A stretch of 56,056 nucleotides of DNA from positions 262,342 through 318,397 of the forward strand of contig WELB01000054.1 of NCBI GenBank assembly GCA_009602725.1, in the 5' to 3' direction. This DNA is from Spirogloea muscicola (lineage: Eukaryota; Streptophyta; Zygnematophyceae; Spirogloeales; Spirogloeaceae). The notes below the pieces were generated by a model that saw only the letters and a program-made list of their open reading frames with translations, ran no database searches and was not told the origin of the DNA. A program made the position numbers and the translations under genes. Below, piece by piece: positions 1 through 56,056 of the stretch (its first letter is position 1; every line of letters starts with the position of its first letter).

Positions 1-41
<41 letters not shown>
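1..41. repeat. (GGC)n microsatellite at window edge
   Basis: The window opens inside a pure GGC trinucleotide tract. Similar GGC/CCG tracts lie in or beside the first exons of most host genes here, so this one may mark the 5' end of a gene lying outside the window. Confidence 0.9.
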
Positions 42-225
42 GGGCGTAGGGGGAGCGGGAGTCGGTTGCCGGTGGACCACGCGTGGCGAGGCTGCGAAGA
101 GAAGAAAGAGCTCGCCCGGCTGAGAGAGAAAGCGGCTGCTGATATGAAAGAATCGGCTGTGAAATGCCAGCCAGATGCATACAGGTGTTCATGACGGAGC
201 CAAAGGCTAGGCAGACAGGGCGCCC

Positions 226-410
226 TCAATACCCCCGTGTCAGCAGTAGGAAGTCAGATGAGCTGAGGGGAGGAAGAGCAACCCCGCTGCGCAAGCCAGA
301 GGCTGCTGCAAGGGCGCGACCAGCGCGGCGGTGCAAAGCAAGCGCTTGGGAGCGCTGCAGGGACATAGACAGTCGCATACTGTAGCAGGACACCAGACCC
401 AAAGGCACCG
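226..410 (-). mobile_element. LINE 3' fragment (C-terminal end of ORF)
   Basis: The reverse strand encodes about 50 residues that match the C-terminus of the LINE ORFs at 20.6-22.3 kb: a MRLSMSLQRS start, an HRRAGRALAAASG core and a terminal LLLTRGY followed by stop. Everything upstream is missing, the usual result of 5' truncation during target-primed reverse transcription. No intact coding capacity remains. Confidence 0.8.
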
Positions 411-519
411 AGCCACCGGGAAGGGCAGCACCCCGCCGGGTGGTCCTTGTACTTGTGCTGAGAATGGTGTCCTGCTTGTTGCGCCCTTCTGGGCCCCTTC
501 AGAGCCTTGTGCTATCCTT

Positions 520-1350
520 GCCTCCATCCTCCCCCTGTTCTGCCATAGCATCTTCCGGCCCCTCTGTAGCTGCTAATCAAAGAAACCGCTTGTAGGCCCC
601 TCCGAGCCTCTGTCAATTCTTTTTGGACTGGCTTTTCGCAGCCCTTGGCCCCCATTGGGAGTGCCACTTCTTCTATCCTTGCCTCTGGGCTGGCCCTCTC
701 ACATTCCCTTCTGGCTATTAGGTCTCCGTATTATGTAGCATTGTTTAGTCTGCACTCGACTCTGCCTGAACAATGTATTGGCTTGAATTGGCCTCCCTTT
801 CAATTCATGCGCCCCGCGCGCCTTCTCTCTGGCCCCTTCGTGATTTGGACCCTTCGATCGAGCCTTGTCAATTCTTGACGAGCTGGCTCATCACAGCCCT
901 TGCCCCCATTGGGAGAGCCACGTCTTCTCCATTGCCACTTGCCTTGCGCTGCAAGAGCCTGCTTCTCTCTCCTGCTGACTGGGCCTCGGGCGGCGGGCCG
1001 CCGTGGCGCCCATTCGAAGATTCCGCGGTGCGCTGCGTAGCCCCCCGCCCACGTCACCGCCAGCTTGGCGTCCAGCGTGGCGCCGCTGGGGGCCCGCCTC
1101 GCGGGGGGGGAGTCGCCGCTATGCTGGCTCCACGTCGGCGCCCCACGCGGCCAGCCGCCACAGCGGACGGCAGGACTGGGGGGTCTCCCGTTGCCGCCTC
1201 TCGTGGTCTCGGGAGGCGCTCCTTCCTCTTCCTCCAACTTTCACAGACATCGCCCCCTTTCCGTGTGACCCTGTCAATTTGGGCTGGCTTTCAAGCCATC
1301 GCCCCCTTTGCAAAAACAACTTTTGGGCTGGCCTCTCACAGCCATCGCCC
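520..1350 (+). repeat. Solo LINE 3' UTR modules, three in a row
   Basis: Three plus-strand units (about 520-690, 870-940, 1265-1350) resemble the 3' UTR behind the LINE stop codon at 20618. Each has a T-rich lead, a GGCTGGC...AGCC hairpin core and, in the first two, a conserved tail reading roughly CCCCCATTGGGAG and GCCACTTCTTC. The first also carries the upstream UTR segment around CATAGCATCTTC. No LINE coding sequence is attached, so these are tail-only insertions or leftovers. I could not interpret the GC-rich stretch at 1000-1230. Confidence 0.6.
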
Positions 1351-1547
1351 TTTGGGACGAGCATTCTCCCTGGAGTGCTGCATCTTGGAAGCCAGTGTGT
1401 ATGACTGCATCGCCGCGCTCAGATTGCACCCCTCCACTCGAGGAGGAATGGACATGGCCAAAGGCGGGCAGGTATCAGATGAAGTGCTGATGTGCAATCA
1501 GGCAAACGAGGCTGCAGAGGCTGCAAGGACAGATAGAGCGCCAAGTA

Positions 1548-3225
1548 TTAATTGTACGTCCTTTTTGCGCCGAGTAGGGTGTTATCAAGAAGCATAGCTA
1601 TTGTCATGGGGCCAACGCCGCCAGGCACAGGTGTTATCCATCCTGCAACCTGCTTGACAGCGCCATAGTCCACGTCGCCAACAAGCCTATAGCCAGCTTT
1701 CTTGGTGGGATCGTCCACAGCGTTTGTGCCAACGTCTATCACTGCAGCTCCCGGTTTGATCCAATCCGCTTTCACCTGTTCAGAGGAGGCTAGCACACAC
1801 ACTTCAGGAGCCAGTAATAATGCAACTTTACGAGGCAAGCGTTGGCGAAACCCTTTGTCTATCATCTGCATGCAGGTGCTTGGTCAACAACCCATACTCC
1901 AAGGCCCTAAGACACAGAACTGCATGGACGTACCATCTCTGCTTGCCCAGCCGCAGCCACAACAATATCAGCATCCCTCACTATATGTGCAGGATCAGTG
2001 GTTCGTGAATGGACAACTGTAACTGTTGCGTCACGCTCAAGGAGCATCATTGCTACAGGTAAGCCAACTATATTACTCCTCCCTACGACTACAGCCCTCT
2101 TGCCAGAAATTGAGACTCCACTCTGCTCGAGTAACTCCATGCACCCCTGCAAAGACAGACGTCAGTGTCAGAGTCACACAAGCGACGATGAAGCGCTGAT
2201 TCATGCGTTGACATATTCTGAGACTGACACATCCTATGTATGGATTGGCTGAAAGGTCCGCTGCCAACTCTTGTAAGGATTGCTCCGCGCAGGAGCTCTC
2301 AACCAACCTTGTGCATGGAGCAAAAAGGGGAGTGTGTCCTTTCATGCACAAGTTGCCAATATTTAACGGGTGGAATCCATCCACATCCTTTTCCACGCTG
2401 ATCTCATTGAGGACTCTTTCCTCATTGACATGTTTTGGAAAGGGTAGTTGCACAAGGATGCCTGCACGGTCCACGCTGACAACGTCATCTCATCTGTGGG
2501 CTGCAGCATTAAGGGTGCAACTCGAGCAAGGCACGGGATTGGTAAATTGGAGCTATTGTTTGCTTCTAACTTGTCCAGACAAGAGAAGCCTGGATTCGTC
2601 CTTTTCACAATAGTGACTATCGCATCTCCCTCACCTCATGGACTCTATGTTGACAAGGGCTGACAAGGGTCCTCCATATGCAGATCTACTTGGTAGGGAA
2701 TTGCCCTCTTACAATGCCCTGCTCGAGCACAGTCTGCTTATACAGCCGCCTGCTTGGACGCCAACACTTGATTGGTCGTTGGCATCAGGGCAACGCACCG
2801 TGCACGTCAGGGTTGGCATTCAGGGCCTTAACGGCGTTGAGGATGTCCTGCTCGCTGCTGTCTCCAGGAGGTCGTGGTCGAATGACCGGATGCCGGCGTC
2901 GGCGCAGGCCTTCCTCTTCATCCGGACATACGTCTGAGAGTCCTTCCGGTCCCCCACTATCACGACGGCCAGGCCAGGCACCTGCGCTCACCACCGCAAG
3001 CAGCCGAGATGGTCGGCGACCTGACCATTCGCTGCTTTCTACGTGGGACTTCGTTGCGCAGCGCCGGCGACGGCGACGCACTCAACTCACGCGCGAAGGC
3101 CGCACCTTGCCGTGCGCGCGCCTCATGACCTCCACCTCGGCGGCGATCCTCGCGGTGACGGCGGCCGCCATGGCCTTGCCGTCGATGACCACAGCGCCGG
3201 CGGGACCGCCACCGCCGTCTGCCAT
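1548..3225 (-). CDS. folD: Methylenetetrahydrofolate dehydrogenase/cyclohydrolase (FolD type), five exons
   Basis: Bifunctional enzyme that oxidises 5,10-methylene-THF to methenyl-THF and hydrolyses it to 10-formyl-THF. Exon 1 (3225-3106) starts at an ATG after a CCG-rich stretch and encodes [12 protein letters not shown]. Exon 2 (2981-2799) encodes [21 protein letters not shown], the folate-site region with the catalytic YVRxK motif. Later exons give GILVQLPFP (from 2461), then [19 protein letters not shown] and TVVHSRT (NADP site), and finally [18 protein letters not shown] before the stop at 1548. Length and motif order match the family. Exon 2 has a one-base frame break near 2858 between HDLLETA and SEQDILNAV; exon length and phase imply one missing base. 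At the exon 3/4 junction the usual CTPKG reads CTRLG if a GTTGAG donor is used. No targeting peptide is evident, so it is probably cytosolic. It is divergent with the thioesterase gene. Confidence 0.9.
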
Positions 3226-3440
3226 CGCGGCGCGCTGGAGGCCTGCCGCCAGCCCGATGCGTCTGCCGGCAGAGGCGAGGCCCGCCGCCGCCGCCGCCGC
3301 CGCGGAGGGCTCGCTCCCACGGCAGGAGGCGGCGGAGGCGGCGGCGGCGGTGGAGGCGGCGGCCTGGTGCCTGGACTCAAGGGTAGGCTTTGGAAAGTTA
3401 GGGTTAGGGTTTTGCGTTGGCGCGACCTACGCTGCCATGG
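3226..3440. promoter_or_regulatory. Short bidirectional promoter with telo-box
   Basis: This gap separates the folD start (minus) from the thioesterase 5' region (plus). It holds a GGC/CCG-rich tract around 3285-3360 and, at 3397-3413, GTTAGGGTTAGGGTTTT. Read on the minus strand this contains AAACCCTAA, the plant telo-box found in promoters of housekeeping genes. A short interstitial telomeric repeat would look the same. Confidence 0.5.
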
Positions 3441-3539
3441 CGCACTAGGAGGGCCGCCCCCGAGGTCCGCCCGGGCGCGNCAGCGCCGGGCTCAGGCTGG
3501 CCCTGCCGTCGTCGTGCCGGGCCTGCCGCTGGCCCTGAC

Positions 3540-6269
3540 GTCGCGGCTGAGCCGTGGCTCTGGAGCCCGGCCGCGCCAGTCGAGCAGATCGCCGACTGCA
3601 TGGACGTCGTGCGGTACCGGCCCGGCGAGCTGCTGGCGCGCGAGGGCACGCGCGGAGACGGCCTGTACGTCGTGTGGAAGGGCCAGGCCGAGGTGCCGCT
3701 GAGCGGCGCGCAGCGCGGCCTCGAGCGCACGCGCATCACCATCCGGGAGGGGGACTACTTCGGGCAGGCCTGCACGGGTCTGTCGCCCCCTCCACTGACA
3801 GCCCCCGTCTGGCTCTGAGCGTTGGCGCAGAGGCTGCGTATGTTGAGCCCAGTGCACGACTTCCATCTCCATGCGTCGTCAAATCTGCGCCGTTTGGTGT
3901 CCGGTGCAGCAGAATGTGGCGGCTTCACCGGATTCTTTGGTACTGGGCTTGCTGTGTACTATGTCACAGAACTCAGGACCTTTCAGACTTGCTTAAGCTT
4001 GCCTGTGTCGTCGAGTGGCAGTCAAGATGGGTCATGGCGCCTCACTCGTGGAAGCCGTGTTTTGCACACCTGCTCAGATCCCAATGGGGGACTCCATCGA
4101 GCTGATGTGATCGCAACCACCGATGTGACGTGCTTCGTCTTGCGCCACGAGCACTCCCACTTGCTGACCGCGTCGTGGAGATTGGAGGTCAGCTGTTCCT
4201 TCCATCAGCGCAGCCGCCTTCTAGGGATGGCTCGACTTGGACCAAGTACCATGCATGGGTGCTAGGGCGTGAGAGCATGTGGTGATCCTTTTCTGGCAGT
4301 CCCCACCAGAGGAGCAAGTGGCTGTTGTGGAGCGCATCTTACAGCTCGAAAAGCTGGAAATTGACCTTTTCAGAGGCCACACGCCGCCGGAAGGCAACCT
4401 GTACCCGAGGGTCTTTGGCGGCCAGCTGCTGGGCCAAGCCCTGGCGGCAGCCTGCAAGTCCGTCAACCCGTCGCTCCTTGTTCACAGCCTCCAGGCCTAC
4501 TTTCTTGTTGCTGGTGATACCACCTGTGAGGAGCCTGTCCCCTCCGCAACATCCGAATCGCTGTTATGTACAGCTTAGCTCGTGCCAATGACGCCAATCC
4601 AAGTTGCCAGCAAGTGGCAAGCGGTGCTTTACTTCCACAGTAGCAACAAGAGGTCCTCAGATAAGTGGTGTCATTGACTGGCAGTGTGCTTGACTGACTC
4701 CTTTAAGCTGCACTTTGGCTTGTGAAGTACCTATTATCTACCGTGTTGAAAGGATCCGCGATGGGACCTCATTTGCTACACGCTACGTGGTTGCTATACA
4801 AAAGGGCAAGAACATATTCAGCATGCATGCATCATTTCAGAAGACAGAAGAGGGCTTCGAGCACCAGGTATGTCCACTGTATCCACATGCCTGCTTTCAC
4901 TAGGCTTTTCTGGGCATCTGTTGCTACCTGTGGGGCATTTGTGCATCATACAAAGTTGATTTGCAGTGAAGCTTTGGCTTCTCGTTGTCTGGTGCACAGA
5001 TTCCCATGCCGAGCTCTGTGCCACTTCCCCAAGAAGTGCTGCCTTGGGATAAACTGCAAGGTGTGCCCCTTTGGTCCATCAAGATGATTAATGACCTTGT
5101 GCTCAATCAAGGTTCTTGCTGATGGTACCTGACAGATGCAAGTGTGATGGAAAGCGTCATCTGCTGAAGCAACGTGCCAATTTTGAGACTGAGGACTTAC
5201 CTTTCACCTCTCATGCAGAAAGCTATAAAACGGACTCCCGGATACCAAGTCGTGTACGCAGAGAAATTGCCAAGAAGAAGCGTCCACTGATGCCAATTGA
5301 CATGCGCTTCATCAACCCAGTGGACAGGTACGGCATATCTTCTGCCTGTCCTTCTGTTGTTAAATTGTTCTCTCAGCATCAGTCGCAGTGGTTATTCTTG
5401 ATTCAGGCATTGTAGGTGCTTGACCACCATCACATTCTTATTGCTGCGTCTTCTATTGATAGGGTGGAACCTGGGAAAAGAGATCCACGACAGCTCATCT
5501 GGATACGTGCCAGGGGCAAGCTGTCCTCAGACCAGGTAGTGGGATCTTTCCAATTGTTGCCTTGAAGGCGTATGCATGGCAGCACTTGGGCTGCTTCAGT
5601 GGTTTTCAGAAATTGTGGGCTGGCAAATCTAACAGATGTCGTAGATGATCAGAATGAAGAAAACAAGTCTTGCAAATTGTCGTGCTCTCTGCAACAGTGA
5701 GGAGCAAGGGCATGCTGCAGCTTACTTGGCTCACCGTGCAGGCCTTGCAGCGCTGTGTGCTCGCATATGCATCAGACTTTTCCTTCCTCGAGACTGCTCT
5801 TCTGCCACACGGAGTGGCTAGCCCCAACCCGCGTCTGGTGATGGCGAGCTTGGATCACTGCATGTGGTTTCACAAGCCCTTGTGTGCTGACGACTGGCTA
5901 CTCTACCAGGCGAGTGCTACTTGAAGCCTTGACTCTGTTAGCTGCAGCTGTAGCACATTACTGCACACAGCATCTGTTTGCACAGTCATGAGGATAAGTA
6001 TGCTGTCACACTGATGAGTCGTGGTCTGCTCGACCATATTGCAGATAGAAAGCCCAAGGTCCTCAGGTTCAAGAGGCTTCTGTCTGGGCCGCATGTACAG
6101 TCAAAGTGGGGAGCTTGTGGCATCGGTTGCTCAAGAGGGTCTAATACGCCTGCCTAACCTTGGAAAGCCCGGCAGTACAGCCACTGTCGAAACGCCTCCA
6201 ACTGTATCACTGCCAGCTGGTGACACCTCCCTGGCTACTCCTTCAGATCAGCCAAGGTCCCGGTTGTGA
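3540..6269 (+). CDS. Acyl-CoA thioesterase II with N-terminal cyclic-nucleotide-binding domain
   Basis: Green-lineage peroxisomal thioesterase that hydrolyses acyl-CoA to free acid and CoA. A cNMP-binding-like domain comes first ([31 protein letters not shown]; exon ends 3777), continuing in 4078-4187 ([20 protein letters not shown]). TesB-type hotdog exons follow: from 4300 ([17 protein letters not shown]), 4728-4867 ([15 protein letters not shown]), about 5180-5330 ([10 protein letters not shown]), then [29 protein letters not shown] and [11 protein letters not shown]. The last group holds the expected Asp, Ser/Thr and Gln of the active site. The protein ends PRSRL; SRL is a canonical PTS1 signal. 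The intron at 5910-6044 appears to use a GC donor (CAG|GCGAGT) with an ordinary AG acceptor. The start codon is unresolved: the frame before 3579 lacks an ATG and contains one N at 3480. The exon junction near 5060-5180 is also uncertain. Confidence 0.88.
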
Positions 6270-8203
6270 GACTTTATTCTCTTTTGTAAAGGGAGACGAT
6301 GTGATTGCAATTAGGGCCACGTGAAGCCAGCCACATAACAACAGTACTCTCTCATTATATGCCCATATACTATAAGAAGCATGGCTTGTACCTCTACGAG
6401 TGGCAGCTGTGTAAGTCAGACTACTTGTGCTTGTTTAAATACAAGCTGCCGACTTTAGATATCTGGCAACTGGTGCTTAATGTGCATTGTGGTCTCCTGA
6501 TGCTACTTCTGCCCGACTGAGCAAGCTGAAGAAGCTGGTCCAACGTTCTCGATCTACCAAGCCCTGACTACAACAATCTAGGCACGCAGTGAATACGCTC
6601 AAAGGCCGATTTAGTATGTTGGTTCACGAGGGAGCGGCGGCTGAGGTCCCTTGCAAAAGGTGCACAAAGAGGCCTCAATGCAAGGGCAGCCTTGTGTGTC
6701 CGCGGAGCAGGAACCTTGAATACTAGCTTGGCACTTGACTCCTGCATAGTGCGCTTGGCTGGTGACAGGTTTGCAGCAGGTAGTTGGTGGAGTTGATTAA
6801 GCTGGGCTGGCAAGATGGCAATGTTTATTCTAGAAACCAAACAAATTGCAAACTTTTTAGTTACTGCATATTGAATATTGGAAGAAAGATTTGTAAGAAA
6901 TACAAAAACAAGAAAAGGATTTGAAAGTCTTCCCTCAATTATCTTGCCTTGTTAAGAAAACAACAATAGGGAGAAGGGGGGGCAGGTTCGAAAAGGAGGG
7001 GCATGTCTAAACAAGATGCATGAGAAAGCGGGAGGATGGCGCGCCAAAGCGACTGCAGTGTTGCAGAGCAGCTAATATCTTCAGCGTATTTGCTACAGTC
7101 CTTTAGTGGTACGCTGTCATAGGCTGTATTCTTGGGCATGGCATGTGATGATGCTATTTTGAGGGTTAGACCAATTAGACCGGTAAGTAATATTTTGCAA
7201 GTTGGTTCCGCATCATTTTGAGCAACCAGCGGTCCCATGGCTCCTACTATCAATCTCTTAGCCTCCGGCAGGTACTTGGGTAGCTGGAGCTGCCGGCGGA
7301 AAGTTCAAGCCATTCCAGCAACTTTCTGTCGAGCAGCGAGTATTCATTTGCCACTAACGTCTTGATTCACCTGCGCAGTGCAGCAAGTATCCATTTGCAA
7401 CTAACCTCTTGATTCACCTGTGCAGTGTGATGCTATATTGTGATCTCTGCTACTGCTTCTGCTACTTCACACCTTAGCTTTTGATATAAGGACTTCGTAC
7501 TTTATGCAGCAGACACGTGTGCACGCACGCTGTATTTTACACTCCGAGCTGCTGGCAGACTGCACGGACAGCCGAGGCAGACGGATGAATGACAACTGGT
7601 AGACAGCTGCACGCTGCAGTAGTATTCATTTGCTTGAGTATCTGCTGCACTGTCATGCTGCTGCTCCAGCATGACCCTCCTTGACAAACTTTGTAGAAGA
7701 TGAGGCAGCCACCTCCTACTGCTGTAGTGGATGCAATCTAATCGCATCCGCTATAGTGCGTTCCGACAGTGAAGGAAAGAACTGATTATTTCGTTTCCCC
7801 GGTGTAAGTACTCCTCCACATTGCACGCAACCTACTTCTGCCATTTTTCACAACTCAAAGTCGAAAATCGTGCTACTTGCAGTCCTGCAAATACTTGTTC
7901 ACTCAGTAAAGTGACCTGTGACCTGAAGAACATCATCAGAATATCGAGAAGTGAACAAATGAATACAAGGCCATGACCAAAGAAGATATTGCACTTGTCA
8001 TGGCAGGAAGGTTACAATCACAGGCAATCTTGATAGTTGCTGCTGCTCATCGCTGGACATGCATGGGCATTGTCCATGGCTGTACGATGCCCAAGTTGCG
8101 CTAATCTTATAGTTCATCTTCCCCTCTGCAAGACGCTGAGCCTCACAGATTCCTCCTTAGGCCCTCAGTTTGTTGTGTTTGACAAGGATACTCTCAGTGG
8201 CAG
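6270..8203. other. AT-richer intergenic stretch between convergent genes
   Basis: About 1.9 kb between the 3' ends of the thioesterase (+) and the secreted Cys-rich protein gene (-). I saw no conserved protein, no convincing splice pattern and no LINE sequence. It contains the short tandem duplication listed separately and is otherwise unassigned. Confidence 0.5.
7333..7426. repeat. Direct tandem duplication, 47-bp unit
   Basis: Two head-to-tail copies (7333-7379 and 7380-7426) share the frame GCAGC.AGTAT.CATTTGC, then CTAAC.TCTTGATTCACCTG and GCAGT, with only a few substitutions. A shorter relative, AGTATTCATTTGC, recurs near 7620. Confidence 0.8.
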
Positions 8204-9510
8204 TCAGAGATGCTTTGGGAGCCTCCTCTTGGGGCAGTTCAGAATCTTGATCTGTCCACTCAGCTGCAACTTTATGATGTTCTGGATGGAGGGGAGGTTC
8301 AAGCAGGCCAGAGCGTTCGCTTGGCTGACAGCCTGCGTGCCCATGCAACATGCAATCAGACTGGCTGCTCCTCGGCAGCTCGCATGCCAACTCTATCAAC
8401 AATCAACAATCAGCATAACCTCTGCCTGGAGGTCAAGGCAAGGAAGTTGCTCCACTTTCACAAAAGCAAGGCCTGACGAGATTGGCAATACTCACTGGGG
8501 GTGCTCCTCTCTTAGGAGGTGGGGAGGGGGCATTCAGCACTGGGCAGCACTTTGTCAGGAGTGTGGCCTGCTTTGTGCAGTACTTGATGATAAAATCTAC
8601 AAAGGGCTTGACCTGCCCAGCGAGCACACACAAAAGGGTGGCGGATTCAGTTCAAGGCATATGCTGTGTGAGAGGCAAGTTTCATTTACTCTACACCATC
8701 ACCTGCTCACTTGGGGAGCTTACACAGAGCAATGCGGAGCGCTTTTGTGACCAAATGCAAATGACATCAGGCGTCGACGGCCCACCTGCGCGTCGGTGTA
8801 GGGGCACTTGCCCTGCTTGATCGGCGGCGGTGCTGCAGTTCAAGTCATGCCGGCTGCTTCAGCACCTTAGCTGGCATCTCAGCCCCAGTTCTTGCGCCCC
8901 CCATGAGGAAGCCTCGGGAACTCTACTTACTGTGATACGGCGGGAATCGGTAAAAGTACGGCGGCGGAGGTGAGTGCTTGGCATGCGACTTCCTTGCCGG
9001 TGACTTGACGACCTTCATGCTGATCATTAGCTGGTCCCGCAGGACTGCACAGAGAACATGCGTACACACGTTGACATTGTTAGCTTGGATGGGCACGGTA
9101 GTGGCCTGTCGAAAGCAGACTGCACCTCAAGTTTCCGAACAGACTTCGAAGCAAGGTGGGCTTGCCCCAAGATGCTCACAAGGCTCCTGTGCAACTTGGA
9201 TACATGCAATTATATATTAGTCAATGGATGTATCTATTCACGGTTGGCAGGGGTGAGAGCCGGCGCGCTGCGGGCAAGGCCAACCAGTGGCCGCCGGTGG
9301 CCGCCAGAGCATCGGGAAAGCCCGCCATACGTTGCAAGAGTCGTCCCAAACTCAACAAGGCCCGCGGATGGCCGTCCAAAAGACGGCTTGGCCGAGAGCG
9401 ATGGGCCGGTGCAGCGGCGGGGCATCGGCAGGCTCACCCTGCATGGGGCTCTGGGCGGCGGCGGCGCCGGCCAGCGCCAGGACGGCGAGGAGGGCGGCGA
9501 CGAGCTTCAT
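8204..9510 (-). CDS. Small secreted cysteine-rich protein, five exons (179 aa)
   Basis: No exact family recognised. Exons on the minus strand: 9510-9438, 9044-8931, 8832-8786, 8612-8496, 8392-8204; each has GT and AG borders and every phase agrees. Exon 1 is a signal peptide (MKLVAALLAVLALAGAAAAQ). Exon 2 is basic, then Pro/Tyr-rich (HSPPPPYFYRFPPYH). The rest holds nine cysteines: KCPYTDAQ, KYC, KCC, ASC, ACC, ALAC and LNC. The CC pairs and the helix-like LNLPSIQNIIKL stretch resemble non-specific lipid-transfer or hydrophobic-seed-protein folds, but the CXC motif of that family is absent. The protein is probably secreted or in the cell wall. If the donor at 8930 is not used, the frame stops three codons later and a 64-residue basic peptide would result. 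Confidence 0.65.
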
Positions 9511-9783
9511 GGCGGCGGCGGCGGCGGCGGGGGGGCGTTTCTGCTTGGGCCGGGGCTGGCCAGGCGGGGGCCGAGGTTGGTGGGCTGGCGGCGTACTCCC
9601 ACCAGTAATGAACCTGCACCCTCGGTGGTCACTAACGCGTGTACCGGCTTGCCTTCAGTACGTGTTTCCGGCTCCTTTCGGCCCTTGAAAAGATCGTGTA
9701 TTAGAAAGAAATGTAGGCCAAATGGCCAGGTACAAAGGCAAGCACATCTAAAAATCTACATAACCTACAGCAGATTGACCCGC

Positions 9784-10190
9784 TCAATAACCACGGGTCA
9801 AAACATAAAGGTCACTACTCGATGCATGAATACTAGATGCCAGTAACGGAGCCCTTCTGCCACCTACTAGAGCTCGCCCAGCTTTCTGGTGCAAGGCACT
9901 AGCCTGAGCACGCTGCAAACAGGCCGAAACTCGACGTCGCAAGAGCGACAGATATGCAGCTGGCAAGCCCATCTCAGCCGGAAACACATCTGCGCGTCGA
10001 GTGTAGCCTAGATTGGCAATGTTTTGAAGCAGAGTGGGACCGAGTCCATTCTTTGTGGAATTGGCCCCCGGCCCCCTTTGAAGAAAGAAGGCTCGCCCAT
10101 AGAGAAAGAGGGGCTGGCAAAGCCAGCCCAAAAAGAATGGACAATTTGAAGAGCTCACTTCTATCTCAGCAGTAGATCCATTACGCGAGA
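9784..10190 (-). mobile_element. LINE 3' fragment, divergent subfamily
   Basis: The reverse strand ends with a LINE C-terminus (RRVSACLQRAQASALHQKAG, then YVLTRGY and stop at 9784). It is preceded by LLQNIANLGYTRRADVFPAEM, a version shared with the copies near 29.1 kb and 54.1 kb but not with the 20.6 kb element. A LINE 3' UTR hairpin (10111-10129) from another insertion lies just upstream and is read through in the same frame. Confidence 0.75.
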
Positions 10191-11059
10191 AAGGCCACTT
10201 CACCAATCGAACGAAGAAGGATTTGCTGGGAAGCAGCAGCTTGTTCCGAAGACCAGTTGGACAAGCGCAGGCGGTGAAGCAGCGAGGTGCTTGCGGGCAC
10301 CAAGAAAGTGTGGTCGGTGGGGGATTGGTCGACCCTTGCTTTTGTGTCAAGCGCCTGCTGGGCCAGGGGCTACACTTGCCAGGATGCCCGCTGCCGCCGG
10401 CCCGGCACAGAGGACAACACTGATGCGGACAAGTAGGTGCCGCGTGGCGGTGTGCTGACCGCCGACCACGGCGCCACGCGCTGCTGTCGGCTCGTGACTC
10501 AGCTGGTCTATGCGAGTCAAGCCGGCATGACGGCCGCGTGGCAGACTCCGGGAGCCCGGGGCTCTGCACGGAGTTGACGCTGTACAGGATCAATAAGGGG
10601 CGCGGCGTTCTAGTGATCGAAGGCAGGCCAGATCAAACCAACTCTGGTCGGGCAAAAGCTCACTGCATAGGAGACCTGGGCCTACAATGAAGGGGTAGTC
10701 GGGAAGGGAACCCCGAGGTGAGGCATGGAAGGATGCTCCGTGGTCTCCTTACTTGCTCTCCCAGGTAATGTCTGCATTCTCCACCCCTTTCCGACCGCTT
10801 CGCCGTGGAGGGCCGGGGTGTTCTGGCACCTGCCATAGCTGGGAGTGGCATCGGGATCCTGCCCTTCCAGTCTTTCCATCACCGCGACAGGCGACGACCG
10901 CCTCCGCTCGTGACCTTCACTCTGCGGAGGCCACGCAGGCTTTGTGGCGGGGGCAGGCTGTTCCGACTCAAGCGCACACTCCGCAATACACGCACGCGGT
11001 GGGTGAGCAGGCTGAAAGGAATGCTCAAGAACGATAGACGTGGTCATACCCGGCTCCCT
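10191..11059. other. No gene recognised
   Basis: GC-rich sequence between LINE fragments. Several overlapping open frames exist on both strands, but none carries a motif I recognise. It may be the decayed 5' part of the element that follows. Confidence 0.4.
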
Positions 11060-11790
11060 TCTATCTTCTCTCAGGCGCTGTCCGAATGGTTACACGCTCG
11101 TCCTTGTTCTCCAGGACAAGTTGTTCTGGACGGCAGTGCACCATCATCTCGGCCTTTCCTCCTTTTGCTCGGGTGGCAGTAAACAGTGCAAGTGTGGACA
11201 GTATGCTCAATATGAGATCTACCTGGCTGCCGACATGCTAAGACATTCAGAGAGCGGTGAGCCGTTGCCTCCCACAAGCTACTAAGTGTGCTGTACATGT
11301 CATTGTACACGAGGCTGTAACATCGATTGATGGAGGTTTTGGGCATCATGCCCGTCAACAAAAAGCACAGCAAGCCTTACATGCGGCATTGGGACATTGT
11401 CGCCCCCCGGAGCCGGATGACGACAACGCCTCCTCCTTGACGTCGTACACATCGACTGTGCCTGGGTGGGCAACGACTCACGTGGAGCACAAGATGGAGA
11501 GGCACTACAAGGACCATCCCGAGGCGACCCCTTCTATCCGTTTTTCATGGTCCTTCACGGCAGTAAGGATACGAAGTGGTCCTTCCTCCTCCAGCATCTG
11601 GCCCAGCTGGTTGACACGCGTTGCTGTAGTGGCGGGGCAGCTTGTGGCATAGTAGCATTTCGCAGGCGTTGGTTGCACATGACCGAGTGCGGCTGTCACA
11701 CTCCCAAGCTTGGGCCTTACGTCAGCGTGCCAGGTTGCACTAACCAGCCCACTGGCTTCCGTAGTGGTGCGCTAGCTCCCCTACTTAGCC
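11060..11790 (+). mobile_element. Decayed LINE copy (zinc knuckle to endonuclease region)
   Basis: In shifting plus-strand frames the order of domains in the 20.6 kb LINE can be followed: DKLFWTAVHHHLGL, KQCKCGQ and MLRHSESGE (CCHC knuckle), then LLLDVVHIDC, then FFMVLHGSKDTKWSFLLQHLAQ. These match TAVHRLLGL, HQCECGE, MLRCARGGE, ADVVTTDC and LAVDVHGAFGTKWLDLLHRLAR in the better copy. Several stops and frameshifts make this a pseudo-copy. Confidence 0.65.
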
Positions 11791-12089
11791 TGTCAAATTG
11801 TGTATGCTCACTTTTGGGTACTTATGTCCCCTTCAGCCGGCTTTCGCTTTATACCCTTTATCGCCCTCGGCATAAGATTTCGCTCTACGTAGCCCCATCC
11901 TATGCACTTGTTTCTGCCTGAACAGTGTGCTTGCTTGAGTTGGCCTCCCTCTCATTTCATGCGCACCACGCACGCCTTCTCCTTTCCAGACACTTCTGAC
12001 AGCTCAAGCCGCGCACAATAAGGAGAAAGATTGATCTTCCAAGAGAAGGTCAGGGCTCTGACAGGCCAACCGAAAGTACAGTGGACAAG

Positions 12090-12420
12090 GCCAAAGGGAA
12101 AGAAGGAGAGCAGCACAAGTACAACTTTTGGAACGACGGCTTTCCATCCGTGCGCCATAGACATGTACGGCAGCTAAGGTGACAAGTGATCCTCCCTCCT
12201 CTAGCGTCTTGCGCAGGTTGACGATCATCGCCGCACTTGGGGGGGCAATAGGGCATTTCAGCATACCGCAGGTGTCAGGGCATGCTACACGATGCAGCTT
12301 CCGCTAAGCCTGCAGGGCTCGCAAGCCCTGGCCGTTCCCAAAGCTCGCTGCCGCGCCCTTAGTCAGGCCACTGGCTTCGTAGCCGCGCTCCGGCTCCCCG
12401 GATTAGTATGTCCGACCCCT
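12090..12420 (+). mobile_element. Decayed LINE 3' fragment
   Basis: The plus strand reads FHPCAIDMYGS, interrupted by stops, then SSLL-RLAQ, then MQLPLSLQGSQALAVPKARCRAL. This follows the LAVDVHGAFG, LLHRLAR and MRLAISLQRSLAFAVHLRAGRAL series at the end of the LINE ORF, heavily mutated. Confidence 0.55.
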
Positions 12421-12707
12421 AAGTGCTATTCATGTGATTATCTAAGCCCTCCTCCAGACGTCGTGCTTTCACCCAATGGCCTTCGCACCTCTTAGCCTAG
12501 GTTTACGGTTTGTGGTGCCTTACTTTTGCACTTTATAAGCCTTTGGCATGAGCAATGCGTGCCTTCTCTTTGTGTAGTGTTCCTTTCTCTTCCGGAAAGT
12601 GGCTCTCCAAAAAGGGGCGAGGTACGTGAACAGCCAGCCCGAAAGGAAATGACAAGGGCCGTTGGGGCCAAACGCCTCTTTCCAAGGTTTTCCCTGTAGG
12701 AGACTCA

Positions 12708-12905
12708 CTTAGTAACCTCCAGCTAGGAGCCGCAAGTCAGAAAGATTAGCCACCGGAAAGCAACCCCATTGACGACAGCCAGACGCAGCAGCTAGAGCAC
12801 GGCCAGCACGCAGATGCAAAGCGTGGACCATGGACCGCTGGAGGGTTATGGACAGGCGCATGCGAAACACCTGCACTAGCAGGCCAGCGGCGTCTTCCAG
12901 GCTGG
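12708..12905 (-). mobile_element. LINE 3' fragment
   Basis: The reverse strand gives VFRMRLSITLQRSMVHALHL, RAGRALAAASGCRQ and NLSDLRLLAGGY followed by stop at 12708, a clear copy of the LINE C-terminus. The 3' UTR with the hairpin core follows at about 12600-12660. Confidence 0.8.
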
Positions 12906-12973
12906 CATTTCACACTCATTGCCCTCTTTGGAGGAGCTCCTTATTCATCTTCCAAGAATGCTGGCCTTTGGCA

Positions 12974-13002
12974 TTGGGCTGGCCTTTCACAGGCCAGCCC
13001 AA
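12974..13002 (+). repeat. Perfect 12-bp hairpin of the LINE 3' UTR
   Basis: TTGGGCTGGCCT, loop TTCAC, AGGCCAGCCCAA: a perfect 12-bp stem with a 5-base loop. It is the longest version of the GGGCTGG...CCAGCCC hairpin seen behind the LINE copies in this window. Confidence 0.85.
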
Positions 13003-13499
13003 AGGCCAAGCCGGGAAGGAGCTGTATCCTGGCTTGTCCGCAGGCGCAACTGTTCAAAGAGCTTCTTATTGTCCGGCTGCTTTTCCTGACTGGCGGCTGC
13101 TTTATATGCTTCTAGTCTTTGTATTGCCCATGTAAGAACAGATCTACATATTTCACGGGGTTATTAAGAGAGGCTATCCTAGTGCTTGCTCATTTCTCAA
13201 GTGGTACGTCCTTGACTCATTAGTCGGGACCTTGGGATATCCTTGCACAGCCTAGCCATCGCCCATGTTGGAAGACATTCGTCTTTTTCAAGAAGAAGAA
13301 GCAATGGCGGTGAGACCCAAGCTCCCTTCTTAATGGCCGAGGTCTCCAGGAAAGCCCCCCTTGCAAAAAGTATGGAGTAGTTCTCAATGCACTCTTGGAA
13401 AGAAGCACCTGCTAGAAGTAGCTACTTAGCGACTTTCACTCAACAACCTCAAGCTGCACCAATTAGCAGCAGGGTATGCGTGACTGTGGTGCAGGGCTG

Positions 13500-14050
13500 G
13501 CCGATCATAGCATCGCCCTCTCTTCCATCATGCCAATCCTTCAGAAGGCCGTCGGACTTCACACGCGCCGGGTCGCCTTGGTGGCCTCGAGGCCGGGAGG
13601 CGGCGAGCGCATTATTGCAGACGTGGTCACCACCGATGTGTTGGACCAATCCAATCCGGAGCTCTCTGCCTCGCGGGCTGGCCATGCTGCGGCAAAGGCC
13701 GCTCCCAGCGAGGCGGCCAAACACGCTGACCACCCGGCTGGAGACGAGTTCGTACCCCTGGCCGCGGACGTGCACGGGGCTCTCGGGTCCCAAGTGGCTC
13801 GACCTGCTGGCCAGGCTAGCGCGGCGCGCTGTGTCCCGCAGGCCAGGTGAGCCGGCTGACTCCAACGCCGCTGGCTCGTGGGCCCCGGTATATCGCATGC
13901 GTTTGTCAGTCCTCCCTTCAGCGGTCCATGGCCCACGCCGTGCATCTGCGTGCTGGCCGTGCTCTCGCTGCAGCCTCTGGCTTTCGTCAGGGGGATTGTT
14001 TTCCGGCAGCTAGTCTGTCGGATTTGAGGCTCCTCACTCGTAGCTACTGA
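13500..14050 (+). mobile_element. LINE 3' fragment with frameshifts
   Basis: The plus strand encodes IMPILQKAVGLHTRRVALVA, GGGERIIADVVTTDVLDQSN, AKHADHPAGDEFVPLAADVH, then after a frame change LQRSMAHAVHLRAGRALAAA and SDLRLLTRSY followed by stop at 14050. It covers the endonuclease region and C-terminus of the LINE ORF. The frame breaks near DVHGALGS. Confidence 0.8.
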
Positions 14051-14079
14051 GTGGTCCATCCTCCACCCGTTCTGACATA

Positions 14080-14350
14080 GCATCTTCAGGCCCCTCCGTC
14101 ATTGTGGCTTTAGGCCCCTCCGTCATTTGAGAAGAAGTGGCACTCCCAATGGGGGCAAGGGCTGCAAAAACCAGCCCCAAAAGAATAGACAAAGGTTCGG
14201 AGGGGCCTACAAACGTGTAGCAGCTACAAAGGGGTCGGAAGATGCTATGTCAGAACAGGGGGAGGATGGATCACTCAGTACTTACGACCCGACAGACTAG
14301 CTGCCAGGAAACTACCCGCCCGACGAAAGCCGGAGGCCGCAGCGAGAGCA
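14080..14350 (-). mobile_element. LINE 3' end in tail-to-tail orientation
   Basis: The reverse strand from 14350 reads GRALAAASGFRR and ASLSGRKY then stop, and continues into a complete 3' UTR containing the GGCTG...CAGCC hairpin (about 14159-14178). It faces the plus-strand copy ending at 14050, so matching UTR segments around CATAGCATCTTC (about 14080) and its complement (about 14240) form an inverted repeat. Confidence 0.7.
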
Positions 14351-14866
14351 CGGCCATTTGGCCCCTTCGAACCTTCGTGAATTCTTTTCGGGCTAGCTTC
14401 TCACAGCCCTTGCCCCCATTGGGAGTGCCACTTCTTCCATCGCAAAGATGAAGAAAGGGCTCGCCCATTGAGGGAGGGGATGAACTAGCCGCCGGGAAAG
14501 TACAAGTGTGATTGTAAACGCACCCCCACTACCCAGACGAGGAAGTGTCGTCGAGGCAGACGGGCGGAAGGAGGCGGCGCCGTCGCGGCCACGTCGGCCG
14601 GGCGCCAGCCAGTGCCCGGACTGATTAGCCAGCCCGGAAACCAGAAAGTTCGAAGGGGCCAGTAAAGCGTTAAAGCAACAGCGTGCCAAATGGACTGGTG
14701 GCTGTGAGAGGCCAGCCCAAAAAATTGGACAAGGTAAAGAACACAGCGACTGTGAAAAGTAAGCAGCTCACCTAAGAAGAGTGGCCTACTTCTGCTCGTG
14801 AACCTGCAGCAGGTGCGCTTACAAAGAGAAAGAAAGTGACAAAGGGGTCACCCTAAGAGGAAAAAT

Positions 14867-15140
14867 ATGCCGATCACCCGGTCGGTGATGATTTCGCGGC
14901 CCTGGCGATGGATGTTCACGGGGCCTTCGGCAGCCGCTGGCTGGATCTCCTCCAGCGGCTTGCTCGTCAGGCTATTGATCGGCGGTCGGGCTCGCCCGGG
15001 GCGCTGCCCGGCTCCAACGCCGCCGGGTCGCTCGCCCAGGTCTTTCGCATGCGCTTGGCGGTATCGTTCCAGCGATCAGAAGAAGAAAGGGCTCGCCCAT
15101 TGAGGATAGGGGCTGGACAAGCCAGCCCAAAAAAGAATGA
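14867..15140 (+). mobile_element. LINE 3' fragment cut by a 3' UTR module
   Basis: The plus strand encodes DDFAALAMDVHGAFGSRWLD, LLQRLARQAID, NAAGSLAQVFRMRLAVSFQR, then changes abruptly to the hairpin module (15110-15128) in the opposite orientation. This looks like one insertion or rearrangement within another. Confidence 0.7.
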
Positions 15141-15451
15141 ACAAAGAACGAGAAGGGGGCCAGAGGAAGCCAGAGGAAGCGCTAAGAAACCAAAGCACAC
15201 AAAGAAAGAAAGCAGCTACAAATTACTCAGTAACCCCTGCTAAGCAGCCGCAAATCAGAGAGGCTAGGGTNAGGTTGCCAAATATCGTTAAGGACTTCGC
15301 TTGGCTCAAGCACCATCTCAATCAGCGCCGCCAGATGCCACGGATTCTGTGGTCATACACTGGGGCTCCCAGTTGCTTAGATCTACATGCTCTCATGCCC
15401 AGTATCTCACGGCCGCATCGTCCTGCCGTGCCTGCTACCTCGTGCTTCCCA

Positions 15452-15606
15452 GGTACTCGTGGACAATCGCACACTGTGGCGCTTGTGGGACGCACGTTGG
15501 CTGGCGCTTCACTGCCGTGCGCCGCGGAATGACGCCCGAGGCCTTCTGGGGCGTTCGCACGTGTCAGTTGGCGTCACTACGTGAGCATGCTGAGGTGCTC
15601 AACTGA
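15452..15606 (+). CDS. CULT-domain (cereblon-like) protein, last exon only
   Basis: The frame encodes YSWTIAHCGACGTHVGWRF, TAVRRGMTPEAFWG and ends LREHAEVLN with stop at 15606. This is the C-terminal half of the CULT domain, the Zn-binding, ligand-binding fold of cereblon: GYxW, C-x2-C, HxGWRF and FWG all present. A pyrimidine-rich tract ending CAG just before 15452 is a good acceptor, and the residue completed across it would give the expected PG-YSW. Exons for the first half were not found upstream: 15 kb and below is LINE debris with an N at 15271, so this exon may be orphaned by insertion, by rearrangement or in the assembly. Confidence 0.7.
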
Positions 15607-16179
15607 CTTGGCGGCTGGTGAAGCGATGGAAGCTTCTGGCAGGTGGCTCGCAAGGAGGCCAAGAAGCTCATTGCTGACACAAGTTGTTGCACAGGAGGAG
15701 TTTGGACGACCAGCTGCAGTGAGCTTGGCACCACACAGGAAACGCAGTAGCAAAGAACAATCCCTTGTTATTACAGTGCTTGGTGTCGCGACGTGCGCTG
15801 GCCCGCTGCCTTGAGCATCGCCACAGGACGTACTAAATTCTGAGTGCTGCTGTCAGGGGTGTACACAAATGTACAAATGATTTAGGATGGAATAAGACCT
15901 GTTGGCCGCGCGCGATAATGCGCAGTAAATTTGTCTCCATAAATGGATTGGGTATGTACATGTGCCTTGCTACAAGCCTTGTACTATGTCTGACAAGCAG
16001 CCATGATAAGTTGACGAAGGCTAAACAGAAGGACATTGTCTCTCATGTCAAGCCACCCCATGCGAAGGCAATGGAACGTCAAAGGTAAATAACCTGAAGC
16101 TAGCAAGCCTGGCACAGTCGTTTTTGCAAATGATTTGCCAGCTCACTTGAGATTGGGACCCGCATGCACGGGCGCAGCG
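15607..16179. other. No gene recognised; shared 3' flanks
   Basis: Sequence between the stop of the CULT exon (+) and the stop of PEX4 (-). It is presumably the 3' UTRs of both genes; nothing else is evident. Confidence 0.4.
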
Positions 16180-16857
16180 TCAGGACCGAGGCATGGCTGC
16201 AAGGCGCGTGTACATCTCCGCCATGGAGCGGTAACCCCGGTGGTCGCCCGCCCGCAGCAGGTTCCCTGTGGGCGAGGGCCAAGGCGGAATGAGTCAGCTC
16301 GAAGTAATTGCTGCTACAGATCGGCAAGCGTTTCAGTAAGAAGGATACATGACTGATTGTGCAACTACTACTTGAAGGTCCAAATAATATGATGGTATAC
16401 AGGAAGCCGATAAGTAAATAAAGCCAACACCCTTTACATATCTCTTCTTGGAGCCGGGTGGCTGAGGGAGTGCACACTACCGCAGTCACAGTTGAGGGGG
16501 CTGTCGGGCTCTGGGTGTGAGAGCAGCGCGATCACGGCGCGGCACACTGACTGCAGCGTCCACGCGGGGCTCCACGCCGTCTTCAGGATGTCCAAGCAGA
16601 TCTCGCCGGTCTGCACGACATGGGCGGCGGCCGCGCATCCTGAGCGGAGCTGGACGAGCGCGCTCTCGTGATGGGCGGTCGCAAGCAGCCCACCAGCGCC
16701 GGCGGCGGCGGCGGCGGTGGCGGCGGACCTTGAAGTGGACGTTGGGATGAAAGACCTTGGTGACGAAGCGGGCCTGCGGGGGCACCAGCGGGTACTGCTC
16801 CGGCACCGCCAGGGAAAGCTGGAAGACGCCGCCGGCATACGGCGTGTCGCCAGGGCC
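16180..16857 (-). CDS. PEX4: Peroxisomal ubiquitin-conjugating enzyme PEX4, 5' exons missing
   Basis: E2 enzyme that ubiquitinates the PTS1 receptor PEX5 at the peroxisomal membrane so it can be recycled. Exons on the minus strand: 16857-16729 (TPYAGGVFQLSLAVPEQYPL to FHPNVHFK), 16610-16481 (TGEICLDILKTAWSPAWTLQ, PEPDSPLNCDCG) and 16265-16180 (NLLRAGDHRGYRSMAEMYTR, LAAMPRS). HPN and the catalytic Cys in EICLDIL are intact, and SPLNCDCGNLLRAGD identifies PEX4 rather than a general E2. Phases agree. The first 45 or so residues of the family should lie above 16857, but that stretch is the GC-rich 5' region of the RING gene on the other strand, and I found no E2 N-terminus there or in the RING introns. 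Confidence 0.88.
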
Positions 16858-16907
16858 CTGCAGCGGCGGCGGCGGAGCGGCTGTGAGGCCGCTTTCGCAC
16901 CGCCGAG

Positions 16908-19473
16908 GGCTGCAGCGTCGTCTGGGACGGCGGCGGCGGCGGCGGCGGCGGCGGGCGCACGCTGGACGCGGCGCGCTTCCTGCGGCGCGCCGGCAGCTCG
17001 CGGCTGCTGCGCGAGCAGTCGGTGCTGGTGCGCGAGACGGCGGCGGAGCACCTGGAGGAGCGGCAGAGCGACTGGGCCTACTCGCGCCCCGTCGTCGTCC
17101 TGGACCTCGTCTGGAACTTCGCCTTCGTCATCGTCGCCTTTGTCGTGCTGGCCCTCAGCAAGGCGGAGCGCCCGCCCACGCCGCTGCGCGTCTGGATCGT
17201 TGGCTACGCCGTCCAGTGCCAGCTCCACATGGTCTGCGTCTGGTTCGAGTACCAGGTGAGCGGCGCCCAAACCCCCCCCCCCCCCTTCTGTCCTCCGTAA
17301 CATCAAGCCGGTTTGCAGCTTGTGAGGCGCTTCTCATTCTGCGTCTTGCGAACACAGCGTTAGCCTTCTCTAACGACGCTTGGGGCGTTGCGCCATGCGC
17401 TGTATGATTGCTGCCTTCGAATTATTTCGATTGTTTTGCATAGGGCGCTGCCTGTCCCTCAGAATTGAACACGCACTTTCGATACCCTCTGCTTGAGATG
17501 GATACAGAGGCCCTTGATGTGGCACATGTTTTTGGCAGAAACTTCAGTGAGTGATGAGAGCTTGGTGTATTTTCCCAACGATTACTTTGAAGGAAGCTGC
17601 GGTTCATTAGCAGTGACCCGAGATCGCAGTACTTGCCGTGCTGACAAGCCTATGTGCTATTGTGGGGCTGCAGAGGAGACTGCAAGTAGCTGCAGCGGCA
17701 GCTCAAAGTGAGAGCCCAAGCTCATCAGCACGGAGAAGTCAGCTCCCGACCTCGGGGCCTGCAAGAGGAGAGCTCTCTTCCTCTGGGGAACGGTTGAGCT
17801 TGACTAGCGAGCGTGACCATGGGAGCCAAGGTGACCGGGACTTGGAGGCTGCAGATTTAGAAGAGAGTGGAGATTCTGAGGACGGCCAGAATGAAGAAGC
17901 CGCAGAACCTTCTAGGTGCGGAGCCTGGCTGAGGAGGGTAGTACTTTCAACATGTTGACATCTGCATGTCATCAGCAGAACTTGTTACACAGTCGTTCAG
18001 AGTGTACCAAACCAGCCTCTCTCCTGTTCAAGTTGTAGGGAGTTGCCTGATGCTGACGTCTGTATTGTTGTTTTTTGCAGTCTTGCCAAGCGACTTGAGT
18101 CTGCAAACACCATGTTCTCTTTTGTGTGGTGGATAGTCGGCTCTTGCTGGATCACAGCCGGCGGCTCCGCTGTCACCCAGGACTCGCCCATGCTTTATTG
18201 GTGAGCGTCTCCTCAAATTGCACTCAAATCGAACTTGCTTATATATCAAACATTTTCCAGGGCACATGCAGCCCGCTTTTGCAGTACAGTCCTCGTGGGC
18301 CACTTACCTGCAGTTACTATGTTGTGCTTACCTTATGTGGACCTCATCTTGTCCCAGTATCCCTAGCTTCATGTTCTTTAGCTCTGGACGGGAATGCTAC
18401 CACTCATGTTTGTATTCCTTGCTGCATGATAGATAGCTTGAGCTTTCCTACACTCTGGTGTGTCCGGGTCACAGCTAGTCTTTTGGTAAGGCATGAGTAC
18501 TGCCACCTTACATCTTGGCCTTGTCCTGGTTTGCAGGCTCTGCGTGGTGTTCCTGGCATTTGATGTCTTCTTTGTCGTCTTCTGCATGGCCTTGGCCTGC
18601 GTGATTGGCATTGCTGTCTGCTGCTGTTTGCCCTGCATCATCGCTTTCTTGTACGCGGTTGCAGACTCGGTGCGTATGTGCCCCATGCTCCCACTTGACG
18701 AGTACAGGAAGTCGTCTGTGGTTGCTGGGCTTGGTGGATACTGCTGTCACTGCTACTGTCCTGTCTCGAGTCCCCGTTGAGCAGCTTCTGATTTCACAAC
18801 AATCTTCTTCGTTCCTGGTGCAGGAAGGAGCATCTGAAGATGTCATCAGTGCACTTCCCAAATATGTGTTTAGGAGGTTGCAGTCTCCAAGTGCAGACAA
18901 GGAAAAGGCTGCTCAGGCTGGAGGAATTCTTAGCCTTGTGAAAGACGAGAACACTACAACAGAGGAGCGAACCATGTCTGCGGAAAATGCTGTGAGTATT
19001 TGTCCCATGCCTTGTCCTTGTGAAAGATTCACCGCAACAACTACCCACTCCCCCTGACTGTCAACACATTCTGGCCTTCTTCGTGAACCTTGCTGACCTT
19101 CACATAGCAGAGAGTGCTCCTTGCGTCTTCTTTGACAGTCCTTGCTGGCTTCCTTGCTGACTATTGCATTGTGCACTATCAAGTCACTGTCAAGGAAGGA
19201 ACCTCTAGTCCGACGGTGGACCGTCTTCATATTGTAATACAACTTTGATTGCTGCAGGAATGCTGCATTTGCCTCTCCCAATACGAGGACGGGGTAGAGC
19301 TACGAGAACTACCTTGCTCGCATTACTTCCACTGCATCTGCATTGACAAGTGGCTGCGCATGAATGCAACTTGCCCGCTTTGCAAGTTCAATGTTGTTCA
19401 CGACAGTGCTAGCCCTTCTCCTGATGTAGTTGAGGAACCTCCGGCAGCAGCTGCAGGTTCCGACAATGTCTGA
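16908..19473 (+). CDS. Membrane RING-H2 E3 ubiquitin ligase, six exons
   Basis: Plant-type E3 ligase with several transmembrane helices before a C-terminal RING. Exon 1 (to 17255) encodes [40 protein letters not shown], then two hydrophobic segments ([34 protein letters not shown]). Exon 2 (17674-17915) is an acidic, Ser-rich linker. Exon 3 (18081-18200) has [20 protein letters not shown]. Exon 4 (18537-18669) has [20 protein letters not shown] then [17 protein letters not shown]. Exon 5 is 18824-18991. Exon 6 (19258-19473) carries the RING-H2: [31 protein letters not shown]. All junction phases from exon 1 onward agree. The true start is unresolved: the frame is open upstream through a GGC-derived Gly run to about 16908, without an ATG I can defend. 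The family is known from Arabidopsis; the substrate is unknown. Confidence 0.9.
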
Positions 19474-19975
19474 GATCCTTTCACGCCAAAGTGATACGAC
19501 CTGTTGATCACTTCTGCCATCTCGTCTGCCCCTGCTTGTGCTTGCCCGTCAACTTACATAGTTGACCACCCTGAGCTTCGTCTATTGGCGATCATCTTCA
19601 TGTACCATGTCGACTATTGAGGCCTTGCTAGATTGTCCTGGTCAGCCATCAGCAACTACTGTACCATAAACCCCTTCATAAAGCTATTTCCATGACTGTC
19701 GCTGCAACTCGTACTGCAGAGAAGTCTCTGCAGAGTTGTGCGCTTGGGATGATTCCACTAGTGTAGGCTCTTGGTGCTCCCTGCTGCAAAGACTGTTCCC
19801 ATCACCTATTGCTCCCAGCGTGTGTGCCACTCTTGCTGTGTATCTCACGATATACAACATCACAACCATTTGAAACTATCGCACATATTGTCCTGTAAAT
19901 GGCCGGTCACACTTGCACGACGCTGGCCACGAGCGCGCTGACAGTCAAGTGTGCAACGAGGATTCAGGGGCCTTC
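19474..19975. other. 3' flank of the RING gene
   Basis: About 500 bases of mixed composition after the RING stop codon and before the LINE cluster. No further coding signal seen; probably 3' UTR and spacer. Confidence 0.4.
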
Positions 19976-20310
19976 TCAATACCCTCTTCTGATCAAATCT
20001 ACAGGGACCAAAGAGGGAAAAGCAGGACTGTGGCCGAGAAAGCCACAAGCAGCCGCTAGGCTACCACCAGCTAGAGCACAGCCAGCACGCAGATGCAAGG
20101 CGTGGGCCATGGACCGCTGGAGTGATATGAACAGGCGCATGCGAAACACCTGCGCTAGCGAGCCAGCGGCATTGGTGTCGGCCTGCTCACCTCGAAACTG
20201 CGGGGACACAGCACGTCGCACAAGCCGGGCCAACAGTCAAGCCACTGAAAGAAACTGGGACCCGAAGGCCCCGTGCACATCGACGGCCAGTGGGACGACA
20301 GGGGGATATT
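19976..20310 (-). mobile_element. LINE 3' fragment
   Basis: The reverse strand encodes PLAVDVHGAFGSQF, then in another frame AGSLAQVFRMRLFISLQRSM, AHALHLRAGCALAGGSLAAA and a degenerate C-terminus with stop at 19976. It lies directly downstream of the larger copy at 20618-22336 in the same orientation, so two copies are arranged head to tail. Confidence 0.75.
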
Positions 20311-20394
20311 GAGCACCGAGTTGCCACTTGAGTCGCTGTGGGCCAGCCAAGAAAAAAGAATGAACCAAGTTCTTTGCAGGGGCCAAGGGAAAGA

Positions 20395-20617
20395 AGAAGT
20401 GGCACTCCAAATGGGGGCAAGGGCTGTGATAAGCCAGCCCAAAAAGAATTGACAAGGGGTCGGAAGGGCCGACAAGCGTTTAGCAGCTACAGAGCGAAAA
20501 GCGCGGCCGAATTGACTGGTGGCTGGGAGGAGCCAGCCCAAAAGGAATGGACAATGTCAAAAGGAGCCGAATGGCACAAAAAGCAGAAGACTAAGTGCTA
20601 AGACGACAAGGAGGCTC
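20395..20617 (-). repeat. LINE 3' UTR with two hairpin units
   Basis: The reference copy of the 3' UTR, directly after the stop of the long LINE frame. On the minus strand, two units each start with a T-rich lead (TTCCTTTTGGGCTGG; TTCTTTTTGGGCTGG) and fold as GGCTGG...CCAGCC (about 20523-20542) and GGGCTGGCTTATCACAGCCC (20421-20440). The second is followed by the GCCACTTCTTC tail. Confidence 0.7.
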
Positions 20618-22336
20618 TCAGTAACCTCGAGTCAGCAAGTGCAGGTCCGAGTAGCTAGAGGGCGGGAAGACGTCGCCCTGACGAAACCCGGAGGCAGCCG
20701 CCAGGGCGCGGCCGGCACGTAGGTGGACGGCAAACGCAAGAGACCGCTGGAGGGAAATGGCGAGGCGCATCCTGAACACCTGGGCGAGGGACCCGGCGAC
20801 GTGGAAGCCAGGCTGCTCGCCGTTCTGCCCCTGGCGACGGGCCACCGCACGACGAGCAAGGCGGTGAAGAAGGTCTAGCCACTTGGTCCCAAAGGCTCCG
20901 TGCACGTCGACGGCGAGTGGGACAAACTCGTCGCCTTCGGGGTGATCCGCGTACTTGAGTTCCTTGGCACCCGCCGCCAGGCGGACTGCATAGCCCGCCT
21001 CCTCGGATGAACGCTTGTCGCTGCTGGATACAACGCAGTCCGTAGTGACCACATCGGCAATGAGCCGGGGACCCCCGCCCAGCGCACTGGCGACGAGATC
21101 GGCCCGGCGGGTGTGAGGGCGGCCATCCGCTCCGACAGTCAGGGGCATGATGCCGGGGTGTTCCAGCGCCACGGTGTAGCCGGCCTCCACGAGAATGCCG
21201 TACATGGCGTTGCGCAACAGGTCGTGGGTGGCGGTCCGCTCCCCTCCTCGTGCGCACCTGAGCATGTGGGCAGCCAAATTCGCCGCGTCTGGGCTGCGCT
21301 CGCCGCACTCACATTGGTGTACCCCATTGAGGCAGGGTGGGTGGAGGCCGAGGAGGCGGTGGACCGCTGTACGGAAGACGTCGTCCTGCATGCGCAGCGC
21401 GTCATAGATAGGGAGCGCAGACAGCCAAGCTGCCGCACCAGGTGATGACGCCGAGTGTAGCCGCGCGCGGCCCCGGACGTCGGCCGGAGGCAGAAGTGCC
21501 AGCGCCTTGGTGAATGCGGCCGCATCGACCTCCGCCATGTAGCGAGCTTGGGCCCGGAGGTCGGCCGTGCGCGAGAGGTGCGCAAAGGGGACGGCCCGCG
21601 GCACCAGGGCGGGGTGGCCCGCCAGCAGCGCATCCCGGGCTGTGCGCAGCTCCACTTGGAAAGGCCACGCGCCGGTCTCGACGTCCGCCACTGCGGGCTC
21701 CAGGAGGCGACCCCCATGCCAGAGGAACCGCTGGGCCACCGAAGCCGCGACCTGTGACCAGCTCCCCAGGTAGGCTGCCTGGCAGGCACGAGCCAACGGC
21801 CGGCAGCCGAGACCCCCGCGGCTCACAGGCAGGGAGGCCTGTTGCACTGCGGCCTGCGTCTCCAGGAAGGCCGGGTGTTGGACCAGGGCCGCTGTGCTGG
21901 CCAGGATACCTGCATCAAAGGTCTCGTACACAGCCTGCGTCGCCGGGGAGGGGGGGAGTGTGCGCGCCAGGTACAGGGGACGTTGGGCAATGCAGCGCGT
22001 CAGCATGGCGAGCCCGAGCTGCATGTCATGCAGCTCAGGGAGGCGGGCCGCCGGCTTGAGGTGCTCCTGCAGCTTGCCGCGCAGCTGCTCCTCCACGAAG
22101 GCAGGTGAGCCCAAGGGAACCCCGAGGAGTGTGATGCCCCCGTCTGGCGTCNGGCTGCTCGCGCGCGCCGCCGCCACCGCCGCCGCCGCCGCCGTCGCCG
22201 CCTCGGCGCTTCTCACAGGTGCGCCCCCGTTCGTGCCCGCTGCGGCCTCCCTGCCGCCGGCATACCCTGCTGCGCAGACCGTGTCTTGGAGGGCTGTGCT
22301 GATGCCGGAGGCCGCAGCAGCAGCCGAGGCTGCCAT
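20618..22336 (-). CDS. LINE ORF, 3' half: zinc knuckle and restriction-like endonuclease (chimeric N-terminus)
   Basis: A 572-codon open frame, the longest in the window. From the C-terminus back: LLTRGY-stop; FRMRLAISLQRS; the endonuclease region (RRADLV, PRLIADVVTTD, AKELKYADHPEGDEFVPLAV, DVHGAFGTKWLDLL); a CCHC knuckle (HQCECGE, AAHMLRC); and the post-RT thumb (TLLGVPLGSPAFVEEQL, LPELHDMQLGLAMLTRCI). Reverse transcriptase motifs are absent. The first 60 or so residues are an Ala-rich stretch unlike the corresponding part of the 43.7-47.4 kb element, and the change occurs exactly at the ambiguous base 22152. This is therefore a 5'-deleted or rearranged element, or an assembly join. R-x-DLV...DVVTTD...K-ELKY fits the PD-(D/E)XK pattern of R2/NeSL-type elements by inference. 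Confidence 0.82.
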   Translation of the reverse strand: MAASAAAAASGISTALQDTVCAAGYAGGREAAAGTNGGAPVRSAEAATAAAAAVAAARASSXTPDGGITLLGVPLGSPAFVEEQLRGKLQEHLKPAARLPELHDMQLGLAMLTRCIAQRPLYLARTLPPSPATQAVYETFDAGILASTAALVQHPAFLETQAAVQQASLPVSRGGLGCRPLARACQAAYLGSWSQVAASVAQRFLWHGGRLLEPAVADVETGAWPFQVELRTARDALLAGHPALVPRAVPFAHLSRTADLRAQARYMAEVDAAAFTKALALLPPADVRGRARLHSASSPGAAAWLSALPIYDALRMQDDVFRTAVHRLLGLHPPCLNGVHQCECGERSPDAANLAAHMLRCARGGERTATHDLLRNAMYGILVEAGYTVALEHPGIMPLTVGADGRPHTRRADLVASALGGGPRLIADVVTTDCVVSSSDKRSSEEAGYAVRLAAGAKELKYADHPEGDEFVPLAVDVHGAFGTKWLDLLHRLARRAVARRQGQNGEQPGFHVAGSLAQVFRMRLAISLQRSLAFAVHLRAGRALAAASGFRQGDVFPPSSYSDLHLLTRGY

Positions 22337-23007
22337 TGAGGCAACAGCTGCCCCTCCGCGGTCGCGCGCTGCCGTCTCTTAAGGCTGACTCCTCCCGCGA
22401 AAGCCACTTATAGTGTGACGCACGCGGCCATTTGGCAAGATGTCATGAGATCTTGGCGTGGCTTCCGCGTCAGTGAGCTCGTCAGATAGATCCACCGGTG
22501 GCCGCTTAAGTGTCGTGCAGTCGCACGCGCTCAAATAGCTAGCATAGAGTCGCTGGCCCTGAATTGCCCCCTCCATGGACCTGCCACGGGCTCTAAGACA
22601 CCAAGAGACAGGAAGTGGCTGAACATGAAGTGGTCAACGTCGTCGCCTTGCATACTGACGTTGTCCACTTGATGGCAAGTCGCTTCTCGCCATGGATGCT
22701 CCATTGAATTGCTCCGTGGTAGTACCTTCACGGCTGTGTGTCTGTAGTAAGCCGAGAGCTTGCGGTCAATCGGACACCCTCTGTATGCGGCAAAAGCTTT
22801 GACACATCAAAGTCCAAGCCTGCTTGTGTCCGTATTGATTTGTTGGCTCGTGAGGGGGCTGTTCAGAAGTCTAATACAAGGCTGTGCTGCTCAAAGAAGC
22901 ACACGCTCAGACAGGCCAGGCTGCCGTCTAAGAAGCTCATTCATATGGTAAATCACTGCAAGTAATTTGTCGGGCTAGTGACGGTGTTCTGAGGAGGGGT
23001 TTGGTTG
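22337..23007. other. No gene recognised; upstream region of the dehydrogenase
   Basis: Spacer between LINE and host gene. A plus-strand open stretch around 22738-22950 ends in a good donor (ATATG|GTAAAT), but its frame does not join the first dehydrogenase exon at the nearby CAG acceptor, so I do not call it an exon. It may hold the promoter and 5' UTR. Confidence 0.35.
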
Positions 23008-26000
23008 ATGACCACAATTGCAGGCGGCCACAAGCACCCTCCGCCGCGTGTGCCGATTGTGCTAGCGGAGGAGTTGCCGCCGCGCCACACACAGCTGGAT
23101 GCTCTTCGTGGCAGCAGGTACTCTCTCAGCTCCTCACGAGGTTGCCAATCGCCTATTAATGTCTGCACAGCGGTGCAGAGCTTGGCGGTGCCCCTTAATC
23201 ACGCTGTGAGCTGTGGCTCCTGGGTCTGGTCGTTTGGAGTCCGAGTCTTTGAGTCAACAGCCTGGAGCTTAGGGAGCAATGCAATGCAGTGTTTGCCTTT
23301 CATGATTCTTAAAGACAGAAAGGGCGAGCCTGGGGTAGGCAGCCATGCGTTTGATTGCAGTAGTTCAACAAGCAAGGCGCTCCATTTTACCTCGCACAGC
23401 CAGAGGGAGTTTGTCTCCTTCTGATCTATTGACGATTTCAGTGGACTGCTGTCTGAGAGCAGCCAGGTGCGTCCCTTTGACGTCGTTGTGATTGGCGGAG
23501 GCGCCACTGGCAGTGGCGTGGCTGTGGATGCTGCAACCAGGTCACGCCCCACTGTCCGTCTGACATCTCCCAGAGCTGGAATTTAGATGGCTACTTGCAT
23601 CTGCAGCTTCATATGGGAAAAGGTGGTGTGCACATTGTGCTCCGAGCTTCTTAGGAGCTCGCACCAGTACTTGCAGGCGAGAACATGGTCTTTCCAAACA
23701 TATTGCCTGAGTACAAAGCCTGAGGTCGCTGAGAGGTCAAAGCTGGGGTACTGGAAAGGCTGTGATGGACACCTGCAGAGCTTACTATTGCATATACGAG
23801 CGAGCTGCAGGGGCCTTCGTGTGGCTTTGGTGGAGCGTGAGGACTTTGGAGCGGGGACTTCCTCGCGTAGCACTAAGCTCGTCCATGGAGGTCGTCACTC
23901 ATGAGCAGACTAGTAGGAGCTAAGGCCATACAGTGCTTATGCCAACCTCCTCCATGAGTAAATGTCAAAACATGTTGCTCACAGAATGTCGTGTCTATCA
24001 GGGGTCAGGTACCTAGAGAAGGCGTTCTTCCAGCTGGACTTGGGCCAGTTAAAGCTCGTCTACCACGCGCTTGCTGAGCGAGCAAATATTCTGAGGAACG
24101 CTCCCCACCTGACCTCTGCTCTGCCTACAATGACGCCCTGCTACTCCTGGTGGCAGGTGCCCTACTATTGGGTGGGCCTCAAGGTATAAGCTCACATTCA
24201 TGCACTACACATAGATGGAGATTGCAGTACGTGCAATCGCTATGGCTGCTCAGGTTCAGTTTAAGCTTTGTGGAAAGTAGAGCTTGCTTCGAATAATTCA
24301 TTGTCAACAATGATATATGTAGTGCATGTAGGGTGCGGAGGGCATGTATAAGGTCCGAGTTCTCAGGCACATGTGAGATCCTTCAGAGTCCACTTAATTA
24401 CCTAGGGAGTACAGGCGTATGACCTGGTGGCAGGGCAGAAGATGCTGCATCTGTCGCGGTTCTGCACGGCCAAGGAGTCGCTTGAGGCGTTCCCCACGCT
24501 GGCTCCAGTAGCCTCTGGGACCAACTCCCTCAAGGGCACAGTGGTCTACTATGATGGCCAGATGGATGACTCCAGGCTCAACGTTGCCCTTGCCTGTACG
24601 GCTGCTCTTGCAGTACGTATTACTGCCATCCTTGCTTGCGGCCTATCTGGCTAGGCAACATGTCAGTCTTTCAGATCAAGCTGTCGCTGGATGATAAAGT
24701 AGCACAAACACCTCTCGCTCTCTGTGACTCGCCCTTTTGACTTCGTCACTTCTTCGGTCCCTTCACTTGCTTTTTCGCATGTATAGGCTATTTAACCACT
24801 TTGTCGTGTCTAGAAACCGCTGTGAGACCAGCCAGTTGGTAAATAATTGAGTTGGCAGTGCTTCTGCATTACACCAGTGTAGTCTTGAGCTAGGAAAGGC
24901 CGCTCCATAACCATTGTCAGCAGGGTAGTATCAGATGGGCAAGAGGGGAAAAGCAAAGGCTATCGCTTGCTAAGTAGAAGTAGCAGCAGGAAGCCGCAGA
25001 GCAGCTTGTTGCTCACACCTATGTGCTTGTCTCTGTATTTGACAACTTATGCACTCGACATTTGCTGCTGGTAGGGTGCAGCAGTACTAAATCATGCAGA
25101 GGTCATTGGGCTTCGCAAGAACGATATGACCGGCACAGTAAACGGCGTCCAAGTCCGTGACTGCCTTGGTGGAGGAGTTTTCAGTGTCTACGCCAAGGTT
25201 GTCATCAACGCGGCTGGACCCTTCTGTGACAGGTGATTTTTGGTACAATATGCTTGTACACTCCCACTAAAGCATGCAATATTGCTGGACCCTTACAGTA
25301 TGTGTTACCAGCTTGATATCAGTCTGTAATTAGAGTTAGGCATCACAGTAAGGCCAATCTCAGTAGGCATGAAGTGATGCCACCGACAACCACTATAGCT
25401 TGACTCCTCAAGCTGACTTGTCCGCTTGATGCCAGCGTGCGGCAGATGGCAGACCCCAGTGCACCACCAATGATTGAGGGCAGCTCAGGAGTACATGTTG
25501 TACTGCCAGACTACTACAGCCCTAATAATATGGGCTTGATTGTGCCCAAGACGAAAGATGGACGAGTGGTATTTATGCTTCCATGGCAAGGCAAGACTTT
25601 AGCAGGCACCACAGACTCCAGTGCTGCTATCACAATGCGACCAGAGCCCAAGGAAGATGAAATTGAGTTCATTCTTGATGCTATAGGTGATTACCTCACA
25701 GTGAAGGTAAGAGTGCACCGAATTTAGTACAGGAGAGGCTGGTATAGGTAACAAATTGAAGAATGAATGTAGTTTTTTCCTGTGCAGTCAGCAGTTGCTG
25801 CCATGACCTTCTACTTCTGTGCTGATTATCCTGATGCGTATATCAAAGGACATAGCTTACCCATGTGTGCCTGGCTTCAGGTGAGAAGGTCTGACGTGCT
25901 GTCTGCATGGAGTGGGATTCGCCCTCTGGCCACTGATCCCAATGCAGTAGAGACGGCCAATATTTTGAGGGATCATGTGGTAGCTGTGGGTGATGACAAG

Positions 26001-27064
26001 CTTGTAACCATCACAGGCGGCAAATGGACAACGTACCGCAGGTCAGATTCAATGTGCACTGCTCAGTACCTGATGTAAGCTGCCTGGTGATGCACAGGCT
26101 TGGCTGTCAAGTAGGTCCAACCCAACTGCTCTTTTCTCTTCCAGCTGCTGATCAACGTATCTCATTGGTCATTACATGGGCAGCATGGCTGAAGATGCAC
26201 TGGATGCAGCCATCAAGGCAGGCCGCTTGGAGCCCTCAAGCCACTGTGTCACAGAGCACGTGCCCTTGGTGGGCGCTGAGGACTACACACCGGCGCTCTT
26301 CACGCAGCTAACGCAGCAGTATGTACGCATGAAAAGATCCAAAGTATCCAATCGGCTTGTACCCGGCATCATGGACACTGCCGCTGCCAGTCACCTGGCG
26401 CGGGCTTATGGAGATCGAGCACATGTAGTTGCCGGCATTGCCCAGGTTTGAATTGCCTTCCAGCCATTGATCTTGTTGGAGGACTGTGCTCATTGATGTG
26501 CTCAGAGGTAGAGCCAGTTAGGTCTTGCGTGAAGCAGCCAATCTTGAAGACAGAATAGCAACATTTCTGCTCTCATAGGGTGCTCAAGGTCCCCAATCTG
26601 AGGGACTATGATCAATGACGTGTGTCCTGGATACGCTCCCAGTCTTTCAGTCTCGACTGACCAGAATAGAGATTGTTGAAGTTGTAGCCAAGACCTGATT
26701 AACAGATCCCAAGCGAGATCTCATGTGTATCTGCCTTTTGCAGAATGAAGGCCTCGGGAAGAGGCTAGCCCACGGCTACCCTGTCCTTGAGGCTGAGGTA
26801 GCATACACAGCAAGGCAGGAGTACTGCGAAACAGCTGTGGATTTTCTGGCGAGAAGGTCTCGGCTGGCCTTCCTGGACACACATGCAGCTAGCACTGCAC
26901 TGCCCCGCGTTGTTGAGATTCTGGCAGCTGAGCATCACTGGGGGAGCAGGAGACAGAAGGAAGAGCTGGCAGAAGGCACCAAGTTTTTGAGGACATTCAA
27001 AGCAGCGGAGAATGCAAAATTTGTGGATGGAAAGCATGGCCTTGGCCATCTCTGGCCTTCGTGA
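23008..27064 (+). CDS. FAD-dependent glycerol-3-phosphate dehydrogenase, mitochondrial (SDP6 type), ten exons
   Basis: Oxidises glycerol-3-phosphate to dihydroxyacetone phosphate and passes electrons to ubiquinone. Exons: 23008-23117, 23442-23540, 23811-23890, 24002-24183, 24415-24612, 25075-25232, 25436-25706, 25881-26041, 26184-26445, 26744-27064; all borders are GT-AG and all phases agree, giving 613 aa. Landmarks: [20 protein letters not shown] (FAD dinucleotide fold), [84 protein letters not shown] and [17 protein letters not shown], then the C-terminal domain [31 protein letters not shown]. No EF hands, as in plants. The N-terminus is short and lacks a clear presequence; a further 5' exon ending before the CAG at 23021-23023 is possible. 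Confidence 0.95.
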
Positions 27065-27389
27065 TCTGGAGCATCATTGTGTATGCAGCGGAGCACTCTC
27101 AGCGGGGTGGCATTGTGTGCCCGCTTGCAGAAGACCAGATTTATGTTACACAACTGCCAGATGGGACCCGTTAACTGTAGATAGAATCATACCTGCTGGC
27201 TGACTTCGAGCAGAGGTAGAGAATAAAAGAATTGAGCATCCAACCTGGATGCATTTGTACAGATTGACATGCTACGCCCGCTTTCTGTGACAGTTTTGGA
27301 CCTACACAGGAGCAACAGCTCAACAACAAAATTACTGCCCAACCTACCTAGTGTGCAATCCTGACAGATGTAAGCATATACGAGCGGAA
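27065..27389. other. Convergent 3' flanks
   Basis: About 325 bases between the stop of the dehydrogenase (+) and the stop of the Tim17-like gene (-). No other signal seen. Confidence 0.4.
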
Positions 27390-28609
27390 TCATGTAGCTC
27401 TGCTGCGTCCACTGCCTGAGATCTCCAAGAGGCCTCGACTTTGCACAGTCAGCTGCCTCCTTTTGCTGTCCTCCTCGAGTTCCTCCTGCCGCCTCCTGGT
27501 CTGCTCCTCGTCAAAAATCTTCACTGGCAGCCAGTCAGGCCATCTCCACGTGTCACCCTCGTGTAGATGTTGACCAGGGACTTCGTCGGACAACATGGCA
27601 GTCAGGCGACGCAAGCGCATCTCCTGAAGTTCCAAGTAGCCCCACTGAGCTCCGGTTCCCACGCCCGCAAACAACAAGGCCATAGGCAACATACGAGCTC
27701 GACCACCTGTTATTGACCAAGCCGACAAAATGTCACGCCTCTGTAAGAATGGCTAGATTAGGGTGCACTGCAGATCATTATACATGTTTTGCAAGGGTAC
27801 AGCCTGCACTGCAACTCCTGCTCTGCTTTTGCGACATACATTCAGAGGAACAGAGAGGCTTCCTTATATGGAAGGCTTGTCCTCTTTGATGAGCGGAATA
27901 ACAACATAACGACAATGCCTACCCGAGAGGCTGCTGCACCATCATGCAACGAGCCATGCAGACGTGTCTGCAAGCATGGTGTGCTTGCAGACAAGCTTTC
28001 CTACTTGTACCTTGAATGCCACCAAGGGCTGCTCCGCTGGCAAGACCGGCCAGGAAACTGTCGCCCAAATTGTTGGGCTGAGTGAATCGCAATTCCCGCA
28101 CTAACTCTTGCATGGCTGCATCATCCAAGTTGAATGTTGCTGTGCGTGATGCAACAACGGTGTGCCACTCGCGAATTCCCAGCAGCCACAGCCTGTCACG
28201 GTGAGCAGGCAGCAGCTAGCACCAGTTGCCTAAAGTGGCACAAGAGGAAGCCTGTGCCAGGAGAGCGCGCAACAGCAGCAACAAAGTCACACTTACCAGA
28301 AAACATGGCCGTGGCAATAACGAAATTTGAGGCGACGGCAACAGTAGCAGGCGCCAGAGTCCTTCCGTGAAGTGCGCCGCCCACGAGGCCACAGCCCAGC
28401 CCCGCAAGTGCTGCATCAAGCAAAGCCATGCACGCGAGAACGGACGAGCACACCGCACTGTGAGACCATGGCAGCGAAGCCGCACCTCTGGCTGCGCGTG
28501 CGGAAGCAGGGCCAAGAGGGGGCTCACCGCCGGCAACGGTGCGGCCGAGGATGCGGGCCTGCCAGCCCGCGCTGCCGTCGTAGTCAGCCGGCCGCCGGTG
28601 TGCCGCCAT
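27390..28609 (-). CDS. Small polytopic membrane protein, Tim17/Tim22/Tim23-like (tentative), three exons
   Basis: Exons on the minus strand: 28609-28297, 28139-28011 and 27706-27390, with consistent phases, 252 aa. Residues 1-30 are polar (RRPADYDGSAGWQARILGRT). Then come Gly/Ala-rich hydrophobic segments: VLACMALLDAALAGLGCGLV, TVAVASNFVIATAMF, SFLAGLASGAALGGIQGGRA and MLPMALLFAGVGTGAQWGYL. The end is charged and helical (DEEQTRRRQEELEEDSKRRQ). The GxxxG-rich helix pairs and the size resemble Tim17-superfamily proteins of mitochondrial or plastid membranes, but no signature motif settles it. An intron could also be removed inside exon 1 (donor GGCG|GTGAGC), but its frame does not rejoin, so I keep exon 1 continuous. 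Confidence 0.6.
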
Positions 28610-28832
28610 GCCCAGCTCAGGCTCGGCGCCAGGGCAGGGCTGTGGCCCCGGTGTCGCCACGGGAACAGCGGCAGTAGGGGGAAGGGGTGTCACAAGCAAG
28701 CAGCACGATGAGGACAGTGCTGCTTGCTCCCAGGGCGGCGGATGTCGTCGCAGCCGCCGCCGGGCTCGCCGACGGCGCCGACTTCTGGTGCTGTTGCTGT
28801 TGCTGTAGCTGTAAGAAAGTGGCTCTCCCGAA

Positions 28833-28852
28833 GGGTTTAGGTTTAGGGGGTG
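28833..28852 (+). promoter_or_regulatory. Telomere-like motif upstream of the Tim17-like gene
   Basis: GGGTTTAGGTTTAGGGGG lies about 220 bases upstream of the Tim17-like start codon on the opposite strand. It may be a telo-box-type promoter element, as at 3397, or a small interstitial telomeric remnant. Degenerate. Confidence 0.3.
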
Positions 28853-28889
28853 CGGGCTGTCAATAGCCAGGCCGTAAGAAAGATGGCGC

Positions 28890-29240
28890 GCCCTTAGACA
28901 AGATAGGCTGGCCAAGCCAGCCCAAAAAGAATGGACATTATCCAAAGCCAAAAAGAGGTGCCGGTAAAGAGTTGACAAGGTTCGAAGGGGCCGAAAAGCG
29001 AGTGCTATGAGGTCTAGAAGTGAGCTCTTCCGAAAGGGAAGAGCAACCAGCTAAGGTGCCACCAGCTAAGGCTCGACCAGCTTTCTGGTGCAAAGCATGA
29101 ACCTGAGCTCGCTGCAAACCGGCTGACACACGACGTTGGAAAAACGACAAATAGGCTGACGACATGCCCATCTCGGCTGGCTTATCCTCACGTCGTGCAT
29201 ACCCTAGACTTGCAATGTTCTCAAGTAGAGTATGGAAACG
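28890..29240 (-). mobile_element. LINE 3' fragment, divergent subfamily
   Basis: The reverse strand encodes LENIASLGYARR, MGMSSAYLSFFQRRVSAGLQ and RAQVHALHQKAGRALAGGTL, the same subfamily as the copies at 9.8-10.2 kb and 53.9-54.2 kb. It ends in a hairpin module (GGCTGGC-CAA-GCCAGCC at 28906-28922). Confidence 0.7.
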
Positions 29241-29419
29241 AGGATCCTTTTAGCCAAAGGTGTCAAATCACGGCTGGTTAGAGGTGATCGCTACGGGGAT
29301 AGTGGACTGCAGCTTTCTCTGCTCTGCACTACCCACTGCGTGGCCAGCGATGTGGGTAGATGCTGGACTCTTGTACGCCTCTGTCACAACGACATCAACC
29401 AAGGCTCGTGGACCTCAAA

Positions 29420-29780
29420 GGGGGACAAGGGCTGTGAAAAGCCAGCCCAGAAAGGATAAACAGGGGTCAAAGGGCCGATAAAAGGGCTGAGCTTTAGGGA
29501 TCAAGAGCGCTGGTGGGAGAAGCTCATGTAAAGAGGTGGCGACTGCTGTAAAAAGAAGATGCAACTAACTGAGATTGACTCTTTCAGTAGAGGGCGATGG
29601 CTGTGATTGGCCAGCCCAAAGAAGAAAACGAACACAGTACGAAGGGGACACAGAAGCGGATACAGCGACTCAAGTGGCCACTGGGTGCTCAAATATCCCC
29701 TGTTGAGCAGCCGTAGGTCAGACAAACTAGTCTCCGGGTAGCAGGTTGGAAGAGCTCTTTCTCCTGATCGGGTCCTCGCG
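29420..29780 (-). mobile_element. LINE 3' end with 3' UTR hairpins
   Basis: SLSDLRLLNRGY on the reverse strand (about 29735-29690) is the LINE C-terminus; the stop is lost and the frame reads on. Hairpin units follow at 29599-29618 and 29429-29448. The 29.8-30.1 kb stretch upstream is open on the minus strand but unrecognised. Confidence 0.6.
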
Positions 29781-30272
29781 TGACCAGTCTGTCAGGCCAC
29801 CAGCCTTGGAGGCACCAGCAGAGGAAAGATGAAAGAAGTGGGCAGTGGTTATAAACGCCCCAGCCCAATTCTTGAAGGAGGCGGGCATAAGGTGCAGCCT
29901 GGCCAGGCAAGGCGGTCGCTCCAGGCTCCTCCCGGCTCCAGGCTGCGGCAAGGCCACCCCCCGCTTGCCAAGAATGGCTAGCCGCAAACCCTGCAGCATA
30001 AGTCGCCAACCCCTTTGTGCAGCTCCCTGGCCTAGTAACACTGCTGAACCACTGGCACAGACAGGCTCCCTCCTCCCTTCCTGCATAATGAGGTCAACGT
30101 CAGTGCTTGACTATGACAAGCACTGAAGAGATTCCTGACAACAGTCTCAATGCATGATGGTTTTGGATGCTGCTGGAAGCGATATTAGACAGCTCTTGGC
30201 AATCTTTTGTGTGGCCTCATACCTAAGCGCCAAGGCACATATGAATGCCTCGAAGTCATTGGATTCTCGTAG

Positions 30273-33200
30273 CTAAATGAACGTGCGCAGAAAGACTTCC
30301 ATCGCTTCATCATGACGATGCCTTTTCTCCACCTCTGCAGCTTCTATGAGATCTGCTTGACTGATCTTCCTCTTCACCTCCTCACGCAGTGCCGCCTGGT
30401 CGAGTAACATCAACAAGGTCAAACGACCGTCAAAACATCATGCCAGTGATGTAAAGGACGTTATTCTGGCATTAAAAAGTCATCCTAGAGAGGTGTTACC
30501 TTAGCAGCCGCACGAACTGTTGCAGAACTAATGGGACTGCTGGTGAATTCGAAACGTCGCCCCAATTCCTCAAAGTCCACATCTTCAGACAGTGGCACCT
30601 GCACATTCGCATCCTCTTGTGAGCCCGTATGACTATATGACGACTTCTTCCCAAGATGGAACATCAAGATGGTGATGGTGCGCTCAGCCATTGCAAACAT
30701 GTAGTTTGCAGGTAAACCTTTGCAGGCAGAAGTGTACGCCACATGCGGGCACGAACAGCCGCATCTGGTTGCTTGAACTCTACAACATGCTTCAGCCGCC
30801 TGACCAACTCGGAATCCAGACGGTGAATCATCCCTGCCTGCAGACGTGTGGCAGCTTCATTAGCCAGGTGGCTCCTTCAGGGCCAAGAGCTGCACAGAGC
30901 CTGATTTCGGCACAGGGGCATAATGATGCAGCTGTCAAGTCACATGCTGCTGCTGCTACTGCTGCATACAACTGGCTAACCTTGCATCCCAGCTTCTACT
31001 TAGCAAGCACTGAGTTGCATCAAGAGCCCAAGCCGTCCAGCCAGCCTTAAATGTGGAGTAAACCTGTGCATGATTTGCAATCAAGATGCAGAGCCCCGGA
31101 AAGCGCTCAAGCTCATGGAGGACAAGCCCTATTGCTCGTGGGGCCCAGACAGATACACTGCCAATGCTTCCCTCCTCCTCAGATGCCATTATCTACATGT
31201 GAGTAACAGGTCTTAATCAAAGGGAGACTCAGGTTGTTGCAGCAATTCATTAGTAGCTTAACAAGCACTTGACATGCAAAGTACAGCCCTACATTGAAGC
31301 GCACTGAACTTGACCAACCAACCAAAGCAACTTCTTGCCCCATAGGAAGTTGAGTACATCTTAATGAATTGCAGAGATATCATGAGAAGGCTGAAGGTAA
31401 GTTGCACCTGAAAATCGTCGAGAACAAGGACAGCATCCATGAGGCGAGCATCTTTGAAGACTGCTCCAATGCTACTGCCCTTTTCTCCACCTTCTCGCAC
31501 CAGTAGCTGAGCACAATTAACCACCTGGACCACATCGCAATCCATCTACAACTGAAACTCGAGACAAAGAAGCCCATACTGGCCACAACCACTGAGCTCG
31601 ACTTGGCTAATCATCGAATGGGCCACACAGGCAATGCTTTACACAAGCATTCAATGTAGCGAACGAAGCAGAAATCAACCTATCTTGCATGTCCTTGTGC
31701 CATTTGCAGAAGTCTCAAGCAAAGGGGAAGATTGCCTTGAGTGGCCGACCAAGCTCAAAACCAAGAGCAGCAGCAGCTGACGACTTTCCAGTGCCGTGTG
31801 CGCCCCAGAACAAGCACGCCGCCCCAAGGCGGCTGTTATCAAACTCCCATTGGCCTACCAGCACCCCCCTGGCCTTCTCAAACTCCACCAATGCCGCCAT
31901 GCTGGCACGCAAGCTGGTGCTGAGCTGCAGGCTATCGAGGCCGGTGGTGGGCACCACCCGATGACTGAATGACTTCATCTGCCACAAACAGGGGGACAAC
32001 GCCAGCATCAAAGTTTTGATGCCCAGGGCTGCTGGAATAAGTAGCCAAGACCCAGCGAGTGGCAAAAGGAATGGGCCCAACTGTGGCCAAGTATGAAGCT
32101 GAGTGCGTCCCTGGCTCTCAGATCTCAACATGATGATATGCCAGGATCGCCTGGCACGTCACTATGACTCGGTTTTGGGGGGATTGGTCGAGACCGAGGA
32201 CCGGAGCTTTCAAAACGTACTGATAATGACCGCAAGAGGCACGGAGCTGACACAAACGTAGAGGCGAGCCCATACCTGGAGGCTGCCCCTCATCTGGAGA
32301 CTGCATCCCTCCGTGATATCAGCCATAGTGACGAGCGGCTTGGCGGCATCCCGTGATATAGCTTGCAGAAGAGCACTCATTGCTGCATTCTTGATGTAGC
32401 CTCCTGTCAGCTCGTACCTGTGGGACGAAGGACCAGCTTCAGCTCTGCACCACAACAGATCAAGGTGCATTGCAATCCTGACAGCAGATTCTTCCAGGCC
32501 ATCTCTAGCTATGGTAGGAGATGCTGCTTGCCGGGAGCCAGATGCTCTCTAGTAGCAATTACCAACCTCAGGGCTATCAGGTCCCAGTCAATGTCAAGAC
32601 TAAGGGGCAAGCGGGCTGTTACAAGCTTCCAGATCTTCCGCCTCTGTATGTGATCTGGGGGGCGAAACTCACTCACGCACCTGCCAGGTGACCAGCAAGG
32701 AGCCCCTTTTCAGAGCAAAGTGAGTGTTCAGTGCAGCTGCAACTACTTGTAGCTATCAAGATAGCATGCAAAGATAGCACTGCAATACAAGGCCACTAAT
32801 GAGGTCCTGACCCAAGCCTAAGAGCCAACTTATCCAGTAGATTTGCAGATTTGCAATTTTTAGGTTTGCAACAACATAGGCACAAGCTAGTGCAGTATCA
32901 TCACTTGGCTTTACATTATTCGCCGATGCATGGCTTCGTCAAGATCAAGGGGCCGGTTGGTGGCAAGCATGATGATGCCTTCGTGCTTCTCAATCTCAGT
33001 GAGCAGGGAGCTCAAAACCGCGTCTCCCCCCTTCTCCCTCTGAGTACTTGCAGGAAGCAGACAATGAGCATGCCTTCAGACTTTCTGCAATTGCAAGACA
33101 GCCTGAGGAGCTGCTCATGAGTGAAAGACCATAAGCAGGAGAAGCAGTAAGAGCAATGCGCACCTGAGCAAAGATGGCTTCACACTCGTCGAAGAAAAGA

Positions 33201-36200
33201 ATGGCATCGTTCATCTCAGCCTCCCTGAATAATCCTCGCAAGTTGCTGCTCTGATCCTCGTCCCTACTACGCAGGCCAGCACCAGGAGAGTAGAGCGACT
33301 GGAAGTCTACTAGGAGTACACGCTTTCCTGCAGACACCATCAGGAGACAAGCTGAGCTAGGCACTACTTCTTGGAGTAGCTATGCAAGGACCAAGATTAT
33401 TGCAACTGCACCTGCTAGATTGTCAAGCAGAATGTCTGAAAGATAGCAGACAAGGAAGTCAACAAACAAGACAGCAAGGACACAGAAAGCTTGCAAAGGG
33501 CTGCTGTGGTAAGTGCAATGCTTGATGCAGTGCAGACAGACCTAGGTGATGTGCCACAGCATTGACAGTCATCGTCTTTCCAGTGCCAGAGGCCCCACTG
33601 AGAAGTACCACCAGGCCAGCCCCAGAAGTGGTGTCATCCATGCCAGCAGTCTTCCTATATATCCTGAATTTGCCAAAATTCTCTACACTCCTCACAAGCA
33701 GCTCCTTCTGCTCCTCTGGAAGGACCACCTGCTCCATACCAACCTGCAAAGGTTCACGGGATCTAGTCAACCCGATGCAACAACCAGACTGCTATACACT
33801 AACTCTGGCATGCAATCATTGGATGGACTTGGCTGGCATACAAGGTGTGCTCAACTATTCGCCTGTCAGAGTGGTACTTCAACAATCAACAGTGACTATA
33901 ATGAGTTCGCGAAAGTAGAGAAGCAACCGCAACATGTCAAAATGCACAGACCGTACCAACTTGCACGATTTGCCAGTACAAGCACCAGCAGTTCTGGCCT
34001 CCAGAGTAAGTGTCACAGGAAGTGGGTCATTTCAGACATGAAAAAGACATGCTCGCAGATCAGAAGCTTGAGCACATGACAGGCTTGTCTTAGCAGAAGC
34101 TGACACGATGTTACCTTTGGGGTGTACAGGTGGGAGCCTTCAATAAGCTCTGTGATCTCTGTGTCGAGGCCAGCAATCCAGTCCAGGAGCCTCCTGTCCA
34201 ACTCTAGCTGCTGCTCCATCAGATCTCCGCTTCCCCTCGCATACAAAGAGCTCTTCACCTTGACCAACCCCTTGGCCACCAACTTAGACGACTTGTAGAA
34301 GTACTTGCGAGCAAGCACCTGCCAGCTCAGGCATTTTCCGTGGGTAAATTTGCAACAACTGCAACAAGTGCACCATTGGCAAACAACCAAGTAGATCACA
34401 ATGCTCCTTGAAAGACTCACCTGCTCCTTGAAAGACTCAAACTGCACTGTCAAGACGTCCTTGACCTACACCATAAGAAAGCAAGATTAGCTTGACATAG
34501 CCAGGATCGAGATGATATGGCAAGGAGCGAGATGAGGGTTTCCTTCAAGGAGCTTACAACAATGTACCTCAAGTCATATTTGTGGCATCTGTCAACACAA
34601 TCATGCTATCACAGATGCCTCGGCTAGTGTGTCTGGTGTGATTTTTACTGATCAATTTCCGTCCTTTGTATCTGTAAGAGAGTCTGATTCACATTCACCA
34701 GCGTTCCTAATGGGAACATAACCACCTGTAGGTATAAGTTGCACTCACGAGTTTGCTAGTGGGGTCTGTTTATAAGCTCAGGTGTGAAAGGTACAAAAGG
34801 AGAAGAGACAAACTCGGTGGACATGATGTCTGATACCTGCACCCCGTCTGCAGCTCGCCTGTAGGAGCCCTCGCCATCCACTTCAAAGGCACCTTTCACC
34901 AAGGGTGAGATCGCCAACCCTGTGCCCTGCCTGGCTTGTCAGCTACCCAGCACACAAGAAGAATCATAACAAATCTGGCAACATTCAACGGTCACTGGAG
35001 CCGTGTAGACCAATTGGATTGAAGTTGTGACCTGTTAGACCACTTCCTCAGCACTTTCTGACAGCCCCTTCACTCAACACCTCATCTAAGTCATTGTTGG
35101 AGGAGCTCACCAACAAGCATCAGGACGACAAACTTCTCAAAGTCATCCAGTCCCAGCTTTCTTGCAAGTGCCTGCAGGTTGAGCTTGACATATGTCAGGC
35201 TGTTAACAAGCCTTGTGCGGTTAGAGGCTTGCAGCAACACCATCGCACACACATTCCAATAAACATAGCAAGCTGAGAATGAGAGGTGGACTTTTGGTGA
35301 AATTTGATACAGAGGCAACATAGCAGGTGCCCAATGTCTTCAAAAGATCTTGAGTACGTTTTGCTGCAAGGAGCAGCCAAGCGCTTATTTACACGAAGTG
35401 ACAGAGTGCTGCGACACTGCTTGGACTTGTACTCGTCTTAGAGGCATGGTCAGAGATCCAGGCTGAACCTCTAGACGAGGCAGTTGGTACGATGCCACCG
35501 CAAGTTCTGTGGCCCGCAAGCGTTCCTGAAGCCGCGACTGGGCAAATCTCAGCTTGGCGCGAAGCTCTCTTATGCTGGAGGTCTGCAATGGAGGTAGCCA
35601 AATCAAGCTGTCAACCCCTTGTCATATGAAGCTGCCAGGCTTCTAGAGAAGAGCAAAGGAGCTATTTTCAAGTGACCAGCAGCTGAGTATTCTCAGCGGT
35701 GCTGCATGCACTGCCATGCAATGCAAGGGCGAGTGCAAGTACAGGATGGCCAGGGACGACTTGCACAGCTCTTCTGGACAGCGAATGACGTGAGAGCAAG
35801 TCGATAGACTGCTCTGCTTTCATAAAGAGGAACATGCCTTGGATGGGCGGTCGAACCAGGCTCTCTCGTCAGTGCCTGCCTCCTTCATGTCCTCTTTGTG
35901 CCGGGCTCTGGCTATTCGCAGCATCAGCGACAGGACCTGCACCTTTTGGCTGCACTTCAGTATTCCTCATGGTGGTAGAAGTCCATTCCTCCACCAAGTA
36001 GCACAAAGGGCAGGATGTTGACAATCTCTCATGAGCCTCTGCTTATTGCAGTGCTCGAGACTTTCAGTTTTTCTTGCAAATGACTGCCTCGTCCACCTGG
36101 AAAGCGTCATCAAGATACTCGAGGCTGGACTTGTACAATCCAAGCTGCTCATCACCATCCAAAGTCCCATTAGCATCCTCATTGCCTCTGGAGCTCTCAG

Positions 36201-38497
36201 AAGCCAGCGCCGCTGTGTGATTGCCAGCTCCCGCTGCGCTGCTGCGCGGAGTGCCTGGCCCCGAGTCGCTCGCATGTGGGGGACTATGACACACTGGGCC
36301 ATGCTTGGCCCTCTTAGCACCCACGCTCTGCTCCAGCTGCCGCAGCTGGGAAGCAATGTCCCCATCAAGCTCCTCCTCCTCCTGCTCCTCGTCATCTGCA
36401 ACTCACCACAGCTGTTCATTAGTGAATGGTTGATGGCAAGTGCTGACAGCTTTGGATAGCCCGTCGGGCAAGTGACTTGAGAATATTTGGTAAGCTCATC
36501 TGACCACTTGTCATCGCATCCGGAAGGATCCGGTCGGCTGGAGCTGCTGGGCCAACACTAGGCTGTACTGCAGCCTCGGACTCGAGGCCGAGCCCAGTCT
36601 CCATCCCCTTCGCCAACGGTGCTCCAGACTCCTGGCAGAGCAGGTTGCACTTCCGCAGTAAAACAAGCTGCTCCAAGAACAGGCTGTACTGTCGTAATTG
36701 CTCGCTGATCAAGTATTGACCAAAACAGGCAGGACTCCACCACCTTTAGCAGCCTTTGTCATGTCACAATACGCATATTAGTTTGATGCACAGTGACCCT
36801 GACTCCACATGCATTGACCCTTTGCACAAGTCATCATGCACAGCTACTGGGCTCAAGGCTGAGGGCTAGCCTGGGAGCTTCCACCAAGCACCGAGAGAAG
36901 CTCTGTGTGGGTGAGCTTGAGCCGCTGCTCGCTTGTGATGGACCGCCCGAGCAGCACAGCTACAGCCTCTCTTGTCATGCGCAGGTTTTTGTCTTCGTAC
37001 TCATCCTGACATAGACCAAGCTTCAACATCAAGGCTTCAATGCAAGCACATAAGGACTGAGTACGGGCAAGGTGTGGCCCGCAAACTTGACACAAACTTG
37101 AGCTTAACCCCAATATTGACTGCCATTGTTTCGCCTGAGAGAGCCTGGCAACAAATAGTCGCTGCAAGGAGTAAAGCAATAATGATATGAAGGCACTCTG
37201 CGAGCCAGATAGACAATCTCCTTAAGTCAGGTAAGCTAATTGACAATTTTCTATAAGGTGCTGGTATGTGAGTAAACGTAAGAGTATGACTAAGGAACCT
37301 GTCAATCTCCAGAAGCATAATCGCCAAGCATGCTTGCAGAAATCTGAGAAGCAAGCCCACTTCTTCATGCACTCGAGAGATCCCGCCTACACCTTTGGGT
37401 GTAAGACCTTGTGGGCTTTGAGGTGTGACTCCCAGATGGTGAAAAGGGCACGTTCATGAAAACATCATGGTTCGTCACAATTAACAGAGAGAAAGGACAC
37501 AGCCAGGAAGGGAGCCTGCAACTGCTGGAGCAGGAAAGGGGCGTGTTGGGAGAGTAGTTTGCTGTCAAGAGAGCAGTGAGCTCAGGTCCTGTTTGTGAGG
37601 TGGGGTTCTGGCTTGCCAGTGTAGGTATGCCTACCCCCTGCTCGACGATGATGCCATCCACCATGTGCAGCCGCTTCTCTACGACAAAGTCCTCCAAGTC
37701 CAGGGTGCTCATGCTGCACAGCTCCAGGTGCGACTCCTTGTCATCATACTTGCCTCCTGCAGCACATGCACGGGAGCAAGGGAAGGAGGCAATGCTGAGA
37801 CTGCAGGTCACTGTGGCTTCTGGAGGAGCGGATGACCTCCTGGGCAGACCTCGCACTGGTATGGAGGACTTGCACAGACACTGGTTGCCATGGTGGCGGC
37901 AGTGCCCGGGAGTATCGAGTGCATGTGCGAATACCGAAGGCACTCCGCAGGCACTGCGAGACAGTGGCGCCGCGGACAAAGAGGAGCTGGAAGAGGTCGG
38001 CCTCGCGCGGCGTGAGTCGGTAGCGGTCGACGACGCGGAGAACGAGCGGCAGGCTGCCCGGGGGCGTGTCCGCCAGCCGCGCCTGCGCCCGAGCCTCCAC
38101 GTCGGCCAGCAGATTGTCCAAGAGCCGCAAGGCGCTCAGCCTGCGAGGTGCGTGCACGAGCACCTCGGCAGCGTCAGCAGGTGTGCCGTTTGGCCAGCAC
38201 ACGCCAGCCTGAGCCCCGAGCCCGAGCCCGGGCTCGAGGTGGAGTCACAGTCGCCGGGCCGACATCCCCGTCTGGCTGCGGCTGCGTCCACGGCTGTGAC
38301 GATAGGACGTGGCAAGAGCTCGGAGGGCGAGCAGGCGGGAGGGAAGGGAGGGGGTCGGGGAGGACTGGCCTGGCAGCGGGAGAGGCGGCCGCGTCGTCGG
38401 CAGCGGGGCCCGCCGCGACGGCGCGGCGCAGCNCGAAGTCCGCCAGGAGCGCCAGCAGCTCGGGGCTCCGCGCCGGCGCGGGCGCCTCGGCGGCCAT
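30273..38497 (-). CDS. Tandem AAA+ ATPase, multi-exon
   Basis: Large P-loop ATPase; substrate unknown. ATG at 38497 (MAAEAPAPARSPELLALLAD), one N in codon 22. An N-terminal helical region follows (RLSALRLLDNLLADVEARAQ; VDRYRLTPREADLFQLLFVR) that resembles the N-terminal part of bacterial two-AAA winged-helix ATPases. A long variable linker comes next, with an acidic segment near 36.3 kb, LARKLGLDDFEKFVVLMLVG, and SPLVKGAFEVDGEGSYRR. First AAA: VLLSGASGTGKTMTVNAVAH (Walker A), AILFFDECEAIF (Walker B), GIIMLATNRPLDLDEAMHRR (sensor 1 and Arg finger), YELTGGYIKNAAMSALLQ (lid). Second AAA: LFWGAHGTGKSSAAAALGFE, AVLVLDDF (Glu replaced by Asp), LCILIANH, VVEFKQPDAAVRARMWRTLL. The last exon ends EVFLRTFI. 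Most exons have clear GT-AG borders; the exon 1/2 junction in the GC-rich 38.1-38.4 kb part is not resolved. Confidence 0.75.
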
Positions 38498-39175
38498 GGC
38501 GGGCGCCGGACCAAGGGCAGCAGCGGCAATACTCCTGGCAGCTGTCGAGGGGCCAGTCAGGGTGACGCCCCGCGCACTGACGCTGCGGCTGACGGCGCGA
38601 GGGGACCTCCTCCTCCTCCTCCCATGGCAGCGCCGCTCGCCCGCTCGCTCGCCTCGCTCGCCTGCCCTGCCGCGCTGGCGGCAGTGGACCGCACAGTGCA
38701 GCGCGCGAGAGCTTCGCACGCACGCTCGGCTGCCTCGCCGCGCTGGGATGCGCGGCGCCCGCCGAACGCGGCGTCCCCCGCCTCGTCGAGCGATTCGGCC
38801 CTCGTCGAGCGCCCTCCGCACGTTCACCCATGCATCCTACGAGCACAGTCTAAGCTACGGAGCACCAAAGTAGAACCGTGACAGCAGCTTCTGTCATTTC
38901 TACGTCCAAGTGGCTGTTATGTCAGTTGTGCACAGCTCATTGAGAGGGTGGCCGTCCAGTGGCCGAAGACCCCGTGGCGTATGTACAATTTGGAGAGGTC
39001 CAAAATAATGTGAATGGGTGAGAGTCACTGATTTCTCTTCTCAAGCGAGGTTAGAAGCCGGAAGTCGAAGTTGGTCAGTGGCCTGGAAGCTGCTCAAGGT
39101 GCTCGCCTTTGCACAGGGGCTGGTAGCGTCGGGTGAAGGATACCATGACCTGGCAACCAAGCCCACTACGGGCTG

Positions 39176-42100
39176 TCAGCTATCGCTGAAAGGCCGGGCA
39201 GCAGCACGTGGCAGACTTGCTTCTTGAGAGCTGGCGAGGAAGCGCAGTGGGATAAAGTGATGCGGCACAGTCGCTTGTGCAGAGGCCAAGATTCTGACCA
39301 TGATATGCAGCAGGACGATGTAGACGAGTATCAGGAAGGATCTGCGAGAGACGCGGCCAACTGGAGCAGCATCGGCGGAGGCACTTCCGGCACCCACGCT
39401 GCGGTCGCGCCTCAACCACTCCTTCCTGAGCCTGCGCACTCTTGTGTCTTTGGCTGTCGCAGGAGCCTTGCCAGCCTGGCCAACAGCGAGTTGCCCACTG
39501 AGTGCCCAGCGTGAGAATGAGTGCCCGGCGTGAAAGTGTTCCTTGACTGCTAAGGAACAACACTCTGTACGAGCAGAACTTGCATGAGAATGTCCTGATT
39601 AGGAAGAGATGCCCAGAGGCACGCAGCTCTCTCAAGTGCTCTAGCACTGCTCGGTGACATGCACGGCAGCAAGCAGGCAGCCTGACAGCCAGAGCCTCAG
39701 ACAAACGCCAAGTCGGCCGGTGCAATGTGACAGGGGCTGGTCTTGCTCACCTCAACATCCTGGTTGCCTGCCAGCAGCTGTGTGGACTCCAGGCCCAGCC
39801 CCTCCAGCGGGCTGCGCTGAGGAAGCAGAAGCTGCGGCTTGCCACCAGCCTCGTCAGCAGACTCCAGGCTTAGCTGCCCAGCTGCAGGGGTCGGTGGGAC
39901 TGCTGTTGCCCCTCCTTTGACGGCAGACGTTGAGCCCTGGCTCGCCACGAGCTGTGCCTCTCCGCCAACACGGGACCGCAGCTCTGCAGAATGTGGTGCA
40001 ACCTGCGCATCCCCTCTTAGTCCTTCTCCATTTGCGACCTGCAACCAGGACTGCGCTTCAGCAATTTCACGTTTTGCAACAGAGCCACCTGCCAAGGCTG
40101 CACTCAGGTACCAAAGTCACTGCGTGCACTTGTGCAGGCCTAGTAACAATGAGCAGATAACAGACTGGTCAAAGGCTGTGCACCCTACCTTGGAGGGCTG
40201 TCCTCGTCTGAAGCCAGCCACCAGCTCAGCATGCTGCCTTCTCAGTTCCTCCCCTTCCGATGACAGTTGCAACAACTTACTTTCCAGACCTAGGACCTGC
40301 GAGTCCATTGGCAGGACATTAGCACTGACCATCTGATGCCAACATGGAGGCAATCTGCGCCACTGTAGCAGGTGTGCTTGGCCAGGTGTACTTGTACACA
40401 TCCCCGTCTGCCTGTACCTTGTCCTTGAGCACTTCCAAGGATGCCTCGGCCTCGCTTGCATGCTGCTCCTCAGCTGCTCGAGCCTCCGACTCCCTGCTGA
40501 GCTGCTTCTGATAGTCCCTTTTCTCCTCATCGTGCAGTAGGCGCAGCTGCAAGGACAGGGCTTGTGCAGCCTCCAGCTCGGCTTCCTGGTGCTGCACCTT
40601 TGCCTGCAACAATTGCTAGCGGACATGAGCGGAGCTGAGAACCTCCAAACTGTTGCTGCCACGTTCGACAATGTCTTACAGGGGCGTCAATCACAAGCTC
40701 ATTAATGACGTCACCTCAACATACCTCAAGCTCAGCCGCCCTGGCAGCTTGGCCACTAGACTCGGCCTCCAAGTCAGCAATCCGCTTGAGAGCTGTGTCC
40801 CTCTCTTGCTCCAGGTCCTGGGGCAGTCTGATAGCTGTCAGCCACATTACATAGCTTCATTACTGAACAACGTAACACTGTTGCATGATTTGCCACCAGC
40901 AGAGGCAGGTGCATGGCTGATTGGAGATGGCATGCAAGGAATTGCAATGAAGACGGACCGCTTGGATCTTGGCAACGGCAGTCTTCACAGCTGCATTGAA
41001 GGTGCGAGCCCTGCGCTCCGTCTGCTCCTGCAGCTGCTGCATGGCTCCCTCCACCTGTTGCGAGGAGGCAAATTCCAGGGCACCAACATTTTGGGTTTCC
41101 AAATATGACTTTCTGCAGTCAGAAACTCAAGACTCATGTCTTGGATCAGCCAATGACTTTACATAGCAGGGATATGGCATCGCCATGGGCTACCTCGGCT
41201 TGTGAAGCCTTGGCTTGAGCTGCTGAAGCCTCAAAGGCATATATCTGCTGCCGCACTTGCCCGAGCTCTGCCTCTGTCTGCTCATGCAGCTGAGCTGCAA
41301 GCTGCGCCCTCTGCTCGCTGTCCTCGGCCTTGGCTTGCCATGTAGCCACCTCCGCTGCTGCAACCTGCCACACCAAGTGCCCACCAAACACGTTGAAATT
41401 GGTCACAAGGCCGGTCGGCAAGGCGGGCGTGCTAACCTTAAAATATGAAGGGCAGGTCAATGGTTCACAAAAAGCTAGGCCTGTTTGCCATGTACAAAAT
41501 TGAGGCACAGCAGCAGTAGTACCTGGGCGGAGGCTGAGACGGCCTTGAGGGCCTCCTCCAGCTGCTGACGCTCATCCTCGCCAACGGCATGGTGCTGAAC
41601 CGCCTCCCGTAGCGACCGCAACTCGGACGAGATTGACGCCAGCTGCACCTCCTTGTCTGCCGCCTCCCGCCTGTTTGCCTCCACCTGCATTAACAATGTA
41701 GAGCTCGCTCTTCACATCCTGCCATCAGGCGAGTGCACATGCAGAAGAGCGTGAGCATGGAGCTGGACGAGGTCCTGGACCTCACCTCGGCCTCAGCAAG
41801 GGCCAGCTTCTGCTGCCTCTGCTGGAGCTCCTTCTCCAGGGTCTCCCGATTGACCGCACTGGACCTCAGGAGAGCCCTCACCTCCACCACCGTCATGGCC
41901 ATGCTCTCGTTCTCCTCCCGCAGGTCCAATACCTCTTGCTGCCGCTCCTGCGCACCACAACTATAGTGGGCAGCCGTGTCAGCTCACCGTCATCGCTTTC
42001 AATCAATCCTCCAGACACCCAAAGTGCAGCCCGGTGATGGTCTTGTGCATGGCGGGGCAGTAAGCAGGGTGATCGAGCGATCATGCCGCTGCAATGCAGC

Positions 42101-43362
42101 TCTAGAAAGGTGTCGGGGTGACACAGCTCACCAACCCACTCACCTGGAGCTCCTCGCTGAGGCCCGCCACGCGCTTCTCCAGAGCGGCAGCCATGGCCTT
42201 GACCCGCTGCTCTAGAGCCTGCACAGGCACAGCCATGGCAGCCATACTGTCTGCTCACTCTTCCTCGTGCAGCCCATGTGCCGCACTGCTTGGTAGCCCG
42301 CGGTGTCAAGCGCTATGGCACATTGCAGAGACATGTACAGCTTGGGTTTTGGCTTCAAGACCTCTCTCTCCTTCCTGGCGTTGGTGGCGACTGACTCCTG
42401 CGAGATTGCGGTGGCCTCGGCAGCCTCTGCTCGGCTGAGAAGCTCCTGCTTGGCCTTGTCGGCGTCCACGCTCCGCGACTGCAGCACTCTGAGCTCAGCC
42501 TGCAGCTGCTCCACCTGGACGGTGACCCAAGGTGAAGCAGAATGAGCAGCTCAGGTCGGGCTGTCGCAGCACGAGACGGAGGTGAGGTGGAAATGAGCGA
42601 GTGGCCTATGATGCTGGCCAGCAGCGAAGACCTCTGCTTGTAATTTCGAGTTTCGGCTGGCGTGCTCCTCCGCGATGGCCACCAAGTCCTTGCGCTCCTC
42701 GGCGGCCGTCGCCAGCGACTGCCGAAGCGCCTCGTGTAGCGCCTCGAGTGTGGCAATGTGGCGGCCTTCATGACCCTCGACAGTGATCGAGGTGCCATCC
42801 TCTTCGGCGCTAGCCGTGGCCTCCTGCCCAATGTGCGTGGCGATGTGGCGGCCTTCATCACCCTTGATGGCAATTGAGGTGCCATCCGCTTCGGGGCTAG
42901 CTGTGATCTCCTGTCCAACGTGCTTCTTCTCGGCAGCAGACGTGTCGGGCGGGTCCTCGTTGTCCAAGAGCGGCGTGACGTCCACGGCCGCACTGAGCCC
43001 GGCAAGGGGAGCCGCTGGCATTGCAGGACGGGCAGATGGTGGAGAGTCTGAAGTGGCCGTCGGCTGGCGGCTGCCCGTGTCGGGCGGGTCGTCGTTGTCC
43101 AAGAGCGGCGTGACGTCCACGGCCGCACTGAGCCCGGCAAGTGACGCCGCCGGCATTGCAGGAGCGGCAGATGGTGGAGCCTCTGAGGCGGCCGGCGGTG
43201 TGGCGGGCAGGCCAGCCGGCGCCTCCAGGGCGCCGGCGGCGGAGGGAGGAGGGAGGGAGGGAGGGGTGTCATTGTCCTCGGCCTCGCGCGCGGCACCGCC
43301 GGGCGCCGGCAGCGGCCGGGCGGGGGCCTCATCGGCGGCGGAGGGCGGGGCGGCGTCGAGGG
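39176..43362 (-). CDS. Golgin-84/CASP-like coiled-coil Golgi protein, 5' end in gap
   Basis: Long coiled-coil protein read on the minus strand in many short exons. The first visible exon (43362 to about 42600) is Ala/Pro-rich then helical (TLEALHEALRQSLATAAEER). Coiled-coil exons follow: LQSRSVDADKAKQELLSRAE, ALEQRVKAMAAALEKRVAGL, REENESMAMTVVEVRALL, ADKEVQLASISSELRSLREA, EDSEQRAQLAAQLHEQTEAE, DLEQERDTALKRIADLEAES, HDEEKRDYQKQLSRESEARA, ESKLLQLSSEGEELRRQHAE. The last exon ends with a hydrophobic anchor (FLILVYIVLLHIMVRIL) before stop at 39176. Coiled coils followed by one C-terminal membrane anchor with an LLH motif is the layout of golgin-84 and CASP, vesicle tethers of the Golgi. The start lies in the gap at 43364-43655 or beyond. 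Exact exon joins in 39.2-39.7 kb are uncertain. Confidence 0.62.
42756..42929 (-). repeat. In-frame tandem duplication, 87-bp unit, in the golgin-like exon
   Basis: Two copies beginning with ATGTGGCGGCCTTCAT at 42756 and 42843. Each encodes a 29-residue unit containing ADGTSI or EDGTSI and GRHIAT. The unit is a multiple of three, so the frame is kept. Confidence 0.8.
42941..43210 (-). repeat. In-frame tandem duplication, 135-bp unit, in the golgin-like exon
   Basis: Two copies starting CGTGTCGGGCGGGTC at 42941 and 43076. Each encodes a 45-residue unit with LAGLSAAVDVTPLLDN and DPPDT. Near-identity suggests a recent duplication. Confidence 0.85.
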
Positions 43363-43363
43363 C

Positions 43364-43655
43364 NNNNNNNNNNNNNNNNNNNNNNNNNNNNNNNNNNNNN
43401 NNNNNNNNNNNNNNNNNNNNNNNNNNNNNNNNNNNNNNNNNNNNNNNNNNNNNNNNNNNNNNNNNNNNNNNNNNNNNNNNNNNNNNNNNNNNNNNNNNNN
43501 NNNNNNNNNNNNNNNNNNNNNNNNNNNNNNNNNNNNNNNNNNNNNNNNNNNNNNNNNNNNNNNNNNNNNNNNNNNNNNNNNNNNNNNNNNNNNNNNNNNN
43601 NNNNNNNNNNNNNNNNNNNNNNNNNNNNNNNNNNNNNNNNNNNNNNNNNNNNNNN
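43364..43655. other. Assembly gap (292 N)
   Basis: Run of unknown bases. It separates the LINE ORF, which is cut off after YRMRLA with its last 50 or so codons and 3' UTR missing, from the first visible exon of the golgin-like gene. Confidence 0.99.
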
Positions 43656-46600
43656 GGCCAGGCGCATGCGGTACACCTGGGCGAGCGACCCAGCTGCAGG
43701 GAAGTCCACCGGCTCCCCATGGAAGCGGCGGGCGACGGCGTGACGGGCAAGCTGGTGGAGCAGTTCGAGCCACCGGGCACCCAACGCCCCATGTGTGTCG
43801 ATGGCCAGCGGGAAGAACTCGTCAGCTGGCGGATGGTCTGCGTACTTGAGTTCTTTGGCACGAGCGGCGCAGGCGACCGCATACCCAGGCTTGGTTGCAC
43901 ACTGGGCTGGGTGGGATCGGTCGAATGCGTCGGTAGTCACCACGTCCAGGAGGAGACGTGGCCCGCCGACCTGTGGGGTGGCCACCAGGTCCACACGACG
44001 GGCGTGGAGACCGTCGGCCCTGTCCTGGAGCGGCATGATCCCAGAGTGCTCCGCTGCCACAGAGAAACCAGCCTCCACCAGGATGCCGTGCATTGCGTCC
44101 CGGAGGCGGTCATGGGCCGCTGTCCGCTCTCCGCCGTGCGAGCAGCGCAGAACGTGAGCGGCCAGCTCCCCCTGCTCGGCCCCGCGCTCACCACACTCAC
44201 ATTGACTCACGCCCTGGAGGCATGGCGGCGGCAGGCCGAGGAGCCTGTGGACGGCACTCCGGAATACCTCGTCCGGGAGGGCGAGGGCGTCGTTGAGTGG
44301 GAGGGCCTGGAGCCACGCCGCTGCCCCGGGGGAAGCGGCAGAGTGGAGTCTCGCGCGCCCGCGCAGGTCGGCCTCGGGGAGCTGCAGCACGGCGGTGGTG
44401 TAGGCGGCCTTGTCGACCACGGCCGCGAAGCGCGCTTGGACCCGCAGGTCCGCGGTGTGCGCGAGGTGCGCAAAGGAGACCGCCTGGCCGGCCAGGTCCG
44501 GGTGCGCCGCGATCAGCCCCTGGTGGGCGGTGCGAAGCGACTCCTGGAACGGCAGCGCGCCCGCGTCGACCTCCACCACCGCCTGCTCCAGTGCACGCCG
44601 GCCGTGGACGATGAAGCGCTGGGCCACGGAGGCGGCAGTCTGCGCCCAGCTGCCGAGGTATGCAGCCCTGCAAGAGCGGACGAGCGGGCGCAGGCCGAGA
44701 CCCCCGTGGCTGAGGGGTAGCGCCGCCTGGTGGATAGCGGCTGGCGACTGTAGGAAGCCCGGGTGGCGGACCAGGGCCGCCAAGCTCGCCACCATGCCGG
44801 CATCGACGGCCTTGTACACCGCCAACGCCTCTGGGGACGGCGGGGTGGCCCGCGTTAAGTACTGGGGCCGCTGCCCGATAGCCTTGGTCAACATGGCCAA
44901 TGACAGCTGCATATCGTCCAGCTCGGGAAGCCGGGCGCAGGCAGAAGGTGCTCCGCAAGGCGGGCTCGCAGCTGCCCCTCCACGAAGGCCGGCGTGCCGA
45001 TGGGGACTCCCAGGAGGGTGAAGCCGTCTGCCGGAGTCCGGCAGCCCGGGGGCAGCGCCAGGGTGGGTAGGATCTCGCCAGGGGACCAAGCCGCGCACTT
45101 CGCCGGCCGGATGGTCAGGCTGAGGGGGGCCAGCTGCTGCGTGAAAGTGACGAAGGCCGCCGCCACGTCTTCCGGAGGGCCGACTATGGTAGTGTCATCT
45201 GCGAAGGTGGGGAGAAGGACGCCTGGGTGGGCCGCTGCGGTAGCCTGCAGAGCCCGGTTGTGCGCGAGCGCAAAGAAGAAGCCGGCGAGGGGGTCCCCTT
45301 GCCGCGTGCCCGAGCGGGACTGCAGGACCTCCACCTGATCACCCCCTGTCCACCAGAGGAGGTCGCTGGGCTGACCGTACCCCAAGCGGAAAAAGGGGAC
45401 CAGGGAGGGGAAGGAGGCCCGGAGCTCCTCCGCAATGCAGGCGCGCTCCACGGTGTTGAAGGCGTTTGCCACGTCGACGGCCAGCACCAGCCACCGGGTT
45501 TGCTGGTCCAGGGTCGCACGGACCCCGTGAACGACGGCCTCGCTCCCACTCCGCAGCCCCGCGCCGTACTGGTGTGGCGCCAAGTGCACCTGCGCCGGCC
45601 CCGCATGCTGCTGCCAGAGTACGCGGCTCACCAGGCGGTAAAGGACCTCCCCAATGGCAATGGGCCTGACCCCTCCGCTCGGCTTGTCGAGGGCGAGCAG
45701 CGTGCTGGTGCACAGGACGCCACGGATGCCGGCCGGCACGTTGTCCCTGGCCAGGTGCTGGCAGATCTGCAGCAGCCCGTTGAAGTCAGCCGCCTCGCCC
45801 TCGAGGAAGATCTCCCGCAGGTGCTCAGTGAGCATGCGGGAGGGACCGCCGGCGGCTGCGCGACGGCTGGTCTGGAGCGCCTTTTTGAGGGCGTCGGCTT
45901 CCAAGACCACCTCCTCCGGCGGGGCGAACGCGGCCAACCACGGTGGCAGGGAGGAGCTGGCCGGGGGGTGGAGGGAGTCCAGGGCCGCCCGCGTGGCCGC
46001 ATTGGTCGGCGCCAGCATCGCATCGTCCAGGGCCTGCACAGCCCGGGAGAGCTCACCCGCGTGGCCGTAGCGAAGAGCCCTGCGGACGCTGGCGGCCCAG
46101 TCGTGTGTAGCCCCACGGCCACCACGGTTGGCCGCGGACGCCGCCACGGCTGCGTCGTGCCTCGCCAGGAGCTCCTCCCAGTGCCCGCTCTCGAACATGT
46201 GGACGCGCTCCAAGAGGGGCTGCTGGCCCTGCTTGCGACTGTCAGGAGAGACCCGCCCGAGCAACAACCTGGGGAAGAGAATGAAGAGCTTCCATGCCGC
46301 CTCGTCCCTGTGGTCCGCGACGATCCGCTGCGTCACCAGGCGGAGCCCGCGGCGGAGGTGCGGGCGCGCCCAACGCGGAACGTGGCGGAGGAGCGGCAGG
46401 GCCGCCTGGCGGTGGACTGCGGCCAGGTCGAGGCCTGCCAGCCACTCCCAGTGATGAGGCGTGGGCGGGGACGGCGCGGGAGGCCTGCCTGGTCGGCCTC
46501 GACGACCACCCGCTGCCGCTGCGCTCCACGCCTGCTCCGCACGGTTGTTGGTACACGACAAGCTCGCTGGTGGTTGGACCGGCCGGACCGCGAGGTGAAG

Positions 46601-47367
46601 GTCTTCTGGCACAGCTGGCACCGCGGCGGGTCGGGCGAGCGAGGTGGGGGCGACGACGGTGGCGCCCGCTCGCTCGGCGGAGGTGGAGGCGGCGGAGACG
46701 GGGGCGGCGTCGATGGTGCTGACCGCGGTGGGCACGACGGCGGAGGGGACGGCGGCTGAGCGGGAGGCAATGGATGCTCCTCCGTGGCCGGCTCCTGGGG
46801 TGAGGCTTCCAGGACCGTGGCGGTGGGGCTGCAAGCTGCGGCGGCCACATCGGGCGGCGTCGAGGGCGGCGGCGGCGGCGGCGACGGCGGTGGGGACGGC
46901 GGCTGTGCGGGAGGCAATGGATGCTCCTCCGTGGCCTGCTCCTGGGGTGAGGCTGCCAGGACCGTGGCGATGGGGTTGCCAGCTGCGGCGGCCCCACCGG
47001 GCGTCGTGCCGGCGGCGCTGGGATACCCCTTGCAATGCTTCCGGTGCATGGAGACACCCTTCGGATTTTTGAAGTCCCGCGGGCAGGTTGGGCACTGCGC
47101 GCGCGCGGGCGCCTCAGGCGGGGATGACGGCGGCGGAAGAAGGGGGGGCTGCTCCGGAGGTGGCGTGTTGGCGGCATGGATGGCGGCAAGGGTGAGACAC
47201 CGCTGCGCCCAAGCGAACTTGGCCTGGGGGTACTCAGGGCTCTTGCTCCGGCGACGGCGCCCTGGACGCGCGGGTGGGGCGGCGGCGGCGGGCGGCGCGG
47301 CGGTGACGGCGGGGGCCGGCGCGGGGGCCTGGTCGGGAGGGGGCCTGCTCGCCGCCGCGGACCCCAT
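43656..47367 (-). CDS. Near-full-length LINE ORF: two zinc fingers, reverse transcriptase, zinc knuckle, restriction-like endonuclease
   Basis: The ORF starts at the ATG at 47367 (MGSAAASRPPPDQ). Two fingers of form C-x2-C-x12-H-x3-C follow: CPTCPRDFKNPKGVSMHRKH plus C, and CQLCQKTFTSRSGRSNHQRA plus C, separated by a Pro-rich repeat. The RT domain has SGGVRPIAIGEVLYRLVSR, VLAVDVANAFNTVERACI (motif A), SRSGTRQGDPLAGFFFAL (motif B) and LPTFADDTTIVG (motif C, catalytic FADD). The thumb (FTLLGVPIGTPAFVEGQL), a CCHC knuckle (SQCECGE, AAHVLRC) and the endonuclease region (RRVDLV, RLLLDVVTTD, AKELKYADHPPADEFFPLAI) follow before the gap. Two frame breaks, near 46.45-46.55 kb after finger 2 and near 44940 (one base missing after the thumb), mean it is decayed or contains base errors. 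The architecture is that of R2/NeSL-type elements, which insert by target-primed reverse transcription; no APE-type endonuclease is seen. Confidence 0.85.
46751..47045 (-). repeat. Tandem duplication, 147-bp unit, in the LINE ORF linker
   Basis: Two copies starting GGCGGCTG at 46751 and 46898. Each encodes about 49 residues including EHPLPPAQPPSPPPS and TVLEASPQEPAT or TVLAASPQEQAT. The unit keeps the frame and lies between the two zinc fingers. Confidence 0.75.
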
Positions 47368-47529
47368 GGCGGGCGCCGCCGGCGGCGGCGCCGGCGGCGG
47401 CCCGGGGTTTAGGAGGGGCGGCGGCGGCGGCGGCGGCCCAAGAAGCACTCCGACAACCCGACGTCAAGACTACTGACTCCTGGCAACTCCGCAAAGCCCA
47501 CCGATCGGCGGCGGAGGCAGGGCACGCGG

Positions 47530-48145
47530 TTGGCAAGGCTGCAGGCGGTGACGAGCGCTGAGTACGCGGACCACCTTGCTGGCGATGAGCTTGCCAGCCC
47601 TCTCCTGGAAGCGTCGTACCTCTTCTTCTGATTTGCTGTTGCTCACTCGTGGTTACTGAGTATCCATCTGCATCATTTCGTGTCTTGGTGTGTACTTTTG
47701 TCTTTCCGGGCACTATTTGTGGCCTTTGAGGCCTGCGGACATTGTCCATTCATTTCTGGGCTGGCTTTGCTAGCCCCTCTTTTCTATGGGCGAGCAGTTT
47801 CTTCTTGCAGTTTGGGCGCTGGCAATGGACGTGCACGTATGGTGATTGGTGGCTGGACCTCCTGCAGCGCCTTGCACGGCGGGCCATCACTCGTCGTCAT
47901 GGACAGCAAAGTGAGCTGCCCAGCTTTTGGAGAGCCACTTCTCCGTGCGATGCCGCTGGGTCGCCTGCCCGGGTGTTCCACATACGGCTCTCCGTCCCGT
48001 TTTGGCGTTTCCAGGCTCATGCAGTGCACTTACGGCTTACGGGCAGGCCGCGCCTTGGTGCTGCTTCTGAGTTTTGTCTGTGTGACCATTACTCCAGCTG
48101 CAGCAGTGTCCGACTTGTGGCTGCTGACTAGGGGTTACTGAGCTC
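47530..48145 (+). mobile_element. LINE 3' fragments, plus strand, decayed
   Basis: The plus strand near 47.6 kb has a C-terminal remnant (LLLICCCSLVVTEY), then a 3' UTR hairpin (47758-47776, GGGCTGGC-TTT-GCTAGCCC). A second fragment follows: WWLDLLQRLARRAITRRHGQ, ARVFHIRLSVPFWRFQAHAV, and in a shifted frame LWLLTRGY with stop near 48141. At least two insertions are superimposed. The fragments lie head to head with the long LINE on the other strand. Confidence 0.65.
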
Positions 48146-48149
48146 CCGG

Positions 48150-48780
48150 GCGGCGGCCCGCGTGTTATTGCAAATGTGGTCACCACCGATGTGGTGGATT
48201 GATCTGACCCGGGGCTTTCTGCTTCGAGGGCTGGCCATGCTGCGGCAAACGCCGCTCGCAGTAAGGCGGCGAAACCGTGGACAACGCGGCTGAGGACGAG
48301 TTCGTTCCCCTGGCCGTCGATGTGCACGGGGCTCTCGGGTCTCAGTGGCTCGACTGCTAGCCCGGCTTACGCGGCAAGCTTTGTCCCGCAGGCGAGGTGA
48401 GCAGGCTGACTTCAACGCCGCTGGCTCGTTGGCCCAGGTATACCGCATGCGTTGGTCCATCTCCCTTCAGTGGTCCATGGCCCATGCCTTGCACCTGCGT
48501 GCTGGCCATGCTCTTGCTGCAGCCTTTGGCATTCGTCAGGGGAATTGTTTTCCGGTTGCTAGTCTGTCGGATGTGAGGCTCCTCATTCGTCGTTAGTGTG
48601 TGGTTTCATCCTACCCCAGGTCTGAGCTACCGCTTGTGGCCCCTTCGTAGTTTGGCCCCTTCGACCCTCGTCAAGTCATTTCGGGCTGGCTTATCACTGC
48701 CCCTTGCCCCCATTTGGAGAGCCACTTTCTCTAGACACGCCCAGTGTCTACATGTAGAGAAAGCCACTCTTCTCTATGGT
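48150..48780 (+). mobile_element. LINE 3' fragment with 3' UTR
   Basis: The plus strand has DEFVPLAVDVHGALGSQWLD with a stop, then AGSLAQVYRMRWSISLQWSM, AHALHLRAGHALAAAFGIRQ and SDVRLLIRR. The 3' UTR (about 48600-48780) carries the T/C-rich lead, the CGGGCTGGCTTATCACTGCC core and the GAGAGCCACTTTCTC tail. Confidence 0.78.
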
Positions 48781-48984
48781 CGAGCACATTCTTCTTCTTC
48801 TAGAGAACCCAGTGGCCCTCAAGCCGTGTGGTTCTGGCGTCGACCCTTCGTGGGCCTGGGTCCCTCTTTCGGGGCTGGCCAATTGCAGCCCCCCCGCCCC
48901 CTTCACAAGAGCTCAACTTTGTTTCGGCCTGCGCTGCCCCGCGGGAGTTGCTCTTGGCCCCAGGCACACCCACCTCTCGCGCCG

Positions 48985-48987
48985 CCC

Positions 48988-49023
<36 letters not shown>
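48985..49023 (+). repeat. (CCG)n microsatellite before ZFPL1
   Basis: A near-pure CCG tract ending seven bases before the ZFPL1 start codon, in the likely 5' UTR. It is one of several GGC/CCG tracts at gene starts in this window. Confidence 0.85.
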
Positions 49024-49026
<3 letters not shown>

Positions 49027-49029
49027 CCC

Positions 49030-50717
49030 ATGGTCGTGTGCAAGTGCCGCAAGGTGAGGCGCCGTCGCCCCTCCCCCCCCCCTCCCCCTTGGGGCCCCGG
49101 TGCCCGGCCCTGACGCCGCGGCGCCGTGCCGCCGGGCCCGCAGGCCACGCGGCTCTACTGCTTCGTGCACAAGGTGCCCGTCTGCGCCGACTGCGTCGCC
49201 GCCACGCCCGACCACGCCCTCTGCGCCGTGAGGGCCCCATCCTCAAGCCCCCCATTGTGAGGAGGCCCCGTTCCCCCGCCCCGGCTTGGCGCTCAGCCCT
49301 GCGCCTGGGCCCGCGTGTGGCGCAGGTGAAGACGTACTCGGAGTGGGTCATCGATGGCGACTACGACTGGCCGCCACTTTGCGCCGCCTGCCGCGCCACC
49401 CTCGAGCCGCCCGCGCCGCCGCCGCCCGACCCCGCCGCCGCCGCCGCCACCACGCGTCTCTCCTGCCTCCGTACGGCCCGCTCCTCCCACCACCGCCCCT
49501 TCCTCCCTGCCCTCGGCTGCAGCTGACCGCCGTGGCTCTCGTCCCTGGCGCAGACGTGCTGCACACGCAGTGCCTGCTGCAGCACCTTCAGAGCTTCCCG
49601 CCCTACACTGCGCCAGCGGGATATGTCTGCCCCGCGTGCGCCGCGCCGGTCGGTTGCCTCCTCCTGCCCCTGCGCTCCTGCTGTTGGCCTGCCACCGAGC
49701 CTCCCATGCTGCCACCGTCGGTGTGGCCCCTGGCACGCTCCGGCCTGCGGAGCCTGAGGAGAGTTGCATCTTGCATTCTGCAGATCTGGTCAGCCAAGAG
49801 CCACAAGGACGCGCATGCTGCCCTCTACACCCGGCTGCAGGCGGTGATTCTCCAGGTCTGTGTGCTGGCCTTCGAGCTCGATGGAAGATCATGGCCTCTG
49901 CAGGCCCTCAGCTTGGAGAGCGTGCAAGGAGCCTCTGGCCTGCAGCCAAGCGCACCATGCAGTTTTGCAAAGCACTTGGCCCGGATCTACATCTTAGGAA
50001 GTGCCGCTATCATGTGTGCCTGCCTTAGGACAACTATTCTGCTTGTTCTTTTGCAGAGCTCTGCTGCTGGAACGCTCCTGGGCTCGGAGGGGGCTTCTAC
50101 AGTGGACAGGGCAGAGCCTGCACTTCCAGATCCTGCTTCTGTTGCTTCACCACCGACAGCAGATCGCCCCCCCCCAACAAATCAGGCCTCAGACAACAAC
50201 CAGTCCCTAGTGGCTGAGAGCTCTCTTGCAGGCAGGCAGGATGGTTACATGCCAACGTCCAGCGATCCACCTTCGGCAGGGTCCGCTCGGGATGTGGGTC
50301 AGGCGGTTGCTGCTGCGGTGGCCAATGCGGTCCATGACAAGCCTGTTGTGCTCGACGCTGCGACCAAGACGAGTGCTGATGCGGAGACTGGACCTGCAAC
50401 CCTACTTGGTGGGCAGTTGCCGCTCACGCCTTCCGCCACAAGTGTATCACCCAATTCAGCCAGCCACTTGAAGTCATCAGCCTCTACGGTGAGTCTATAG
50501 ATTGTGCTTGTGTGGTGCTTGTGTGTCTCATGACAAAGATGTCATGGTCCTGCATTTTGCATCTGCCGCTAGGAGCTGCTGTTGGTACGCTCTTAATGTG
50601 CACTTGTCGCCCCGTCGGTGGCGCCTTCTGGTACTGTCCACAAATTCTGGATTTGCCTGACAAGAGCCCTGCCCTTGGCGTGGATCGCGTGCCGTGCAGT
50701 CTCACCACCCTCATCAG

Positions 50718-50748
<31 letters not shown>

Positions 50749-51508
50749 TATTTGCCATGCCAAGAAAGAACTCCTACAGGGCTGGCGATTCACGCACGTC
50801 TTTGGACATCACTGAGGACTACAACGAAGATGACGAAGATGGGACTGATCGCAAGTACGCTCGCCGAGGTGGGTCCACTGCTGCTAATTGCCTAGTCAAT
50901 TTGCAGGGTCAGGGTGCTGACTGAAATGGCTTTGCTATTAAATATATGTACCCACCTCATTCACCTCGTCAAGTACAGTCAGCGTACTGCGCTGCATGCT
51001 GTGTATGCTTGTTTTACAAATGTCAAGAGACCTTGTCGACTGCAGTATGTCATCTGGTCACTGCTCAATGCGCCTCACTGTTCGAGCTCTTGCTGCATCA
51101 GGCCCAGCATACAGACAGCTTCTGCGTCACCTTGGCTTGTCCTGGAGCACCTCGCTGCCAGGCTTGCCAGTGACCAGGGAAGAGGCAGATGGCACTGGAG
51201 AGAGCCGACCAAGGCGCCGCTCCCATCGTCGGCCTACTGATCCCCGCAAGCTCCTGTTGGTTCTTGCCATTCTGTGAGTATCCATTGTACAAATTGCGAC
51301 GGACAATGAGATGTGCGTCTGTCATTGCTGCTCTTTCTGCACCATCACGACTGAATAGATATACGGTGGAAATAGTGGTGTCGTATGTCTTTTGAATGTA
51401 TAATTTGTGTCTGTCGGTAGGTCGTGCCTGGCTACGATGGTCCTCCTCTATTACAGATTGGCGCAAGCTCTCAATGCAACCAGCCAGGAGGGTACAATAG
51501 ACCCTTGA
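49030..51508 (+). CDS. ZFPL1-like zinc-finger membrane protein, nine exons (426 aa)
   Basis: Homologue of zinc finger protein-like 1, a cis-Golgi membrane protein. Exons: 49030-49053, 49144-49227, 49326-49470, 49554-49648, 49784-49855, 50057-50488, 50700-50868, 51102-51273, 51421-51508; all phases agree. The N-terminus pairs a small Cys/His domain (CKCRK; YCFVHKVPVCADCVA) with a RING-like domain (SEWVIDGDYDWPPLCAACRA; LHTQCLLQHLQSFPPY; GYVCPACAAP). IWSAKSHKDAHAALYTRLQA follows, as in plant members. Exon 6 is a Ser/Pro/Ala-rich linker of 144 residues; exon 7 holds poly-Gln and an acidic stretch (DYNEDDEDGTD). The end has a basic TDPRK and one membrane anchor (LLLVLAILSCLATMVLLYYR), finishing at DP. 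The first four exons are very GC-rich and the later ones are not. Confidence 0.9.
50711..50750 (+). repeat. (CAG)n tract coding poly-Gln
   Basis: Interrupted CAG repeat in exon 7 of the ZFPL1-like gene. In the spliced frame it encodes about 11 glutamines after SHHPH. Likely to vary in length between strains. Confidence 0.8.
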
Positions 51509-52603
51509 AGCAGCATACGAGTTGACCAGGACCCTGGAACTTATTAGTATAGGTCAATGTCGGATTTCATTGCTTTAGCAAGGTCAACATAGGGTGAAGT
51601 CGCTGACTTCGAGTTCTGGTGCCGTACTTCGTGTGGATTGTCATGCAACTCTGCATGTAGTGTAGTAAGGTATGTGCTTTATCAGCCCACTGCGATGTTT
51701 CACAATGTTGCCAGTTCTGCCTGCACTCATGCGATTCTTTATAGACATATCTACAAACATATCTTGCATAAAGCTTTCAGTTGGCTAAGTAAAAGGCCTA
51801 CTTCTCCTGGCTTATTGGATTTGTATTTGTCTTTGCAGTTCTCCTTACAGAGCGGCCCGGAGATAGCGGAAGCTTGGGCTTGTACTCTTGCCTCACCCTC
51901 TGGGTCCCTTGATAGCAACCATTGCCCCCTTGAAAGAAATTAATGGTAACAGTCAGCACAGTGCCACTTGAGTTTAGCATTGGTTGCTTGATCGTATCGC
52001 ATAACATTGACAATTTTGGCCTCCGAATATTCTCAGCTCTGCCCTGGCCTTGAATAAGTGGTCCTTGTCACTTGAACACCAGTTTATCTACATCCGAGAT
52101 GCAGTACTCGAAGTAGCAAGGACAATCCAGTACGGCTCTCTCAACACAAACTACTCCTTCCCTTGCAGAATTCATGAGAAGTAGTTTCGTGTTGTGGTGC
52201 CTTCCCTTTCAGACCTTATTCATTCCTTTGGACTGCCTCTTACGGGTATAGCCTTACAGTTAAACAGCTCTTTGCCCACTATGACCATCTCTTCTCGGCT
52301 GGCATAATTTGGCCAATATGCCTCCGGGAGGAGCCACTGTAATTGTTGAATACATAGTGGTAGAACATTAGTCATCTGCAACTTGCTATGGCAATTTTGC
52401 AATCTGCAAGCCTTTGGAGCAGTTCTCACAACCAAAGAGCTGCTTCGTAGCTGGTTAGCAAGGTACAAGAGGGCAGCAGCTTGACCTACAAATCGATTCG
52501 AACCCTGCCGACGATGTACGTCAAAGTAATCAAGGTTCTACTAGCTGTCCGATGAGAAAGAGCACGGCTATGCAGAAACGTTTCTGTGGACGTTTATCCT
52601 GCT
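51509..52603. other. Convergent intergenic region
   Basis: About 1.1 kb between the stops of ZFPL1 (+) and PEBP (-). It is AT-richer than the flanking first exons. No protein motif, LINE sequence or strong repeat seen. Confidence 0.4.
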
Positions 52604-53602
52604 TCAGACCCTTGGTTGACTCTCTTGAGGTTCCGCATAGAAATAGGGTGCAGCAAGGAGAGGACCAAGGTTGTGCTGCGTAGCGAACGCACTGAAATCG
52701 AAATGATCCCTCTCCTTGGGGGCCTCGATCTCAACTCGCTCGGCCTGCCCAACAACCCCAGCTTCGAGTCCGTCAATCAAGCAGGAGTACATTCATGAAC
52801 GGCCATCTGCGATCCTATCCGTACTTTCCTCATATGCACCAGCTACAATACTGGCCTGAGATGGAGCAAGCGTATTCTCTTTGGAAGCAAGCTCAGCTCC
52901 TGCGAGGCCAGGACATGACTGCGTGTTGGAGGTGGTAAAGAAAACGAACCTGCTTATACAGAAGAAATATGTAGCGATGGCGCCCTTCTGCTGGAGCAGG
53001 CCCTTTGTAAGGCAAGATCTCTGTGCCCTTCTTCGCGACATCTGTGCCGACCATCATCAAGCACCAGTGTTCAGTTCATTGATTGAGGAACTGGGTGGCT
53101 GCCGCAATTCGCGCTGGCAGTGCGAGTAGAGAGCCTGATGCGGGCTTGAGAGGAGACCAGGAGGTAGGCGGCACCATGCCTCTGCCGGCCCTGAGGAACA
53201 CGACGAGGAGCATGTACGCGCAGCGGATGGAAACCCTCGGAAGGTGGCGAGGACAAGCACGGCCAACGGGAAAACGCAGCCGGGGACAGCAGAGGAGGCC
53301 GGCAGGGGCCAACCTTCGCCGGGCGCCAGGTTGCCGGGAAGATTGGTGATGAGCCAGTGCAGCGAGGAGCGAAGTGACGGGTCGGCGGGCGACGGCGCGT
53401 CGGGGTCGACGAGGAGCAGCGCGTATGAGGCAGAGGCGTCGGCGCCACGCAGGCTCACGGCGGGCGGCTCGGCGAGGCCAGGCACGCGCAGCGCCACACC
53501 GTCGACGACGGGCGTGCCGCCGTACACGGCCTCGACGGCGGCGTCGCCGGTGGGTGCGCCGCGCGGTAGCACGTCCGCGAGCGCCGATGACGCGTCCGCC
53601 AT
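52604..53602 (-). CDS. Phosphatidylethanolamine-binding protein, FT/TFL1/MFT superfamily, three exons (173 aa)
   Basis: Small cytosolic ligand-binding protein of the PEBP family, which in land plants includes the flowering regulators FT, TFL1 and MFT. Exons on the minus strand: 53602-53314, 53041-52950 and 52744-52604, with GT-AG borders and agreeing phases. Landmarks: VYGGTPVVDGVALRVPG, ASYALLLVDPDAPSPADPSL (the DPDxP motif), LHWLITNLPGN; exon 2 PYKGPAPAEGRHRYIFLLYK (the GxHR motif); exon 3 HFDFSAFATQHNLGPLLAAP then YFYAEPQES. The length is normal for the family. Start chosen at the first ATG (MADASSALADVL). Which plant subgroup it belongs to, if any, cannot be decided here. A LINE 3' fragment ends less than 300 bases upstream. 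Confidence 0.92.
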
Positions 53603-53689
53603 GCCGGGCCGCCGCCCGCGGCCGCGGAGGGGGCAGAGGGTACGAAAGCCTGGCAGAAAGTACCTTTGCCAAAGAAGAAGAAGAAAAGA

Positions 53690-54562
53690 CGCTTCCAGTT
53701 GAGGGCGGTGGCTGTGAGAGGCTAGCCCAGCAAAAGAAATAGTAAAGAATGAACACCCTCTCAAAAGGGATGGAGTGTATGTTCAGTAATGAAGGGCCTG
53801 TGTGGCCAAGTACAGAGACAAGCACATTGACAGATGTAAATCACCTGCTGCTATGCTGACCCGCTCAGTAACCACGAGTCAGCACTTAGAGGTCGCTAAC
53901 TGATGCCCGAATGCCGGACGGCAATTGACAAAGCTCTTGTGCCACCAGCTAAGACTCGAGCAGCTTCCTGGTTCAAAATATGAGCCTGAGCTCGCCGCAA
54001 ACAGGCTGACACACGATGTCGCAAACATGACAAGTAGGCTACCGGCATGCGGTCTTCTCGTGTCTAGCTGTGTGGTTTTTCTTTCCGGCATGCTCATCTG
54101 GGCTGGAAGCAATTTCACACATCGTGCATATCCTAGACTTGCGATGTTCTTAAGTAGGGTATGAAAGCGAGGACCCATGCAGTCAAAGGCGTCAATTGCG
54201 GCTAGTAGAAGGTGGTTACTGCGGGGGTAGTCGATAGTAGTGTTGGAGCTTTCGCTGCTCTACTCTTCCCACTGCGTGGCCAGCAATAAGAGTCGATGCT
54301 GGACCCATGTATGCCTCCTCACAACCACATCGACCAAGGCTCGTGGGCCTCCGCCAAGTTGTACACCCACAACGTCTGGAATGCGACGGTAATAGCGTTC
54401 CTGCGCATCTGTGGTGATCGGCATGATGCTGTCCTCTTCCACAATGGCGCGGTGACTGGCGTCGCGCATCAAGTCCGCCAGGGCATTGCGAAGTAGATTG
54501 TGAACGCCAATCACTTCAGGGCCTGTGGGACACCGCAGCATGTGTGTAACGAAGTTACACAA
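53690..54562 (-). mobile_element. LINE fragments, divergent subfamily
   Basis: Reverse strand. 54562-54260 encodes CNFVTHMLRCPTGPEVIGVH, NLLRNALADLMRDAS, IPDVVGVQLGGGPRALVDVV, the zinc knuckle and endonuclease start. 54178-53865 encodes HTLLKNIASLGYAR, then a decayed C-terminus ending in a TRGY-like stop at 53865; an unrelated 40-base insertion breaks it near 54050. The 3' UTR hairpin follows at about 53709-53728. The LTR element begins just where the coding similarity stops at 54562. Confidence 0.7.
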
Positions 54563-55084
54563 GATGGAACATCTATATCATGGGAATGATAGCTGGAGGG
54601 GGCACTGAGGAGGCGAAGGACGGGCGCGCGATATTAGAGAAAGCGCATCTCTGATTAATGGCGCGCGACGCTGATGAAGGAGCAATATGGAATTCAGGAG
54701 CGCGACGGCGGCAAAGCCGGAATCTAGTGTTAGAACTCTACTAATATTAGTATTAGTATTCCGCGCGGGTCCCCGCAATCGGCGGCGACTCCAGCGGCGG
54801 AGGCGGCGGCCACGGGTGGATCTTCTGTGAGGGCTTAGCAAGTGGCCGGGCGCCTAATAATCCCATGAGGCCGGGGGCAGGGCCCCGAGAACCTCGATGG
54901 TTACTACTCAAGAAGGAGGGGCAGCCAACAGCGGCCCTTCTCGCCTCCCCAGACGCTTACACTTGGCATTGTTTACATTTCAACAGCTGGTTTGTTTTGA
55001 CCCATTGCATACGTTTGGCTCCGACTCCTTTGCTTCGCGACACCAACGCCTCGTCCTTGGGCTTGACGATCCTCATTCTTTACA
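54563..55084 (+). mobile_element. Putative 5' LTR of a Ty3/gypsy-type retrotransposon
   Basis: About 520 bases between the interrupted LINE and the primer-binding site. The end is placed at TTCTTTACA because the primer-binding site starts two bases later. The 5' border is placed where LINE coding similarity ends; it is not proven, since the 3' LTR lies outside the window. The region includes AT-rich TAATATTAGTATTAGTATT around 54740, a possible core promoter. Confidence 0.55.
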
Positions 55085-55085
55085 G

Positions 55086-55097
55086 TGGTATCAGAGG
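55086..55097 (+). other. Primer-binding site, initiator tRNA-Met type
   Basis: TGGTATCAGAGG matches the classic LTR-retrotransposon primer-binding site complementary to the 3' end of initiator tRNA-Met. It sits two bases after the putative LTR end and about 40 bases before the gag start, which is the expected position. Confidence 0.8.
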
Positions 55098-55138
55098 AAA
55101 CAAGTCTTTTCGGCGCAACCACAGAGTGTGACGCGTCA

Positions 55139-56056
55139 ATGGCAGGCAAGAAGGGTGCCAAGAAGCGAAAGGGATCGGCCGCAGCGGCCACCACCCCTGC
55201 GAGCGAGCGGTCGAATACCGTGGCCACCACCCCTGCAAGCGAGCGGCCGGATGCAGTGGCCACCACACCTGCGAGCGAGCGGCTGGATGTCCCGCTCGCA
55301 GCTATCGTGGGTGAGTCCACTGGTCCTAGCCGGCCGCAGCTGTTGGGCGACGGTGAACATGGCAGAGGGGCGCTCTTGGAGGCGGAAACCGACGCGGACG
55401 TGGATGAGAGCGAACCGGATCCGGGAGACGGTGTGGACATGGCACGCAATCAGGCGGTCATCTCTGCCATGGAAGTCCTATCGGCGGAGGTCCAGCGGCT
55501 CAAAGCTGAACGAAACGACCTTTGGCAGGAGTTGGATAAAGCAAAAGAAAGAATCGGGCAAGCTTCTATGCATTCCCACGAGGCAAGCGAAGTGCTAGCC
55601 TCGAACAGAGGGCTCGCTACTCTGAAACCGGCGAAACCAGATTTCTTTGCTGGCGACGGTGATGTCAGGGCATGGCTTTTCCAGATGGGCCAGTATCTTA
55701 CACTATCTAAGGTACCGATGGAGGAGAAACCAATTTTTGCCTCCACTTTTCTACGAGGGAATGCGGTCATCTGGTGGAGATCCATTGTGGAGTCGGAAGG
55801 AGGCGAATCGATCTCATGGAATGAATTTCAGACGAAGCTCAAGGCCCAATTTATGCCCATTGACCCCATCCGCATCGCAAGGGACAAGCTGGCGGTGCTT
55901 CGACAAATTGGATCAGTACAGGAGTATGTCCAGAGATTCCAGACTTTGCTTCTAGAGATCCCCGATGTCAGCGAAGTTGAAAAAAAGGACCGCTTTGTGC
56001 GGGGCCTCAGATTCAGCATCAAGAAGGAAGTGGACATCAGGGCACCGGAAACATTC
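55139..56056 (+). CDS. Ty3/gypsy-type gag polyprotein, N-terminal 306 codons
   Basis: Open from the ATG at 55139 to the end of the window without a stop. The N-terminus is basic (MAGKKGAKKRKGS) with three near-identical 12-residue repeats around ATTPASER. A short coiled coil follows (EVQRLKAERNDLWQELDKAK), then the retrotransposon gag domain: KPDFFAGDGDVRAWLFQMGQ, STFLRGNAVIWWRS, WNEFQTKLKAQFMPIDPIRI, ARDKLAVLRQIGSVQEYVQR and KKDRFVRGLR. No frame break in the visible part, so the element may be young. The zinc knuckle, protease and RT would lie beyond the window. Confidence 0.9.
   Translation, partial: MAGKKGAKKRKGSAAAATTPASERSNTVATTPASERPDAVATTPASERLDVPLAAIVGESTGPSRPQLLGDGEHGRGALLEAETDADVDESEPDPGDGVDMARNQAVISAMEVLSAEVQRLKAERNDLWQELDKAKERIGQASMHSHEASEVLASNRGLATLKPAKPDFFAGDGDVRAWLFQMGQYLTLSKVPMEEKPIFASTFLRGNAVIWWRSIVESEGGESISWNEFQTKLKAQFMPIDPIRIARDKLAVLRQIGSVQEYVQRFQTLLLEIPDVSEVEKKDRFVRGLRFSIKKEVDIRAPETF

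Follow-up and report, generated by a model that had tools for sequence, protein, structure and literature searches.

The locus studied here, a stretch of 56,056 nt from Spirogloea muscicola (hereafter the window), is LINE-rich DNA with eukaryotic content, and it raises the question of what a GGGCTGG...CCAGCCC hairpin that recurs across it represents. An earlier note placed the hairpin in the LINE 3' UTR and argued that the copies differ but keep pairing, the paired changes suggesting selection on RNA structure at a site recognized by the reverse transcriptase (RT). We give a probability of roughly 0.65 to the reading that the hairpin is part of a conserved 3' tail of about 63 nt in an R2-like LINE family, probably of the restriction-like-endonuclease type, which has filled the locus with 5'-truncated copies, and that the LINE protein would bind the tail RNA to start target-primed reverse transcription. 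The covariation claim fails, as the paired changes are not borne out.

A repeated unit and its LINE

The hairpins that had been singled out are all present. Perfect stems were found at 10111-10129 (8 bp, loop AAA), 12974-13002 (12 bp, loop TTCAC), 15110-15128 (7 bp, loop ACAAG) and 28906-28922 (7 bp, loop CAA), and the hairpin at 47758 has the 8 bp quoted for it, including one G.T. As written, the motif is antisense to the LINE at 10111, 15110 and 28906 and in LINE sense at 47758 and 12974. Its recurrence is due to the shared descent of a repeated unit of about 63 nt in which it lies. With a core model of 66 positions, 24 copies of this unit are aligned in the window, 14 of them strong and 10 weaker. 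A hidden Markov model (HMM) built on 14 copies found by hand recovered all 14 with E-values of 3e-11 or better, along with weaker ones, and the 22-mer CCAGCCCAAAAAGAATGGACAA, which spans the 3' arm and the letters that follow it, occurs six times with at most three mismatches, versus 0.00 times in shuffles. Exact pattern scans for further copies gave none in the viral contigs and none in the genome contigs.

All copies were taken from this one window, and hence represent one locus. The 14 strong copies were aligned as A1 and 20 copies as A2, which leaves out four partial hits of the 24 (14450-14490, 48865-48896, 12974-12995 and 144-172). The hit at 14450-14490 lacks the 5' arm, and the one at 48865-48896 has an intact stem that is one G-C pair longer. 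The tails were sorted by eye into types I (four copies), II (eight) and III (five), with three of the 20 left without a type. A tree does not cleanly split these types: two type III units, at 20521 and 14702, fall among the type I tails. The units are:

10083-10145, minus strand: type I; 8-bp hairpin within an 8-bp outer helix, z -4.5
15082-15144, minus strand: type I; 98 nt past a stop, adjoins a plus-strand LINE ORF piece at 14857-15078
28877-28938, minus strand: type I; outer helix of just 4 bp
47741-47804, plus strand: type I; 97 nt past a stop
20392-20455, minus strand: type II, downstream unit of LINE A; hairpin GGGCTG/CAGCCC with an 8-nt loop, 176 nt past the stop
14376-14437, plus strand: type II, tail of LINE copy D (13476-14047, split by copy E)
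48668-48732, plus strand: type II, tail of LINE copy F (48149-48590, the unsplit counterpart of D)
611-674, plus strand: type II
865-928, plus strand: type II
12595-12655, minus strand: type II, tail of LINE copy C (12888-12712); hairpin down to 4 of 6 pairs
29405-29462, minus strand: type II
20495-20555, minus strand: type III, upstream unit of LINE A; 77 nt past the stop, outer pair G.A
14672-14732, minus strand: type III
53694-53733, minus strand: weaker, type III; 133 nt past a stop, followed by TTCTTCTTCTTCT
29584-29620, minus strand: weaker, type III; upstream, in LINE sense, of the unit at 29405-29462
1321-1369, plus strand: weaker, type III
1272-1310, plus strand: weaker, gapped
12899-12946, plus strand: weaker, hairpin broken, with 4 of 6 pairs left; immediately ahead of 12974
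28813-28877, minus strand: weaker, with a telomere-like (CCCTAAA) insert

The telomere-like stretch gggtttaggtttaggggg lies at 28833-28850, inside the decayed tail unit, and is perhaps a break healed with telomere repeats. The sequence TTCTTCTTCTTCT, at about 53670-53690, suggests a TTC-repeat terminus or target. The window also contains a Ty3-type gag (PF03732, E 1.2e-18) at 55067-56056, which continues past the window end, and two host-like gene pieces, a ubiquitin-conjugating enzyme (PF00179, 16434-17333) and a PEBP (PF01161, 53057-53782).

Two pieces were used to classify the LINE:

20618-22378, minus strand: LINE A, C-terminal part of the ORF (zinc-knuckle-like and RLE-like region, ending LLTRGY*)
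43656-47113, minus strand: LINE with an RT domain (PF00078) in two overlapping frames; N gap on the 3' side, no tail seen

The RT domain (E 1.9e-16) identifies a non-LTR retrotransposon, and the nearest solved chains of the RT protein are R2 proteins (three PDB matches, best E 2.9e-5). By eye, the C-terminal region contains a zinc knuckle and RRxDLV...DVVTTD...KxxKY-like letters, which may represent a CCHC knuckle and a PD-(D/E)XK-like endonuclease. A fold search with this region against 350,542 chains returned R2 proteins at ranks 1 and 2, with weak scores (E 0.011 and 0.024; model mean pLDDT 50), and the predicted model of a longer C-terminal part has a mean pLDDT of 38. At the sequence level the region has no match in PDB and no relevant Pfam match in four members. 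The family likely belongs to the restriction-like-endonuclease (RLE, R2-like) group. No relative of the LINE protein was found in the viral contigs. An Rfam scan of the window revealed no rRNA gene, and the insertions here are therefore not in rDNA; a tRNA scan, relevant to a possible partner SINE, found none.

The perfect hairpin at 12974

12974-13002, plus strand: hairpin named in the earlier note; perfect 12-bp stem, partial and borderline match to the unit

Of all members of the family, this hairpin stands out most, although it is also the weakest. It matches the unit over only about 20 nt, with 12.7 bits in nhmmer (E 0.005), 13.6 bits in a sequence-only model (E 0.0016) and 12.4 bits in a covariance model (E 0.71), the last two having been run under different settings, such that their difference does not measure the gain from structure. 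The match covers the 5' arm and the loop, and the 3' arm is the exact complement of the 5' arm, unlike the family. The arms extend imperfectly to 20 nt with 85% complementarity, and the fold is far above shuffles (z -4.0). Judged by its letters, 12974 would at best be a partial copy of the unit in which the 3' arm has been replaced by the exact complement of the 5' arm.

According to the parts of PMC8794818 considered here, template switching in replication generates perfect hairpins. At 12974, such a switch may have used the 5' arm as a template to overwrite the 3' arm in what was a decayed tail fragment, in which case the perfect stem would result from mutation and not from selection. For this one hairpin we regard the scenario as a serious contender, at slightly less than even odds. 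It accommodates the tail-like 5' arm and loop, the letters of the 3' arm that are foreign to the family, and the absence of the conserved flanks. It also fits the excess of perfect 12-bp hairpins, of which the window holds three (27965-27993, 28695-28728 and 12974-13002) where 40 order-2 Markov sequences average 0.025; the first two are located outside the 24 units, with a sequence-only hit (5.9 bits, E 0.42) touching the one at 28695. As in the template-switch hairpins covered by those parts of the source, the perfect stem is possibly one step from an imperfect one, but no ancestor-descendant pair is present here, and no sister copy displays the pre-switch state. Moreover, even the descent of this hairpin from a tail unit is a borderline call, with E-values between 0.0016 and 0.71, and selection would give a z of -4.0 likewise.

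Pairing and conservation in the unit

The tail reading concerns the unit as a whole, and here the statement that copies differ but keep pairing does not stand. The quoted hairpins belong to the best examples in a larger family, in which no pair is changed on both sides, neither in 14 nor in 20 copies. The quoted copies differ from each other by one-sided changes, namely G.U in place of G-C at 28906 and 47758 and the loss of an inner C-G at 15110, or in the loop. Among the 20 aligned copies, all six core pairs are kept in seven, five in nine and four in four, so that 16 of the 20 units have at least five of the six stem pairs.

In A1 (14 copies, 84 cells), 90.5% of the cells are paired compared to 90.7% in shuffles, and in A2 (20 copies, 120 cells) the corresponding values are 85.8% and 85.6%, with two-sided changes in none of the six stem pairs in either alignment. 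Nor were two-sided changes seen in type I alone (four rows) or type II alone (eight rows), which removes the basis for the suggestion that paired changes reveal selection on RNA structure. Of 22 stem changes in the 20 copies, four leave a standard pair versus 7.3 expected from which letters changed and from the transition share of unpaired columns. RNAalifold, applied to the 14 copies, predicts this 6-bp helix alone, with an unfavourable covariation term of +0.39, and a G-test with APC over 3670 column pairs in A1 places the hairpin pairs at ranks 1198 to 2113. Sliding the partner arm lowers the percentage of paired cells, a drop that indicates no more than an inverted-repeat consensus, and some slid versions outscore the hairpin in covariation in both A1 and A2. 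Significant covariation was thus looked for and is absent from these 20 decayed, low-variation copies of one locus, a test whose power is low given so few copies and so little variation in the stem. The lack of compensatory changes would be explained if dead copies decay one side at a time.

A longer structure was also considered, in which an outer helix (A1 columns 41-47 with 86-92) joins the hairpin to give 15 pairs. Two of the outer pairs are changed two-sidedly, but the structure is unsupported across the family, since shuffles match its paired cells in 100 of 500 cases and its covariation score in 103 of 500. In type I the outer helix has 8-9 bp in three of the four tails and 4 bp in the fourth, and contains no two-sided changes.

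Within the unit, conservation across the 20 copies is highest in the hairpin arms, where 22 of 240 letters are changed, compared to 30 of 153 (20%) in the loop and 24-33% in the flanking blocks. The two arms are not equally conserved: changes affect 6 of 120 letters (5%) in the 5' arm and 16 of 120 (13%) in the 3' arm. This asymmetry, together with the conserved letters that continue from the 5' arm into the loop, agrees with the tail being read by its primary sequence, the block TTGTCnATTC-TTTTT-GGGCTGGCTT, in which case the inverted arm CAGCCC would be incidental and the hairpin without a role. The paired cells and covariation scores that equal those of shuffles fit as well, as does the observation that 10 of the 14 strong units are not unusually stable. 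Yet the 3' arm still exceeds the loop and the flanking blocks in conservation, and the type I tails hold nested helices with z down to -4.5. We consider this alternative unlikely.

The tail reading, with a role for the hairpin, draws on the folding of some units. All four type I tails fold better than shuffles (z -4.5, -2.5, -1.7 and -3.9). The remaining ten strong units are no better folded than shuffles, with a mean z of about -0.5. The hairpin is part of the minimum-energy fold in 7 of the 14 strong units, and in consensus folds it forms in two of the three tail types, type III being the exception. Between LINE copies A and D the tail is 87% identical and the ORF end 74% (p 0.015), and between A and F the values are 89% and 74% (p 0.007), two comparisons that are not independent of each other. 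The pairs A-C, C-D, C-F and D-F displayed no significant difference between tail and ORF end. In LINE sense, the downstream unit of LINE A reads TTGTCAATTCTTTTTGGGCTGGCTTATCACAGCCCTTGCCCCCATTTGGAGTGCCACTTCTTCT, and the copies diverge shortly past CTTCTTCT.

Position in the element and a candidate role

The assignment of the motif to the LINE 3' tail is upheld by the stop distances and by a nested copy: the unit lies ahead of the 3' terminus of the element, where an RT recognition site would sit. In the five units for which a stop codon was found, the unit is located 77-176 nt past it, and the terminus is TTC-rich. LINE protein fragments occur at about 14 places in the window, many of them ORF 3' ends only. 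A LINE end upstream in the same sense was identified for 10 of the 20 units in A2, by the ORF map (20422, 20521, 12630, 14399, 48693, 28906 and 53720, the last also by its stop), by a stop (15110 at 98 nt, 47758 at 97 nt) or by alignment to LINE A (14159), and is not established for the other ten. Conversely, eight LINE ORF ends reach the last residues of the protein (229, 9787, 12712, 14047, 19979, 20621, 48138 and 48590). Four of these are followed by a strong unit (12712, 14047, 20621 and 48590) and one by a 10-bit match alone (229), and three (9787, 19979 and 48138) have none of the 24 aligned hits behind them.

The nested copy is:

14130-14354, minus strand: copy E, a 225-nt 5'-truncated LINE insertion; 3' end CCACTTCTTCT, tail unit at 14130-14192

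Copy E interrupts copy D, which is on the plus strand, and is flanked by an exact 6-bp TSD, CATTTG, at 14124-14129 and 14355-14360; this is the one copy for which a TSD was worked out. When the flanks of D are joined and aligned to the unsplit copy F, the alignment crosses the joint with a score of 110, compared to 97, 97, 68 and 48 for joins displaced by -40, -20, +20 and +40; two of these fall short by just 13, as the alignment has only 23 nt to the left of the joint. In a wider alignment, the homology between D and F extends to either side, and D contains some additional sequence ahead of E. The unit is placed just before the 3' end CCACTTCTTCT, within the TSD-bounded insertion. Copy E and the 3'-end ORF fragments thereby show the 5' truncation, TSD and common 3' end of a LINE. 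In this sole case that can be ordered in time, the hairpin is not missing from the recent insertion: the later E has 6 of 6 pairs and its older host D has 5 of 6. It is highly improbable that the unit is a target site or free palindromic element hit by LINE insertions, and not a LINE part, since the ten units without an established LINE end and the three ORF ends without a unit are outweighed by its location inside insertion E and by its trailing several separate LINE ends in one sense, at 77-176 nt past the stops found.

Two units are present in the UTR at 20395-20617, 99 nt apart, as had been described. A type III unit followed, in LINE sense, by a type II unit is seen in two tails (20390-20577 and 29399-29632), and in a third (14618-14750) the second unit is weak; the tandem arrangement is thus not peculiar to LINE A. 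At 47600-48740, LINE 3' ends are chained in one sense: a tail, a 5'-truncated ORF ending TTACTGA without a tail, and a truncated ORF with a tail. This chain may have arisen either by template jumping or by repeated insertion.

In its proposed role as a LINE tail, the unit would be bound by the LINE protein through letters of the upstream block and the short GC-rich hairpin. Binding would bring the RNA end (..UUCUUCU) to the RT site, where target-primed reverse transcription would start. The inserted copies would be dead, their hairpins then decaying one side at a time. The absence of covariation, the ten strong units at shuffle stability and the three of eight ORF ends without a unit count against this reading, as do the minimum-energy folds and the type III consensus that lack the hairpin, the four copy pairs with no significant tail-ORF difference, and the lack of an Rfam match near a threshold. 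We are dealing with an ordinary LINE tail of the stringent type, for which a recognition role is plausible but not shown by covariation.

Rfam presumably includes the LINE tail families UnaL2 and R2. The Rfam scan, extended up to E 5, gave two matches, to bacterial sRNA or lncRNA models far below thresholds, one of which (E 2.4) overlaps the tail at 10054-10172. A literature search by subject returned no title on this family among the matches listed.

As described in portions of PMC10499050, the 3' UTR of R2Bm is needed to start, a 43-nt core of it suffices, and this core is bound by the R2 protein. Compared with that description, the LINE studied here has an R2-like RT, R2 proteins as best fold matches of its C-terminal region, and a 3' UTR in which a short stretch is conserved, with small stems as well as unpaired letters that are themselves conserved. 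It differs in that its tail has no Rfam match, that its insertions are not in rDNA, and that binding is predicted. Excerpts of PMC4176376 report that L2-clade LINEs recognize a stem-loop in the tail. UnaL2, ZfL2-1 and ZfL2-2, as presented there, likewise have a short hairpin near the 3' end that is common to the family and for which recognition by the cognate protein was proposed, but the RT here is nearest to R2 and the terminus is TTC-rich. By analogy, the tail most likely works as those of R2Bm and the L2 clade do, and the hairpin tail is probably a handle gripped by the copying enzyme.

A more speculative view, which we rate as rather unlikely, is that the tail is modular within one R2-like LINE lineage, with different RNA architectures at the ends of related elements that share the same core letters: an 8-bp hairpin in an outer helix of about 8 bp in type I, a 6-bp hairpin in type II, and type III then type II in tandem. 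The doubled tail would then provide two RT handles, with template jumping explaining the chained 5'-truncated ends.

The results illustrate that hand-picked hairpins of a repeat family can mimic covariation that the full family lacks. Should the tail be the RT handle, nature would have supplied a set of compact variants (about 63 nt) within an R2-like element, which could help to learn what letters and helices a LINE protein of this kind reads.
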